Shown piece after piece: positions 1-64,000 of a stretch of 64,000 bases of DNA. Each line of letters begins with the position of its first letter. The first letter of the stretch is position 1. The notes under the pieces were generated by a model. It was not told where the DNA came from. It ran no database searches and saw only the letters and a program-made list of their open reading frames with translations. This DNA comes from Sternotherus odoratus. Its lineage: Eukaryota; Chordata; Testudines; Kinosternidae. The position numbers were made by a program, and so were the translations under genes. The DNA lies in NCBI GenBank assembly GCA_032164245.1, contig JAVMKO010000002.1, forward strand, positions 97,043,340 to 97,107,339, read 5' to 3'.

Positions 1-319
1 GCCCCGGCCTGGCCCAGGCAATGCTGGTATGCGTCCCTCCTCCGGCTGTCCAGGGCCCCTCCCATCAGCCTCCCGCTGTGGCCACAACACGGGGGAGCCG
101 GGCGGGGGGGGGGGGGGGGGTTTGACAGCTCCCGCCGGGCTCCCCGCTGCGGGGAGCCGGGCGGGAGCTGTCAACCTCTGCGGGGAGTGACAGCTCCTGC
201 CCGGCTCCCCGGGGCGGGAGCCGGCAGCCCCCGAATAACGGATTTCGGATGCATCGGAAATTTTGTCCGTTGCATCCGAAGTCCGTTAAATCGGGGTCCG
301 TTAAATCGAGGGTTTACTG
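1..319 (-). mobile_element. Pogo/Tigger-like DNA element, terminal fragment
   Basis: Read on the minus strand the sequence begins at 319 with CAGTAAACCCTCG, the form of a pogo/Tigger-type terminus, and it abuts a TA dinucleotide at 320-321, the target expected for Tc1/mariner-pogo elements. Inside lie tandem variants of a tccgttaaatcg unit (276-310) and a GC-rich block with a long G run (about 103-120). A near-perfect palindrome is formed by 122-147 and 149-174, with one mismatch. The other end lies outside the window, so this is a partial, non-coding copy. The superfamily call rests on the terminus and TA only; the family is not identified. Confidence 0.5.
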
Positions 320-2204
320 TACTCATGAAATGACACAGTACTCAATAAGTAGCCTGCACCCACTGCTGTTTCCTGCTGGATTTAGGATGATAGTCCCATT
401 TCAAGTGCACTGCAATAGTCTCATCTTAAAATGACAAAGGCACAGTTCTCACTGGAAAGAATGCAGGCACCCTCTGGGCACTACCTATGGAACAGCAACG
501 ACAGTTCAGTAGATCTATGTCTCAAATAGAAGCAATATTCTATTTTAGAAGCAGACAGCAATTTAAAGATATGATTTGCAAGTTGATTTAATTGAACACC
601 TATTAATAAAATTGCTCCCTGCCTGTCAGAATGTGAGGTGTGGGCAGTCAGGGCCAGTGCTTAGAGCCACAGATGGCTGGGCTGGAAAAGACTGAACCTG
701 AGTCAATAGCCAGGGTCTGGAGCCGGGAGACAAGCCAGAGTAAATAGCCAGGAGCAAAAGCCAAGAGTCAAGCTGGAGTCAACAGCTAGGAACCAGAAAC
801 AAGGCAAGGAACCAGGCAGGGTCTGTCTTGTTGCAGGGACAACTTTCTGGTACCTCCTCCGGCCTTAAATAGCGGGTCTGGGCCAATCAGGTCATGGGAG
901 GAGCTGCCAGTTATCTCTACCATGGTTGCCACTTCCCACAGCAACTGGTCTCCAAGGACACATGGATTCATTGACTGTGTCTCTGGTGGTGGTGTCCAAA
1001 GCTCTGAGCTCCCACAGACCCAGGTTCAAGTCCCATGAATCTTCACACTATCCTTAAGAACTGGGTGGGGAGAAGGGGAAGCAGCTCACAGCTGAATGAT
1101 CCTCCCCCCCCCCTTTTCTCTACCACAAAAGGCCCTGCTGCAAATGCAGTCCCTGCACTCTCCTGCTCTCCACGAGCATCCCTGTCACAAGTCATCCCAA
1201 AGGGAACAGGGAGGGCTTAAAAAGAGTGAGAAAGAGGCAGGGCTATGGCCCCCTCACTTTCATTGGCCAGCGAAGCTCGGTGGATGCAGAGGAGAATCCA
1301 TGCTGCAACTTTTAAGGCACTCAGCCTAGGCACCTCAGTCAGGGGTGGTACTTTAAGGAAGCACAGTAACTTCTGGTGGGATAGTTCCAAAAGCCTCCCA
1401 ATGGAACTGTGCATCATAGGTACCATCTGACCATAATTGTTTGTACAGCACCAAGGACAATGTAGCCCCATTCCTGAGCAGGGGTTTTGGGTGCTATCCT
1501 AATTTAAATATTCACCATTATTACTACTAATTGCTTTTGACACAGCATAATCTGATATGAGGTTTCCCAACCAAGCTTCAAAACACCTCTAAAATCATTA
1601 TAGAAAGTTGATAGCTTTTCCATAGTTAAGATTGCAACCAGCTTCCATTATACACCTTGTTTTTGTCTTCCTGTTGCTTTGGCGTGGAAAATTGGTTTGG
1701 CTTGAATGTTGCCATATTTAGCCAAAGGTGAATGTTATGGCCAAGTCTGAAGAAAGTACATTGCAGTTTTCAATTTACAAGCTATTTTGAATTGCCCCAA
1801 TTTGAAATATACTTTTGCTTGTTTTTTTGGTCTTCCTCTACCCCCTGTATGGCTTGTTACCCCTCCTTTCAAACTTCCTACAGAGTGCCAGGCTTAGAGG
1901 TTTTCAATTTTCAACAGAATGGTTTTGTTGTGGTGGACAACATGAATATCAACTTTGAATGTGAGTGGGTTTAGGCTGTGAAGTGTAAAACCTGCCTTCT
2001 TCTACCTTTTGCACTCACACCTGCTCCATATAATTCACATTATGTTCCTAAAAACAGGGGTTAGGAAAGCCCTTTGATACAGGTTTATCCAGGTCTTACT
2101 CTGCCAGAGGGATACATTTCCTTTACACACAGTGAAACTGCCAAGGGTGAAGGGGGTCAACCTAAACACCACAATAGGCTGCCGCTTTATACCTGTGCAT
2201 TTTA
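320..2204. other. No gene seen; one degenerate minisatellite-like stretch
   Basis: No credible coding region. About 690-830 consists of degenerate repeats of a unit like agccagagtcaatagccagg, which resembles internal sequence of an old LTR-type or satellite repeat but cannot be classified by eye. A short C run lies at about 1103-1112. The rest looks like ordinary unique DNA. Confidence 0.5.
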
Positions 2205-2324
2205 GGGCTGGTCTAGCGATCGATCGCCCGTGGCTCCCAGTGAACTCCAGCTTGCCGGGAGGTGATTCACGTAGCTGAAGTTGCGTATCTGCCGTCGATC
2301 CCCCCCGGTAGTGAGGACCAGCCC
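2205..2324. mobile_element. Short MITE with gggctggtc termini
   Basis: A 120-bp non-coding element with inverted ends (GGGCTGGTC at left, GACCAGCCC at right). Its interior contains the string cgtagctgaagttgcgtatc, which recurs in slightly changed form in the longer MITE at 5123-5796, so both belong to one family. Flanks are TTA and ATA, an imperfect duplication. The copy is internally deleted. Confidence 0.6.
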
Positions 2325-3277
2325 ATAGAAGAGAACCAAGAGGCATAACGAATCCGGCATAATGTACCCACCACATCAAAGAAACCTTACTGTAGAACAA
2401 CAGGTCATAGGAACTCTCATGAAGCCCTATATTTGCATCTTACTGAAAGCAATACAGTAGATACATGTACACAATGAGTCGTTGCATTTCAACCAAGAAA
2501 GAAAAGAAGAAAATCAATGGGCTCAGTCCAGGCCCCACTAAAGTCAATAGGAGCTTTGTCATTGACTTCAAAAGGAGCAGATTGGGCCCTAATAATGCAG
2601 AGAGAGTTTTTTCCCTAGTAAATGATAACCTTTCATTGGCTCCTCAAAAGCACAATAAAACTTAATACAAGTGAATGGGAGAGAAAGAAAAGAAACAATA
2701 CACTAGGGTAGAGGTATTAATTTAATTCATAGCAAGGGTTTTATATACAGTTCACACATCAACCTCACTGTCAGGTTACAACAATAACACTGACACAGCA
2801 CGCTGGGGATAATACTGCACATGTTCACTGAATGTAAAATAAGCCAAAAGATACACACATCTAAGGATTCTTGATGTGACAATCTAAAATTTATGCCAGT
2901 AATAATGTAAAACAAGACTCAGTTTCAGCCCTGGTTTACACCAATTTCAGTGTTGTTTTCTGGGGTGTAATTCAGTGCAGAATATGGCACTAAATGTCCT
3001 ATGCGCACACAGCTATGCATTTAAGGAAAAGTTTTCTCTTCAGATCCTCATTGCAGATGAACTCTAAATTGAAAATCTTTTAACGAATGCATAGAGTCAA
3101 ATTGGATTTGAATGATTCTGTGTAAATTGGAAAGAAATATTTCCTAATCCTCAACTGGGGTATGGGTTTATAGATATGTGTCACAGCTAAAAGCCAAGTG
3201 AAAAACATTATTTAACATTGCAAAATTATTTAGGTTGCAAAATTTAGCCCTTAGAAGTTAGCAAATGCCAGAATTAA
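2325..3277. other. No gene seen; old dispersed repeat fragment
   Basis: Nothing coding. About 2516-2595 has alternating 'ccactaaagtcaatagg' and 'cattgacttcaaaagg' phrases, typical of an old dispersed amniote repeat that I cannot name. The remainder is AT-rich unique sequence. Confidence 0.4.
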
Positions 3278-3655
3278 GGTTGCTCAGCAAGCAGGTGCCT
3301 GGGGCGGCAAGCAGCGGGGGGCCGGCGTGCTGGGTGCTGTGAGGGCGGCGCTCAGGCGGCTGTTCGTGGCATATCTGAAGCAGCTCTGCCAAAGAGTGTA
3401 GAGGTGCCGCGGGCGAGCCGCTGAAGAGGGAAAAGCGAATTTCAGCAGCATGCCTGCGGCAGCTCAACTAAGTTCCCTCTTCAGCGGAGGAGCTGCAGCA
3501 GAAATGGTGCTGACAGATGCTCTTCTTTTTCTGGTGGCACGCCTGCGGCAGCTCAAGAGGCTTCTCTCTTCGGTCTACCTCCCACAGGCGTGCCGCTGAA
3601 AACGGCTCTTCCCTTTCTGATTGGGGCAGCACATAAGATAGAGCCGGCCCTGCTT
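3278..3655 (-). mobile_element. GC-rich non-autonomous hAT-like fragment
   Basis: A GC-rich island in AT-rich surroundings. Its right end, read on the minus strand, is CAGGGCCGGCTCTA, which has the CAGGG form common at hAT termini. Inside, cgcctgcggcagctcaa-like phrases recur near 3450 and 3545. No matching left terminus is visible, so the copy is truncated. Reading frames through it are GC-driven and have no recognisable protein. Confidence 0.4.
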
Positions 3656-3960
3656 GCGTACCCCCTTTGGACAGATGCATGATGGTAGTCTTTGATTATA
3701 TGATCAAATGCTATTCTCCCCCCATAGGACCCCTGCCTCATACTGAACACAGAAGGGGTAGTCCTAGCATAAAGAGCAGCTAGTATGTGATCATGTAAAT
3801 GGCGACTATCATAATGCTTATGCACAAGGAGGCTAAAAAAAATTTGCACAGGTAACCTTAATTCTAACATTTTCTAACTTGTGAGCACTTAACTTTCAAC
3901 CTTAATAATAGAGGTAACAAAGTCCTGTGGCACCTTAAAGACTAACTATAAAGTTTTGAA

Positions 3961-3999
3961 GCATGAGCTTTCGTGGGCTAATACCCACTTCGTCGGATG
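3961..3999 (-). ncRNA. Hammerhead-ribozyme-like motif (left arm)
   Basis: On the minus strand the order is CCGACGA (3990-3996), a stem II of GTGGGT/GCCCAC closing an ATTA loop, then GAAA (3969-3972) and a short stem III, GC-TCAT-GC. This is the hammerhead layout. The first core box departs from the CUGANGA consensus: the invariant U4 is C. Self-cleavage is therefore doubtful. Confidence 0.5.
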
Positions 4000-4548
4000 C
4001 AGGCAGTGGAAGTGTTCACAAACAGGCAGTATAGAAAAGTAGGTAAGAGCCAGGTGGGAGGTGAAAAGGTTAGTCCAATTAAGCTGAGCCAGCTTGTTAT
4101 CTCCGATCAGGGAGTGTGGATTATTCTTCTAGCATTTGAATGGGGTGTGTGAACATGGAGAGACGAGAAACAATGTCTGTAATGAGCCAACCATTGTAGA
4201 TCTCGGTTCAATCCAAGAGTGTGTGTGCTGAATTTGCAAATGAATTGAAGTTCTGCAGTCTCCCTTTGCAGTCTGGATTTGAAGTTTTTTTGCTGCAGTA
4301 TGGTGACTTTTAAATCTGTAATAGAGTGTCCAGGCAGAACACCGAGATCTACAATGGTTGGCTAATTACAGACATTGTTTCTCGTCTCTCCATGTTCACA
4401 CACCCCATTCAAATGCTAGAAGAATAATCCACACTCCCTGATCGGAGATAACAAGCTGGCTCAGCTTAATTGGACTAACCTTTTCACCTCCCACCTGGCT
4501 CTTACCTACTTTTCTATACTGCCTGTTTGTGAACACTTCCACTGCCTG

Positions 4549-4590
4549 CATCCGACGAAGTGGGTATTAGCCCACGAAAGCTCATGCTTC
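4549..4590 (+). ncRNA. Hammerhead-ribozyme-like motif (right arm)
   Basis: Plus-strand twin of the left-arm motif: CCGACGA at 4552-4558, a six-pair stem II, GAAA at 4576-4579, then GCTCATGC as stem III. The same U4-to-C change is present, so both arms carry the same altered core. Confidence 0.5.
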
Positions 4591-4681
4591 AAAACTTTAT
4601 AGTTAGTCTTTAAGGTGCCACAGGACTTTGTTACCTCTGCTATTCCAGACTAACACGGCTACCACCCTGAACCTTAATAAT

Positions 4682-5122
4682 GTTTTTTAATGTGTGTGCG
4701 CATGTGCATGTATCATTTTTTAGGTATTTAAAAATGCAAATTGAACCCCCTCATCCCCCAAACTACAGCATGTAGCATCATATTGACATTCACATGGCTC
4801 CTCAGTAGGGTAACTATTATCTTCTACTGCTATCGATCTACTATGTGGATCAGTGCTTAACGGGAGGAAGAGCTGCATACTTTACTAATGAATTTCACAG
4901 ATATTTGCTGACAGCAGAGCAATGGTGAGACCCAGAAGTCTTAAGGTCCATTCCAGACTCTGGAGGGGAGCATTATCTAGGGGGCACATACTCTTCTACC
5001 TCCCCACCCACAACTTCATTTCTTCTGCCCCATCCCCACCTACCTGTCCCTGGTCCCAGTCCCGTCTCTTCCCCACACCAGTCTCTTTAGTCCAGTCCTA
5101 TACTCCTCACCTAGTCAGTCTG
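4682..5122. other. No gene seen
   Basis: Unique-looking, pyrimidine-rich toward 5000-5100. Reading frames here are short and have no recognisable protein. Confidence 0.5.
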
Positions 5123-5796
5123 ATGTCTACACTACCGATCAAATTGAGAGGCAACGATGGATCCAGTGAGGGCTGATTTATTGAGTCTTGTATAGACATG
5201 ATAAATCCATTGCTGATCGCTGTAGCGTCCACTCCGGTACTCCACCTCAACAAGGAGCACAAAAGGAATTGATGGGAGCGTGTCCCCCCTCAGCACACCA
5301 CAGTGAAGACACCATGGTAATTAAATCTAAATACATCGACTTCAACTATGTTATTCACATAGCTGAAGTTGCTTACCTTAGATCAGGGGTCTCAAACATG
5401 CGGCCCGCCGAGCTCTTCCCTGCGGCCCGCGAAGCTCCCCAAGGTCCCCCTGCCCCTCAGTTGTTTTCTGGGGCCACTAAGCTCTCCATCGCCTCTTCCC
5501 CCTCCTGGCCCCCGTGCGCTGTTTCCTGCTGCTCTACCTACCGCCAGGAAGTTCTCTGGTGGTTTAGTGGTTTCCGGGAGGGAGGGGCTAGGCGCGCTCA
5601 GAGGCGGGGCAGGGGCGGGACCTCATGGAAGGGGTGGAGTGGGCGCAGGGGCGGCAAGAGGGCGTGCCAATGATGCTGCCCTTCGGGCCAATGCACTAGT
5701 CCTCATGCGGCCCTCGTGGTCATTTGAGTTTGAGACCCCTTACTTAGATCAATTTCTGTTTCCTCTCCCACTGCCCCCCATAATGTAGACCAGCCC
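5123..5796. mobile_element. MITE interrupted by a hAT element
   Basis: Flanked by a perfect 8-bp duplication TCAGTCTG (5115-5122 and 5797-5804). The left end contains tgtctacact and the right end is gtagaccagccc, an eroded inverted pair. The interior is non-coding and related to the MITE at 2205-2324. After removing the nested insertion (5385-5742 plus one duplicated octamer) the element is about 308 bp. The 8-bp duplication favours the hAT superfamily, although the ends also resemble Harbinger-type MITEs, so the superfamily is unsettled. Confidence 0.65.
5385..5742. mobile_element. Non-autonomous hAT element nested in the MITE
   Basis: A 358-bp GC-rich insertion with inverted ends AGGGGTCTCAAAC and GTTTGAGACCCCT. 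A perfect 8-bp duplication CTTAGATC flanks it (5377-5384 and 5743-5750). Size, ends and duplication length fit the hAT superfamily. It has no transposase. The matching host sequence on both sides shows it landed inside the older MITE. Confidence 0.85.
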
Positions 5797-5804
5797 TCAG
5801 TCTG

Positions 5805-6080
5805 TACTTCTTAGGATTCTCATTCTAGTCCCAGTCTCCTTGCCCATCTTTTCCTACTCCCGTCTTCTAGATACCCATTCCCAAGCTCATTTTCCACATC
5901 CAGCCACTCCCAGTCCCCGTCTCCCACTTATCCAAAAATTCCCAGTTCCCTCCTACTAGCTCCTTATCCAATCTGTCTCTCTGCCACTTCCACTGTCCTC
6001 CATTTGTACCTGTCCCTGCCCCCCCATCCCCACTGTTTCCTAGTCCCAGTCTTCCTGCCTGTGCTCCTGTACTAATATAA
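5805..6080. other. No gene seen
   Basis: Pyrimidine-rich (tccc/ctcc phrases) unique-looking DNA without features I can support. Confidence 0.5.
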
Positions 6081-6364
6081 GGGTTTGCCACAGTGCTGTA
6101 ATGTGCATCACAGTGGTGTAAAGAACAAAGTGCCTTAAAGTGCTGGATTCTAACTGCCCCTATGTAGACCCTTCTGATGTGGTCTGAAAGGTCCCTAGTG
6201 AACATTAAGGGTATGTCTTCACTACAGCAGTAGGTCGATTTCCTTTAATTCAATTTTGTAAAGCAGACTGTATACAGTCGATTTTGTGTGTCTTCACTAA
6301 GCACAGCAAAGCACAGCAAGTCGACAGTGTCTGTCCACACAACTTTTGCAAGCGTCGACATAAT

Positions 6365-6555
6365 GAGCGTTGTACTGTGGGTACCTATCCCACAGTTCCC
6401 GGATCCCCCAGCAGGCACCATTTCGAGTGCTGCACTATGGGTAGGCATTTCCAAATTTCGCGCCCTTTTTCCACGCCGCCGACCCCCATTACGAGCGGTG
6501 CACTGTGGGTAGGCATCCCATAATTCGCGCCCTTTCTCCGCGCCGCGCTAACGCC
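6365..6555 (+). repeat. Left subterminal tandem repeats of the Harbinger element
   Basis: Three diverged units of roughly 60 bp, each with a gtgcactgtgggtaggc-like core (near 6369, 6428 and 6497). In the last two, sequence like ttcgcgccctttttccacgc follows. Position between the terminus and the transposase start fits binding or promoter sites, but that role is inferred. Confidence 0.6.
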
Positions 6556-6569
6556 ATAGCACTGCAAGC

Positions 6570-7838
6570 ATGGAGCCCGCTGACACCACGGAAACAGTAA
6601 TGGCCATTGTGAACCGTCTGCAGAGGAATGCGATCCGGGGACAACTGCGCTTTCTGGAACCCGACGACAGTGAGGAGGAGATGGACCAGGACGTGCACAG
6701 CAGAGACAGGGACAGTGACGTTTTTGGAAGTAGGGCGACTGACAATCTGTCTAATTTGGTGGCAATGGGGCAGGCTCACGCCATCGAATGCCGATTCTGG
6801 GCCAGGGAAACAAGCACGGACTGGTGGGATCGCATAGTGCTGCGGGTCTGGGATGACTCCCAGTGGCTCAGAAACTTCCACATGCGAAAGGGCACGTTCA
6901 TGGAACTTTGTGACTTGCTGTCCCCGGCCCTCCGGCGCGAGAATACCAAAATGAGAGCGGCCCTCACAGTTGAGAAGCGAGTGGCAATAGCCCTCTGGAA
7001 GCTTGCAATGCCAGACAGCTACTGGTCAGTCGCGAATCAGTTTGGGGTGGGTAGGTCTACAGTGGGCTTTGCTGTGATGCAAGTAAGCAGGGCAATCGTC
7101 GAGCAGCTGCTACACCGGATTATAAACCTCGGAAACCTGCAAGCTACAATAGATGGCTTTGCCGCCATGGGATTCCCTAACTGTGGTGGGGCTATAGATG
7201 GGACTCATATCCCTATCCTGGCACCGGACTACGAGGCCGCCGAGTACAGAAACCGGAAGGGATATTATTCAATGGTCATGCAAGCAGTGGTTGACCACAA
7301 GGGACGTTTCACCGACCTGTACGTGGGGTGGCCGGGAAAGCTTCATGACGCTCGAGTGTTCAGGAACTCTAGGATTTTTAGACAGCTGCAGCAAGGCACT
7401 TTCTTCCCCGACCAGAAAATTTCCATGGGTGTGTGTGTGTGGAAATGCCGATCGTTATCATTGGGGACCCAGCCTACCCCCTAATGCCCTGGCTTATGAA
7501 GCCCTACACAGGAGCCCTGGACAGGGGTCAGGAGCTGTTCAATTACAGGCTGAGCAAGTGCATTTGGCCATCTGAAGGGGAGATGGCGTTCCTTACTGAT
7601 TCGCTCAGACATCAGCAAGAGAAATATCCCCATTGTTATTGCTTCTTGCTCTGTGCTCCACAATCTCTGTGAGAGCAAGGGGGAAACGTTTATGGCGGGC
7701 TGGGAGGCAGAGGCAAATTTACTGTCTGCTACTTACCAGCAGCCAGACAGCAGGGAAAGTAGAAGAGCGCACCATGAGGCCCTGCGCCTCAGGGACGCCT
7801 TGAAAGACAGTTTTATGAGTGCCCGACATGGTGTTTGA
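6570..7838 (+). pseudogene. PIF/Harbinger DDE transposase, frameshifted
   Basis: HARBI1-like transposase. From the ATG at 6570 the first frame runs 304 codons. It has an acidic N-terminal region, a helix-rich segment around residues 130-190, then IDGTHIPILAP with D210 and GWPGKLHDARVF with D260, the first two DDE catalytic acids. After a GT run at 7429-7440 the homologous sequence moves to another frame (VIIGDPAYP, then PWLMKPYTG). Near 7555-7562 it returns to the first frame at FGHLKGRWR and ends at 7838. The family's third acidic residue normally sits just before the FG.LK.RW motif; that stretch is missing, so a deletion of about 20 bp is inferred. AATAAA follows at 7918. Catalysis should be impossible. 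Confidence 0.9.
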
Positions 7839-7917
7839 GAACCTGCTCCCTTGCTGTGCTCTAAGCCTGATGTCCTTGAACCCTCTTTCCCTACCCCCTC
7901 CCCATGCTTGCAGAGGA

Positions 7918-7923
7918 AATAAA
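7918..7923 (+). terminator. Poly(A) signal of the transposase gene
   Basis: AATAAA 80 bp after the transposase stop on the plus strand. It faces the minus-strand signal at 7950-7955, as in convergent genes. Confidence 0.55.
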
Positions 7924-7949
7924 TTCACTGTTTGAAAAATCATGGTTCC

Positions 7950-7955
7950 TTTATT
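7950..7955 (-). terminator. Poly(A) signal of the Myb/SANT gene
   Basis: AATAAA on the minus strand, about 145 bp beyond the stop codon of the minus-strand gene at 8100. Confidence 0.5.
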
Positions 7956-8099
7956 GGTTCATCAGAAATACAAATACAGGGGATCACTGTCATGGTAGCC
8001 TGGAGGGAAACCAGCAGTCGCACTGGGGGAGGAGCGGACAGAGGGTGGGGGAAGGGGGGAAAGGAGGGGAGGCCAAGACACAGCAGCTTTTAAAAGTTT

Positions 8100-10246
8100 T
8101 CAGAGAATGTCAGCCTGCTGCTGCTGCTGCTCCTGCTTCTGCTGGCTTGTGGGGTGGAGTGGGTCGGTCCACGGAGCTTGCCCCCCCCGTGTTCTCACCC
8201 CGCGTTTGGGTGGGGAAGCTATGGGACTTGGGGGGGGGAGGTGGTTAGACAGGGGCTGCAGAGGTGATCTTTGGCCCTGCTGCAGCTCCACCAGAGATCG
8301 CAGCATGTTGCTTTGGTCCTCCATTATCCGGATCAAAGCATCCATGCGTCTTTCTTCGCGGTCCTGTCGCTGCAGCCACATTTCTTCCCTCTTTTCTGCT
8401 GCGGCTCTCGATTCCTGCCTGTCTCGATCCCTTGCCTGTATCTCTCGATCCCTTGCCTCTATCAATCTTTCCCTCCATTCCGTCTGGCGGGCTGCCTCAG
8501 CGCGCGAGTTCTCCAGGAGTTCACTGAACATATCATCGCGCGTTCGCGTTTTCTTTTCACGCTTTCGTATCAGCGATGCACGGCGGGAGGAGCAGGACGG
8601 GGGATTCTGAGATAATTGTTCATCTGTGGGCGAATGTGGGCAAAGAAAGTTTGAAAGTTATGAGACAGATACATTCAAGGTTAGGAGGCAGATGCAGTCT
8701 CGGATGGTACACAATGGGAGTACTATGCCGTTTGCAACCTCAGTATTCAGAGGCCTGATATGATTTCTGTACAAGGTCATGTTCTACACCTAAAAGTGAC
8801 TGAATAGCTCACAGAAAAGTCAGAGCATCTCAGACACATATGCGTGCCTCAGCCCAACACGGCTTCTGAAAGCACCGTGCAGCCGGCCATGGTAAGTTAA
8901 AAGCAGCACTTGCATATTGTAGAGTAACCCCACCTCCTTCCCCCCACCGCGTGGCTCCCACTGAACCGCAAACTGCAAAACAAAGGCAAAAAAATCTCTC
9001 GCTAAGGGCTAAGGGCTGGTTGGGGCTCTTCAGACCGCTTGCAGACTGTTCAGATTCCCTGCTAGCTACCGCTACGGGCTGGAGGAGGGTGGGGGGGTGA
9101 GCGTTTGGGGGGGGCGGTTGGTCGGTCCTCAGCAGAAAAGAGTACTTTGCAGCTGGGAATCTTTATCTCCCTACTAATTGCAGTCCGTATTTCAAACAGG
9201 CAGCCATGAATGACATCACTTTGCTGAGAATTTCTCAGAGAGATAGAGAGCGCATGCTCCTTGCCTCCATGCAAAGTCCTGGTCCGTTCGCCGCAATGCT
9301 AGCCTGCTCCATGATACCAGACTACTTACTACTTTCGTGGCGTGGGATGGTCTCCTATCACGGGGGACCACAGAAGGTGGCTCTCCCCAGAAATCTGCTG
9401 CGGAAGATTCATCGCTACCTCCTGGATAGCTTCATTGAAATGTCCGCGGAGGACTTCCGGTCAATCCCGGAGTATATTGACAAACTCTTTGAGTAGAAAT
9501 TGACCAGCAATGAAAGCACGCTAAGTCCTTAGGGCAAGTTACTCATTAATAAATGCTTCCTTTAAAAAATCACGCGTCATGTAATCCCTTAAAAAGAAAC
9601 ACTTACCCCCCTGGGAGGCTTGGGATGGTGCTGGCTGCAGGGTGATAAACAGCTCCTGGCTGTCTGGTAACACGGTTTCTCCGCTGGCCTCCTGCTGCTC
9701 CGTGAAATTTCCCTCCTCCTCATGGTCGTCCTCATCGGAATCAGTCTCCTCCCTGACGATTATCCCATCGGTGGAGTCCACGCAGACCGGTGCGATGGTG
9801 GTGGGGGCGCCCCCCATTATCTGATTTAGTTCATTGTAGAACCGGCATGTCCGCGGCGCGCCCCCTGATCGTCCGTTTGCCTCCTTGGCTTTCTGGAACG
9901 CTTGCCTCAGCTCCTTAATTTTCACGTGGCATTGCTGGGCGTCCCTGTTGTGGCCCCTTTCCATCATGGCCTTGGAGACTCTTCCATACGTGTTGGCATT
10001 CCGTTTGTTGTTGCGTAGTTCCAACATCACGGATTCCTCTCCCCAGATAGCGATGAGATCCAACACTTCACGAGTGGACCATGCTGGAGCTCTTCTCCTC
10101 TGGCTGGTCTCCAGGGCAGCTGAGCTCTGCATGGAGTCTTGTGATGCTGAGCTCTGCATGGCGGCTTGTGCTGCTGATTGCTCTGAATGGCGACTGAGCT
10201 GTTCAGGTGAGCTGGCCACGCTGACCAAACAGGAAATGGTATTCAA
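8100..10246 (-). CDS. Harbinger Myb/SANT-like DNA-binding protein, two exons
   Basis: Partner protein of the transposase, expected to bind element ends and help nuclear import. Exon 1 is 10246-9607 and exon 2 is 8623-8100. The intron (9606-8624) starts GTAAGT and ends CCCACAG. Joining in phase 1 gives 1,164 nt, exactly 387 codons plus stop. Residues 52-145 resemble a trihelix/Myb domain with RRRAPAWSTREVLDLIAIW, QQCHVKIKELRQAFQKAKEA and CRFYNELNQIMGG. An acidic linker (DSDEDDHEEE) follows. Exon 2 encodes an Arg/Glu-rich segment likely to be coiled-coil, then a proline stretch and a Gln-rich tail. I see no stop or frameshift, unlike the neighbouring transposase. The start chosen is the first ATG of the open frame; an upstream exon cannot be excluded. 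Confidence 0.8.
9206..9496 (+). CDS. Unidentified 96-residue frame inside the partner-gene intron
   Basis: I do not recognise this protein. It runs MNDITLLRISQRDRERMLL... to ...SAEDFRSIPEYIDKLFE. It looks soluble and partly helical, with basic and acidic stretches, and lacks a signal peptide or zinc-binding pattern. The ATG has a fair context (gcagccATGa), and an in-frame TGA lies upstream at 9098-9100. Possible splice acceptors lie just before it (ctactaattgcag ending at 9182, and a caaacag shortly after), so it could be a last exon. AATAAA follows at 9548-9553, 52 bp past the stop. It lies entirely in the minus-strand gene's intron, so it is not a shadow of that coding sequence. It could be a third gene of this Harbinger family, a captured host exon, or a chance frame. 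Confidence 0.5.
   Translation: MNDITLLRISQRDRERMLLASMQSPGPFAAMLACSMIPDYLLLSWRGMVSYHGGPQKVALPRNLLRKIHRYLLDSFIEMSAEDFRSIPEYIDKLFE
9548..9553 (+). terminator. Poly(A) signal after the unidentified frame
   Basis: AATAAA on the plus strand, 52 bp after the stop of the 96-codon frame. It could also be chance in AT-rich sequence. Confidence 0.35.
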
Positions 10247-10300
10247 ATGTTCCCGGGTCTTCTCCTATCTACTTGGCCAGAGCAGCGAGTTCAGAGTGCT

Positions 10301-10370
10301 GTCCAGAGCGGTCACAGTGGAGCAGTGAGGCAGTCCAGAGCGGTCAGAATGGAGCATTGTGGGACAGCCT
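10301..10370 (+). repeat. Right subterminal tandem repeat of the Harbinger element
   Basis: Two units with a 32-bp period, each starting gtccagagcggtcaga or a close variant and ending in gtggagcagtg or atggagcattgtggg. They share a gca(c/t)tgtggg core with the repeats at the left end, consistent with common binding sites. Confidence 0.55.
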
Positions 10371-10745
10371 CTGGAGGCTATTAATGTTGGTTGCGTCTTC
10401 ACCAGCCCACAATCGACCTTGGAATGTCGATTTCAGCCTTACTTCTCTCATTTTGGAGGAGTACAAAAGTCGATTTTGAGGGCCCTTTAAATCGACTTTA
10501 AGGGCATGTATGTGAAGACAGGTACACGTTTAATTCGACTTAACGTCGTTAAAGTCGAATTAAAGTTGCAGTGAAGACATTATATAGTACTGTTCAAAAC
10601 AGGGCTACATCAGGGTACATTAGGTATTTTTTTGAGTATGTCAGCAGGGGCTATGTGGGGCACCTAGAGTGCAACACTTTAGAGTGTTCTACAATTTACA
10701 CCCCACTGGTTCATATTGCTGCACTCTGGGGTAGACAAGCCCTTA

Positions 10746-13700
10746 ATCTCCCCATAGTTTCTTGTCCCAAACCACTCCCCTTGACTCTCCCCACCCCTGG
10801 TCTACTTCTTGTCCCCACCTTATGCTAATCAAGCAGTTTCCTCCTCCTCATTGTCTGGGTCTAGCAGGGGGGCCTTGAGATCATAGGAGAGACAGATTTC
10901 CTGCTTTCAGTTCTGGTGCCTGGACCCAGCCCCAATTAGCAGCCCAAACTTGCAAGTACAAGGAAAATCCTGGAGCATGCCCACCGTGGACGAATCTTCT
11001 GAGATTTTAGCCACAATGCTCTTGCAATTCCCCCCTGAGCATATGCAAATTGATTTCCCAAAGGCTTATAACATGGACAGATTTTCACAGGTTACAACAA
11101 AAGGAACATCTGTGACACAAAGCCTAACCCCCTGTCAAATTTCAAGTCCCTGCTCCAAAGTATTGGGTACTAGAGCTTTTCAAAGGAAAGATTGCAGGAA
11201 CATATTTTCCTTTAGTCTCATTCTCAGAAACAGAATTGTTTTGGCTAGTATTTTCCAGAAACATTAAGCCTAAGGCAAGACACCTGGCATGGAAAATTTC
11301 AGCCCAAACAGTTTCAATGTGGCAAAGTTATTGGCAACTGCGCTAGGGTCTTAGAGTGGGAAGTGTCAAGCAATCTTGATATTAGGTGGTGTTACCAGTC
11401 CCACTGATAACAAATAAACCAGCTGTTTAGGCCCAGTCCTGGAAGTCCTCCCTGCTTGGCTTGAATGGGAGTGTCACACACAGATGGCTTGCAGAACTGA
11501 AGCCTTTCTATTTAATTTGTATTCAATAATGGTCTTGTTGAACCTCAACTAAATCTTCATTTGAAAATCAGCCATACACCCTCAATGATCTGTATAATTA
11601 GATTCATGATACATACTGCAGTGTTTACTGAAACATGACAGATGGTTATTATTTTTAGAAAGAAGGCGCATGTGTGTATTAGACTCAGGATACACCTGTT
11701 GAAAATGCCACTCCTTCCGACTGATAAAGGATAGTCAAAGCGTGTTCAGGGGCAAAACAGAACAAAAACAAGCCTCCCTCTCCCAAACTCAACAAGAAGA
11801 GCAGAACCCACGTGCTGTTTCATATGTGCCACAATTATGGCTCTATCCAGTCAGTGACAACTGCATGAGAATAATTCCTACTGTTGTGTGACCTGGCAAA
11901 AATGTAATTTTCACATAAAAATATGATTAAATGATTTGAATTTGCTACAAATTTTTAGGTTTGTACCTTGAAAATGATAGTTTTAAAGGGAGGAAATCTG
12001 ATTTTCAGGACCCCCTCCCCTTCCTCCCAAACATTAGTGCTTATTTTAAAAAGTGTGAACATTTGTCCTTGACCAAATGAGGAGGAAGTGTGGAGATGGG
12101 GCCGCTTCAAGAAGGAGGGTCATGTTCCAAAGGAAGCTGTGTAGCTCAGTGGAAGAGGACATAGCAGTACTGAGGAGGATGGTACAGTTCTGTGGTGAAG
12201 GCATGGCTTCAAGGCTCGGCTTCAACAAGGGAGACATTAGTGAAGATAACAGATGCTGAGTGCAGATGTGGAAGAGAAATGGTGGCAGGCTCATTGCTAG
12301 ACTTCATTTGTCATGAAGAATGGTTGGAAATAGCTGATGGAGAGGAAGAAGCTGCATTTGGGATATGAAAAAGGAGGCGTCATGAGAGTCATAGGCTGGG
12401 AACTGCAATGGTCAGAAAGATTTGAGGGAAAAGGCCACATCTCAGCGTTCAGGGCTAGCTGTATCTTTGGCCTCTTTCTCAGTCTCTTCAAGGGTACCCC
12501 TTCTAAGACCATGCCAAGCACCTGCACTTCTCTCCGGGTGCAATCCTGTGACTTACCCTGCTCTTAGACTGGGTCTCCAAGCTACAGCACCTCTGTTTAC
12601 TAAGGATGTTTTCTTACCAGCTCCAACAACTGGGTTTGGCACCTGCCAGTGACTCTGCTCAGTAGTCAGTATGAAAATGCAGCGACTCCAGACAGCTTCT
12701 TCAAAGCAAAATGAATTTATTCCTAGGAACATGAGAGGGAACAGGTTAAAACAAAAAGGCCTATATACATATTACCTCATCTAATGCCACATCTAACTTA
12801 CTTCACACATACACACACTGCTCCTTCTGTCTCTCTTAGCTTCAGGGTTAAGATTTTTAATTACTCCCAAATTTTTCATCTCATTTCCCCCCACTTGGAT
12901 TGCTTCATTTCCTCTGTCAGCAGCCAGGGATGGGCCCTTACATGGTTTATAGTAGATTTCCAAAAGCTTGAAACTTGTATTGTTCCCTTACATATTAGTG
13001 GTTTGAGGTGTAACTAAAGTCATTCCGGCAAACGCTGAAATCTATAAAGGATTGAGTTTTCCTTCTGCACCCTGGATCAGAGAGCAGAATGGAGAGCAAA
13101 CAAACAGAGGTGCACAACTGCTTCAGAAAAAATAATGCATCTATCTCCCACACGGTCTTCGCAGCTTCTCATCTGAAAGTACCACAGACCTGAGCCTGTG
13201 ATTAACTGAGTACCCTTAAAGTCAACTGGTGTTGAGGGCATCCAGCACCAGGCAGGGTTGGGACTTTTCTAAACTACTTCGAGGAATCATTTCACTTGCC
13301 TCTGAAATGCAGGTGTCTCTCGTGTGAAACATATCAACTGTGCTCCAAACAACATCCAAAAAAGAGGTTGAAGAATAGCTCAAGTGCAATTAATCTGAAT
13401 GCTCTGAGTTGTAAAAAATGTGAGGAAAGTGTCTGCTGCCTCAGTTAAATAACTGCAAAATGATGGCTCTATTCTGGGCTCCATACTGCAGTAGAATTTC
13501 AACATTGCATTGTTGCCATAAAATGGAGGAAAGTAATGCAGAGAAATCGGAAGTAGAGAGGAACGTGTTGAGAGGATTCTTTCCATTTTTTTCTTAACTG
13601 ACCCATATGGGCAGGAGGAAGAAGATACTTTTGATTATGAAAACACACCAACCAGATGCCACATCAGCCCTGGATGGGCTGCAGTGTATTTCGTTTCAAA

Positions 13701-16242
13701 TGTGCAGACTGCTGTTCACTGACGGAATGTGCTGTGGAGTGAGACAGGGCCGAGAGAGGAAATGCCTATTATCTGAAAAGCTGTCTGATGTCAATAGGAC
13801 ATTGCGATCAGTTAAACACCTCACAATTTGACCTTTAGCACATACAGTATTTGCAATATGGGCGAGTTACACTTTATGTGTTGTGATGAGGAGATAGGCT
13901 GTCTTCATCCTCTGATGCCCCAGAAACTGCTTAGAGCCACTTTCATTTAGTGTTCACTCTGTACATTAGTCTAAGCCCTTCTCCCAACACAACTGTAGTG
14001 CAACATGACTTTTAAATCCCTACATCTTTCAGCCCCTCTTTACAAGGGTCCTGGAGGAGAGGTACCATTTTCTAGGGAGTGTCTTAATTCTGGGCTTAAT
14101 TAGGTCCCCCCGTTCCCCTTCCCATAACATGGCCCTCCTGGCATTTATCAGGTTAGTCAGCCAAGGGCTAATTAGTTCCTGACCTCCCCTGCCTTTCCTT
14201 CTGATTAAGTAATTGTTCAATCAGCCCTCACTGGGTGAACTAATTGAGGTTATGGAGATTAGAGAGCTGGCCCACCTGTCCAGTCTAAGCACTTTGTCAT
14301 GTTTGGCAGCCAGAACGATATTGTTTCCTGATTTTTGTATACATTAAAAACTTCCTAATCAACAAGGTAGAGAGCTAGACACTGGAACTGAACTAATGCA
14401 AAATGTAGGGAAGATTCAAACTTTGTCTTAGATCTGGTTTTAAAGTAGTCCAATCTAGATCACCATATCCAAACAAGTCTGAAATCTGAGGACATTTAGA
14501 TTCTGGTTGGTTCTAGATAGCAACATGTTGACTTGGGCCTTAGCTTTAGTTATGGTGAATTAATGTCAGGCTAAATTTTGACTCAATGTATATTCAGTTT
14601 TTACTTAATCCTTTTACTTATACGTGCACATTCCCATTGACTTAAGTGGAAGTTTGTTTAAGTAAAGACTGAGTAAAAAACCTGAGGATTTGAATCATCA
14701 TTGTTAACTTCCTTGTGTTGATTTTAAAAGAGGAAGATAAGGGGATGGGAGAGGGAGAAGACATGGTACCATTTTTATTTACATTTATTGTTTGTTTCAG
14801 TATCTGAACTAGCATCACACAGAAGTTTTCTGTGCTCCATTTTCCTTTTATGTACATCTCTAATATTTAGGTGCACATACAATCAAAACCTTCATGTTGA
14901 TGAAGGAAATAATGAAGGGCTCACTCCATCTATCGGGAGTACTGGTGAGTAGCAATAGGATGTCTGATGCATCGCTGAAGCGGAGATTTAAATCCAGGCA
15001 GATGAACCTCTCTGCAGGCTGAGCTATTTTCCAGGACTACAGCACTTTAATTATTTGTAAAAAAAAAAGAAGTGACAGCAAGAGCTCATGGGGAGTGAGC
15101 AGGCTGGCGACCAAAACATGTAAATAGCACAGAGGGAAAAGAAAAATAGAAACAGGAAAAACAGCCAGTGTGTCAGCCATGGTTAATGATGACTATCTTT
15201 AGCACATTTCTAGTCAGACATATGGCTTTTCTGTCTTTGTCAATAACAGAGTGGTCAGACAGCTGTGAAACTTCTGTAGCTTATCACAGTTGCTATGACA
15301 CCATTAGAGGCCTGGTACTGTAAAGGGGATAAAGGAAGATAAAACTGTTGAGACTGGTAGCTACTGGTACTGAAGAATTACATACTAAATGTATCATGGC
15401 TGTGCTAAATTAATCATCATTCAGAGACATTGGGTGTATACATCTAGCGAGAGGTAGGTTTGTTAGCTTCTCCAAACCGTAATGCCTGATGCCCATGTTT
15501 CAAGAACTCAGTCTCCACTATGGGCATTTTCCCCATAGAACTTGCTGTTATAGCTGGGGGCTGAGGGAAAATGTACTAATCAAATGCTATATTCAAAGAA
15601 CTTCAGACAAGTTGGCAATAAATTATTCAATGGATAAGTTAGATATAAAATTAGAAAATAATGAAAACATCAAATAATCTACTTATAAATAAATAAATAC
15701 ACTCAAGAAATTTAGAATGGGTGGGTAGAAAATTCAGGAAGAAAGGAGAGAGAGTATTTATCTGATGAGTAATTCATTATGTATTATTTGCCTAGCATCC
15801 AGGTCAAGACCTGCATTTTAAGAAAGAAATTAAGTGTTTGCTTTAAAGGTGCCAGTGTTAAAGCTGTTAATATGTAGGAAACCATGACTGTATTGATCTA
15901 AACCTGGGGAAAACTGTAGTCAGAAATGGGGTGGCCAAAGACAGCAGGTTTGAGAACCTCATACTGAAGAAGGCTTGCTTGAGGGCGCTTTAAGCAAGCT
16001 AGTTTCCCATTCCCCCATTCTTATAATTGTTTTCTGCACTTGTATTCTCCCTCTGGGGTCCAGCAAGGGCACCCACTCTTAGGCTTCTGGCTCCCCAGCC
16101 ACCACCTCACTTGGGTGGAGACATGCATCTCTCTCTGTCCTAATGGGTGTATTTCCAGGGGGTGCAGCTCCCTGCCTACATTGTGAATTCCCCAGAAAAG
16201 TCAGACTGCCACCCTAAGAAGACCTGCTTTGCCTTCTCTACA
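10746..16242. other. Long stretch without recognisable genes
   Basis: Mostly AT-rich unique DNA. I see no exon with conserved protein-like content, no RNA gene and no clear transposon ends. Frames up to about 105 codons occur (for example 10950-11267) but read as non-coding. Confidence 0.5.
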
Positions 16243-16690
16243 GCAGGGGTTGGAACCTTTGGCACGTGGCCCATCAGAGTAACCAGCTGGTGGCAGAGGG
16301 TTGAGGTGTAAGGGGATGAGGGCTCTGGCTGGGGGTGCAGACTCTGGGGTGGGGCTGAGTTTGGGATGTGGGAGGGGCTCAGGGCTGGGGCAGAGGGTTG
16401 TGGTGTGGAGGGGTGTGGGCTCTGGGGTGGGGCCGGAGATGAGGGGTCTCAGGTGAAGGCTGCCCTGGGGCTATGGTGGGGAAAGAGGACTCACCCCGCC
16501 CTCTTTTGCCACAGCAGCTTGGGATCTGGGGAGAGATACCTCTCCCCAGCCACAGCAGCTCCAGTGGGGCTGGGCCGGGCCGAGAGAGGGGCTCCTCTCT
16601 CTGGCAGCTCCGGCGGGCCTTGGCCAAGCCAGGGCAAGGAAGGGGCTCCACTCCCCTGGCTGTAGCAAGTCCAGAGTAGGTCCATGTTAG
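16243..16690 (+). mobile_element. G-rich hAT-like non-autonomous fragment
   Basis: Starts with CAGGGGTTGGAACC near 16243, a hAT-like terminus. It continues as G-rich, minisatellite-like sequence of gggctctggggtggggc and ctcagggctggggcag phrases. Similar phrases occur at 24780-24860. No right terminus is seen. The 70-150 codon frames on both strands come from base composition. Confidence 0.4.
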
Positions 16691-17224
16691 GGCCAGCGGG
16701 GAGGGGCACCTCTCCTGATCGCAGTCCTGAGGCATTGCATGGGGTTTAATAGGCAGCTGTGCAGCCACACAGATTAGAGGGAATTTAGGTCTAAGAGCTG
16801 GGCATTTGCATCCCTCTCTCCCAAGCATTTTTTAGAAAACTTTCTCAACTTACGGTTCGGTCTTGTCTTAGTCCATTGTTTAAAAAAAGAGTCCTTTAAA
16901 GTTCAAAACAGTTCCTAAGATTTACATTAGTCATGTCTCCTGGACAAATTATATAGAATTCCACAAACTTATGCATTTTTAATACAATGAGCTCCCAAAA
17001 AACTTAAACTTAAATCAATAGGTTTATCCAGGATCCTGTAGCAAACACATGGATCACTTCACATACTACTGAATTGCAGCCACCTTGAGGCCATTTGACA
17101 CCAGCAACAATATACAGAGTTTCTAAAGAGAAAGTAAAGGACAAGTCTTCCAACTGAAATTTCAGGGCAAAATATAATTGCTATTATTAATAATCTTGAT
17201 CATTCATGTTGCTCGAATTGCTCA

Positions 17225-17350
17225 TTTATCAGGTATAGAGCACAAAGACTTCTGTTGGGATAGGACCCCAATGTGTAAGATATTTTACACACACAAGGCA
17301 CAACCTTCCTTACCCCAAGGCACCTGCAGTCTAAACAGATGAAGTGTGGA
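17225..17350. repeat. Old dispersed repeat fragment
   Basis: Contains ataggaccccaatgtg followed by acacacaaggcacaacc and ccccaaggcacctgcagtct. The layout is like the fragment at 63181-63275, so both look like the same ancient repeat. I cannot name the family. Confidence 0.4.
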
Positions 17351-17524
17351 GGGGGAGGGAGGGAGAAAGAAGAAAAAAAAGCATGAATTTAGGCTTAGTG
17401 GACCTAACAGCTCTATTCTTTAGAGACCACATGGGATAGGACCTCAGTTTTATGTCCCATCTTTAAGGCTGCACTTCCAGTAGCATGGAGCCCCACTACA
17501 GTACTATGCTTGGGGCATTGTCAG

Positions 17525-17815
17525 TACAGCCAACCCAAAAACTCAAAAGTTATCAGTCAGCCCTCCCGCCAAATCATGAGATTGGCTTTAAAGTCATGAA
17601 CATTTTAAAAAATAACACACTTGCAGCTAGTTTAGTTGAGCCTTTAGCGTTCACATTTTTGAATTTTTCTCTGCAGCCACCAGGACCAGAAGAAAAAAAT
17701 ATTAAAAGCGGAGATTCAGCTGAAACCCCGTTATTGCAGGTGTTGGAACTTTAAGAAAAGAGCATCAAATATTGCAATGTTTGTGATAAAATCATGAAAG
17801 TTGGCAACATTGCAG
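17525..17815 (+). repeat. Dispersed repeat, copy A
   Basis: Shares, in the same order, aatcatgag near the start, agcggagatt, ggaactttaagaaaa and atgaaagttggcaac-like phrases with 21180-21405. The two are diverged copies of one non-coding family, otherwise unclassified. Confidence 0.5.
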
Positions 17816-18549
17816 TGGTTCAGTAAAGAAAAGATTTTGACAACAGAAGAATTCAATTCAAGGCTTGGAAGGCAGGTACCAAATGAGCCCAATGCTTCTT
17901 AGCTCTGAGATCAGACTGTGTTCATGCAGCTATGTTTCAATTTAATGATTTAATTCAAACAAGCAGGATGTGGTGTTTTGTTTATTCCATGCAGTGGATT
18001 CCACAATACCATGGTGCAATTCTTTGGACATATAAATGTTTACGCTCAAGTTTCCAAAATAGCAGCCAGAAAAAAAGGCAGGGGAGAAAGAAGTTAAAGA
18101 GTAGAAAAACCTTGTACATGTTCCAAATTACTTTGTCAAAGTAGTAACCATAAGCAAACATGATAACCCTGTATATATAGACATATTACTGTATTACCGC
18201 TTTGTATGTAATGTCTTAAAATTATACACGTCACGTAATGAATGCTCTGTACACAGCATAGAAAAATCTGTGGCAGCTGAGACAGGCTCGTGCGACTTGG
18301 GCTGGGGGCTGTTTCACTGCTGTGTAGACTTCCAGGTTTGGGCTGCAGCCTGAACTCTGGGACCCTCCCATCTCTCAGGGTCCTCAAGCCCGAGCCCAGA
18401 AAGGTACACAGCAATGAAACAACCCTGCAGACTGAGCCCCTTAAGCCAGAGTCAGCTGGTACAGTCCAGCCATGGGATTTTCTTTGCTGCATACACATAC
18501 CTTAGTCTTGTTTTCTATCTTTGAAATGCTAATATTTCTACAATCGCCA

Positions 18550-20701
18550 TGTAACAGTGTGGTGTGCCCCTTTAAGAGCTAGGAGGCTGGGGCCAGCCAG
18601 CTCTGTTTAACTATCAGACCTGGGTGATGAATGCTACAAAGGGCTGAGAGAGCTTAGTTGAAGAGAGACTGGCCCTTGTGGCTAGCTCTGGAGCAGAGAG
18701 AGGTGCACAGAGTAAGGGTATGGTTAGACTATAGATTATAGCGCGTTTATTTGTAGCGCTTCCCAATGTAGCACAATAGCTATCTCGCTAGAGACTGTAC
18801 AAATTGAAACCTTGTAGCGCAAAATAATGGATACATTTGTTGTGCTTCTGGTGGCAGTAGCAGTTGCGGGATAGGGCAGGTATCCCAGCATTCAGCTGGG
18901 TGCAACCTGCTTTGGTGAGGGGGAAACTAGGAACCTGTGCATAAGGAAGGAAATTCATGCTGTCAGTTCCCTAAACATTTCCAGGGGTTATTCGGGGTTT
19001 CTCAAACTGGGGGTCGCCGAGTGCTCCCCAGGGGTGGGGGGGTCGTGAGCTCCAGCCGCCGCAACTTGTGGCGGGGGGCTGGGGGACCGGCATGCAGCTG
19101 GCCACGGCAGGGATCGGGGCGGGGGCGGGACCCGGCCGACCTGCCCGCAGCGGCGGGGACCTGGGACAGAGGCTGGGAGCGCGGCAAGGCTGCCGCTGGG
19201 AGCCGCGGGGAACCGGCAGCCCTGCCGCCTGCAGCGGCAGAGGACATGGGCAGGCCGGTTTTTCTAATTACAAAGGGAATGTGGGGGAGGGTCTGACGTG
19301 TGGTCACCTGAGCAAGAGCCAGAAGAGTTGTAAATGCTGGCCAGAGAGGCTCTACTGGGAATTCTGGGCCAGGATGCCGGAGGCTGGAGGCTCATTAACG
19401 CGCAATGGGTGTTCACATTCCCACCCTTGCATTATAGCGCTAGCGCAAAAAGGCTTACCACTCTCGGAGAGGAGGTTTAATACTTGCGCTTTAAACAGGG
19501 AGTCATTTCACAAAATCTCCTTTTGAAGTGTGTATGCTATGAAAATTATTGCGGGACCCGGCCGTGGGTTCCTGAAATAAGCTGCGTCCCATTTTTTTTA
19601 TGAAAAACAGGACAAATTTGATATTTTTATTAAAAAGACGGGACGGTCAGAAAATATGTAAAAAACGGGACTGTCCCATTCAAAACGGGACATATGTTCA
19701 GCCTACTTTTAGGGCATGGTTACACTGTGACTTTGCAGCGCAAAAACCCTCCTGTAGCACAATAATTTTCATAGCGTAGCCATTCAGTCCCTTCCCCTCC
19801 CCGGCCTGCTTCCCCCTCCCCTCCGCCGCAGCCACTGCAGAGCCCGCGCGGCACGACTGGCTGGACCCCCCCCACACACACATGTCACGCGAGCCGGTTA
19901 CAGCAGAGCCCGGCACAATGGCAGAGTGGAGCTGCTGGCCGGGCAGGGGCTGCCTGGTGCCTCACTGCCCCCGCCACCCCCCCCCCACGTGGAGGAAACG
20001 CTGAGCCCAACGTAGGTAGGGGCTGGGGAGGGGGGCTGCTGGCCAGGCAGGGGCTGCCTGGTGCCTCGCTCCCCCTGCCCTCCCCCACGTGGAGGAAACG
20101 CGACGGGGTCGACGCGGAGCCCAGCGTAGGTGGTGGCTGGGGAGGGGGGCGCAGCGGCGGGGCCTGCAGGGGTGGGATGAGCTGGGGGGTCATGGGGGAG
20201 GTGGGAGGCTGTGGGGGGTGGGGCTGTGTTTTGAGGCCGTTGGGGAGGTCTGGGGGGGTGTATTGGTTGCTAGTGGGTGGCTATGAGGAGAGGTTGTGTA
20301 GGGAAGGCTGTGGGGGTGTAAGGGGCTGGGGGGTTGGTAGTGGGATGGTGTTGGGGGGCCTGGAGGTGGTTATGTGAGGGTTGGGTATTGGTGACTTGAT
20401 GGATATGGGGGGGGGGCGGCGTTGTAGGGTTATATTTTGGGTCTGAAGGGAGTTATAACCCCGTCCCGTTTTTGCCATCCCAATGTCCCGTTTTTGACAC
20501 AAGGAAATATGGTCAGCCTACCTAAAAGGCAAGGCCTATGGGTTCCTGCAGCCAGTGTTGATCAGAGGACTGGTTCTCTTTTGTGTTCCTGTGAGAAGGT
20601 TTTTGTTTGAGTTAATAAACCATGCCCTGAGGGGAAAGTCCTGAAAGAGACTTGGTCCTGGTGTTAGTCCTTTCTGGGCAGGGACAAAACAGACCAGCAC
20701 A
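18550..20701 (+). mobile_element. LTR-like sequence split by nested elements
   Basis: The left part (18550-18712, starting TGTAACAGTGTGG) and the right part (about 20526-20701, ending CCAGCACA) read as halves of one LTR. The right half carries AATAAA (about 20615-20620), so the likely orientation is plus. Between them, 18716-20522 is flanked by TAA on both sides (18713-18715 and 20523-20525), so it was inserted later. No internal retroelement genes are present. The family is not identified, and the LTR ends lack a clear duplication. Confidence 0.45.
18716..20522. mobile_element. Cluster of nested non-autonomous elements
   Basis: The left end begins gggtatggttagac, and a related gggcatggttacactg begins at about 19713. 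The string gctatgaaaattatt (about 19528-19543) recurs inverted at about 19765-19780. A hAT-like piece begins cggggtttctcaaactggg near 18994. Two same-strand segments rich in 'gggac/cgtccc' end in cagcctac (about 19707) and cagcctacc (20522). Between 19800 and 20450 the DNA is strongly G- or C-rich. Several events are stacked here and I cannot separate all boundaries. No coding content is seen. Confidence 0.45.
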
Positions 20702-22380
20702 CCCACATGCCTATTCACCAACCCATAGGTATCGAGCAATAGATTACCTGAAAATTTTACCTTAGTTAGAGAGAATTTGCAGACCTCTCTACCCAATGGC
20801 CCCATGAACAGAGAAATCTGAGCAACTGTTAACTTTCACGTGAAAGCAGAGCAAAAAAGGGAAATTTGTATTCAGTGCTGGATTGTTTGAAGTTGTTCAG
20901 AAACTTGAAAAGGTAGGTTTACCATGACACTGAACACATCGCTGTGAAAACTGGGGTAATAATATGGAGCAGCGCATAACACCACAAATGAGTGGTGGAT
21001 ATTTGAACAGTCAGAGCACAGCCCATAGGCTGAAAATTGTTCATTCAGCAAATACTTACAAATAAGGAAGAAATTTGTAGCAATCAGGAACAGTTTGTGA
21101 ATGATACTTAGACTCTTTTAAATGTTTGTAAGTCAGACAACTTATTTATAATGCATACAGAACTGACAACCCTAAATAATCAAAAATTGAGGCAGGCCCA
21201 CCCAAAATCATGAGTTCTGTCTCAAAAATTATTAATTTTGTGTGCTTTTAATTTCATATTTTTCAACCAAAAAATTACATTACAAAAGAAAAAGGAAAAA
21301 AGGAAAGCGGAGATTTTCCCATAAACACTTGATTCCAGGAACTGGGACTTTAAGAAAAACACCCCCTATCACAAGACTCATAATGAAATTGTGAGAGTTA
21401 GTCAGATGTAACGGGAGGGACGATTAAATGCACACTGTCTTATTTCTTATACTAGGATAGAACTGTTCTATGAAGTAGAGAGCTGTAAAGGAAAGAGGTC
21501 AAACTAAGTCTCCATTCGGTGACCCTCCCCTGCCTCTGAGTGGCTCACAGGAAGTGGGATGGAGCAGATGCAGCAGGGTGTGAGGGTCAGACACATGGAA
21601 GAAAGAACAGGAACAGGGCAAACTGCTCTCTCCTAGGCTGCTCCCCGTGTCACATGGGAACCAGCTGGTGATTCCTTCAAACCAAGCCACTAACCCACCT
21701 GCTTTTCTGTCTGCTGACCCCAGCCCTCTTCCTCTGCGGGAGTCATCTCTGGGGTCAGCCTGCATGGGGGAAGTGAGGAAATGGGGTGAGGAGCCTTTCA
21801 GGAAAAGAGATGAAGAAGGGTAGGGGACTGAGTTGGTAGGGGAGACTTAAGTGCTACACTTTTCCTTCTACCTAGATACTTAGAACAGTAATATAAAATA
21901 ATTGTGGTAACTGATATCTGTGGGGCAAATATTGACTTTTAATGGTTACTACTGTATTTGTGAGTTTGTGCATATGTACACATACAATATTGTATTACAT
22001 AGTTACATTCATCAGTGCCCCCTTCAAACAAGTCTTTGCCATGACCTCAAAGTAGAACCTGTTGCAGTACTGACTCGATGATGTATTGTTATTATATCCT
22101 CCCCAAAGTCACTTACTTGTGTACTATTTCTATCTCTGATAGATTGTTACCACATTAAACAAATTTGCCTGTCAAACAGTAATTAGATAGATGAATGAAA
22201 TGCTCACTATCCTGCTTTTAATATGACTGCTGCCTTTGCTGTCAGCTTTATAAATGGTCCTGCTTTGATCTTTCCAGGAACTGGTATCTGATTGTACAGC
22301 ATCTAATCCAGTATCAATTACTCCATGCTGTGCCTTCTATTAGGAACAGTAATATAACCAATTTTTTAAAATCCTGCTGT
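20702..22380. other. No gene seen; one dispersed repeat
   Basis: Repeat copy B lies at 21180-21405 (see 17525-17815). The rest is unique-looking and non-coding. Confidence 0.45.
21180..21405 (+). repeat. Dispersed repeat, copy B
   Basis: Shares aatcatgag, agcggagatt, ctgggactttaagaaaa and gagagtta-type phrases with 17525-17815 in the same order and strand. Confidence 0.5.
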
Positions 22381-22444
22381 GACGGTGTACCCCATAAGGC
22401 TTTATGGGGAGGGACGGTGTACCCCATAAGGCTTTATGGGGAGG
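22381..22444 (+). repeat. 32-bp tandem duplication
   Basis: Two exact units beginning gacggtgtaccccataagg. Each contains the imperfect palindrome ccccataa-ggct-ttatgggg. The preceding bases (tgctgtgacggtg) resemble the start of a TGTGACGG-type LTR like the one at 35854, so this may be a truncated LTR end. Confidence 0.75.
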
Positions 22445-22450
22445 GGGGTG

Positions 22451-22545
22451 CCTATACATGTATATATGACACATGTATATATATATATATATATATATAT
22501 ATGACACATGTATATATATGCCTATACATGTATATATGACACAAA
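22451..22545. repeat. AT dinucleotide microsatellite with ACATGTATATATG units
   Basis: Blocks of cctatacatgtatatatgac repeat on either side of a TA run (about 22475-22502). It is self-complementary and likely unstable. Confidence 0.8.
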
Positions 22546-24229
22546 CAGGTTCACTGAAAGAGAATGAGCCAAATTCTCCTTTCAGTTACACTGCTCCAAC
22601 TCCATTTATGTCCACACATTTGCCAGCTATAACTGATGGCATCTGGCCACTGCCTGCAATGTACACATGCAGGTAATCCACAGGTTTGATATAGTGTTCT
22701 CTCGAGTCCCTTCCTTTCATGCAGACAGGCTGTTTGGTAACCAAAGAGCTGTTGTCTGGATGACTCTACATCATCAAGAAGAGAATCTCTGCTTCAAGGG
22801 ACAAAAGTACTGTTTCAACAATAGCAAGCTCTAGGACTAATCCTGCATAGGGTTGAGAGCCCTCAGCTCCCTACGGCATGTACCATATGATACAGCAGCC
22901 TCTCGGGTTTTTAATATAACCCAGATGGCTTAGTCTAGAGGGTATATTGCAGTGCATCAATAGAATTTAGATATCAGACGTGGCTGTTAGCCAAGTAAAA
23001 TTCAGGGATTCAGCTCCCACCCTGCATCTTGAGTTGTGTTTATTATATGCCACACCCATCAGAAACAAAGGCTTTGGTCACCAGCTGGAGCAGCAGAACC
23101 AATAGCTTAGAAAGCTTTACCCCAGGGTTAGCAACCTGTGGGGCTGAGTGTGTGAGGGGAATATGAGACCTCTCCAGCAGAAGCCACCCTTCCAGTAGCA
23201 TGCGACAGTTGCTGCCACCACGAAAGAGGAAGAACACAAACATGAAGGAAGCGCTGAGCTTTGAAGGCTGCCCCTCACTTCGATTGGCTCCTACCAGGCT
23301 GGGGGGGTGGAGGGAGAGTGTAGCAGTTGGAGAGGCCAGCTGAGGGTGGGGAACCTCTCAGACTCCTGCCCCTAGCTCAGAAACACTCCTTAGCTGGGGA
23401 GCTAAAGCCAGGGAGCAGCACAACCCAGAAGCTGTTTTTAGCCTGCCTGCTAGCTTCTCTTACAAAGCTGCCATCCCAGGGTGCCTACTCTCTGCTCCTG
23501 CTGGAGCACACAGGTCGCATAAAGATATCAGGGGATACTTCCTCTCCTCTGGTCTGGATCCCTCTGGGATGGAGAAAGGAAGCTCTCAGTTACTTCCCAA
23601 GAGTCCTGTTTTGTCCAGAACCATCTGCCTTTGAACCAATCTCAGTAAATCTCTCTCCCAGCCCCCTCACCGCACACACCTTCCTAGCTGACTCCTCCTC
23701 TCTGCTCCCGGCCAGGTGCTTCTCACAGCCGCAGGCACACACCTGGCTCCATGATCTAAACCCCTGCAGCTGCAACAGGAGATGCTGGGTGCTCAGAGCT
23801 TTTCAAAATCAAGCCCTTTATTTTGGTGCCCAAAAATGGATTTAAAGATTCTAGCTTTAGTCTCTTATTTTCTAAAAGATTGGCCATTATTATATTCTGT
23901 TTTAGATACGATGTGATAACTTTTTTTGCCAAAAAAAGGAAGGCTCCCTTTGATACAGTTTCTGTGACACTCAGACCCCTGGGCAAAGGGCCTCCTGTTC
24001 TTTGCCAATAACTTGCACCCCAGACCTGACAAATGCAGAACACCAAATACATCTTACAGGATATATATCCGTAAAGAGTAACGTCTAAGGTATTTACAGA
24101 CATCTTATAAGTTTTCAAGATTCATTATCATTGTGAGATGTATGTATGAGTAATATTTAAGGAATAATGTATTTATACTGAAAGTATGCTTAATGGACTT
24201 ACAATAAATCTTAGTCATCCGAGGATAAT
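22546..24229. other. No gene seen
   Basis: A 172-codon open frame (23327-23845) and frames on the opposite strand have no recognisable motifs and lack supporting splice or start context. The stretch at 23100-23420 is moderately GC-rich. I leave it unassigned. Confidence 0.45.
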
Positions 24230-25575
24230 ATATCTCAGTGATGTCTATTCAGAGAGGAGGGAGTTGTCACCCCATCCTGTTTAGCTAGTGAAGCAATGAA
24301 AAGCTCAATTGTTTAGCCTTGCTCAATCCCAAGACTTACAATGGAAAACCATGAGAGGCAACTGCAAATAACTGAAACCACTTGAAGGTAAGAAAGGAAC
24401 AGTACAACAAGACAAGACATTAATCACCCTGTCAATGAAAAGAAACAAAAGACTTTCAGTATAACACAGAGAAGGGAGAGGTCCTCTGGATCCTTTCACT
24501 GAGAAGACATCTTGAGGGTTGAGGTGTTCTCATAATAAATTGAATCCTGGTTCTTGTGAAGCCAGCCAACTCTACAACAGACTGAACTCTGGAGGTGAGT
24601 GGAGCCTACTTTATTAGATGGGAAAGGTAACCATTAAAAAGTGTAAATTCAGGTTCACATTTTATGATTTTGTTTTGTATTGTAACAGGGGTGGCAGGTC
24701 TATAGAAATTTTGGTGGTGCCCAGAACACCCAGAACCTGCCTCCCATGAAAACTCCCCTTCCCCAACTTGCCTTAGGCTCTAGGCTGGGGCAGGAGTGGG
24801 AGTGGAGCAGGCGGTGAGGGGTGCAGGCTCTGGGAGGGAGTTTGGGGGATGAGAGAGGGTGCGAGGGATGGGGGGTGCAGGAGGAAATTTGGTGGCCAGA
24901 GGGGATGTGGGTACAGGCTCTGGAAGTGGATGGGAGGGTCGGTGCTTAGCTGGGGCACTCCCTCCTCCCTGGCAGCAGCTCCTAGATGTGGAAGGCCAGG
25001 GGAGGGGTGTCTCTGCACACTGCTGTCCCACGGCACCGCTCCTGAAGCTTCCCACTGGCCACAGGGGCATTTGGGGAGAGGGCAGCATGCAGTGGCACAG
25101 CCGCCCCCTCACCCCAGGCTGCAAGAATGTGCCAGCAGTCACATGGAACGAGTTTGCAGGAAGCCGCTCATTCCCATGGTGGTGGGAGCCCCTGGGGTCT
25201 TTTAAAATTGCCTGCGGGCAGCAGGCAGGCACAGGGGACACGTGAGGCAGGAGGGTTAGGTGGGAAACTTTGCTGGAACGGGGCCCCTGGGCCAGGAATA
25301 TTCTTGGTGCCCGGGCACCATGGGCCCATCGAACTCACCACCCCACTCATGCATTGTAGCTGTTTCCACCACTCTTTTTTCTAATTCAATCTTTATTCTT
25401 TCTTTCTTTAATAAACCTACTTTTGTTTATTAGGAGTGGTCATAAGTGCTGTGTGATTTACAGGAGTGGTGGTTTCAGGTAAAACTAGTAAACTGGGGCA
25501 CACTGTTCCTTTTGGAACAGAAAATCTGGGATTTCTGTGAGTAGCCAGTGTTCAGGGCTGTGTATCACAGGGGAA
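24230..25575 (+). mobile_element. LTR-like repeat carrying a nested hAT-like insertion
   Basis: The right part has a T-rich run, AATAAA at 25410-25415 and then tttgtttattaggagtgg, as in the R/U5 part of an LTR on the plus strand. It is interrupted by the G-rich element at 24689-25352. No internal genes are present and the outer ends are not defined. Confidence 0.35.
24689..25352 (+). mobile_element. G-rich hAT-like non-autonomous element
   Basis: Begins CAGGGGTGGCAGGTCT; the right end reads gaactcaccaccccact, an eroded inverse. Flanking octamers tattgtaa and cattgtag match at six of eight bases, consistent with an old 8-bp duplication. The interior is G-rich with gggtgcaggctctgggaggg phrases. 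Frames of 85-153 codons on both strands are compositional. Confidence 0.5.
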
Positions 25576-26499
25576 CAATTCAAAGGGACTCTGGGTCTTA
25601 TGTACCTACTGTTAAACTGCAAGGCAAAATTGGGGCTGGCCTAGTCTAGAGGAGAGTGTTTGAGTGGCTGAAAGGCTGGTGGTTTTAGGGAACCAACCAC
25701 CCATCCAGGCAGAGGCAAGACTCCCTGATGCTTGGGAACAAAGTGACTCACACTTCTAGGTACCCCAAGAACCACTGAAGTCTCCAACAAGCAACTATAT
25801 ATGTTACAATTGATAATTGATTTACATTGCACTGTGTATCAACCCATAGCAAACAAGTAACAGAGCTTAGAAGTAGGAAAGTACTAGGAAAGCTAGGAAA
25901 GTACTAGGAGCTAGGAAAGTACAATACAGTAGAACGGTTTTTCCTCACACAGCTCCTCCAGCCTACCCATAAGCTAGAAACTATTATGGGTTGCAAGCAG
26001 GATGAATTAATTTGAGATGCAATTCTACCTCAGTCTTACGCTTGCCCCTAACACTAAGGTCCACGTTGGTTTCAGTGTAGGCAACACTCTAAATTGAAGA
26101 ACGCAAATAGTATGTTATTATTCAAATAGTTACTGTACAGGGTTAGTCTTGTAAGTATATGCCTAATTATGCGACAGTTACAGATTCTGAGGTCCTTAAC
26201 TATTCAAAGTAGTGGGTGCAAGAGTAGTAATTACATAGTAACTAAAATGAATTTCAGTGATCAACAGCTACCATTCATAGTTGTAAGAAAAGGACACAAT
26301 TCGTGAATTTTTTTTTAAGTTGTGACCCATCACTTAAAAAGTTAGTGAACAATATGTGCTGTGTTTTGTGAGGTGTAATATGAACTTGCTTACCTCATCT
26401 CTAAATTCCTCTCAGAAAAGTACTTCAAGTTGACTTTTTAAGGAATGTTTGGCCACACAGCAGTGCTCCTATATCATGATGCCAACTTTTCCCAACCTA
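25576..26499. other. No gene seen
   Basis: AT-rich unique DNA. A small local duplication of aggaaagtactaggaagct occurs near 25875-25922. Confidence 0.5.
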
Positions 26500-26577
26500 G
26501 CGCTAAAAATTTCCCAAATCTGGTGAAAAATTCCCAAAGTCTGGGCATTTTCACCACATTTGGGAATTTTTTAGCAC
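26500..26577. repeat. Palindrome 1 (30-bp arms)
   Basis: Arms 26500-26529 and 26548-26577 are reverse complements with about three mismatches, around an 18-base loop. The arms are built from 'ttcccaaatctgg' phrases shared with the next palindrome. Confidence 0.8.
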
Positions 26578-26591
26578 TAGCCAGTGTTTCT

Positions 26592-26719
26592 ATATCCTGG
26601 AAAGTTTCCCAAAACCTGGGAATTTTTGAGTAAAATGTTTCACCTTGCAGGGCAAAGTGGGAAACTGCAGGGCACATGCTGTTAAAAAATCCCAGATTTT
26701 GGGAAATTTCCCAGGATAT
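26592..26719. repeat. Palindrome 2 (36-bp arms)
   Basis: Arms 26592-26627 (atatcctggaaagtttccca...) and 26684-26719 are reverse complements with a few mismatches, separated by 56 bp. Palindromes 1 and 2 use the same cccaaa/tttggg vocabulary, so the 26480-26725 block is probably one repeat family. Its ends and class are unknown. Confidence 0.75.
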
Positions 26720-28763
26720 AGAGGCATTGGCACACAGCCACAATCCTGCAACTGACTGGACGAGAATATAGGACTGCATGGAGCTTCACTGAAGGGGATT
26801 CCCATCCCCCACCCAAGGCAGACCATTGAGGGGTCAGAGCTTAGGGCACCTTCCATTCAATCACTCCTTGATCCTGATTGATACTTTTGTCCTTTCTCTA
26901 GGATTACACTTCCTGTAACCCAACATTCTTAATTGTTTCCATTAACTAACTATAAAACCATGACAGTACAAAATTTTAAAAAACCTGGTTTTGAGGATAC
27001 GGGAAAATGTAGGGCATTACTTTTTTGTTTGTTTAAACTATATAAAATTCAAGTGATAATTTACTACATTCCAGTGTTTGGCTGACTGTATCAAGTTTTG
27101 TCCCTTGTGACTGAAATGAAAAGTGCTGAGCAATGACTCAATTTCCCAAAGCAATGCAGTTTGCATTCATGATTAATCACAGCAGTCTATCTATAGGCTA
27201 AGTAGAAGAACTATTTTGATTTCCGGTGGCAACTTCAAGTTCACAAGCTCCTAAAAAGATATCACAATTGACTGCTAAGTGTAATCTATATTCTCTCCAC
27301 CTTATGATGCAACGATGAAAGAGCTGATAAATATATTATATGAAACCAGATATTGGTTCTATTGCACAAGTGATTCATCGCGTATAGAGAAATCAAAGTC
27401 CACTTGCTTTATTTAAACTTGAACAAATAATTCTTACAGAACAGTGCAACATAGTCAACTAATTTAGACTCTTGTTCAGTTTGCAAATTGTAAACAAGCA
27501 ACTGACCCTACAGTCTGGCTGAAGGTATTCTTTATTCAAAATTATTTGCTGAATAATTTCAGTCAATAATTCTTGGGCTGAAGATCGTGAGAAATTTCTT
27601 GTGGATTTTTACTATTTGAAGTTTAAGCCATGTCCGTTAGCTTTGATTATACTGCTGAGTGGATGAGTATTTCTTTTAGAATCAAGTTTGTGGCATGAAA
27701 GCTCACATTTAGAAGTTTAAAATTTGCTATCGGTAAATATTCTTTAACGCTTCTGTGAACATTTCTGCCATTGAACTTAATGACTAGAATAATCAGAGGA
27801 AGAAAAAAAACAAACAAAAATACAACACCCAACTCAGTTTTATGTTTGACAGAACATTCAGTAGCCTTGGTTTTATTATATAAAGATCCAAGTTTCCAAA
27901 GTGGCCCTTAATTTTAGATAAGTAGGGGTGGAGTTTCAGAGGTAATGAGCACTTGCAGTTTCTCTTGATTTCAACTGGGGTTATAGATGCTCATGATCTC
28001 TGAAATATCAGATCCAAATTGTCTAGTTAGGTACCCCAAAATGGAGACACCCAAAAGTTAAGGTAACTTTGAAAATCAGGTCCAAAGATGTGTGTATCTG
28101 TCATTCACGGAGAATTTCAGTTACAAATTTCAAAAAGTAGTTACGCCCGGTGAAAAAGAGAAAATTCTAATAGCTATACAAAGTATAAAACAAAAACAAA
28201 AAATCTGAGTGTGTCATACGATTTTTCCATTAAGAAAGTAATCTGCACTGGACTGGAAATAAAAGGTCAAAGTCATTTCTGCTATAGCTCCATTGATTTG
28301 ACATCAATGACATTACACCGTAGATGAATTTTAGTCAAACAGTGTGCATGTAATTAAGCTCACTAACTGAATCCATAGTCTTCATGTCATAGAACAGTTG
28401 TGTTCAGATAGATTTGAATAGTAGATGCTGTACATGCACATGTGCGCGCACACCTCAGTGGCGCAAAGCTCCATGCTCAGCTGCTTGTCTGCTGCAGTGG
28501 GAAGGGCCCAGAGTGACTAAGAGATACATAGTGTACAACTCACCCACCTCTGGTTGCACTGCGTACACTAGTGGCTAACCAGAAAAAAGAGACAAGCTAA
28601 CAACGTAACTTTAAAATAAAATATTTGTTTTTAAAAAAGATAAAAGCCAGGAATTTCAAAAATATAAGTTACACTGGGACATCCTGCAGGGGCAACTATG
28701 GTAGTGAACCCATCTTTCCCTCTGCCTGGTGTAGCTAACATGCTCATAAAATGTGTATCAAGC
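26720..28763. other. No gene seen; one old repeat fragment
   Basis: About 27890-28085 has phrases such as gattttcaactgggg and tttgaaaatcaggtcc that resemble a common old amniote repeat. The rest is AT-rich and non-coding. Confidence 0.4.
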
Positions 28764-28811
28764 CTGGTGTACACTACAAAGTCAAGTCAACATAAGTCAA
28801 CTTGTAGGTAC

Positions 28812-29254
28812 TGTGACAGATCGCCTTCTCACCCCTCTTCAAACACAGGCAGGAAACTCTTCCTTGGCTCCAAACAGTGCTCTTTATTTCACAGTGCAGG
28901 CCCCACCACCAATATAAACAGCTTTATACACAGCTCTATAGCTTACGGCTCTAACACAGCTCTACAGCTTACAGCTCTACACAACTCTATATAGTTCAGC
29001 TCTACAGGCCTCTAGCCTCAGCTCTATTTCAGCTCTGTAACTCTCACTCCTCCACACTACCATACCACCACCACCACCCTGGGCTTCCTTCCTGGCAGGC
29101 TTATATCTCCCTGAGGAGGCTGCCAGGTGCAACCCATCCAGGCTGATTGCCCTGCAGCCCAGGTGGCTGATTAGGCTTTCTGCAAGGGAAGTTTGCAGAG
29201 GGCTTTTCTCCCTCTTAAAGGGGCGACAGGCTGGGTCAAGCCCACCCTGCCACA
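28812..29254 (-). mobile_element. Solo LTR
   Basis: A 443-bp element beginning TGTGACAG and ending TGCCACA, with a 4-bp duplication GTAC on both sides (28808-28811 and 29255-29258). On the minus strand it has a TATA-like gagatataagcc (near 29101-29110) followed about 215 bp later by AATAAA (28883-28888), the order expected of U3-R-U5. Degenerate 'agctctacagctta' repeats fill the middle. No coding sequence or second LTR is present, so internal genes were lost by LTR recombination. A 4-bp duplication fits some endogenous retroviruses and other LTR elements. Confidence 0.75.
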
Positions 29255-29412
29255 GTACCCTGTTATAATGACACAATAATAGCACTTCCGCAAATGCCAT
29301 AGGGCCAGTCAGCCTACATCTGTCAATGCCAATGTTGGTGAGCAGACCTACTGGCCTCCTTTGTGAGCATCCAACCACGCCAGCTCAGTGCAAGCAAAGA
29401 GCTCCACCTAGA

Positions 29413-29700
29413 TGTCGTGCTCCTGCCTGGAGCAGGGCAGAAGCCCAGGATCTCCTGAGCATGTGGGGAGAAGTGGCTGTGCAAGCCTATAGATATCTAT
29501 GGGGAAATGGCACAGGGGATGCTAATCCCAGAGCATGAGCAGCAATGCTGGGTGAAAGACAAGGAAATTCAGCAGGCATTTCAGAAAGAGAGGAAGGGCA
29601 ACACCACATCGGGGTCCGCCCGGCAGACCTGTGACTTCTAGAAAGAACGGTGCCATATTTGGCATGGATCCGCACCAGCATCCCAAATGTGAGTGTAAAT
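29413..29700 (+). pseudogene. Harbinger Myb/SANT-like protein fragment
   Basis: Encodes CRAPAWSRAEAQDLLSMWGE, clearly related to RRRAPAWSTREVLDLIAIW of the gene at 8100-10246. After a frameshift it continues with QQAFQKERKGN and RQTCDF, matching QAFQKAKEAN and RTCRFY there. Stops and frameshifts show it is dead. Confidence 0.75.
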
Positions 29701-31079
29701 TGCTTGTAGAGGGAAAGAGTGGGACTTGGGGAGCTGGGAGCAGAGTGCCAGTGTTGACAGCAGCTGGTGATTGAAGAAAGTTGCCCCAGTGGGCACTGAC
29801 GGGGCTTGCTCCTGCCATAAGCAGGTGGTAGAGTTCACTCTGTACACCCGAGCTGCAGAGCGGTGCTGTAACAGGGCACTCCAAAGGTAAAATGACAATC
29901 TGCATTTCTTAGTAAAGGTATTTATGAAAACAATAAGGGGGTTTTCCAACTTATATTTCCCTTTCCATTGCAACTGCAAATCTAATGCCATATCTGCTTG
30001 CTTATTTAAAAAAAATTCCCAGCCTCTGGCATGGTGGGCTGGAGCAGTGCTGCCTTCACACCTGCTGAATGACTGACTCTGATCAGGAGGAGAAAGTAGC
30101 AAACCAGGGAGGATACTTTCCATGAGATCCTCTAGTCCTCTACACAGCAACTGACAGTGAACAAAGGGATTAAAGGGGTTGAACCATCGAGAGCAGTGTC
30201 AAGGACTGGGAATGGAGAAATCAAATGCTGGAGGAGGAGAGGCAAGGGGAGGCAAGGGGACAGAAGTGAATCGGAAATTAGGACATTATAGCTTTGCTCA
30301 GGCAAGAAAATGCAGAACACTGAGTTCAATGCCCCCAGACCACAGCAACCTTTCCATTCAGGGAAAGTATAGCTGCTGTTCCATATAACCCCTAGCATAA
30401 CAGGTAGCAGCACGGCATGAACCCTTACCCTACCCATGAGCGAAAAACAAATAGAACCACGACTTTATCTACACTGACCTGAGAGAACTGCAGGATCAGC
30501 CAGCAAGCACAATGCAACATTTGCAACAAATGAAACATTTTAATATGTATATTTTAGATTTTATAAAAAGTAAAACAGTCTGGGTCACAGCACTGCTAAA
30601 ATGTTTTCAACTTGTTTATTTACACTTCAAGTTTACTGTGTCTATATGAACAAAGCTTTAGTGTTTGAAAAACAGAAAATATTAGCATATTTTGATGGGT
30701 TTGCACAAAACTGATACGACACAACAGAGCATCCCTTTGCCGGCACAAAATTAATAATGGCAGGCAATATCCCCGCCATATTTAAGGTCTATAAACATGA
30801 AGCGACGTGAGTTCCCAAAAGCATTACACTGTTACAGCTGACAGTTAAAATGCCCTTTTAAGGTCTCCCTTGATAGTACAATTCCATGGTTGATTCTTCT
30901 AATAGCCCTTGTGGCAAAGTCAGCAGATGGCTGGTCCACTTCACCCCTCCACCCTGCCAGAAACACTATTTAGTACACAACCTCCAGAAACAACAGGAAA
31001 GTCTGCCTCACTGAGATCCAATTTAGTCATTAAGCATCACCAGCAAGCTGTGTGTGTATGAAACACACATCCAACAGTC

Positions 31080-31463
31080 ATCCTGCTCAGCCAGTAGCTG
31101 AATCTTTCCTTGGTTCTGTCTAGGTGGCCAGTGTATGGTTTCATGAGCCAGAGAAACAAGGTGTAGACTGGATCACTCTTGGAATTTCAACCCTACCAAT
31201 GTGAAAGTGACAGTTGGAGAGGATTGCCTCCCCTTCTCCAGCTTTTGGAAAAGTCCTGTGTTCTTAAAGATGCATGCATCATGCATCTTCCCTGACCAGC
31301 CCACATGAATATCAGTGAAGTGTCCCTTTCTGGTTATGTATTCAGTGGCAAGGATGGGTGCTACCAGAGTAGGGATGCGTGTCTTGTCACTTGCCACACC
31401 CATCATTTGTGAACCCATTGCTTCAAATCTATCTACTTTTTCCTGTGTGTTGTCAAGTGTCAC
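31080..31463 (-). pseudogene. Harbinger transposase fragment
   Basis: On the minus strand the frame has FEAMGSQMMGVASDKTRIP, then RKGHFTDIHVGWSGKMHDA. These match the D210 and D260 regions of the transposase at 6570-7838. Downstream, in another frame, WLMKPYTGHLDRT can be read. The block between EYITRK and GHFTD is shorter than in the other copy. In the first catalytic motif IDGTH has become SDKTR, so glycine and histidine are lost. Confidence 0.75.
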
Positions 31464-31470
31464 AGCAGGA

Positions 31471-33065
31471 GATGCTTAATGGTCTTGCATACTTAGGTGA
31501 GAACGCTTTCCCCCAGATGGTGGTGCAGAGCACTCCAGGATACCTACCTAAGGTGCAACAGTGTCTTCTGTAGATACAGCCACTTGTGGTGAGGATGTGC
31601 CTCATGAAGTGCTAGTCTGACACCTCCTCTTGATCACTCTGCTGATTGTCTCCCAAAGTCAACCCACCTTCCGTGGTCTGCATGCTGTCACACCATCTCT
31701 ACAGCTCCTCTCCCATACCAGGGACTGCAGTGTCCTCTTCATGACTCTGCCCTCTGGCTAGATCGCCTTCCAGGGTACAATCCTTCACATCACCCCACAG
31801 TGACTCAGGCAGTCTTCCCATTCACTGCTCAGCAGTACCACTTCCCCACTGGCGGGAAGGGGAACCCAAGCCTGGCCTCTCCTCTGTGTTCCTCTCCCAG
31901 TCTTCACTGCTCCTTCCCTGGAATGCTGCCTACGTTTCCTGGTTCCCCTCCTTGCCCTGGGCGTACCAGCTCCAAACCTTCCTCCCTCTTCCCAGGGAGT
32001 GACTGCTTTTTTCCAGCAGCCCTTCCTGGCTTTATAGACCCCCACCTATTCCTGCATAGTTGAACCTGCTTGCAATCAATTTCCAGCTCCCTGACTCAAC
32101 CTCCAGGTGCAGCCTGTGGAGTTAATAAACCTACCTGGCTACCTTAACTCCTTCCCATCCTGTATGGAGCAGACACCACATCACAACATGCCCAAGCAAT
32201 ATACAAGAGGTAGCAGCTGTAAGCCCACAAAACTTCAATTAAATTCTGTAATGTATAATGCTAAGACTGTGTTTGACACCTGGTCTACATGTCTGTTTTA
32301 ATATGAATTATCTTTCCTCACATGCTACCACATAAATCAATGCTTGTCCACTGACAGCATTGCATTAAGTACAAGAGCTATGGGTGAGTTAGTATAGGTA
32401 CTTACAGGGGGACAAGTTAGATAAATCAAGCTAGGAGGTGGGTTAGTAAATACCATTGTTGACACTTAAAGCTGGAAGAACTGCTTCAGAGAGGGTCAGA
32501 TTCTGATCTCTGTGGAATTACAATAGATTTACTTTTATACAAATGGAGGCAGAATGTGGCCCTCCTAACTTTCAAAGTTTATCTTTCTTAAAGCTGCAAT
32601 GTCCGATCAATGTTCCTTCTTTGAAGCTGTTACATACAACAATTTCCCCATTTCCTGGGAATAGGTCTGTTTGGATACCACTAGACGAGCGAACTCAGTG
32701 TATCCCAATTTGGGCTTTTGCAATGTTGTCTGAATTCTGAAAATCATTAGCATTCCATGTGTTCCTCCATGTGATTCTCATGGTATGATTTTGTGGTGAC
32801 CTGACATCATACTCAACCACAGAAACCCATGATCTAATATACCATAATTGTTTAAAAATATAATGTGAGCCACACTGGTTTCCTATCCTCACAGGAAAAA
32901 TATTCACCTCATAGGAACCTTTTTCCTCTTAAGTATGGGCTCTGAAAGATGGCATTTAAAATTCCAAGTGAACCACAAAGACTACAATTATTAAACTGGC
33001 ATGGATTTGATGCTTTCCCCACTCCCACCCCCCATTGAGAAAAATGAAACATTTAGTATATTGTG
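31471..33065. other. No gene seen
   Basis: Possibly includes decayed ends of the second Harbinger element. A string cctggtctacatgtctg at about 32280 resembles a MITE start, but no partner end is visible. The remainder is unique-looking. Confidence 0.4.
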
Positions 33066-34895
33066 CCGGCATGACGACTCACCTCTGTGGTGCCTCCTGC
33101 TGGTAGTCCAGGAATTAGCTCTTTCCAGCTCCAGAGCGCCCTCTGAAGGCTGATGTCCCGCTTGCCACTGGCCCCATGTCCCGTCCAGACCCCAGTGCCC
33201 TCTTACCTGGGTTGCTGCCGCCTGGCAGTACCCCCACACTCTGCCTCTGAGTCTCCCCTTCCTGGGGAACTCCCAACCACTATCCCCACCTAGCCTCAGT
33301 CTGTGACTACGGCCAGTCAGCAATGAGCCCCTGTTCCTTGGGGCAGACTGCAGTGTAAGAACCAGTCATCATAGGCAAAGGGGTTTTGGCCTGGTGCCTT
33401 TCCTCGAAACCCAGTACCTTGGTGGGCCTTGGATGAGGCCCTGCAGCCTGTGGAGTTGCCGGCCTGGAGCTCCCCAGCTCCTCTGGCCTTTCCCCAGCCC
33501 TGCTTCACTCCCAGTACCCTTTCTGCAGGCAGACAGGACCTGCTCCCTCCAAGACTGGAAAGAGACTCCATGAATGCCTGGCTCACAGACCTTCTATAAG
33601 AGCCAGTTATGGTCTGTTTGGGGCGTGGCCCCAGCTGTGCCTGCTTCCCCAATCAGCCTGCGAGCTGCTTGCCCTCAACACCTTTTGGGTACCCGAGAAG
33701 TGGGCGGGCCTAAGCCCGCCCGTTACTAAAGTCCCTCCCCCAGCCTGGCGGGAGGGACACTAGACCCGGGGCCAACTAAATAGGGGGGACAACTAATGAA
33801 AAAAAGGCAGGGGAGTGCGTGAACGTCATAGGTTCAAAACGAGGGTACAGGATGGGGACCCTGAGCAGAGAACCCCGCACAGCGCCCACTGCTCTGCGAA
33901 GCTGTCGAGGGAGCCAGTGGACGCTGCCCAGTGGAACTCTGCCCGGATGCGTGACTGGATAAGTGACCAGAGGTAGGCCCCACAGTCGCAGCGGACCCCC
34001 TCGTCTAGCATCCTCCTCCTGGTCTTGTATATGGCGACTTTAGCAAGTGCCAGGAGGAGGTTGACGAGGAGGTCTCGCGACTTTGTGGGGCCACGGATGG
34101 GGTGCCCAAAAAGAAATAGGTGAGGGGAAAAGTGCAGCCAGAACCTCAAGAGGAAGTTCTGGAGGAGCCGGAATAGGGGCTGCCGCCTGGCGCACTCGAG
34201 GTGGGCGTATGCCAGGTCCTCCCTCATGCCGCAGAAGGGACAGGTGTCGGGCACGGGGAGGAACCGCGCCAAGTACACGCCCGTGCTCACGGCTCCGTGA
34301 AGGAACCGCCAACTAATATCCCCGGAGGGCCGTGGAATTAAGGTCGAGTAGAAGCTGGCCCACCGGGGCTTCTCACTCTCTGCCGGTGTTAAGTAGTCCC
34401 GCCACTTGGTATCGGGGCAGGACACGAGGGTGAGGAGATGAATCATGTGGAGCACGAGCATGTATAGCTGCTTCCTCGGCGCGGTTCGAAACGAGACCGG
34501 CTGCAAGGTGTGCAGCCGGCTCGGGGTGTGGGAGTGGGGAGGCCTGGAGGGTTCACGAAGCCGGGGCCCAAGTACTAATTCCGGAGGGCCCGGGGTGAGG
34601 GGTGGGTGGGGAGAACCCTCTCGCAGGGCCCACCGCAGGAAACCGAGAGAGGCGGGAGACAGAGCAGTCCTCACCTCCTGGAGTACCCGCAGGGGGGTCA
34701 CGAGGGTGGAGAGCCCCATGCACCGAGCGAGCGCACGGGGATCCGCCCAGTCCCCCCCGTCGTAGTCCAGGAGGTCTCCGACTTTGGTGATTTCCGCCAG
34801 GACCAACCTCCGGCGCATCGAGGGAGACTCCGCCACCTGCATGCTTGCCCTCAACAGGGCTGTTTTAACCCCTTCAGGGTTGGAGCAGGTAACCA
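33066..34895 (-). mobile_element. 5'-truncated Tx1-like LINE
   Basis: Minus-strand non-LTR retrotransposon remnant. It has the C-terminal part of ORF2 (33826 to about 34890) followed by a GC-rich sequence to about 33066 that I take as the 3' untranslated region. The 3' boundary and target duplications are not clear. The assignment to the Tx1/L1 group rests on the style of the C-terminal domain and is moderate. Confidence 0.5.
33826..34890 (-). pseudogene. Tx1-like ORF2 C-terminal domain (partial)
   Basis: An open frame of about 355 codons without a stop. Motifs in order: SWRFLHGAVSTGVYLARFL, then CPFCGMREDLAYAHLEC. This C-x2-C...H-x-x-C pattern is that of the zinc-binding domain found after the reverse transcriptase in Tx1/L1- and I-type LINEs (zf-RVT). 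The endonuclease and reverse transcriptase are missing because the copy is 5'-truncated near 34890. The 360-codon frame is long for dead sequence and suggests a fairly young insertion. The ATG at 34908 lies in flanking sequence or is fortuitous. The C-terminus (CTLVLNL) ends at TGA, 33826-33828. Confidence 0.65.
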
Positions 34896-35849
34896 CCCCA
34901 CTACACACATCTTTAAACTATAGTAGACCATACATTGAAGATTGTGGGCCGAGGTTTTATTTACAGTACGGATTTTTTTTTACCACTCTGGTAGTCTACC
35001 ACCTTTGCACTGCCAGAAAAGAATCATTTAGAACTTTGAATGTTCAAAAAGTTCTGGTAAGAGATGGATAAAACGTAATTGAGCTAATAGAAAATGTTTG
35101 GGGTGTGGTTTTTTTTGTGGAGAATTATGTGTGAGGCCATACTGCAGCAATATTTCTAATCACCACTTTGTTTTCAGAAACTGGAGTTCTATACTTTTGT
35201 ATTTGAACTACAGACATGCCATTTGTGTTTGGAGAAAAAATGAATTTATCTCGAAGGCCAGCCCTTTTCCTGAGGGCCTGTGGCCTGTAAAGCTTTCCGG
35301 CCTTTTTTTTGCTTTGCCTCACAACGGATGCATTCCCATATATAAATAATAGTGGGACCCAGCAGCACTCCAGAGGCAGAGTAAAGATTGGAATTTCCCA
35401 GGTCATGCTCTGGAATCCTGCTGTCTACAAGACATATGGGAATCTCTCTAACTAGAAAATATGTTTACAGCTGTTTTTTGTTTTCTGGCATATGTTTAAT
35501 GTCACTGTCTAAACTAATCCATTCTTGACAGCCCAAGAAGAACAGTCAAGATTACTATGGAGGATTTTTAAAGCATGTTTCCATTTTTCCCCCACTGGGT
35601 CCCATTCATTTCTTTCCCAGTTATATAGTTTAGAAAAAGTACCACCATTAGAAGAGGAATTACAGCCTCACATTCAGACTAGATTCAGGAGGGGACAATA
35701 TTTCAGTATTTCATCTTACTCAAGACACAGAAGACACCTGAGTCAGGAAAGAATGTTGTTACAAAGTCCTTATTGAGCGAACAGCAGCCTACAACACTGT
35801 CTGGCACTTCGGGCCCACTACGAAAGTGCTGCAAATTATTTCTAATAAG
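34896..35849. other. No gene seen
   Basis: AT-rich, no features beyond short T runs. Confidence 0.5.
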
Positions 35850-35853
35850 TTAT

Positions 35854-36468
35854 TGTGACGGAGTCAGACCAGAAGGGTATAGGAGAGTGCTGGAAGGCAG
35901 GTATATCAGTCTCAGGATGTGCAGGTCTCTGTTCCCTGGATAGCCAAACAAAGGCTACTCCAGGTCAATCAAGACACCTGGGGCCAATTAAGAAGGTTCT
36001 AAAAAGCAGCAGAAACAGCTAGCCTGATTGGGACACCTGAAGCCAATCAGGGGCTGGCTGAAACCACTTAAAAACCCTCCCATTTAGTCAGGTGGGTGTG
36101 GGTGTCAGGAGTTTGGGAGGTGTTGGAGCAGAGAGCAGTTTGGAGGCGTTGGAGCAGAGAGCAGTTTGGAGGCGTTGGAGCAGAGAGCAGTTTGGAAGGA
36201 GGCCCTGAGGTAGGGGTGAAGAGAAGTTGGAAGAAGTGGGGCACTGCTGTGGGGAAGTGGCCCAGGGAATTGTATTGTGTTTGGTGCCTAAAAGGTCAGC
36301 CATCTTATCTGATACTATTAGGGTCCCTGGGCTGGAGCCCGGAGTAGAGGGTGGGCCCGGGCTCCCCCCTTTTCTACCTCCCCTAACTAATCACAGTGAG
36401 CCTCTGAGGCTAGCACAAACCACCTGGAAGTGCAGTACCCACAGGGAGAAGGCCAAAGCTTTGCTACA
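35854..36468 (+). mobile_element. Solo LTR (TGTGACGG type)
   Basis: A 615-bp sequence beginning TGTGACGGAGTCAG and ending TTGCTACA, with a 4-bp duplication TTAT (35850-35853 and 36469-36472). It contains three copies of a 26-bp unit starting gttggagcagagagcag (36122-36197). No clear AATAAA is visible, so the strand is a weak inference from the usual TGTGACGG start. No internal coding sequence is present. Confidence 0.6.
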
Positions 36469-36472
36469 TTAT

Positions 36473-36912
36473 GTAGCTGGTGCATTCATCCAAGAAATGA
36501 GCAGTAACCAAAGCTTCATCCTGGAAGTCAGGGAGAAAAATCAGTTGCCTTAAACGTTGACACAATTACCTTCCACAAAGGTCATTTTTGGCTCCCCTAA
36601 TGTTTCATATAGACACATATGAACTTCCTCAAATTCAAGCCAAGTAGTAGGTGCTGATGACTTCTGTTGTGCTGACATTGGAAACTACTTCCACATGATT
36701 AAAGGGAATCTCAGCCAAGACATGGATACTTTGAGCACTTGCTTCTGGGAATGGAGGGTACTTCTTAGTAAAACCAAGATAATGGCAACTACTTCACATC
36801 TAAGCAACCATTTTACTAATATCACCTCATCTCAATCTGTGGCCAACCATGGCCACTGCCATTCCATCCAGTTGTCACATACCTCGGTGTGAAACCTGAT
36901 TGTAGCCTAACA
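36473..36912. other. No gene seen
   Basis: Unique-looking sequence between the solo LTR and the CR1 remnant. Confidence 0.5.
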
Positions 36913-37510
36913 AAGAATCAAGAAACATAGGACTGGAAGGAACCTTGAGAGGTCATCTAGCCCAGCCCCCTGCACTGAGGCAGGACCAAGTTTGCTTAGA
37001 CTGTCCCTGACAGGGGTTTGTCCAAACTATTCTTTAAAACCTCCAGTGATAGGAATTCCACAACCTCCCTTGGAAGCCTATTCCAGAGCTTAACTTCCCT
37101 TAGAGGTACAACATTTTTCGGAACAGCTAGCCTAAATCTTCCTGGCTACAGATTAAGCCCATTACATCCTGTCCTACCTGCAGTGGATATAGACAACAAT
37201 TGATCACAATTCTCTTTGTAACAGCCCTTAACATATTTGAAGAAGGTTATTGGGTCCTCCCTCCAGTCTTCTTTTCCACAAGAACTAACATGCCCAGATT
37301 TTTTAAATTTACGGAGAGGCCAGGTTTTCTACATCATTATCATTTTTGTTGCTCTGCTCTGGACTGCCTCCAATTTGTCCACATCTTTCCTAAAGTTTGG
37401 TGTCCAGAACTGGACCCTGTACTCCAGTTGGGGTCTCACCAGTGCTGAGATGAACAGGACGATTACTTCCTGTGTCTTACATACGACACTCTTGTTAATA
37501 CACCCTGTCT
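36913..37510 (-). mobile_element. CR1 LINE, 3' end
   Basis: The plus strand shows the reverse of a CR1 3' region: aggactggaaggaacctt and aggtcatctagcccagccc, then caacctcccttggaagcc. On the minus strand part of ORF2's C-terminus is readable: SALVRPQLEYRVQFWTP, then LEAVQSRATKMI, typical of CR1 reverse transcriptase tails. The copy is heavily 5'-truncated and has substitutions. The 3' end near 36913 keeps a trace of the usual short tandem tail (agaatcaagaaacatagg). Confidence 0.85.
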
Positions 37511-39756
37511 GGAGTGGCTCATGTCCAAGCATAATAATCTCAGGGCAGACTGCCAAAAGCAGGGCAGACACCCGAAAGTGTGGTATAGTCTATAATTAGA
37601 TTTCACCAATTTAGCAACAATTTAGCAACAAATGTGAACTCCTAGGTCACTGTAAGAGTCTTACCATGGAGTCACAGACAGTCCCATCAGGATCTCCAGT
37701 CTGTCTTGACACCCAGATAAGCTGGACTTGGTGATGAATGGACACTGACACCAAGAAACACAAAATATTGCTTCCAGTCTCCGGAGCCCAGGTACCTTAG
37801 CTCTCAGACCAGAGACAGCACCTGTAGCCAATCAGTTTGTAATAAACTAAAGGTATATTAATTAGGAAAAAAGAAATAAAAATTATTTACAGGTTAAAGC
37901 AAACAAGCATATATATCTAAACAAATTTCAGTCTGTGATTCAAAAAGTGACTAAGATGTAGTAATCCGACAGCACTGAATGTCTTTTTAGGGCTTAACCC
38001 AGCTCAGTCCTGGGCATCTCTGCCCAGTGGGACAGGAACAATTTGTGTAGTGGGGGAGCTGAAAGCCATTGAACCAAACTGTAAACCCTGGATATAATGG
38101 AACCACTTCAAGCCAGGGGATGTGGCAGAACCCCCAGCACTCCTAGTTCCAGCAAGTATGTCTCTTTTTGTTTCTTAGCTCCAGTCCTTGTGAGAATCCA
38201 GACAGCAAAAAGATGAAAAATCTTCATGTCCACTATCTTCATTTCCCTCTTACAGCATTCAAACTGACGAGACGAGGCCTTCTGCACATACTTCTCCATG
38301 GGCAGATGGAGCAAATAAAAAAACGGCCAGACGTAGAGGGGAATGGACAGGGTGACAGATGAGACAGAGAACTGCAAGCAACAGATGCATTCGGGGGAAG
38401 ACACTTCTCCCAGAATATCTTCTACCACTTCTATAGAATGGGCAACTGTGGCCATTGCTTACAACTCCCTTCCTGTTGGTTGTGGTCAGTGAAGAGGCAT
38501 CAGGAACCTCAAAACTGACCCTTTGAATTTCTTGGGGGCTTTGCATTTGAATCCCTAGCTCCACTCCAATGGTGGCATCTGCTCTGATCCAAAACATAAA
38601 TGAGATATTTTCCTGTTCCAGTTAAGATGCGGCCAAAATCTTACATAAACAGTCATTCTTACAAGATTTCTGCCCAAGATGGCAGAACCCTTGCTCCAAT
38701 TCAGCCTAAAGCCCAAAGCCTAGGCTAAATCTAACGCAGACTCACATCTGAGCACCTCTTCTTTGGTCCATCTCTAGTTACGATATCTTTGGAAGAACAT
38801 CAGCAGGCCTGGTCTCAAATCAGGAAGTAGAGGCCGAGGCTGCAAAACTGGGAATTCAATCTCAAAATAAGTGTTAAAAGTAGTTGTTTTGTTTTTGACT
38901 CCCTTTGTCTGCATACAATACATCATGCCAAAAATGTGAGCCAAGTGGTTTTGGTGTTGAGAAGAGCCCTTTAATTGTAAAAGAATGTCCCCACCAACCA
39001 CTTCCCCATATAAGGAAAAAGCGCCAATTACTGGCAATAAATTGGTATGGGGGAGGACAGAATCTTATTCGGTTGATGACACTTTCCTGCCAGTAAACTG
39101 GATGCTACAACGCTGTCAGCAGTTCCCTACGTGTTGTGATGTTCACTTTGAGCCATGCAAGTACAGTACATTACGACCTACTATGAAATGTTTGGATTGC
39201 TGAGAAACAGAAGCATTCAGAGGCTGCCAAGCAGATACTCACTATTCCCTTGAGCATTCTGGTCATGTAGATGTGCATACATCTAATCATAGAAGGCATA
39301 TGACTATATTAGTCTTAATGAAAGGATGACGTGCTGCAGCTGGAATCTTATTTGTAATTTATTTTACGGTCTGGCGTAGCAGATTATTTGCTTTTTTTTT
39401 TTTTGATTGAGGATGAAACAACTTTCATGCAAGCCGGGATCAGTGGTAAGCATTGGAGAAAAGAGTAAATATAAATGATCCACTTTCCTTATTTGGAAAA
39501 TGTGCCATATTAGCCAGCTGCTAGCCTGATATATAGACCGGGGATTTTCCTCTTTTTTTTGCAAGGTAAAAGTTTGACTCAGCAACATAGGGAAATCAAT
39601 TCCAGAAATTTTGAGTTACACATGTTGATTATAATACTGTATTATCCCCTTGAGTACTGGAAGGAGAAGAGTATCTGAGACCAAATCCTATCTTTATAAT
39701 GGGACAATCCAATGCTCCAGACATTTAAATGTAAACTCTCATCGTGGGAGAATCAT
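37511..39756. other. No gene seen; possible LTR-like sequence
   Basis: About 37600-38100 read on the minus strand resembles a diverged LTR tail (tttagtttattacaaactgattgg near 37850), but no ends or duplication can be shown. The rest is unique. A T run lies at 39391-39404. Confidence 0.35.
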
Positions 39757-39865
39757 GATCTTTGAAACTAGGACATCTGGACCAACCAAGCCCAAATTCT
39801 GAACTTTTTAATGTTCACCCAATGCTAGTATCATGCTGACTCCAGATGTCCTAGTTTCAAAGATC
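39757..39865. repeat. Perfect 25-bp inverted repeat
   Basis: Arms 39757-39781 and 39841-39865 are exact reverse complements (gatctttgaaactaggacat at the left start) with a 59-bp spacer. No terminal-repeat family is recognised, and no target duplication is evident. Confidence 0.9.
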
Positions 39866-42800
39866 GTGGACTCCACTATGATAGGAAATGAGAGCGCTAA
39901 TGAATGGAAACCAGGACACTTTTAGAAAAAGTTAGTTTATGTCTCTAAGAGCTAGAAATAACTAAGTATTCTTGTCAAGGGTCAAAGTCATAAGGTTAAA
40001 TTCCTGTATTGCCAAACAAGCCCTAGCAATTATTTTGAAATGTCATTTGGGGGCACTTGACAGCCAAAAGGCAGTTCTGAACAGAAAGGTCTGTTCCTAC
40101 GTTGTTTAGCTTTTTGACTTCCAAATCTGAAATCTTGATTCTTCTCATGCATTCTTATGCCTGAAAACATATTTGAGAAAAATAGAGTTCAGTGGACCTA
40201 CTATTGCTTTACACGACTAGAGTGTGGTCAGAATTGGTCTCAGAGTTAATACAATTGCATGTTCTCTGCAGCCTAGAGATGGGTCCGAGTTTTATAGTTC
40301 AGACTATGGCAGAAGTTCTGTGTGATTCAGGGTAAGGGGAATCTAGGCTGGGGATTTTGGATCAGGCGTATGGCTATAACATATTGGCACTGAAAAACAC
40401 TAATCAGGTAGAAGGTGGGGATAACCTGTACAATGTTTTATCTACAGTTGGTGACCAAAAGAGGCTAGGTGTTTAGAAGTGTAGTTATCCTTTCCAGTGT
40501 ACTCAAAGGAGGGCTCCCCAGCCAACACCTTTAGCCAAGTTGTTTGAATATTAACCTGGTCCTGAGTAAGTAATGGACTACATAGCAGGTTAACATTTTA
40601 TTGTAATTTTCCTTAATAAAAAGTTGCTTTGCGTTTTTTGTGTGTGTGTGTGTGTTTTTTTAAGGTGGCAATTGTCTCTCTAGGACATAAGAAAGGAAAA
40701 TAGTTTTAGTTTGTGAAATAAATTTGAAGCATGACATAATAGCGATATATATAGTCTCTACAAACATCCTTTAGTTAATGCTATGGGTACTTTTCTGTCA
40801 GGTATATGAAATGTAAACCCTCTTCCCCCAGGAATACAGGTGGGGGAGGGGGGAAGGGAATGTTAACATATAATGGGTATATTCTCATCTTGATGTATGG
40901 GGAGTTTAGACATTGCACTGAGATGAGGTGAGGCATGCACTTGCATATGCTACTATGAGATTCACGTTGCCCATTTCCTGTTGTTCCTTTGCTGGGGTCC
41001 TTTCTACTCAGCAGAAGCTGCTGAGTTCAACAGTTCAGTGTGCTTGTGGCTGAATGGGAATATAAAACAGTGTGGCTGGTCTACATGGCCAGAGGATGGA
41101 TAGGGGAGGGAAGTTCCAAACTAGGTCCTGTGGAAGACGGGCTCCTTCATACTAAGCTTGTGGTTGTCCCCTGTCCCCCTGACAGCCTGGGTCCTGCAGC
41201 AACAACATTGGCATTAGCCGCCCACCCCACAACTGCACAAATCTGTCAACATAAGACTTACATTTTTGTTTGGTAGACGCCATGTTAATATTTCAACCTG
41301 CGTTTTGAACAAACCTTTAGGGTATCCTTGAGCATTTGTTTTATGACAGGCAATGAACACCTAGTGGAAAGAATAAATCTGGGAAGCTGTGACATAGCAG
41401 TCAAAGGCCATCAACTTTGAATGGCTCTATCCCAGGAGAACCATCAGTTTGCTACCTGCAGGGCCGTTAATTTTGTAAGACACTGCTCAGAAGCTGTCCA
41501 GGAGATAGGGGACATCAGAGCCTGGGAATTCCCCAGCTGAAGCACAGAAACAGAATAGGTGTCTAAGCAAAGGGGGGGCATTTCACCATCAAAAGCAAAG
41601 CAGGAAGACCTTCACACAACTTACTGTGGAAAGGACTTGGACCAAACCTGGGACTTTCAGGCATGGAGAGATCAGAGCAGAAGGGCTGTGTTCAGGACTT
41701 TGTGTTCCATAGATCGAGAAGTCTCTTGTTCCTTTCAACAGTAAGTTGTGTGCATATTAAAGGCTTAGGAAAGGAATTTCTGTCTACTTGTTTTACTACC
41801 ATGTTTTTCCCTGAAGAGTGCAACTAGGAAACCAGAACTCCCATCCCAGAGACACCTGGCTGTGGAACATGTCTGAGCAATGCGGGCTTAAGACAGATTC
41901 CAGGGACTAGTCAGCTGGACTGTAAGGTCCCACTGTCCTAGGAGAGTATCAGACATGAGGACTTCACCTGGGAAGAACCTTCAAGACCCAGAAAGCTAGG
42001 AAGTGACCAGTCACTACTCAGCCCCAGGAAGTTTAGAAGCATGTGGGACTCAAAAGGAAGATCCCATTACAACAGCCCAGGGTCCATTCAGAGAGCAGGA
42101 CTAGGCCAGGTTATGATACTTTGAACCACTGCTGATCAAGTCACTTCCTCAGGCTACCGCTCTAGTCTTTGTCTACCCATTTTCCAGATTCATATTTACC
42201 CACACAGCAAAACATGTCATTCATGTACAACTGAAGCTGAGAATTTGAACAGAAAAAAGTCTGGAAATTTGAAAAAATAGGGACTAGAAATGGCCGTGTG
42301 GGTTTTCAGGATGAGTTTCCTCCTATCCTATGATTTACTGTGTTCTTATGTAAGTCAAAGACTTACAAAAGGGTGTTCTGATAGCTCAGACTAAGCAGGG
42401 AGGAGGGAAGCTAGTGATGATCCATTATATAGTTTTCAGCTCTGTAGGGTTCAAGGAATCAGAAATCTCAATATGCTTTGCTTGTTTAGTTCTTGTCTAT
42501 TTCTGGAAGAGTGAGGATCAAATGTACTGTAGGACTCAGTCCACACCTTTAGTTACAAATTATAGCAGGTTTATGCATTATTATAATCCTCATATTACCC
42601 CATTTGATCACTTTTCAAACAAAAGTACAAAGAAATCTGATCTTACTAATTCCCTTCAGTTAGAAAACGACCTAGTACAAAGGGACTGGTAAGCCCTCTT
42701 TCTAAAAACCACTGGGCATGAAAAATAGGATTGCAGTTTCTTGGCAAAAGATTTTCCTCAGCATCCATGGGCTGAACTATTCTTAGATTGCTCTGAAGTA

Positions 42801-44744
42801 TGTGTTAGGGCCTCTATGAATTAGTTCAAAGAACACATTTCTCTGTCCTAATCTGGAGAAAAATCTCACTCTTTCCCCATTGCATTGCACAACCTTGAGC
42901 TGAACAGTCTCACAGGGCCGCTTTCTTGGATGCTTTCCTCAAATAATAGTTCTATTTTAATCCCCTCCTTCCCCCATGCGCTCTTCCATCCAAGCCTATT
43001 ATCCTTTCCCCTCCAGTGAGCTAGTCATGTGGTCATGGCACAGAGCTAGGAGCCAGAAGATCTGAGTTCTATTAACTCTATCATAGGCAGCCTATGTGAA
43101 AGTCACTTGGGAGCAGATTGTTTCTAGCTCCTAAATAGGAATGCAAGGAAGGATGGAAGCTCTATGCAGCCTCTTTTTTTGTTAAGTCCTTTCAATTCTC
43201 TGTGCAGGAATCGGTCACACACAAATAGTGCAAGGACTCAGCATGGTTAGCATTACTGTTCACAGTAGCCTACCCAAGGGAGCTAGGTCATGACACCTCC
43301 GCACCAGTCTGGGGGTCTAATGATCCAAAGAGGCAACACATACTGCACACACTATAGCTTAATGCTAGAATTGCACCCTACACCCAAATAGGCCTCAGTT
43401 TCCTCACCTGAAAACATAATATTTACCCACCACAATGTTTAATTGAGAGGTCTAGTTCATTAATGCCTACAAATCACAATGAGAGCCTGAGATGTACATT
43501 ATTGCACACCAGACAGCTAGCAGACCATTAACCCACAAAGCCACTGCTCTTTACATTTCAATTGCTGTTGCATTCTGTTGAGTGTAATACCACATTAGAC
43601 TCACTTGCCCTTCCTCTGGCGGAGGACCTGAGGATCAAGACTGACAGAGTATTTTCTGAACAGTACAACTAAGCTGCTTCACTGGGATCAGATGGTTGCA
43701 CTGAAACTGATCTCTCAGCAGTGTGAAAGGGCAGATTTGGTCTTTAAAAGAGAATGATTTCAGGATGTAACAGGAGAAATTATGGGCCACAGAGATTTAG
43801 AGTAATGACTCAGAGGCTGCTGTTGCATGTGGTTAATCTCTGTGGCAGCTATTAAAGGATGAAATGATCATTTTAAGCCATGGCACTGGCAAAAGGTGGT
43901 CAAGCCTCAAGCACATGATGGTTACTAAAAAGCTGTTTGACTTCAGAGGGCTGCTTAGTTGCCTTCAGAAACATATAGTGGATTAGAAAGGATTACTAGA
44001 GCAAGATGTACACCCAATGGAGAGTTTAAAGACCAAAGTTCCTGGGGATTTGTACTCACATAGTTCTCATTGCTGGGACGGATTCTGCATTAGGCACGTA
44101 GCTTTCCCATTGCTCCATCCTTCATCTGCGATTTGAAGTAAAGCAAAGCTCAGGGAGACTGATTTCATTTTTGCAGTGTCTACACAACCACTCACACACT
44201 AGGTCTAGTTCAGGGTTTGTTCAAATGTGCTAGTCAAAGTACTGCCGGAGTGGGTGACCGATAGAAGCTCTAGACCTGTAGCACTTGAAATGTGTCTTAC
44301 TCGATTATCTCAGTTTCTGGCTGCATTAAATGATGGTGCAAGCAGTTGTTGTCCAGTCAGTGTATAATATTACTTATAAGTTACAGCACTTCACATCTTG
44401 CAAGCACTCAAAACACTAACTATCTAACCCTCCAAATCCTTGAGGTACATATTAGTCACTGGGGCTGGTTGAAAATTTTCCACTGAAACTGTTTGACAGA
44501 AGATTGGGCTTTTGATTACGTGACCTTCGCTGTGAAGAAAGTCTGCTTTTTCCACATACAATTTCAATAGTCAGTCAAAAAACAAGTGCCACTGTATTGC
44601 AGTTTGATATGTTGCTTAAAAAACAAATCCCCAAAACCACTCAACATTTTCCGTGGAAAACTGACTAAATAGTTTTTGTTAAAGTGTTGTGTGAAAAGAG
44701 CCCCCCCCTTCCCTCTCCCCCATTTTCCAACAGCTTTACTAGTC
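39866..44744. other. No gene seen
   Basis: Unique-looking. It includes a GT run at about 40638-40656. About 41380-42120 reads like retroelement-type sequence (it contains ctgtggaaaggacttgg), but nothing firm supports this. Confidence 0.4.
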
Positions 44745-44861
44745 AGTTTTATTACCCCTGTTGTACTACTGGAGAAAGTGAGACATGTCGCCTATTCAGA
44801 ATTTGCACCAACAGAAGAGGTGTCTCACTTTCCCCAGTAGTACAACAGGGGTAATAAAACT
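44745..44861. repeat. 41-bp inverted repeat
   Basis: Arms 44745-44785 and 44821-44861 are reverse complements with one visible mismatch (ggagaaag against ggggaaag), around a 35-bp spacer. The left arm starts agttttattacccctgttg. It is non-coding. Confidence 0.9.
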
Positions 44862-47800
44862 AAGGATAAGAACATCACCTCTAAATAACACCCATTTCCT
44901 TGCACTTGTCTGCAGGCATTTTGAAACCAGTCAGGATTTGGGAGAAATAGGAAGATAAATGTTAGAGGAAACTTTTCCTCTCTTGAAAGCAGACAGGTAA
45001 TTGGCTCCATCTACACTTAAATCCGGTTCTCCTTTCCCATTAGATGAGCTGTGCTCCCTCCTTAGCAATGCCCCTCTCCTCTGCTGCATTTCTAAACAGC
45101 ACATTTCCACAGGGTAACATTTGCCTCTATGTAGAAAGCCTGCCTTGCAGTCAGGATCCTTTACTGCACAGTGTAATTTCAAGAGGGCTGTGGCGAACCA
45201 AGCTCTAGCGAACGGTCATACAAATTTTTAAGTAAAGCCTTATCTGGTTCAAGAAATGACTTCCTTGATGAGGAAACAAAGCTTTTCAGGGTATTTTTGT
45301 TCTGAACCAAATGAACATCAGTACAAGCCTGGGTTATTCTTTTCGCATTTTGTAAAATGTTAGGGCCAAATTCTTTTCTCAGTTACAGCCATGTGGCCTC
45401 CCTGATATTATGAAGTCAATGGAATTGCAGTGGTATAACTGGCATAACTAAGAGAAGACTGACCCCTAATTTTGTGAGGTTTTCTTTATGCAAGATGAAA
45501 GTATTTAATGCTTACCATTTTGTATAAAATAATTCTTTTAAACGCAGGTCGTTTATTCCTCTCCATTTGAATAATGACCAGATGTGTTCAGGATAGCAAT
45601 GGCATGAGTTTGATTAAATGAATGACCTTTTCTCCTCTTTCCTGAAACTTTCAGGTTCTTATGTTTTTCACTCTCTATTTTACCAGGGTAGTCTTTAAAT
45701 TACTGAAGACAAAACCATAACTGAAAACCGAACTGCATGATTCTAAAAGAAACCAGATATATGATTCTGAGAGAAAAGCCATCTAAATTTCTCTCCAGAT
45801 AAGTCCCCTGGTCCATAAAGGTAAAGTTACTATAGCTTCATTATACAGGATTATTTTTATTAGCAAAATTCTAATGCTTCCTTTAGTTGTAGAAAACATG
45901 GATGTGCAGTACCCAAATAGGAATTTAAATAATAAAGATAGGAGATGCATCAAAAGAAAAGATTGTAGCCAAATTAATTGATTATAACTTTTTAGTTTCA
46001 AATGTTATTAGATTAAGATGTTATTAGATATCAATGGCAGTTATATAGAGCCCTTATATTATTTAGCTAGTAATTTAAGTTAGGAAAGCAATTCACAGAA
46101 TGTAAGTTTATGAAATGTAACTATTCTGGGAAGATGTAACATATTGCCACAGCTTCTGAGCATACACACACAAAAAGACTTCAAGCCTGGGATCTTTCTA
46201 GAACCCAGTTAATAATTTGTCCCAAAAATGACAATATTTGCCACTTGCCACAATGGTTGGATCAAGTCTAAGAAGGAAATAATGAGAAGTAAGTAAACAC
46301 AGAATCAGGATATTCTTTCTTACTCTGTATTTACTTACACATGGTTCCTTGAATAGGAACTGATATTAAACAGCAAAAGCAGCAACAAAGCTTACAGCAC
46401 ATATACCTTCTGAAAGCACCTGTTTGCATACCTTTAATCAATCAGCAGTTGCTTCCGAGTTTGTTTTCTACTACTTCCTGGCTGACCTCCATGTGACTTA
46501 TGGGACCTGATATTCAGTACTTTGTACACTCATTTACCTTGGTTCAAGTCTGTAGAAAATGGGTGTAAGATACTACAAAAATCAATAGCAGCATTTTCCA
46601 TCTGCTTTACACAGATATAAATAACTACATTATGTACAAAGCACTGGGGAATTGGGCACATAGGCTTAAATATCTTCCATTATTGGCCCACCAAGTTTAA
46701 AAGCATTTGTGGCCTCCAAATAGTGCAACTCAGTATTTTACCTTCACTGGCTGCTCACCTCTCTGCAAATTCCCTTAGGTCCTCTTGAATACAGGCTAAA
46801 GCAAAAAGTGTGTTTCATAGCTTTATTAGATGTCGTAGATTCTAAACCTGCTTTCTGCTTTTGTACATCCCCTCTCCCCCCGCCCCGATGTGTCCTCTGT
46901 CCTGCTTCCAGAAGTTGCCATATCATCACAGCAAAAAAGAGAGCATTCCGAGTTGCTTTCCCACAAGGGAAAATGGGCCCAACAGCACTGTGCAATATGG
47001 GCAAGGCAAAACCCCACACCCATTAAAACTCACCCCTTCTGAAAGAACGAATGCAGCCCAGGCTTATTGAAAAAGCTTCCTCTTAGCCATTAATCTTCAA
47101 GGAAGCCTGCACATAGTTATGACTGAGTCTGAGCCCAATTTTGAACAGATCTGTATTGGTTTACAGCTTTGTATTGAAACAATGACAAATCTGCAAGTTT
47201 CCAATATTTTGACAAAAACCAGAGTTGAAACTTACTGGGTGTTTTGCTCTTTAAGATTTGGAAATAGTTCAAATGGAAGCCCTTTGTGGAGAAGTGTTAT
47301 GCAAAAAGAACATATGGATTGATGGAAGATGGACCTAAGCCACACAGTTCAGATCTGTAGCTTGATCACCCAGTATTTTGGTAAAGGATATTTTGAAAAG
47401 AAAGGACTTTTGCAAAATTTGGACCCAGATGTGGGTTCAGACCTCAAACATACCCAAACTCCAGGTCAATCTGAAGTAAAGGTTTTGGTTCAGACTTCTT
47501 CTTCTTTTTTTTAAAGAAGTGTTCCTACAAACCTCTGCAATGCACAATAATGCAAGTTCCAGTTTGTGCTGTTCCCTGCTCTTCCTAATAATGATACATC
47601 AGATTTACTAGGATTAAATATTTGTAGTATTTTTCAGTCCAATGCATTATTAGCTACCTTAGCCTCACTCCTTTAGTCTCCAGTTGACCTTGCAGTTCAG
47701 CCCTTTCCTGTGTATTCAGTCCTCCTCCATTTTTGTATAATTTGAAAACTTGATCAGAGTTGGATTTATGTCAAAGAAAGAGCCAGAATAAAAGACACTA

Positions 47801-49336
47801 AGCAGCCATAGACAGTGCACAGGAAGGCTCATTGTGTTAAGTTTAACTAGCCAAACAAGCCACATGTAGGAGGCATCATTTCTTGAAAATAGACATGCTT
47901 CACCGTTGTGACGAAGACAGCTCTGCAGACCACCTGGAAGTGGTTTGGGAACAACTCATAGTCTGTTGACCACACTTTGAAAAGCGATACAACCAAATAG
48001 CTTTGTCTGTCATGATGGCCTCATACTGGAGACAAGAACAATGGAAAAATAAAATTATTCAAATACACAGAATTGTTTTCTACAACATTTGTTTCATGCA
48101 ATGATTATTTTATGTATAAGTGTTTAATGTAATATGATCACAGAAGAATCAGGGAATTATCAATTAGATAACTCAGGTGTTTTGATTCTCAGAGATGCAC
48201 AGCAGCAAAGACTTGATGATTCTCAATATTCTGAAGGGCTAATTACACCAGTGTAGACTGTAAAACAGATTCCTGAAGCTGTCGGAAGAGGATTTGGAGA
48301 GAGAGAGATCTCAGAAAACAAAGAAAACTAAACGTAAAGAAAATGGTTACAGAACATTATGCCCATGGTAGATCTTACTACAGTCTGATTGAAAGAAATA
48401 AGAGGATTACTTGGACCAGATTTGGATGAGAAAAGGGGATCTTTAAAAAAAGACTGGTGGAATATCTGAGGAGAATATCATTTGGAAAATTATATTGTTG
48501 AGTAAAAAATGACACTAAGTTGTTAATAACCCTCTATTTGTATTGGGGCTGTCTGTGGGGGACTGGGCCACACAAATCCAAATTTAATGGATTATTTAAT
48601 ATCTGTAACATGACCAAATCCTGAAATGAATTGAAGCCAGCAGAAATGAGTAGTTTATCTTCTTTCAGTATTTGAGCAGCTCTTTGTAATTTTCACTGCA
48701 ACACTGACTTTCTTAAAGGGCCACTATCTTTGTTATTTAAATGGCCCCAAACTGTTGAACCTGAACTCTGAATTTCCTAATACAGAAGGGTCAGTGAGTG
48801 GCTGGTGTGCCTTCTGATGGCTGGGCATGGCATAGCAACCCCTTCTATGTCACTCTCAGTCAGCTGTTACTCAGGCTTCTTCTGTCTTGTGACTCAGCCC
48901 CCTTTACCTGCTTTCTACCTTTACCTGTTTGCAGCATCTGTTATGGAACTGCACTCTCCAGTCCTCTTTCTCCCTGGAATTTCCTATGCCCATACAACTT
49001 CTCCCTATTTGTTGCTGAGAAGCTTTCTCAGCGTCGCTCCTAGCCTCCAAGGCAGACCCCTGGTTTTCCTGCTCTCCTCTCCCAACATGGCCAGCGCATA
49101 AGATTTCCTTTCTCAGTCCTGCCCTATTGTCCCTGCAGCCCTTGCTTTATAGGAACCACCCGGGGTAGTTCTCCTCAGCTGTGTCTACTCCTTAATTGCC
49201 CATTTCCCATCCATGTCAGAGAATGAGCTAATATGGCTCTCCACTCCCCTTCAAACTGTGGCATTTGCACATGCCATCACACTTAAGTTTCCATTATTTG
49301 AGTTTTTTTCCCTTTTATCGCTCTTGTTTCTGAAAG
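44862..49336. other. No gene seen; one old palindromic repeat trace
   Basis: About 45363-45475 ('gggccaaattcttttctcag...aactaagagaagac') resembles an old, imperfectly palindromic amniote repeat. Otherwise this is AT-rich unique DNA. An 81- and a 98-codon frame near 48800-49100 have no recognisable protein. Confidence 0.4.
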
Positions 49337-49348
49337 GTAATATGCTCT

Positions 49349-51842
49349 TTGGACCTGGCAACACAGGATACGAACAAGTCATGGGGACCCACGCACTGGG
49401 AGAGATGAGTGAGAATGGAGAGAGATTGGTGGATCTATGTACACTTAACAACCTGGCCATAGGAGGCAGCATCTTTCCTCACAAGCGAATCCACAAGAGT
49501 ACCTGGGTATCGCCAGCAGGCACGACAGAAAACCAGATCGACCATGTCTGCATTAGCAAGAAGTTCAGAAGATCCCTGCAGGACGTTAGAGTTAGAAGAG
49601 GAGCAGACGCGGCATCCGACCATCACTTAGTGGTGGCCAGATTGAAGCTGAAGCTGAAGAAGAACTGGATAGACGCATCAGACAGAAGAGCGAAGTACAA
49701 CGTCAGCCTTCTGAAGGACCACAAGACCAAGGAAGATTTTGGACTGATGCTGAAGAATAAGTTTTCAGTACTACAGGATCGGTTTGAGGAAGAGGAAGAC
49801 TGTGTACTCAACAGCTGGCAGAAAGTGAGAGAGACACTTAGATCAGCATGCCAGGAAGTGCTTGGAATCAAGAAACACCAGCAGAAAGAGTGGATCACAG
49901 CAGAGACCTTGACTAAGATAGAAGACAGAAAGAAGAAGAAGGCAGCAGTCAACAACAGCAGGACTAGAGCAGCAAAGGCCAAAGCTCAAAAAGAGTATGC
50001 TGAAGCCCATAGAGCAGTGAAGAGGAATATTAGGGAGGATAAGAGAGACTATGTGGATGGACTGGCAGCAGAAGTGGAGCAGGCAGCATACAGCGGCAAC
50101 ATGAAACAGCTGTACAACACCACCAAGCAACTGTCTGGAAAGTTCAGCAAGCCAGAACGTCCTGTCAAAGACAAGCAGGGAAAGTCTATAACAGGAATAG
50201 AACAACAGATGAACAGATGGGCGGAGCACTTTGAGGAACTCCTGAACAGACCAGCACCACCAAATCCACCAGACATCGACCCAGCCAACGAGGACCTCCC
50301 AATCAATTGCGACAAACCAACCAGAGATGAGATCAGAAAAGCCATCACCATGATGAAGAACAGGAAGGCAGCTGGACCTGATGACATCCCAGCAGAGGCC
50401 CTGAAAGCAGACCTGGATGCTTCAGTGGAAATGCTGTACCCCCTCTTAGAGAAGATATGGGAAGAAGTGATTCCGACAGACTGGAAAGAGGGATACCTCA
50501 TCAAAATCCCCAAGAAAGGAGACCTCAGCAACTGTGCCAACTACAGAGGAATCACACTCCTTTCGGTGCCAGGGAAGGTCTTCAACCGAGTCCTCTTAGA
50601 GAGAATGAAGGATGCCGTCGATCCACAGCTACGAGATGAGCAGGCAGGCTTCCGGCAGAACAGATCATGCACGGACCAGATAGCAACACTCCGCATCATA
50701 GTCGAGCAGTCCATGGAGTGGAACTCCTCGTTGTACATCAACTTTGTTGATTATGAGAAAGCGTTCGATAGCGTGGATCGAGAGACCCTCTGGAAGCTCC
50801 TTCGGCACTACGGCATCCCAGCAAAGGTGGTCAACCTGATCAAGAGCTCATATGACGGCGTACATTGCAGAGTGATCCATGGAGGGCAGCTCACAAACAG
50901 CTTCCAGGCGCGAACTGGAGTCAGACAAGGATGCTTGTTGTCACCATTTCTCTTTCTCCTCGTCATCGATTGGATTATGAAGACATCCACTTACGAGTGC
51001 AGGAACAGAATCCAGTGGACGTTGTGGACCCAGCTCGATGACCTGCACTTTGCCGACGACCTTGCACTCCTTTCGCACAGCAAACAGCAGATGCAAGAGA
51101 AGACCAACGTAGTGGCAGCCACATCATCACAGGTTGGCCTCAACATCCACAAGGACAAGACCAAGATCCTTAAGATCAACTCCATCAGCAGCGACCCAGT
51201 CACACTGAATGGAAGCCCCCTGGAAGAAGTGCAGTCCTTCACCTACCTAGGCAGCATCATCGACCAGCAGGGCGGCACAGACGCAGACATCAAAGCAAGG
51301 ATTGGTAAGGCAAGAGCAGCCTTCTTACAGCTCAAGAACATCTGGAGCTCCAGAGAGCTGTCTTTGGCAATAAAGATTCGACTATTCAACTCCAACGTGA
51401 AATCAGTCCTACTGTATGAAGCTGAAAACTGGAGGATAACCAAAAAAACCACCAGGAAGATCCAGACCTTCATTAACAGCTGCCTCAGAAGGATTCTCCA
51501 GATCCGCTGGCTAGACACCATCAGCAACATCCACCTCTTGGAGAGGACCCGTCAACTCCCAGCAGAGGAAGAAATCAGAAGGAGAAGGTGGGGCTGGATA
51601 GGACACACACTACACAAGCAGCCAACCAACATCAGCAGACAGGCACTGCGGTGGAACCCCTAAGGCAAGCGGAAAAGAGGCCATCCAAGAAACACCCGGC
51701 GACGCGACCTTCAGGCTGACACCACAAAAATGGACTACACCTGGAACCAGCTAGAGAGAATGGCCCAGGATAGAGGACTCTGGAGATCTGTGGTTGGTGG
51801 CCCATACCCCGACTGGGGTGACAGGCATAAGTAAGTAAGTAA
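49349..51842 (+). mobile_element. RTE-like LINE, 5'-truncated, young
   Basis: Flanked by a perfect 12-bp duplication GTAATATGCTCT (49337-49348 and 51843-51854). It has no long 3' untranslated region and ends in an AAGT tandem tail (51829-51842). A very short 3' end with a microsatellite tail is characteristic of RTE-clade LINEs. It is 5'-truncated inside the endonuclease. The reading frame is almost intact and the duplication is exact, so the insertion is recent relative to the other repeats here. Confidence 0.85.
49351..51834 (+). pseudogene. RTE-like endonuclease/reverse transcriptase ORF with one stop
   Basis: Counting from the first in-frame codon inside the element (49351), residues 1-95 are the C-terminal part of an APE-type endonuclease, with [10 protein letters not shown] and SDHH (89-92). 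A Lys/Arg-rich linker follows. The reverse transcriptase has [40 protein letters not shown] and FADD at 567-570 in place of YADD. After FTYLGSII comes a C-terminal domain with [14 protein letters not shown] at 51661-51663 interrupts the frame. Reading on, 56 more codons (PYPDWGDRH near the end) lead to a TAA at 51832-51834 that lies in the AAGT tail. The ATG at 49213 is in flanking DNA. N-terminal endonuclease residues are missing, so the copy cannot be autonomous. Confidence 0.85.
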
Positions 51843-51846
51843 GTAA
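51829..51846 (+). repeat. AAGT tail of the RTE-like LINE
   Basis: Four tandem AAGT units followed by AA. The tail supplies the ORF's natural stop codon and overlaps the target duplication at 51843. Confidence 0.85.
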
Positions 51847-51854
51847 TATGCTCT

Positions 51855-52945
51855 CAAACCAGTGATATATGCCTGCAACCTTCATGTTACCTTGATGAAG
51901 TTTTATTTCGGTGGGCCTCAGACAGTCCTGCCGTCACTGAAACCCCTGGAGCTTTGCCATTGGCTTTAGTGTGAGCAAAAGCAGGACCTGAGAGGCGAAA
52001 CACGTGAAGCGAACTGAAGAGAAGAATCTGTTTGTCAGTCTGAAAGGCTTGCTAGTAAGGATTCCAATCTTGGTTCCTCTCACCTCAAATATGACCACTG
52101 GCTTTATGCAAAAAGTTCCATATGCAATTTAACCTCCTTGTTTGTGGTTGAGCAGCCAATTAGCCTGAAGTACAGAACTGTTTTGTGATGTTAAAAATGT
52201 GTCATGAATGGAAAAACTAACGTAAGCATAAAGGCAGCTTAAATAAAGATTAAAATGTAAACGGTGCCTGTTTTATTGTGTGATTAGTAATTCCATCTGT
52301 TTGGGGTCTTCTGTAGAGAATGGATTTGGAAGGGAAGGAAGAGTTTTTCATAGTTTTAGGCCATGTAAAATTCATGAAAATATTTCTGATTAAACAAATC
52401 TAAAATAATCTGCATCTTTTCCACTGCTCTCAGACAGAGCTGTTCTACTCTGTGTATTGTAGTCCTGTGTAATTAGGCTAAACGTTAAGTTAAAGTGGAA
52501 TAAATTATTACACTATCTCTTCCTCCCCTGCTAACTTCTACTCCCATTTTTGGTAACTTCATTTTCCCCACTGTTGACCTGCCAGACCTTGCTGCCTCCC
52601 ACTTTCCTCTCTTGATCCACCTCCTTTGACCTGCCTCTGGATTAACTCTCGCACTCACTGACAGGGTCACTCCTTGGACCTTGTCTTCACTAATCCCTCT
52701 CAGATTTCATACTGAGTTCCATGTCTCCTTATCTCAATTTCCCCTCTTTGAGAGTGACACAGCAGCCACTCTAGGGCTCAGACAGGCCTAAACTTTGACC
52801 TAAATGTCTAAACAACGAGATTGCTAATCAAATATCATTCATAATAGGGACGAGCCCCGTACTCCTGTGTTAGCAGGCTCTGGCCTGGTGAACTGAACAG
52901 TGTGAAAGAAGGGCAGTGCAATTCTACACCCATTCCTTGTGAGTA
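51855..52945. other. No gene seen
   Basis: Unique-looking AT-rich DNA. Confidence 0.5.
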
Positions 52946-53110
52946 GGGTGACCAGATCGGAAGAGTGAAATATCAGGACACATTGGGGAGGGAATGAAGG
53001 GGGGTGCAAGGGGAGGGGCGTGAGCGGGGGGGCGGGACATGAGGGGGCGGGGCATGAGTGGAGGGGTGGGACACAACAGGCACAGGCGCACAGCCCTGAC
53101 CAGAGCCATG
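52946..53110 (+). mobile_element. Truncated gggtgaccaga-type MITE
   Basis: Starts GGGTGACCAGA after TA, as does the intact copy at 55477-55597, then turns into G-rich ggggcgggacatgaggggg repeats. No right terminus is seen. Confidence 0.5.
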
Positions 53111-53747
53111 AGGGGGCACAGCCCTAGGAAGCTGAAAAAGGGGTTGTAGAAACCACGGGGCCAGGGGTTAAATATACTATTATTTAGTTTATATATTTAA
53201 TGAAAATAAATGAATAATCTGATAGTGCTATATTGTTATTGTTTTTATTTTGCACCCTCCCCTCCCCCAGACACGCAGGGAAGACCTGACGGCCCTGCAT
53301 GACTTGGTTTATAAAGGGTGGTGGGTGGCACCCTACGAGTGACTCGAACTTCGGGGGGAGAGGGCGGCTTTTTTTCCTTGTGTGCGAGAAACAGCAGTGC
53401 CAAACTGCCTGTTCCTGCACCCGGCTTCGACCTTTGGTCCCGGCCACACCACGTGCTTACCATATAACCATGCCCCCATTTTCCAATTGCGCTTTTGTGC
53501 AGCTGTGCCCTGCATGGTTTTAAACTGTGGGAGGTTTTCTGTGGCATGGCGGGGAAGATAGCAGAGGTGCTGGCTTTGTTGGCTGGCAGTTTTAAGGGCT
53601 CTCCCCCACCAGCAACCCCCAATGGGCCCCCACTGGCTAGCACCCAAAAACATATAAACCTCCCTCATCGCCCAGCATCTTCATTAAAGCACAATGGTGG
53701 TGCCAAAGTAGCATTTTAAGTGTGTCCTTAGGCTCTTAAGTTGCTAC
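53111..53747. other. No gene seen
   Basis: Moderately GC-rich, with frames of 74-132 codons on both strands and no recognisable motif. A minus-strand GTTCGAGTC near 53337-53346 matches a pol III B-box, but no tRNA fold or A-box follows. Confidence 0.4.
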
Positions 53748-54012
53748 GGGTATGTCTACACAGTAAGCGGCTGCCTGCAGCAGCCAGTCCACTGACTTTG
53801 GCTCAGGGGGCTCACACTATGATGCTAAAAATGGCCGTGTTGATGTTGGAGCTCAGGTTGGAGCTTGCGCTCTGAAGCCAACCTCTTCTCCCACCCCCCA
53901 GGCTTCAGGGCCCAAGCCGCAATGTTTACACAGCTATTTTCAGGGCCGTAGCTGGCGACCTGGGCTCTGAGGCCCGCTGCTGCAGGCCACCGCTCTCTGT
54001 GTAGACATATCC
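53748..54012. mobile_element. MITE with ggtatgtctacac termini
   Basis: A 265-bp non-coding element with inverted ends GGGTATGTCTACAC and GTGTAGACATATCC. The right flank is TTA and the left TAC, an eroded 3-bp site. Ends and flank suggest the Harbinger group. Confidence 0.65.
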
Positions 54013-55474
54013 TTAGGTGCTTTTAAAAATTTTACCCATAACTTCTATGTGGTTGCCCTGACAACCCTTCAGGATCCAAGCAGGACTTCATACCTTCAGA
54101 GCTCTTCTGGGACACACTGCTCTAGGTGTTCTCCCCTTCCCAGAGCAGGCTTGGGCCTGAAATTGGCCCCTTTAAGGCCGAGATAAAAATTTTCATAGGG
54201 GTAGGGTTGTTGTAAGCCCAGAAATTAGAGGGGCAGGAACTCTTCTTATCAACCTGGTCTTCCAAATAAATAAAAGTGAAAGAGTTAAATTATAAACTTA
54301 AAAACAGGTAAAGATACACATGGATTTTTCATTTCTTATCTTCTGACTCAAGAAACGTTTAACCTGAACATATCAAAGGGCCTGCCAAAAACAGTTAATC
54401 ACACTGGGAGGAAATGTAACTAAGCCATCACCATCTCTGTGACTAAAAGCGGAAGGAAAAAACGTTTGTGGTTTCTCTTAAAAAAAGGGGGGGGGTGGTA
54501 AAATTTACCCTTCCAACAGACTCCGCGTTCTCCAAAGAGAGTGTTATAATTAATCAATGTATTTTCTCATCATGGTGCAGTAACCTTACCAAGGATTTAA
54601 GACTAGGAACAAGAGAAGCAAAGCAGCAAAAGAGAAAATGAAGGGAAGATGACACATTAAAAAGCATATTCCTGAACAAGGTGAGTATTCCTCTGTTTAC
54701 ACCACTTGCCACTGCTGAAAATGCCTCAGTCATGTCCTCTCCTCTGTTTACTTTGGGTGTGATCCTGCAAGGTGCTGAGCAAACTGGCCTCAATCCAGCA
54801 CAGCAATTAAGCATGGGGTAACTTTAATGAGCGATCCCACTGATCTGCTTAAATTCTGTGTTTGTTCAGAGACAGATTCCTCAGCACCAACTGCTTTAAC
54901 TGCAATAGTGTCTCCCTCCTTGCAGTCTGCCATTGCAGCTTAACTCTTCCAGCTTCTTTTAGTGTTCACCCATATCTGCTACATATTGATGGTAAATGTT
55001 AGCTTGCAAGTTCTTTTCAGGGGAAGGCCGTCATTTTTATTGACATGCACACTATTGAGCAGATGATGAACACTTAAATACAATATTATTTATTGCATTT
55101 GTCAGACAAGGAGTTTCTCCTTTTATTGTTATGGTTGAATATACCGTACTTATTTAAAATGATCCCCCATGCACCAGCAAAAATTGGTAGCCTAGAAGTG
55201 GCGCTCTTTAACCAAAGGACAAACAAAAGAGTACAAGAAGCCCCCGGGATGCTTTAAAGCAGGGATTGAAGGCCAGGGAAGTGATTCTAAGTGCACATTT
55301 CCCTGTATTTCTGTTTCAAAGGTCATTCTGATTTTTCTTTCAGAGCTTTAACCAACTGATCTTGTAGTCATTTGGTTGAATTTTAATCAGGGAATGTTCA
55401 TTTGTTTTATTATAAGTGATTCTAAATTATAGGGATGTGTGTAATGACTGGTCAACCATACCGCCTCTTGCTGC
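54013..55474. other. No gene seen
   Basis: AT-rich; a G run lies at 54487-54496. No gene, RNA or clear repeat end. Confidence 0.5.
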
Positions 55475-55476
55475 TA

Positions 55477-55597
55477 GGGTGACCAGATGTCCTGATTTTA
55501 TAGGGACAGTCCTGATTTTGGAGTCTTTTTCTTCTATAGGCTCTTATTACCTCCCCACTCCCTGTCCTGATTTTTCACACTTGCTCTCTGGTCACCC
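55477..55597. mobile_element. Short MITE with gggtgaccaga inverted ends
   Basis: 121 bp, inverted ends GGGTGACCAGA (left) and TCTGGTCACCC (right), flanked by TA on both sides (55475-55476 and 55598-55599). The TA duplication suggests a Tc1/mariner-type parent. Non-coding. Confidence 0.8.
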
Positions 55598-55599
55598 TA

Positions 55600-57849
55600 T
55601 CTGATCCCTAAGTGGGCTAAGTGTGCTGTAGTCTTCTCTGCACTTTAAGTACTGAACGCATTTGATTGGTTCTAAAAAGCATGAATAGAAGCTAAAAGCA
55701 TCTGTGAACATTCTTGAACAAAGATTAGTTCTTTATATCTCTTTCCAAAAATGTTCACATGAATATAGTTTGGTTGCAGACAGAAAAAAGTATCACAAAT
55801 ATTATAGCAAATATTGGCTGATAACATGTGCCAGCTTATAGCCTCACTGAAAACTCTTTGCAAGTCACTGTTCAGGGACCCTATACAACAGTGATTTAGG
55901 TGGCCAAACAGCAAATTATGACCAGGCAACATTTTAAGTGATAGTCCATAGGTTAAACTGCGTTTGAAGAAAATATTTGTGGAATAAATAACTAACAAAT
56001 TCATTAAGAAGTTAAGTCATGTAGTGGATTATTTGTGAAGAGAAAAAGGGGATACATTCCTCATTTAAATTGTTTGTTGTGAATAGTTCACCTCGCTGTG
56101 TGTGTGCAGGATGTACAAAAAGAAATGCAAGAGAATGCTTGTTTACTGAGGGCTTGCTAATGTCAGTGACACAGGAATCGTTAATTCAGTGAGGTTGCCT
56201 GTGTGCGGGAGGGCAGAATGTGGCTCACAGTCTTAACTCTGTCAGTTTGCTGAACCAAGCTGTTGAATGCAAAGCAGCGTAGGGCCCGAAAAATCTCTAG
56301 CAAAGCACATGAGCAAGTAATCATAATGTGGCAATTTGTAATGAAGCAATGTTTATTGTGTTTATCTAAAAGCATCACTCAGCTTGGCAGCTTTGCGATT
56401 TACAGCTTGTTTCCATGAAGGTACAAGCCAGGATGGTAGTGACACAGTCATACTACAGCTTGACTCAATGCACGTAAACAGCACCAGGCAGACCCTCAGC
56501 TAGTAAAAGTCAGCCCAGCTCCACTAAAGTCAATGAGGCTGCCCTGGTAGGCATACGCAGTAGATACAGCTGAAAATTTGGGGCACCCCTGGGTCTTAGT
56601 GTCCACCCCACTACCTCTTCACCTTCCAGTTCTGACCCTTCCTGCAGGCCACCCCGGCTGGCTGCTGCAGCCTGGTGAGTCTTCCTCCAGAGGGGATCTA
56701 GTACTTAAAAATGAAAAAGCCTACAGCCTGCCAGACCTATAAGTACAACACTAAAACTGTTAAAAGAGCCATTCAAGGGGTAATGAAGCCATTTAACAGG
56801 CATTTGCCAAACCCCAGGTATATACTGTCCGTTTCTGAATATACTGACAAAAACAGTTGTGCATTACTGTAATAAATTGCTTCTCAGCCTTCTGGCTAAG
56901 AAAGCATTATCTAAAAAGTTTACTCAGAACATGTTAGTCTACAGGACCTTACTATAAAATGTGCTTTAAAAATATTTCATTAGTGTGTTGCTGAAGATTA
57001 TAAAATCACATCTCTAAAAAATCCTTGCATATATATTTAGATGTAAAATCTGAGTAAGCATCTTTAGCCTTAAATGCTTGGATCTTCAGACATATAGTTT
57101 TTAAAATAAATCCTTCAAAAGACCACCCTCCCTTATGCACATGCAAGCCTGGGCTGCTGCTGAGCATAGGGGCACCAGTTTAATACTACTGCGTAGGGTC
57201 CCATAAATCCTAAGGACGGCTCTGGTTATACCCATGGAAGACATCACGGGAGCAGTAACACTTTCAGTCCTGTTCACAGCAATAAAACTTCCTTAAAATA
57301 AATTTTATGGATTCACGGGGGCAGTTCCAGCAAGTATTCAAAATATTAATGCATCACAGAAACACTAAGCAAAACATATCAGAAGAAGAAATAGCATGAC
57401 AGTATCACAAAGGGCTAAGTATCTGGAACATGACATTTTTTATTTGCTTCTCTGGAAAAACATTTCTTAAAACCAGATAATGTTGGTGCTAGCTTTTATA
57501 GACCAGGAGCCCACACTCTCAAAGATACTTAGGCTCCTAACTTATTTCAGTAGAGGTTAGGAACCCAAATATCTTATGAGGGTCTGGGCCAGGTAGCCTT
57601 CATCTGGCTATTTGGGGCAGCCACTCCCAAACCCTGCATCTCATAATCAATTTTGGGTACAGGTACAGTTCTTTGAAATGACTAGACTGCCAAGCAAAAG
57701 TCCTATCTTCTGTCTGCACTTGCTATAAATGAATAGAACAACAATATCCTGGTCTCAAGCCCTGAATATGGCAACACGGGGCAGTAAGGCAGCGACACTG
57801 CCTTTACTCAAAAACATATGGCCAATTCTATTAAAGGTCACATTTAGCT
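55600..57849. other. No protein gene seen; one U2-like fragment
   Basis: AT-rich non-coding sequence except for the U2-like match at 56876-56930. Confidence 0.45.
56876..56930 (+). pseudogene. U2 snRNA-like fragment
   Basis: attgcttctcagccttctgg followed by ctaag matches the 5' end of U2 snRNA with three changes in 25 bases. Weaker similarity continues through attatct...aagttta, as in the branch-site-recognition region but with deletions. There is no Sm site or 3' stem, and no proximal element is recognised upstream. It is a truncated, non-functional copy. Confidence 0.55.
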
Positions 57850-57857
57850 GCCTAGTC

Positions 57858-58148
57858 CAGAGGTCTCCAAACTATGGCCCGGGGGCCAGATTTGGCCCGC
57901 AGCTTCGATTTGTCAGCCCTCCAGCTGAGCAGGCATGTGGAGAAACCTCCACTGCCCCACCCCGCGAGCTGCTGCCAGTGGCACCGTGTGCAGAGGGGTG
58001 AGTGCCCCCCGCAGCAGTGGCCGGAGGAGCAAAGATAGGATTTAGCATATATTTGCATATACTGAATTTTTTCCACAGTTGCTTCAGCCCGCAAAGCCCC
58101 TTCAAAAATCTAATAAGACCCTCGACTCATAAAGTTTGGAGACCCCTG
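57858..58148. mobile_element. Non-autonomous hAT element
   Basis: 291 bp with inverted ends CAGAGGTCTCCAAACT and AGTTTGGAGACCCCTG. Flanking octamers GCCTAGTC and GCCAAGTC differ at one base, an aged 8-bp duplication. The interior includes ggcccgggggccagatttgg. No transposase. Confidence 0.85.
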
Positions 58149-58156
58149 GCCAAGTC

Positions 58157-58491
58157 CACAAAGAAACACAAACTTGCAGGGGTTATTATAGAATATGCCT
58201 AGCTATTGCAGTCACACCTTAGCTGCATCAAAATATACAGGGCCAGTTGCTGCAAGTGTAAACAGGCACAGCTCTAATGATTGCCCGGGACTTTCACCCA
58301 TGTATGCCATCAGATAATCTGGCCCATAATAATCTCCACAGCATAATAGTTCCAAATCATGAATCTGACCCCTAACACACTCAGTTATTGAGTTGGGCAA
58401 AAGAACGTCTCCGTTATTAGATCATGTTTTGAAACAAATCGACTTTGGCTGACTTTGCTTTGACTGACAGACAAATTAGTGGCAGGAATGT
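58157..58491. other. No gene seen
   Basis: Short unique spacer between two hAT elements. Confidence 0.5.
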
Positions 58492-58499
58492 TACTAGAA

Positions 58500-59335
58500 C
58501 AGCGGTCGCCAACCGGTGGTCCGCGGGAAAATTCGGGTGGTCCGCGGCGCCGGGCTCCCTCATGGCCGCCCCTCTGGGCAGGCAAGAGGCTGCAGGCGCC
58601 TGTCCCGCCCCGTCCCCGGCGGCCAGCAAGCGCTGGCTCGCTACTGCCTCCCGTCTTGTGCCGCGCGAGCCGGGGGGTCCGAGCCACGCCGCTGAAGCTG
58701 GGGGGCTGCGCTGCGCCGCTGAGGCTGAGCCGCGCCACTGAGGCCGGGGGTCTGAGCCGCGCCACTGAGGCCGGGGGTCCGAGCCGCGCCGCTGAGGCCG
58801 GGGGGAGGGGGGTCCGAGCCGCTGAGGCCGGGGGTCTGCGCCGCGCAGCCGCTGAGGCCGGGGGTCCGAGCCGCTGAGGCCGGGGGGAGGGGAGTCAGAG
58901 CCGCTGAGGCCGGGGGTCCGAGCCACGCCGCTGAGGCCAGGGGGGAGGGGGGTACGAGCCGCTGAGGCCGGGGGTCCGAGCCGCGCCGCCGCTGAGGCTG
59001 GGGGGAGGGGGGTCCAAGCCGCTGAGGCCGGGGGTCCGAGCCGCCCCGCCGCTGGGGGGGGGGGGGCCGCGCCGCGCTTCTGAGGCGGGGGGAGCCCGTG
59101 CCGGTTGAGCGGGGGGCCCGCGCCACGCCCGTCAAGCGGGGGGGGGGGGGGAAGCCGCGCCGCTCGAGCGGGGGGGGGGAGCCGCGCCGCTCGAGCAGGG
59201 GGGAGGCCGCGCCGCTCGAGCAGGGGGGGGGGAAGCCGCGCCGCTCGAGGGGGGGGGGCTGCGGTGTTAGTGGTCCGCGGAATTCAAAATTTTGACTTTA
59301 GTGGTCCGTGGGGACCAAAAGGTTGGCGACCACTG
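58500..59335. mobile_element. Non-autonomous hAT element with internal minisatellite
   Basis: 836 bp with inverted ends CAGCGGTCGCCAACC and GGTTGGCGACCACTG, flanked by a perfect 8-bp duplication TACTAGAA (58492-58499 and 59336-59343). The middle is an extremely GC-rich minisatellite. Several long frames cross it on both strands, but they are compositional translations of the repeat and not genes. Confidence 0.9.
58676..59080. repeat. GC-rich minisatellite inside the hAT element
   Basis: About a dozen or more imperfect units based on gccgctgaggccgggggtcc, of varying length, some with an added ggggagggg. From 59080 to 59265 it gives way to units based on ccgcgccgctcgagcggggg. Confidence 0.85.
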
Positions 59336-59343
59336 TACTAGAA

Positions 59344-59676
59344 ACAAACAAACATTGGCAGAAAGCAGATCTCAAATCAGTAATTGTAAGAATTCAAATT
59401 TACGCTTAGACTACTGTTACGCTCACTCAGGCAGGGAACAGGCATATGGCCTATCTGGCCAGACAAAACTAGATACTTAAAACAGTGCTCACATGGTGTA
59501 CAGTTCTTAAACAGCGTACAGGTTCACGTATGTGTGCATAACATATAGTTTTCAGCAATTAAATAATTGTTTATTTGTGACCAGAAACAAGGCTCTGTTT
59601 GTCAAATGCATTATTTGATGTGGATCATTTGCCCAGCTCTGCTCAGACTCATCAATGCTCCCAATTTCAGATCTTG
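59344..59676. other. No gene seen
   Basis: Ordinary AT-rich DNA between the hAT element and the second Penelope-like element. Confidence 0.5.
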
Positions 59677-59772
59677 CATCTTCCTTGTCAAGAATCAGAG
59701 AGGTAGCCGTGTTAGTCTGGAATAGCAGAGGTAACAAAGAGTCCTGTGGCACCTTAAAGACTAAAGTATTGA

Positions 59773-59812
59773 AGCATAAGCTTTCGTAGGCTAATACCCA
59801 CTTCGTCGGATG
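59773..59812 (-). ncRNA. Hammerhead-like motif, left arm of short copy
   Basis: On the minus strand CCGACGA (59803-59809), stem II with an ATTA loop, then GAAA (59782-59785). U4 of the core is C, as in the first element. Confidence 0.45.
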
Positions 59813-59821
59813 GACTGCTTG

Positions 59822-59865
59822 CATCTGACGAAGTGGGTATTAGCTCACGAAAGCTTATGCTTCAA
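59822..59865 (+). ncRNA. Hammerhead-like motif with consensus core
   Basis: CTGACGA at 59825-59831 fits CUGANGA exactly, followed by a stem II (GTGGGT/GCTCAC with an ATTA loop), GAAA at 59849-59852, and a short stem III GC-TTAT-GC. Of the four motifs in the window this alone keeps the invariant U4. Stem III is only about three pairs, as is common in Penelope-type hammerheads. Confidence 0.55.
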
Positions 59866-59918
59866 TACTTTAGTTAGTCTTTAAGGTGCCACAGGACTCT
59901 TTGTTACATCTTCCTTGT

Positions 59919-62900
59919 GTCACTCCCTGCCCACTCCTCTTATACCTACTGCAGAGGGGAATAAGTTGGGTGCACCCATTTATCCCTGTGCATTTAGACC
60001 CAAGGGCTGGGTAGTCTGTGCAAGGCCATGAGAGAGATTTTTACTCCCACCTGATCCCCTTTGTGGGTGCATAGAGCCCAGGTTACAATCTAGCCCACAG
60101 TGACATCTCATACTCCTCAGAAACTGATGAGACAGAAGGCTCTGTTTTTAAAGAGGCAGACATTTTAAATTAATTTTGTTGCTGCAAATGACAGAGTTGA
60201 ATAAAGGAATTCTTTTGTGAGTGGGTTGTGGAGAAAGTCTAGGACAGAGAGAGCTGGGCTGGGGGTGGGACTCTGGAGCTCTGTTCCTCATTTGATGCAA
60301 TCTCTTTTAAAGGTCACCCACTGGGAGACAACATCCATCAAATTCTTTTTCTAAAAGGGACAGTGCTACCAGTGAAGATTTATATAACACACTTGTGCTA
60401 CAGTTCTCTATTTTTTAAATAATTTTAAACCATATAATAACTTTAGCAGGGATATCATAAGAGGCTGCCAAAATTTCAAACATTTCCTTGATGTAGGATG
60501 ATCACATGGAAAGGAATGTGAATCTTATCCAGCAGTCAGCAAGGTTTTGTCTTCCTTAATCCCTGAAACTAAATCATTGGGTAATTTTTAGTCTCCGATC
60601 TAAATCTTAATTGATGCTTACTGTCATTTATTTTAGATTACTGCGAGATTCTTCTAACCAGAGACCAAAGTGCTCTTTAGGGCAGTGATGGTTTAGGAAC
60701 TCCATGATAAAATATTTGAACAGTAAATAACCCCTAGGATTTATTACTGTTGTGGTCTATTTGTGTATGACAGAGAACGACAACCCTCTAAGGAAATCTG
60801 ATCACTCTGAAAGATCAAGTTTCTTTTTGATATTAAAATTGCCTTATTTTAGGTGGTAGATTACCAGAACCTAAGCATGGTTTCACAGTGATGAGATTAC
60901 ACATTCAAAAGAAATTCAATAGAATATCAAGAGAACAGGTGATTTGTTCCCAATCTGCTGTAATTTTACTTTGCACTGTGTAGACATTTGTTTTTTCCAA
61001 TATGTGAATTCTATCAAGCTCCCCAGAGCAACCTTCCTACTCTGGTATAATCCAAAGGCTATTTGTTTTCATTTAGCAATTGGTCAGACACAGCAGATCA
61101 AAGCAGAAAAGCTAAAAAGTCATCTCCATATCCCAGTTAATGACAATTGCATCAGAAGTCTCTTGAAAGGTTCCAAGGTTTGCAACTAGCAGAGACTGGA
61201 GTGGGTGATGGAAACAGAGGCTTTCCTGTTGAATCTGAATTCATTTGGGAGTCAGCTTTTCAGAGGAATGTAGCAATAAAACTTAACATTTCCCTAATGA
61301 AACTGGCAGGATCCCTTTTCAATTGAGGCAGAGAACATAGCCTGCCTTATAGCTGTGAACATCAACAAGTTCAATTGTGTCTTTAAGAACAGCTACCGGT
61401 ACTGACTGTGTCAACTGCACTCTTCTTTTCTCCTCCTCTGACCACAGGGTGACTGACTGAGAAATCAGGGAGAGGAGTCATTTGGTATGCTCTCTGCTAC
61501 CTCAGAATCCCTTGCTGTTCCTCTTGGCATGTCTGCCAAATGGGGGCTCAGGTGGCTTTCTTTACTAAGCCATAAAGGCCACGTGCCTCTTTGGCGAACC
61601 AGTGAATTTTCCTAGGGAAAATTCATCAGAAGGTAATGCTGCTCTTTTCAACATTAAGGCATGGCTTTACAGCCCATTGACTTTACATGCTTAAGTGATT
61701 TCCTTAAATGGAGCCTTAGTCTCTCCATGCCTCGGGTTTTTCCATCTTTAAAAATGAAGATAACACCTCCCCCCTCAGAGTGGTGTTATGGGGGCTTAAT
61801 ATGTCAAAGTTTGTGATTTATTCGGTGACTACAGTACAAAGCACCAAATAAAATCCTATAAATAATAAATCAGGCAGTGCTCAGCACTTCATAATACTAA
61901 GTCCTAGAGCAGAATGCCCATCCAAGTCTAATTAACCATTAATTTCAATGGCAGTTGAGGGTGTCGAGATCAGGTTCTTAGTTCTATGATGTGCCAGAGT
62001 TAAAAAAAATACAGAGTGAGCATTTGATTGCAGTTAAACTACAATCTGTTAACACAGGAATTTTTTCTTTGGAAAGGAACTGAACATGTGACTTTTATTT
62101 AAAAAAAAAAAAAAAAGACAGCTCCCAATTGCTATAAACTTCAGGCATTCAGGACAGAACCCTCTTCACACGGTAACCAGTTATTTGTTAAAGAATAAAG
62201 GCTAGATAGCCATTTGACATGTGACTGGATTCCACACAAAAGTACAAGATTTTGTGTAAACTGTCATGATCTTTAAGGTATGTCCCCCAATGGTGTCATA
62301 TATGCCTGAGTCAGGGGCTTTATGAGGCTGGAAGGCTACTATGTTTATAATTATTAGAATGTTTTGGGCTACTACTGCTCTGTTAGATGTGATCCAAAGG
62401 CAACTGAAGCCGCTGAAAAGACTGTCATTGACTTCAATGGGAGCTGGATCGGGTCTTTGATCTGTTGGCCTGGATGGAATTATGCCATTGTAAATAAGAA
62501 AAGAATTTGATCCCAGGTGTATGCAGTCCATGTGAAAATACTTTGAATACATCGTAACTCAGGGTTTTGTTCTAACAATATTCTGATTTGTTCTATGTTT
62601 GCTTCTCTCCTTTTATTCACTGGCCAAGATTTTATTTCTTTTGATTTCCTGTTGTGTTTCTCTCCTCTCCATACCTCACAATTCCAGATTTATCTTTAAT
62701 TTCTATGTTCTCTGAGGCTTTTTTAAAAAAATCATATTTTCCCTTCAGCCATCATGCCAGGTGTTTATAACCATTTCATCTGGGCTTCGCCTCCTTCCAG
62801 GTATTTCTTTCAGACTTCGTTTTTGTTTGTTCTGCTTCCCTTTCCTCCCCCCTTCCCCAATTTTTTTTCTAAATCTCTTTTCATTCACCAGCCACTGCAC

Positions 62901-63180
62901 CTTTTCCTGTAAAATGCTTCTTTTCAATGTCTTTTTATCATTTTCTCCTACTACGCTTTGCATTTCTGTTTAGCTCTGAATTTTAATGTTTGTGTTCATT
63001 TTGATTCATTAATCACATTTACTACAGACATTTATATAATACCCATCACTATATTATTTACAAGAACTTTGCATGACTGAAATAGTCTCTCAAGAATAGA
63101 GAGATATCTCACTTTCATTATTTACTCCCATTTTTGTTTCTCCTTTCTTTTTACACCCTGAATTATTCCAGCTCTAAGCA
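59919..63180. other. No gene seen
   Basis: AT-rich unique DNA with an A run at 62099-62116. About 62405-62460 (cattgacttcaatgggagc) is a trace of an old dispersed repeat. Confidence 0.45.
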
Positions 63181-63275
63181 TCAATTAATATTATTATTAA
63201 TGTTTATTTGTATTGCAAGGTCCTAGTCAAGGATCATGCGAGGCACTATATAAACACAGCACAGAAAAATAACTT
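63181..63275. repeat. Old dispersed repeat fragment
   Basis: Sequence of the form attattattaatgtttatttg, then aggcactatataaacacagc, which matches a common but here unnamed amniote repeat; related to 17225-17350. Confidence 0.4.
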
Positions 63276-64000
63276 AAATGCAAGTCTGAGATGAGAAAAT
63301 AGGTAGATATGACAAACATACGGGGGGACGGGGACAGGAGGAACCTCCAGACAAGAGGAAGTAAGCAGCAATTGTCACTACCTTGCCAATGTCAAGTGTT
63401 TTGTAGGCCGCATGCAGAAATGAGTTTTAAGGAGAGATTTGGAGGAGGATAATGCATGTGAAGGCCTTGCAAATTTTTATGGGGAGCTCCTCAAATTGAT
63501 AAGGGGCTGTACGGGAGAAAGCAAGACAGCATTTGTGGGAAAATTGGACTGATGGATGATAAAGCAGGGATCTACAGCTCAACATTGTATGAGACATGAT
63601 AGATAGGGTGGGGATACCCCACAAAGTGCCTTGTGAGTAGTTTATCTTCATTTATATTCACAAACATTGGAAACATTTCGGTCCAGATCTGAACTTCACT
63701 GTTCAGGCCCCATCTCTAATTTCCTCTTGTGGCAAAGTGGCTTCCCAGACTCACCAGGCTCAAATCCTGTGTGCTCTGGTGAGGCACGGGCTGTCCAGGA
63801 AAACTGCCTAGAAAGCCCAAGGGCTGGTTTTCCCTTCCCCTAAGCACTTCTTTCTGGCTGGTTTTTTTTTTTTCTCTCTCTCTGACTAGGGAAAGCTGTC
63901 TCCCTTCTTGGAGAGGCTTCCTGCCCTGCTGCCTCACTCCATCTATCTCTTTCCCCCCTCCCTAGCCAGGGAAGCTTTTAAAGAGGTCTCTGACAGCCTT
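63276..64000. other. No gene seen; LTR-like sequence at the edge
   Basis: From about 63720 to the window end the composition resembles the U3 part of an LTR on the minus strand (aaggctgtcagagacctc at the start in that orientation). It runs off the window, so no end or duplication can be checked. Confidence 0.35.

What the first reader, a model, noticed from the sequence alone, without database searches (positions are those of the whole stretch)
9206..9496. Possible third gene of a Harbinger transposon, hidden in the partner gene's intron
PIF/Harbinger elements are known for two genes, a DDE transposase and a Myb/SANT-type protein. This element has a further 96-codon plus-strand frame located wholly within the minus-strand intron. 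It has a fair start context, an upstream in-frame stop, candidate splice acceptors just ahead and AATAAA 52 bp after the stop. It is not a mirror of coding sequence. I do not recognise the protein. It could be an accessory factor, a captured host exon or chance.
Basis: partly seen in the sequence, partly recalled or inferred. Interest (0 to 1): 0.75.

Follow-up and report, generated by a model that had tools for sequence, protein, structure and literature searches.

The report
Third gene in a turtle-type transposon
A jumping-DNA family (PIF/Harbinger) known for carrying two genes appears, in a reptile genome, to carry a third small conserved gene tucked inside an intron of its partner gene on the opposite strand, encoding a protein of unknown role.

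Summary
The 96-codon plus-strand frame at 9206-9496 lies inside the minus-strand intron (8624-9606) of the Myb/SANT gene of a PIF/Harbinger element. Its length alone is not remarkable (142 of 1000 intron shuffles do as well). It has two full-length relatives in Chelonia mydas (67% and 59%); one is predicted joined to a Harbinger transposase 5' end and a Myb domain. Their changes are far more conservative than neutral simulations give. The window's genome gave 150 scored matches, nearly all full-length. Of 40 copies picked by transposase, 33 cover the frame and 27 of those are intact; the omega-like ratio is 0.51 (Myb 0.65, intron control 0.93), but its bootstrap includes 1. A top-0.2% splice donor after an ATG (8889-8891) joins the acceptor at 9199 in frame, and AATAAA lies at 9548, so a whole two-exon gene fits inside the Myb intron. 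The protein has no Pfam, NCBIfam or PDB relative. Best reading: an accessory protein of the element. Function is inferred; no transcript was seen.

The parts
6209..10580 (.). PIF/Harbinger element; terminal inverted repeats matched at 6213-6241 and 10552-10580; the outermost bases of the right end differ in this copy from other copies
   Evidence: Inverted repeat; sequence of the left end. Left-most matched position is 6205-6211 in 25 of 29 other transposase-picked loci, and right-most 10579 or 10580 in 26 of 29 other similarity-picked loci.
6570..7838 (+). Transposase gene (DDE_Tnp_4); in this copy the reading frame changes within 7382-7484 and again within 7554-7672
   Evidence: Pfam PF13359 E 4.7e-17 for 6570-7481; frames. 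Other copies in the genome have open frames up to 448 aa.
9607..10159 (-). Myb/SANT partner gene, exon 1 (first ATG at 10159)
   Evidence: Pfam PF13837 E 7.1e-20; listed turtle homologues up to 60-61% identity; frame; donor at 9606.
8100..8623 (-). Myb/SANT partner gene, exon 2 with stop
   Evidence: Aligned with the C-terminal part of turtle Myb proteins; acceptor ending at 8624.
8624..9606 (-). Intron of the Myb/SANT gene; holds the whole proposed third gene on the other strand
8889..8891 (+). Proposed start codon ending exon 1 of the third gene; joined to 9200 it reads ATG GCA GCC ATG AAT in frame
   Evidence: Splice model; ATG kept in 29 of 29 similarity-picked copies and in the 2 of 2 transposase-picked copies whose fetched stretch reaches it.
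8892..9199 (+). Proposed plus-strand intron of the third gene: donor GTAAGT at 8892, TACTAAT at 9172-9178 as branch point, acceptor AAACAG ending at 9199
   Evidence: Donor score among the best 13 of 6656 GT sites. Such a donor with an in-frame ATG: 117 of 5000 shuffles and 39 of 3428 real stretches. Acceptor AG kept in 34 of 35 transposase-picked and 29 of 29 similarity-picked copies.
9206..9496 (+). Third open frame (96 codons and TAG), the finding; 9200-9496 if spliced
   Evidence: homologues P0122 and P0123; selection tests.
9548..9553 (+). AATAAA, proposed polyadenylation signal of the third gene
   Evidence: kept in 33 of 34 transposase-picked and 29 of 29 similarity-picked copies.

Best explanation
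The frame is the main coding exon of a real third gene carried by a high-copy PIF/Harbinger family of a sauropsid, very probably a turtle. The gene lies wholly inside the intron of the Myb/SANT gene, on the opposite strand and on the same strand as the transposase. Shown: the frame, its residence in many copies, its relatives in Chelonia mydas, and conservative change between them. Inferred from sequence: a two-exon transcript with its start codon at the end of exon 1, giving a protein of about 99 aa (11 kDa). Inferred and uncertain: the protein is an accessory of transposition that works with the transposase-Myb complex, in assembly, nuclear entry or protection of the element from host silencing. 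Rough odds are 0.85 that it is a real conserved gene of the element and 0.4 that it is an accessory in this sense.
For: Two full-length relatives in Chelonia mydas, E 2.9e-33 (67%) and 1.8e-27 (59%), with the same protein ends and one 3-residue gap. Mean BLOSUM62 at changed sites is 0.19 and 0.16 against -0.68 and -0.69 in neutral simulations, reached by 3 and 1 of 2000; four other mutation settings gave 0-7 of 1000. P0122 also contains a Harbinger transposase 5' end and a Myb domain. 150 scored matches in the own genome, 92-100% identical, two of them ending at residue 94 or 95, 4 with a stop; they include the window copy and were picked by similarity. The 29 other fetched ones carry surrounding Harbinger sequence. 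In 40 copies picked by transposase, 27 of the 33 that cover the frame are intact. Over those 33 and the window copy, nonsynonymous changes are 120 against 218 expected, synonymous 78 against 72, omega-like 0.51; part of Myb exon 1 0.65; intron control 0.93. Strong in-frame splice model and retained signals.
Against: No transcript or protein evidence. Without the window copy the bootstrap of the among-copy ratio runs 0.25-1.53, with 32 of 300 at or above 1; the intron control runs 0.50-2.04. Counted as distinct variants, 66 nonsynonymous to 26 synonymous (2.5) is near the expected 3.0. I judge that 27 of 33 intact would not be surprising for neutral copies this young; this was not simulated. 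4 of 40 copies lack the frame in the stretch taken and 3 have part of it. The first protein search found nothing, and only two relatives were found against 200 for the Myb protein, both in Chelonia gene models of which at least P0122 looks chimeric. No family, PDB or confident fold supports any function. The splice model was found after looking, and signal retention in copies is not exceptional against other noncoding words.
Confidence: 0.8

Rival explanations
1. The frame is not a separate gene but an alternative 3' exon of the transposase gene: transposase 5' coding sequence splices past the rest of the transposase into the acceptor at 9199, giving a fusion.
For: The Chelonia model P0122 runs from a transposase 5' end straight into VTMNDITLL. 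Transposase and third frame lie on one strand in that order in the window.
Against: P0122 also joins a Myb part that lies on the other strand in the window, so it is probably a chimera of gene prediction. The donors above score 6 in the window's transposase region reach 6.2-8.0, against 10.4 at 8892. The ATG right after the acceptor and the ATG at 8889, both kept in copies, fit a separate start.
Confidence: 0.12
2. A captured host gene or exon, carried along and amplified by the element, that serves no element function.
For: Nested on the opposite strand with its own splice and polyadenylation signals, as an inserted gene would be. The literature passages seen describe two genes only.
Against: No host protein related to it was found within the length ranges and word sensitivity. 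The Chelonia relative P0122 sits with Harbinger parts. Conservative change at 59-67% identity speaks for continued use rather than a passenger.
Confidence: 0.12
3. A chance open frame in a young, lightly mutated intron.
For: 142 of 1000 intron shuffles have a frame as long. The among-copy omega-like ratio is not significantly below 1.
Against: Full-length relatives with the same protein ends in another genome and conservative replacement. A chance frame would not keep this.
Confidence: 0.03

Closest known systems
PIF/Harbinger elements with two genes, transposase and Myb/SANT (PMC9710019, passages seen; PMC4482050, passages seen)
   Same: DDE_Tnp_4 transposase, Myb/SANT partner gene, terminal repeats; a matching TTA on both sides in one of the two element copies for which both flanks were printed.
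   Different: A third conserved frame inside the Myb intron on the other strand; the passages seen describe two genes only.
ISL2EU group of the PHIS superfamily (PMC4482050, passages seen)
   Same: An additional frame beside a related transposase.
   Different: [quoted passage not shown] the protein here has no recognised domain and comes in addition to Myb.
Chelonia mydas P0122 (named Zinc finger and SCAN domain-containing protein 20) and P0123 (UY3_00640)
   Same: Full-length relatives of the third protein.
   Different: Gene models with other N-terminal parts; P0122 carries Myb and transposase pieces, P0123 a probable second partial copy of the same protein.

Membership tests
PIF/Harbinger element | DDE transposase of the DDE_Tnp_4 type | tested here: met
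   PF13359 E 4.7e-17.
PIF/Harbinger element | Partner gene with a Myb/SANT domain | tested here: met
   PF13837 E 7.1e-20; turtle homologues.
PIF/Harbinger element | Terminal inverted repeats | tested here: met
   6213-6241 with 10552-10580; common left and right boundaries in other copies.
PIF/Harbinger element | Three-base target duplication TWA (rule recalled) | tested here: inconclusive
   TTA on both sides in one of the two element copies for which both flanks were printed, L040/L028; not in L039/L027. The window copy has TAA at the left and an altered right end.
PIF/Harbinger element | Two protein-coding genes (PMC9710019, passage seen) | tested here: not met
   A third conserved frame. 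I take this to extend the family description rather than exclude membership, since transposase and Myb gene are both present.
Known domain family for the third protein (Pfam, NCBIfam, PDB sequences) | A significant profile or sequence match | tested here: not met
   No Pfam match for P0001 up to E 10, no NCBIfam match for P0001 up to E 1, no PDB match of the alignment profile better than E 2.2.

The most novel reading that the evidence does not exclude
PIF/Harbinger elements of turtles carry a third essential or helpful gene, nested antisense in the Myb intron, founding a protein family with no known relatives. It could act as an accessory of the transposase-Myb complex or as a factor against host silencing, and help explain the high copy number of the family in this genome.
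Probability: 0.4. Interest if true: 0.8.

Novelty: new variant of a known kind. Interest (0 to 1): 0.68.

Why it matters
PIF/Harbinger is described as a two-gene system, and its transposase-Myb pair has been co-domesticated repeatedly (PMC9710019, passages seen). A conserved third gene would add a part to the transposition machinery, or a counter-measure against the host. It would mean that searches for domesticated Harbinger genes should look for a third protein. It would also give a compact case of a gene nested antisense in an intron of another gene of the same transposon.

Tried and rejected
Chance frame: not excluded by length, rejected on conservation. Mirror of coding sequence: not the case, since the frame lies inside the Myb intron. 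Nested insertion of another transposon: one search lists only short inverted pairs with an arm in the intron (16-22 nt, such as I2 and I6), none flanking it, and the Chelonia relative P0122 lies with Harbinger parts; not tested further. Searches of viral contigs with P0001, the transposase and the protein alignment, and of genome contigs with P0001 and the alignment, gave no relatives. AlphaFold models were poor, mean pLDDT 45.3 alone and 49.3 with three sequences, mostly helical, so no fold search was run. The NCBIfam match of P0122 to a secretion-effector model (E 0.00034, 18.8 bits against a cut-off of 1000, in its Myb and transposase part) was taken as chance. Eight paper searches showed no description of a third Harbinger gene in what was listed; one search found no paper, and searches listed only 20 of 166, 20 of 116, 15 of 355 and 10 of 129. 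I saw listings only, except passages of PMC4482050, PMC9179366 and PMC9710019.

A resemblance of the protein's start to KRAB and of its LPRNLL stretch to F-box starts came from memory; Pfam gave no such match, and I drop it.

Full report
Observation. It lies in a PIF/Harbinger element with inverted repeats at 6213-6241 and 10552-10580. The transposase at 6570-7838 matches DDE_Tnp_4 and changes frame in this copy. The Myb/SANT gene is on the minus strand, and its best listed relatives are turtle proteins at up to 60-61% identity (120 of 200 hits listed). Its intron runs 8624-9606 and holds the third frame.

Chance. Length alone says little: 142 of 1000 dinucleotide shuffles of the intron have an ATG frame at least as long. 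A codon score with recalled human usage ranks the frame 5th of 116 in the window, behind transposase, Myb, a reverse transcriptase frame and one unassigned frame.

Relatives. A first protein search, limited by the tool to proteins of about 53-168 aa, found none. The Myb search showed that the database holds many turtle proteins. A search that kept the same 96 residues but allowed longer proteins found two of nine candidates at E up to 1, both from Chelonia mydas: P0122 (349 aa, E 2.9e-33, 67%) and P0123 (172 aa, E 1.8e-27, 59%). Both align from the first methionine to the last residue, with one 3-residue gap in P0123. Both have V-T before the methionine where the window has A-A, and P0123 also has the preceding Q that overlaps the acceptor. 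P0122 begins with a Myb domain and continues with a transposase 5' end; against the window's element the transposase piece is 44% identical over 57 positions, the Myb part 46% over 157, and the third protein 67%. Its order of transposase then third protein on one strand is that of the window; the Myb part is on the other strand in the window, so the model is probably a chimera. P0123 has a second, partial stretch like the C-terminal half of the protein (3 of 5000 shuffles score as well).

Selection between genomes. Starting from the window's DNA, neutral simulation to the same protein divergence gives a mean BLOSUM62 at changed sites of -0.68 and -0.69. The observed values are 0.19 and 0.16, reached by 3 and 1 of 2000 runs. 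The share of changes needing two or more base changes is also higher than in the simulations, reached by 9 and 67 of 2000. Only 497 and 371 of 2000 simulated frames stay open, before counting insertions and deletions. Under four other mutation settings 0-7 of 1000 runs reach the observed BLOSUM values. The relatives were found as annotated proteins, so openness alone is biased; the kind of change is less so.

Copies in the own genome. The genome search answered: the window lies in a genome of 1.76 Gb. P0001 had 6210 first-look candidates; the best 150 were scored, 92-100% identical, two of them ending at residue 94 or 95, and 4 with a stop. These include the window copy and were picked by similarity to the protein, so they cannot be used for selection tests. 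Loci were cut for the first 30; one is the window copy, and the other 29 carry surrounding Harbinger sequence, main matches 87.6-97.6% identical. In 26 of these 29 the match ends at 10579 or 10580.

A sample not picked on the frame. The transposase search had 13499 first-look candidates with 130 scored. I took the stretch expected to hold the frame from 40 of the 129 other copies, ranks 2-42 with rank 37 left out. In 33 of 40 the frame is fully covered, in 3 partly, and in 4 it is absent from the stretch. Of the 33, 27 are intact and 6 broken. Over the 33 and the window copy, against rates from the noncoding part of the intron, nonsynonymous changes are 120 for 218 expected, synonymous 78 for 72, stops 4 for 10: an omega-like ratio of 0.51. 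The same measure is 0.65 for part of Myb exon 1 and 0.93 for intron read as codons. Without the window copy the bootstrap is wide, 0.25-1.53, with 32 of 300 at or above 1; for the intron control it is 0.50-2.04. As distinct variants the count is 66 to 26, not far from the neutral ratio of about 3. Young copies with mostly private, neutral changes would show this; it supports constraint only weakly.

Gene structure. A plus-strand donor ATG|GTAAGT at 8892 is among the best 13 of 6656 GT sites in the window (weights from recalled frequencies). Joined to the acceptor at 9199 it reads ATG GCA GCC ATG AAT in frame, with a stop upstream and no start between that stop and 8889 in that frame. A TACTAAT lies about 22 bases ahead of this acceptor. 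The acceptor itself is ordinary, in the top 8.5% of AG sites. Such a donor with an in-frame ATG occurs in 117 of 5000 shuffles and 39 of 3428 real stretches; with a laxer donor threshold, in 608 of 5000 shuffles. So the model is suggestive, and it was found after looking. Signals are kept in copies: donor GTAAGT 28 of 29, acceptor AG 34 of 35 and 29 of 29, AATAAA 33 of 34 and 29 of 29. Among other noncoding words of the same length, from 10 of 307 (acceptor word, transposase-picked set) to 231 of 593 (the same word, similarity-picked set) do as well, so retention adds little.

What it is. The protein is about 11 kDa, pI 7.9, predicted mostly helical at low confidence, and without match in Pfam, NCBIfam or PDB sequences. 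In rice and zebrafish PIF elements both proteins are reported as required for transposition, and in zebrafish the Myb-like protein binds the transposase and is needed for its nuclear localisation (PMC9710019, passages seen). A small third protein under constraint most likely helps that complex or shields the element; this step is inference. I file the element as PIF/Harbinger and the third gene as a new variant of that kind. Eight paper searches showed no such gene in their listings, several of which were capped. Repbase entries and subscription journals were not searched, so I cannot say that it is undescribed.

Noticed in passing
49213-51660 (+): Open frame of 816 aa with a reverse transcriptase domain (RVT_1, E 1.5e-36) and DUF6451; a retrotransposon.
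   Followed up: partly
9034-9105: In 20 of 29 other similarity-picked copies this stretch is matched twice, as if duplicated in tandem; the window copy has it once.
   Followed up: no
31084-31174 (-): 69% match over 91 bases to the element's transposase part (window 7466-7556), perhaps another Harbinger fragment.
   Followed up: no
33829-34842 (-): Open frame of 338 codons with strong three-base periodicity (9.2) and no Pfam match at E 0.001.
   Followed up: no
genome G000: Thousands of first-look candidates for transposase (13499) and third frame (6210), with copies about 2-4% from their majority in noncoding parts: looks like a large, recent burst.
   Followed up: partly
P0123 residues 3-33 (Chelonia mydas): Second partial copy of the C-terminal half of the third protein in the same gene model.
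   Followed up: partly
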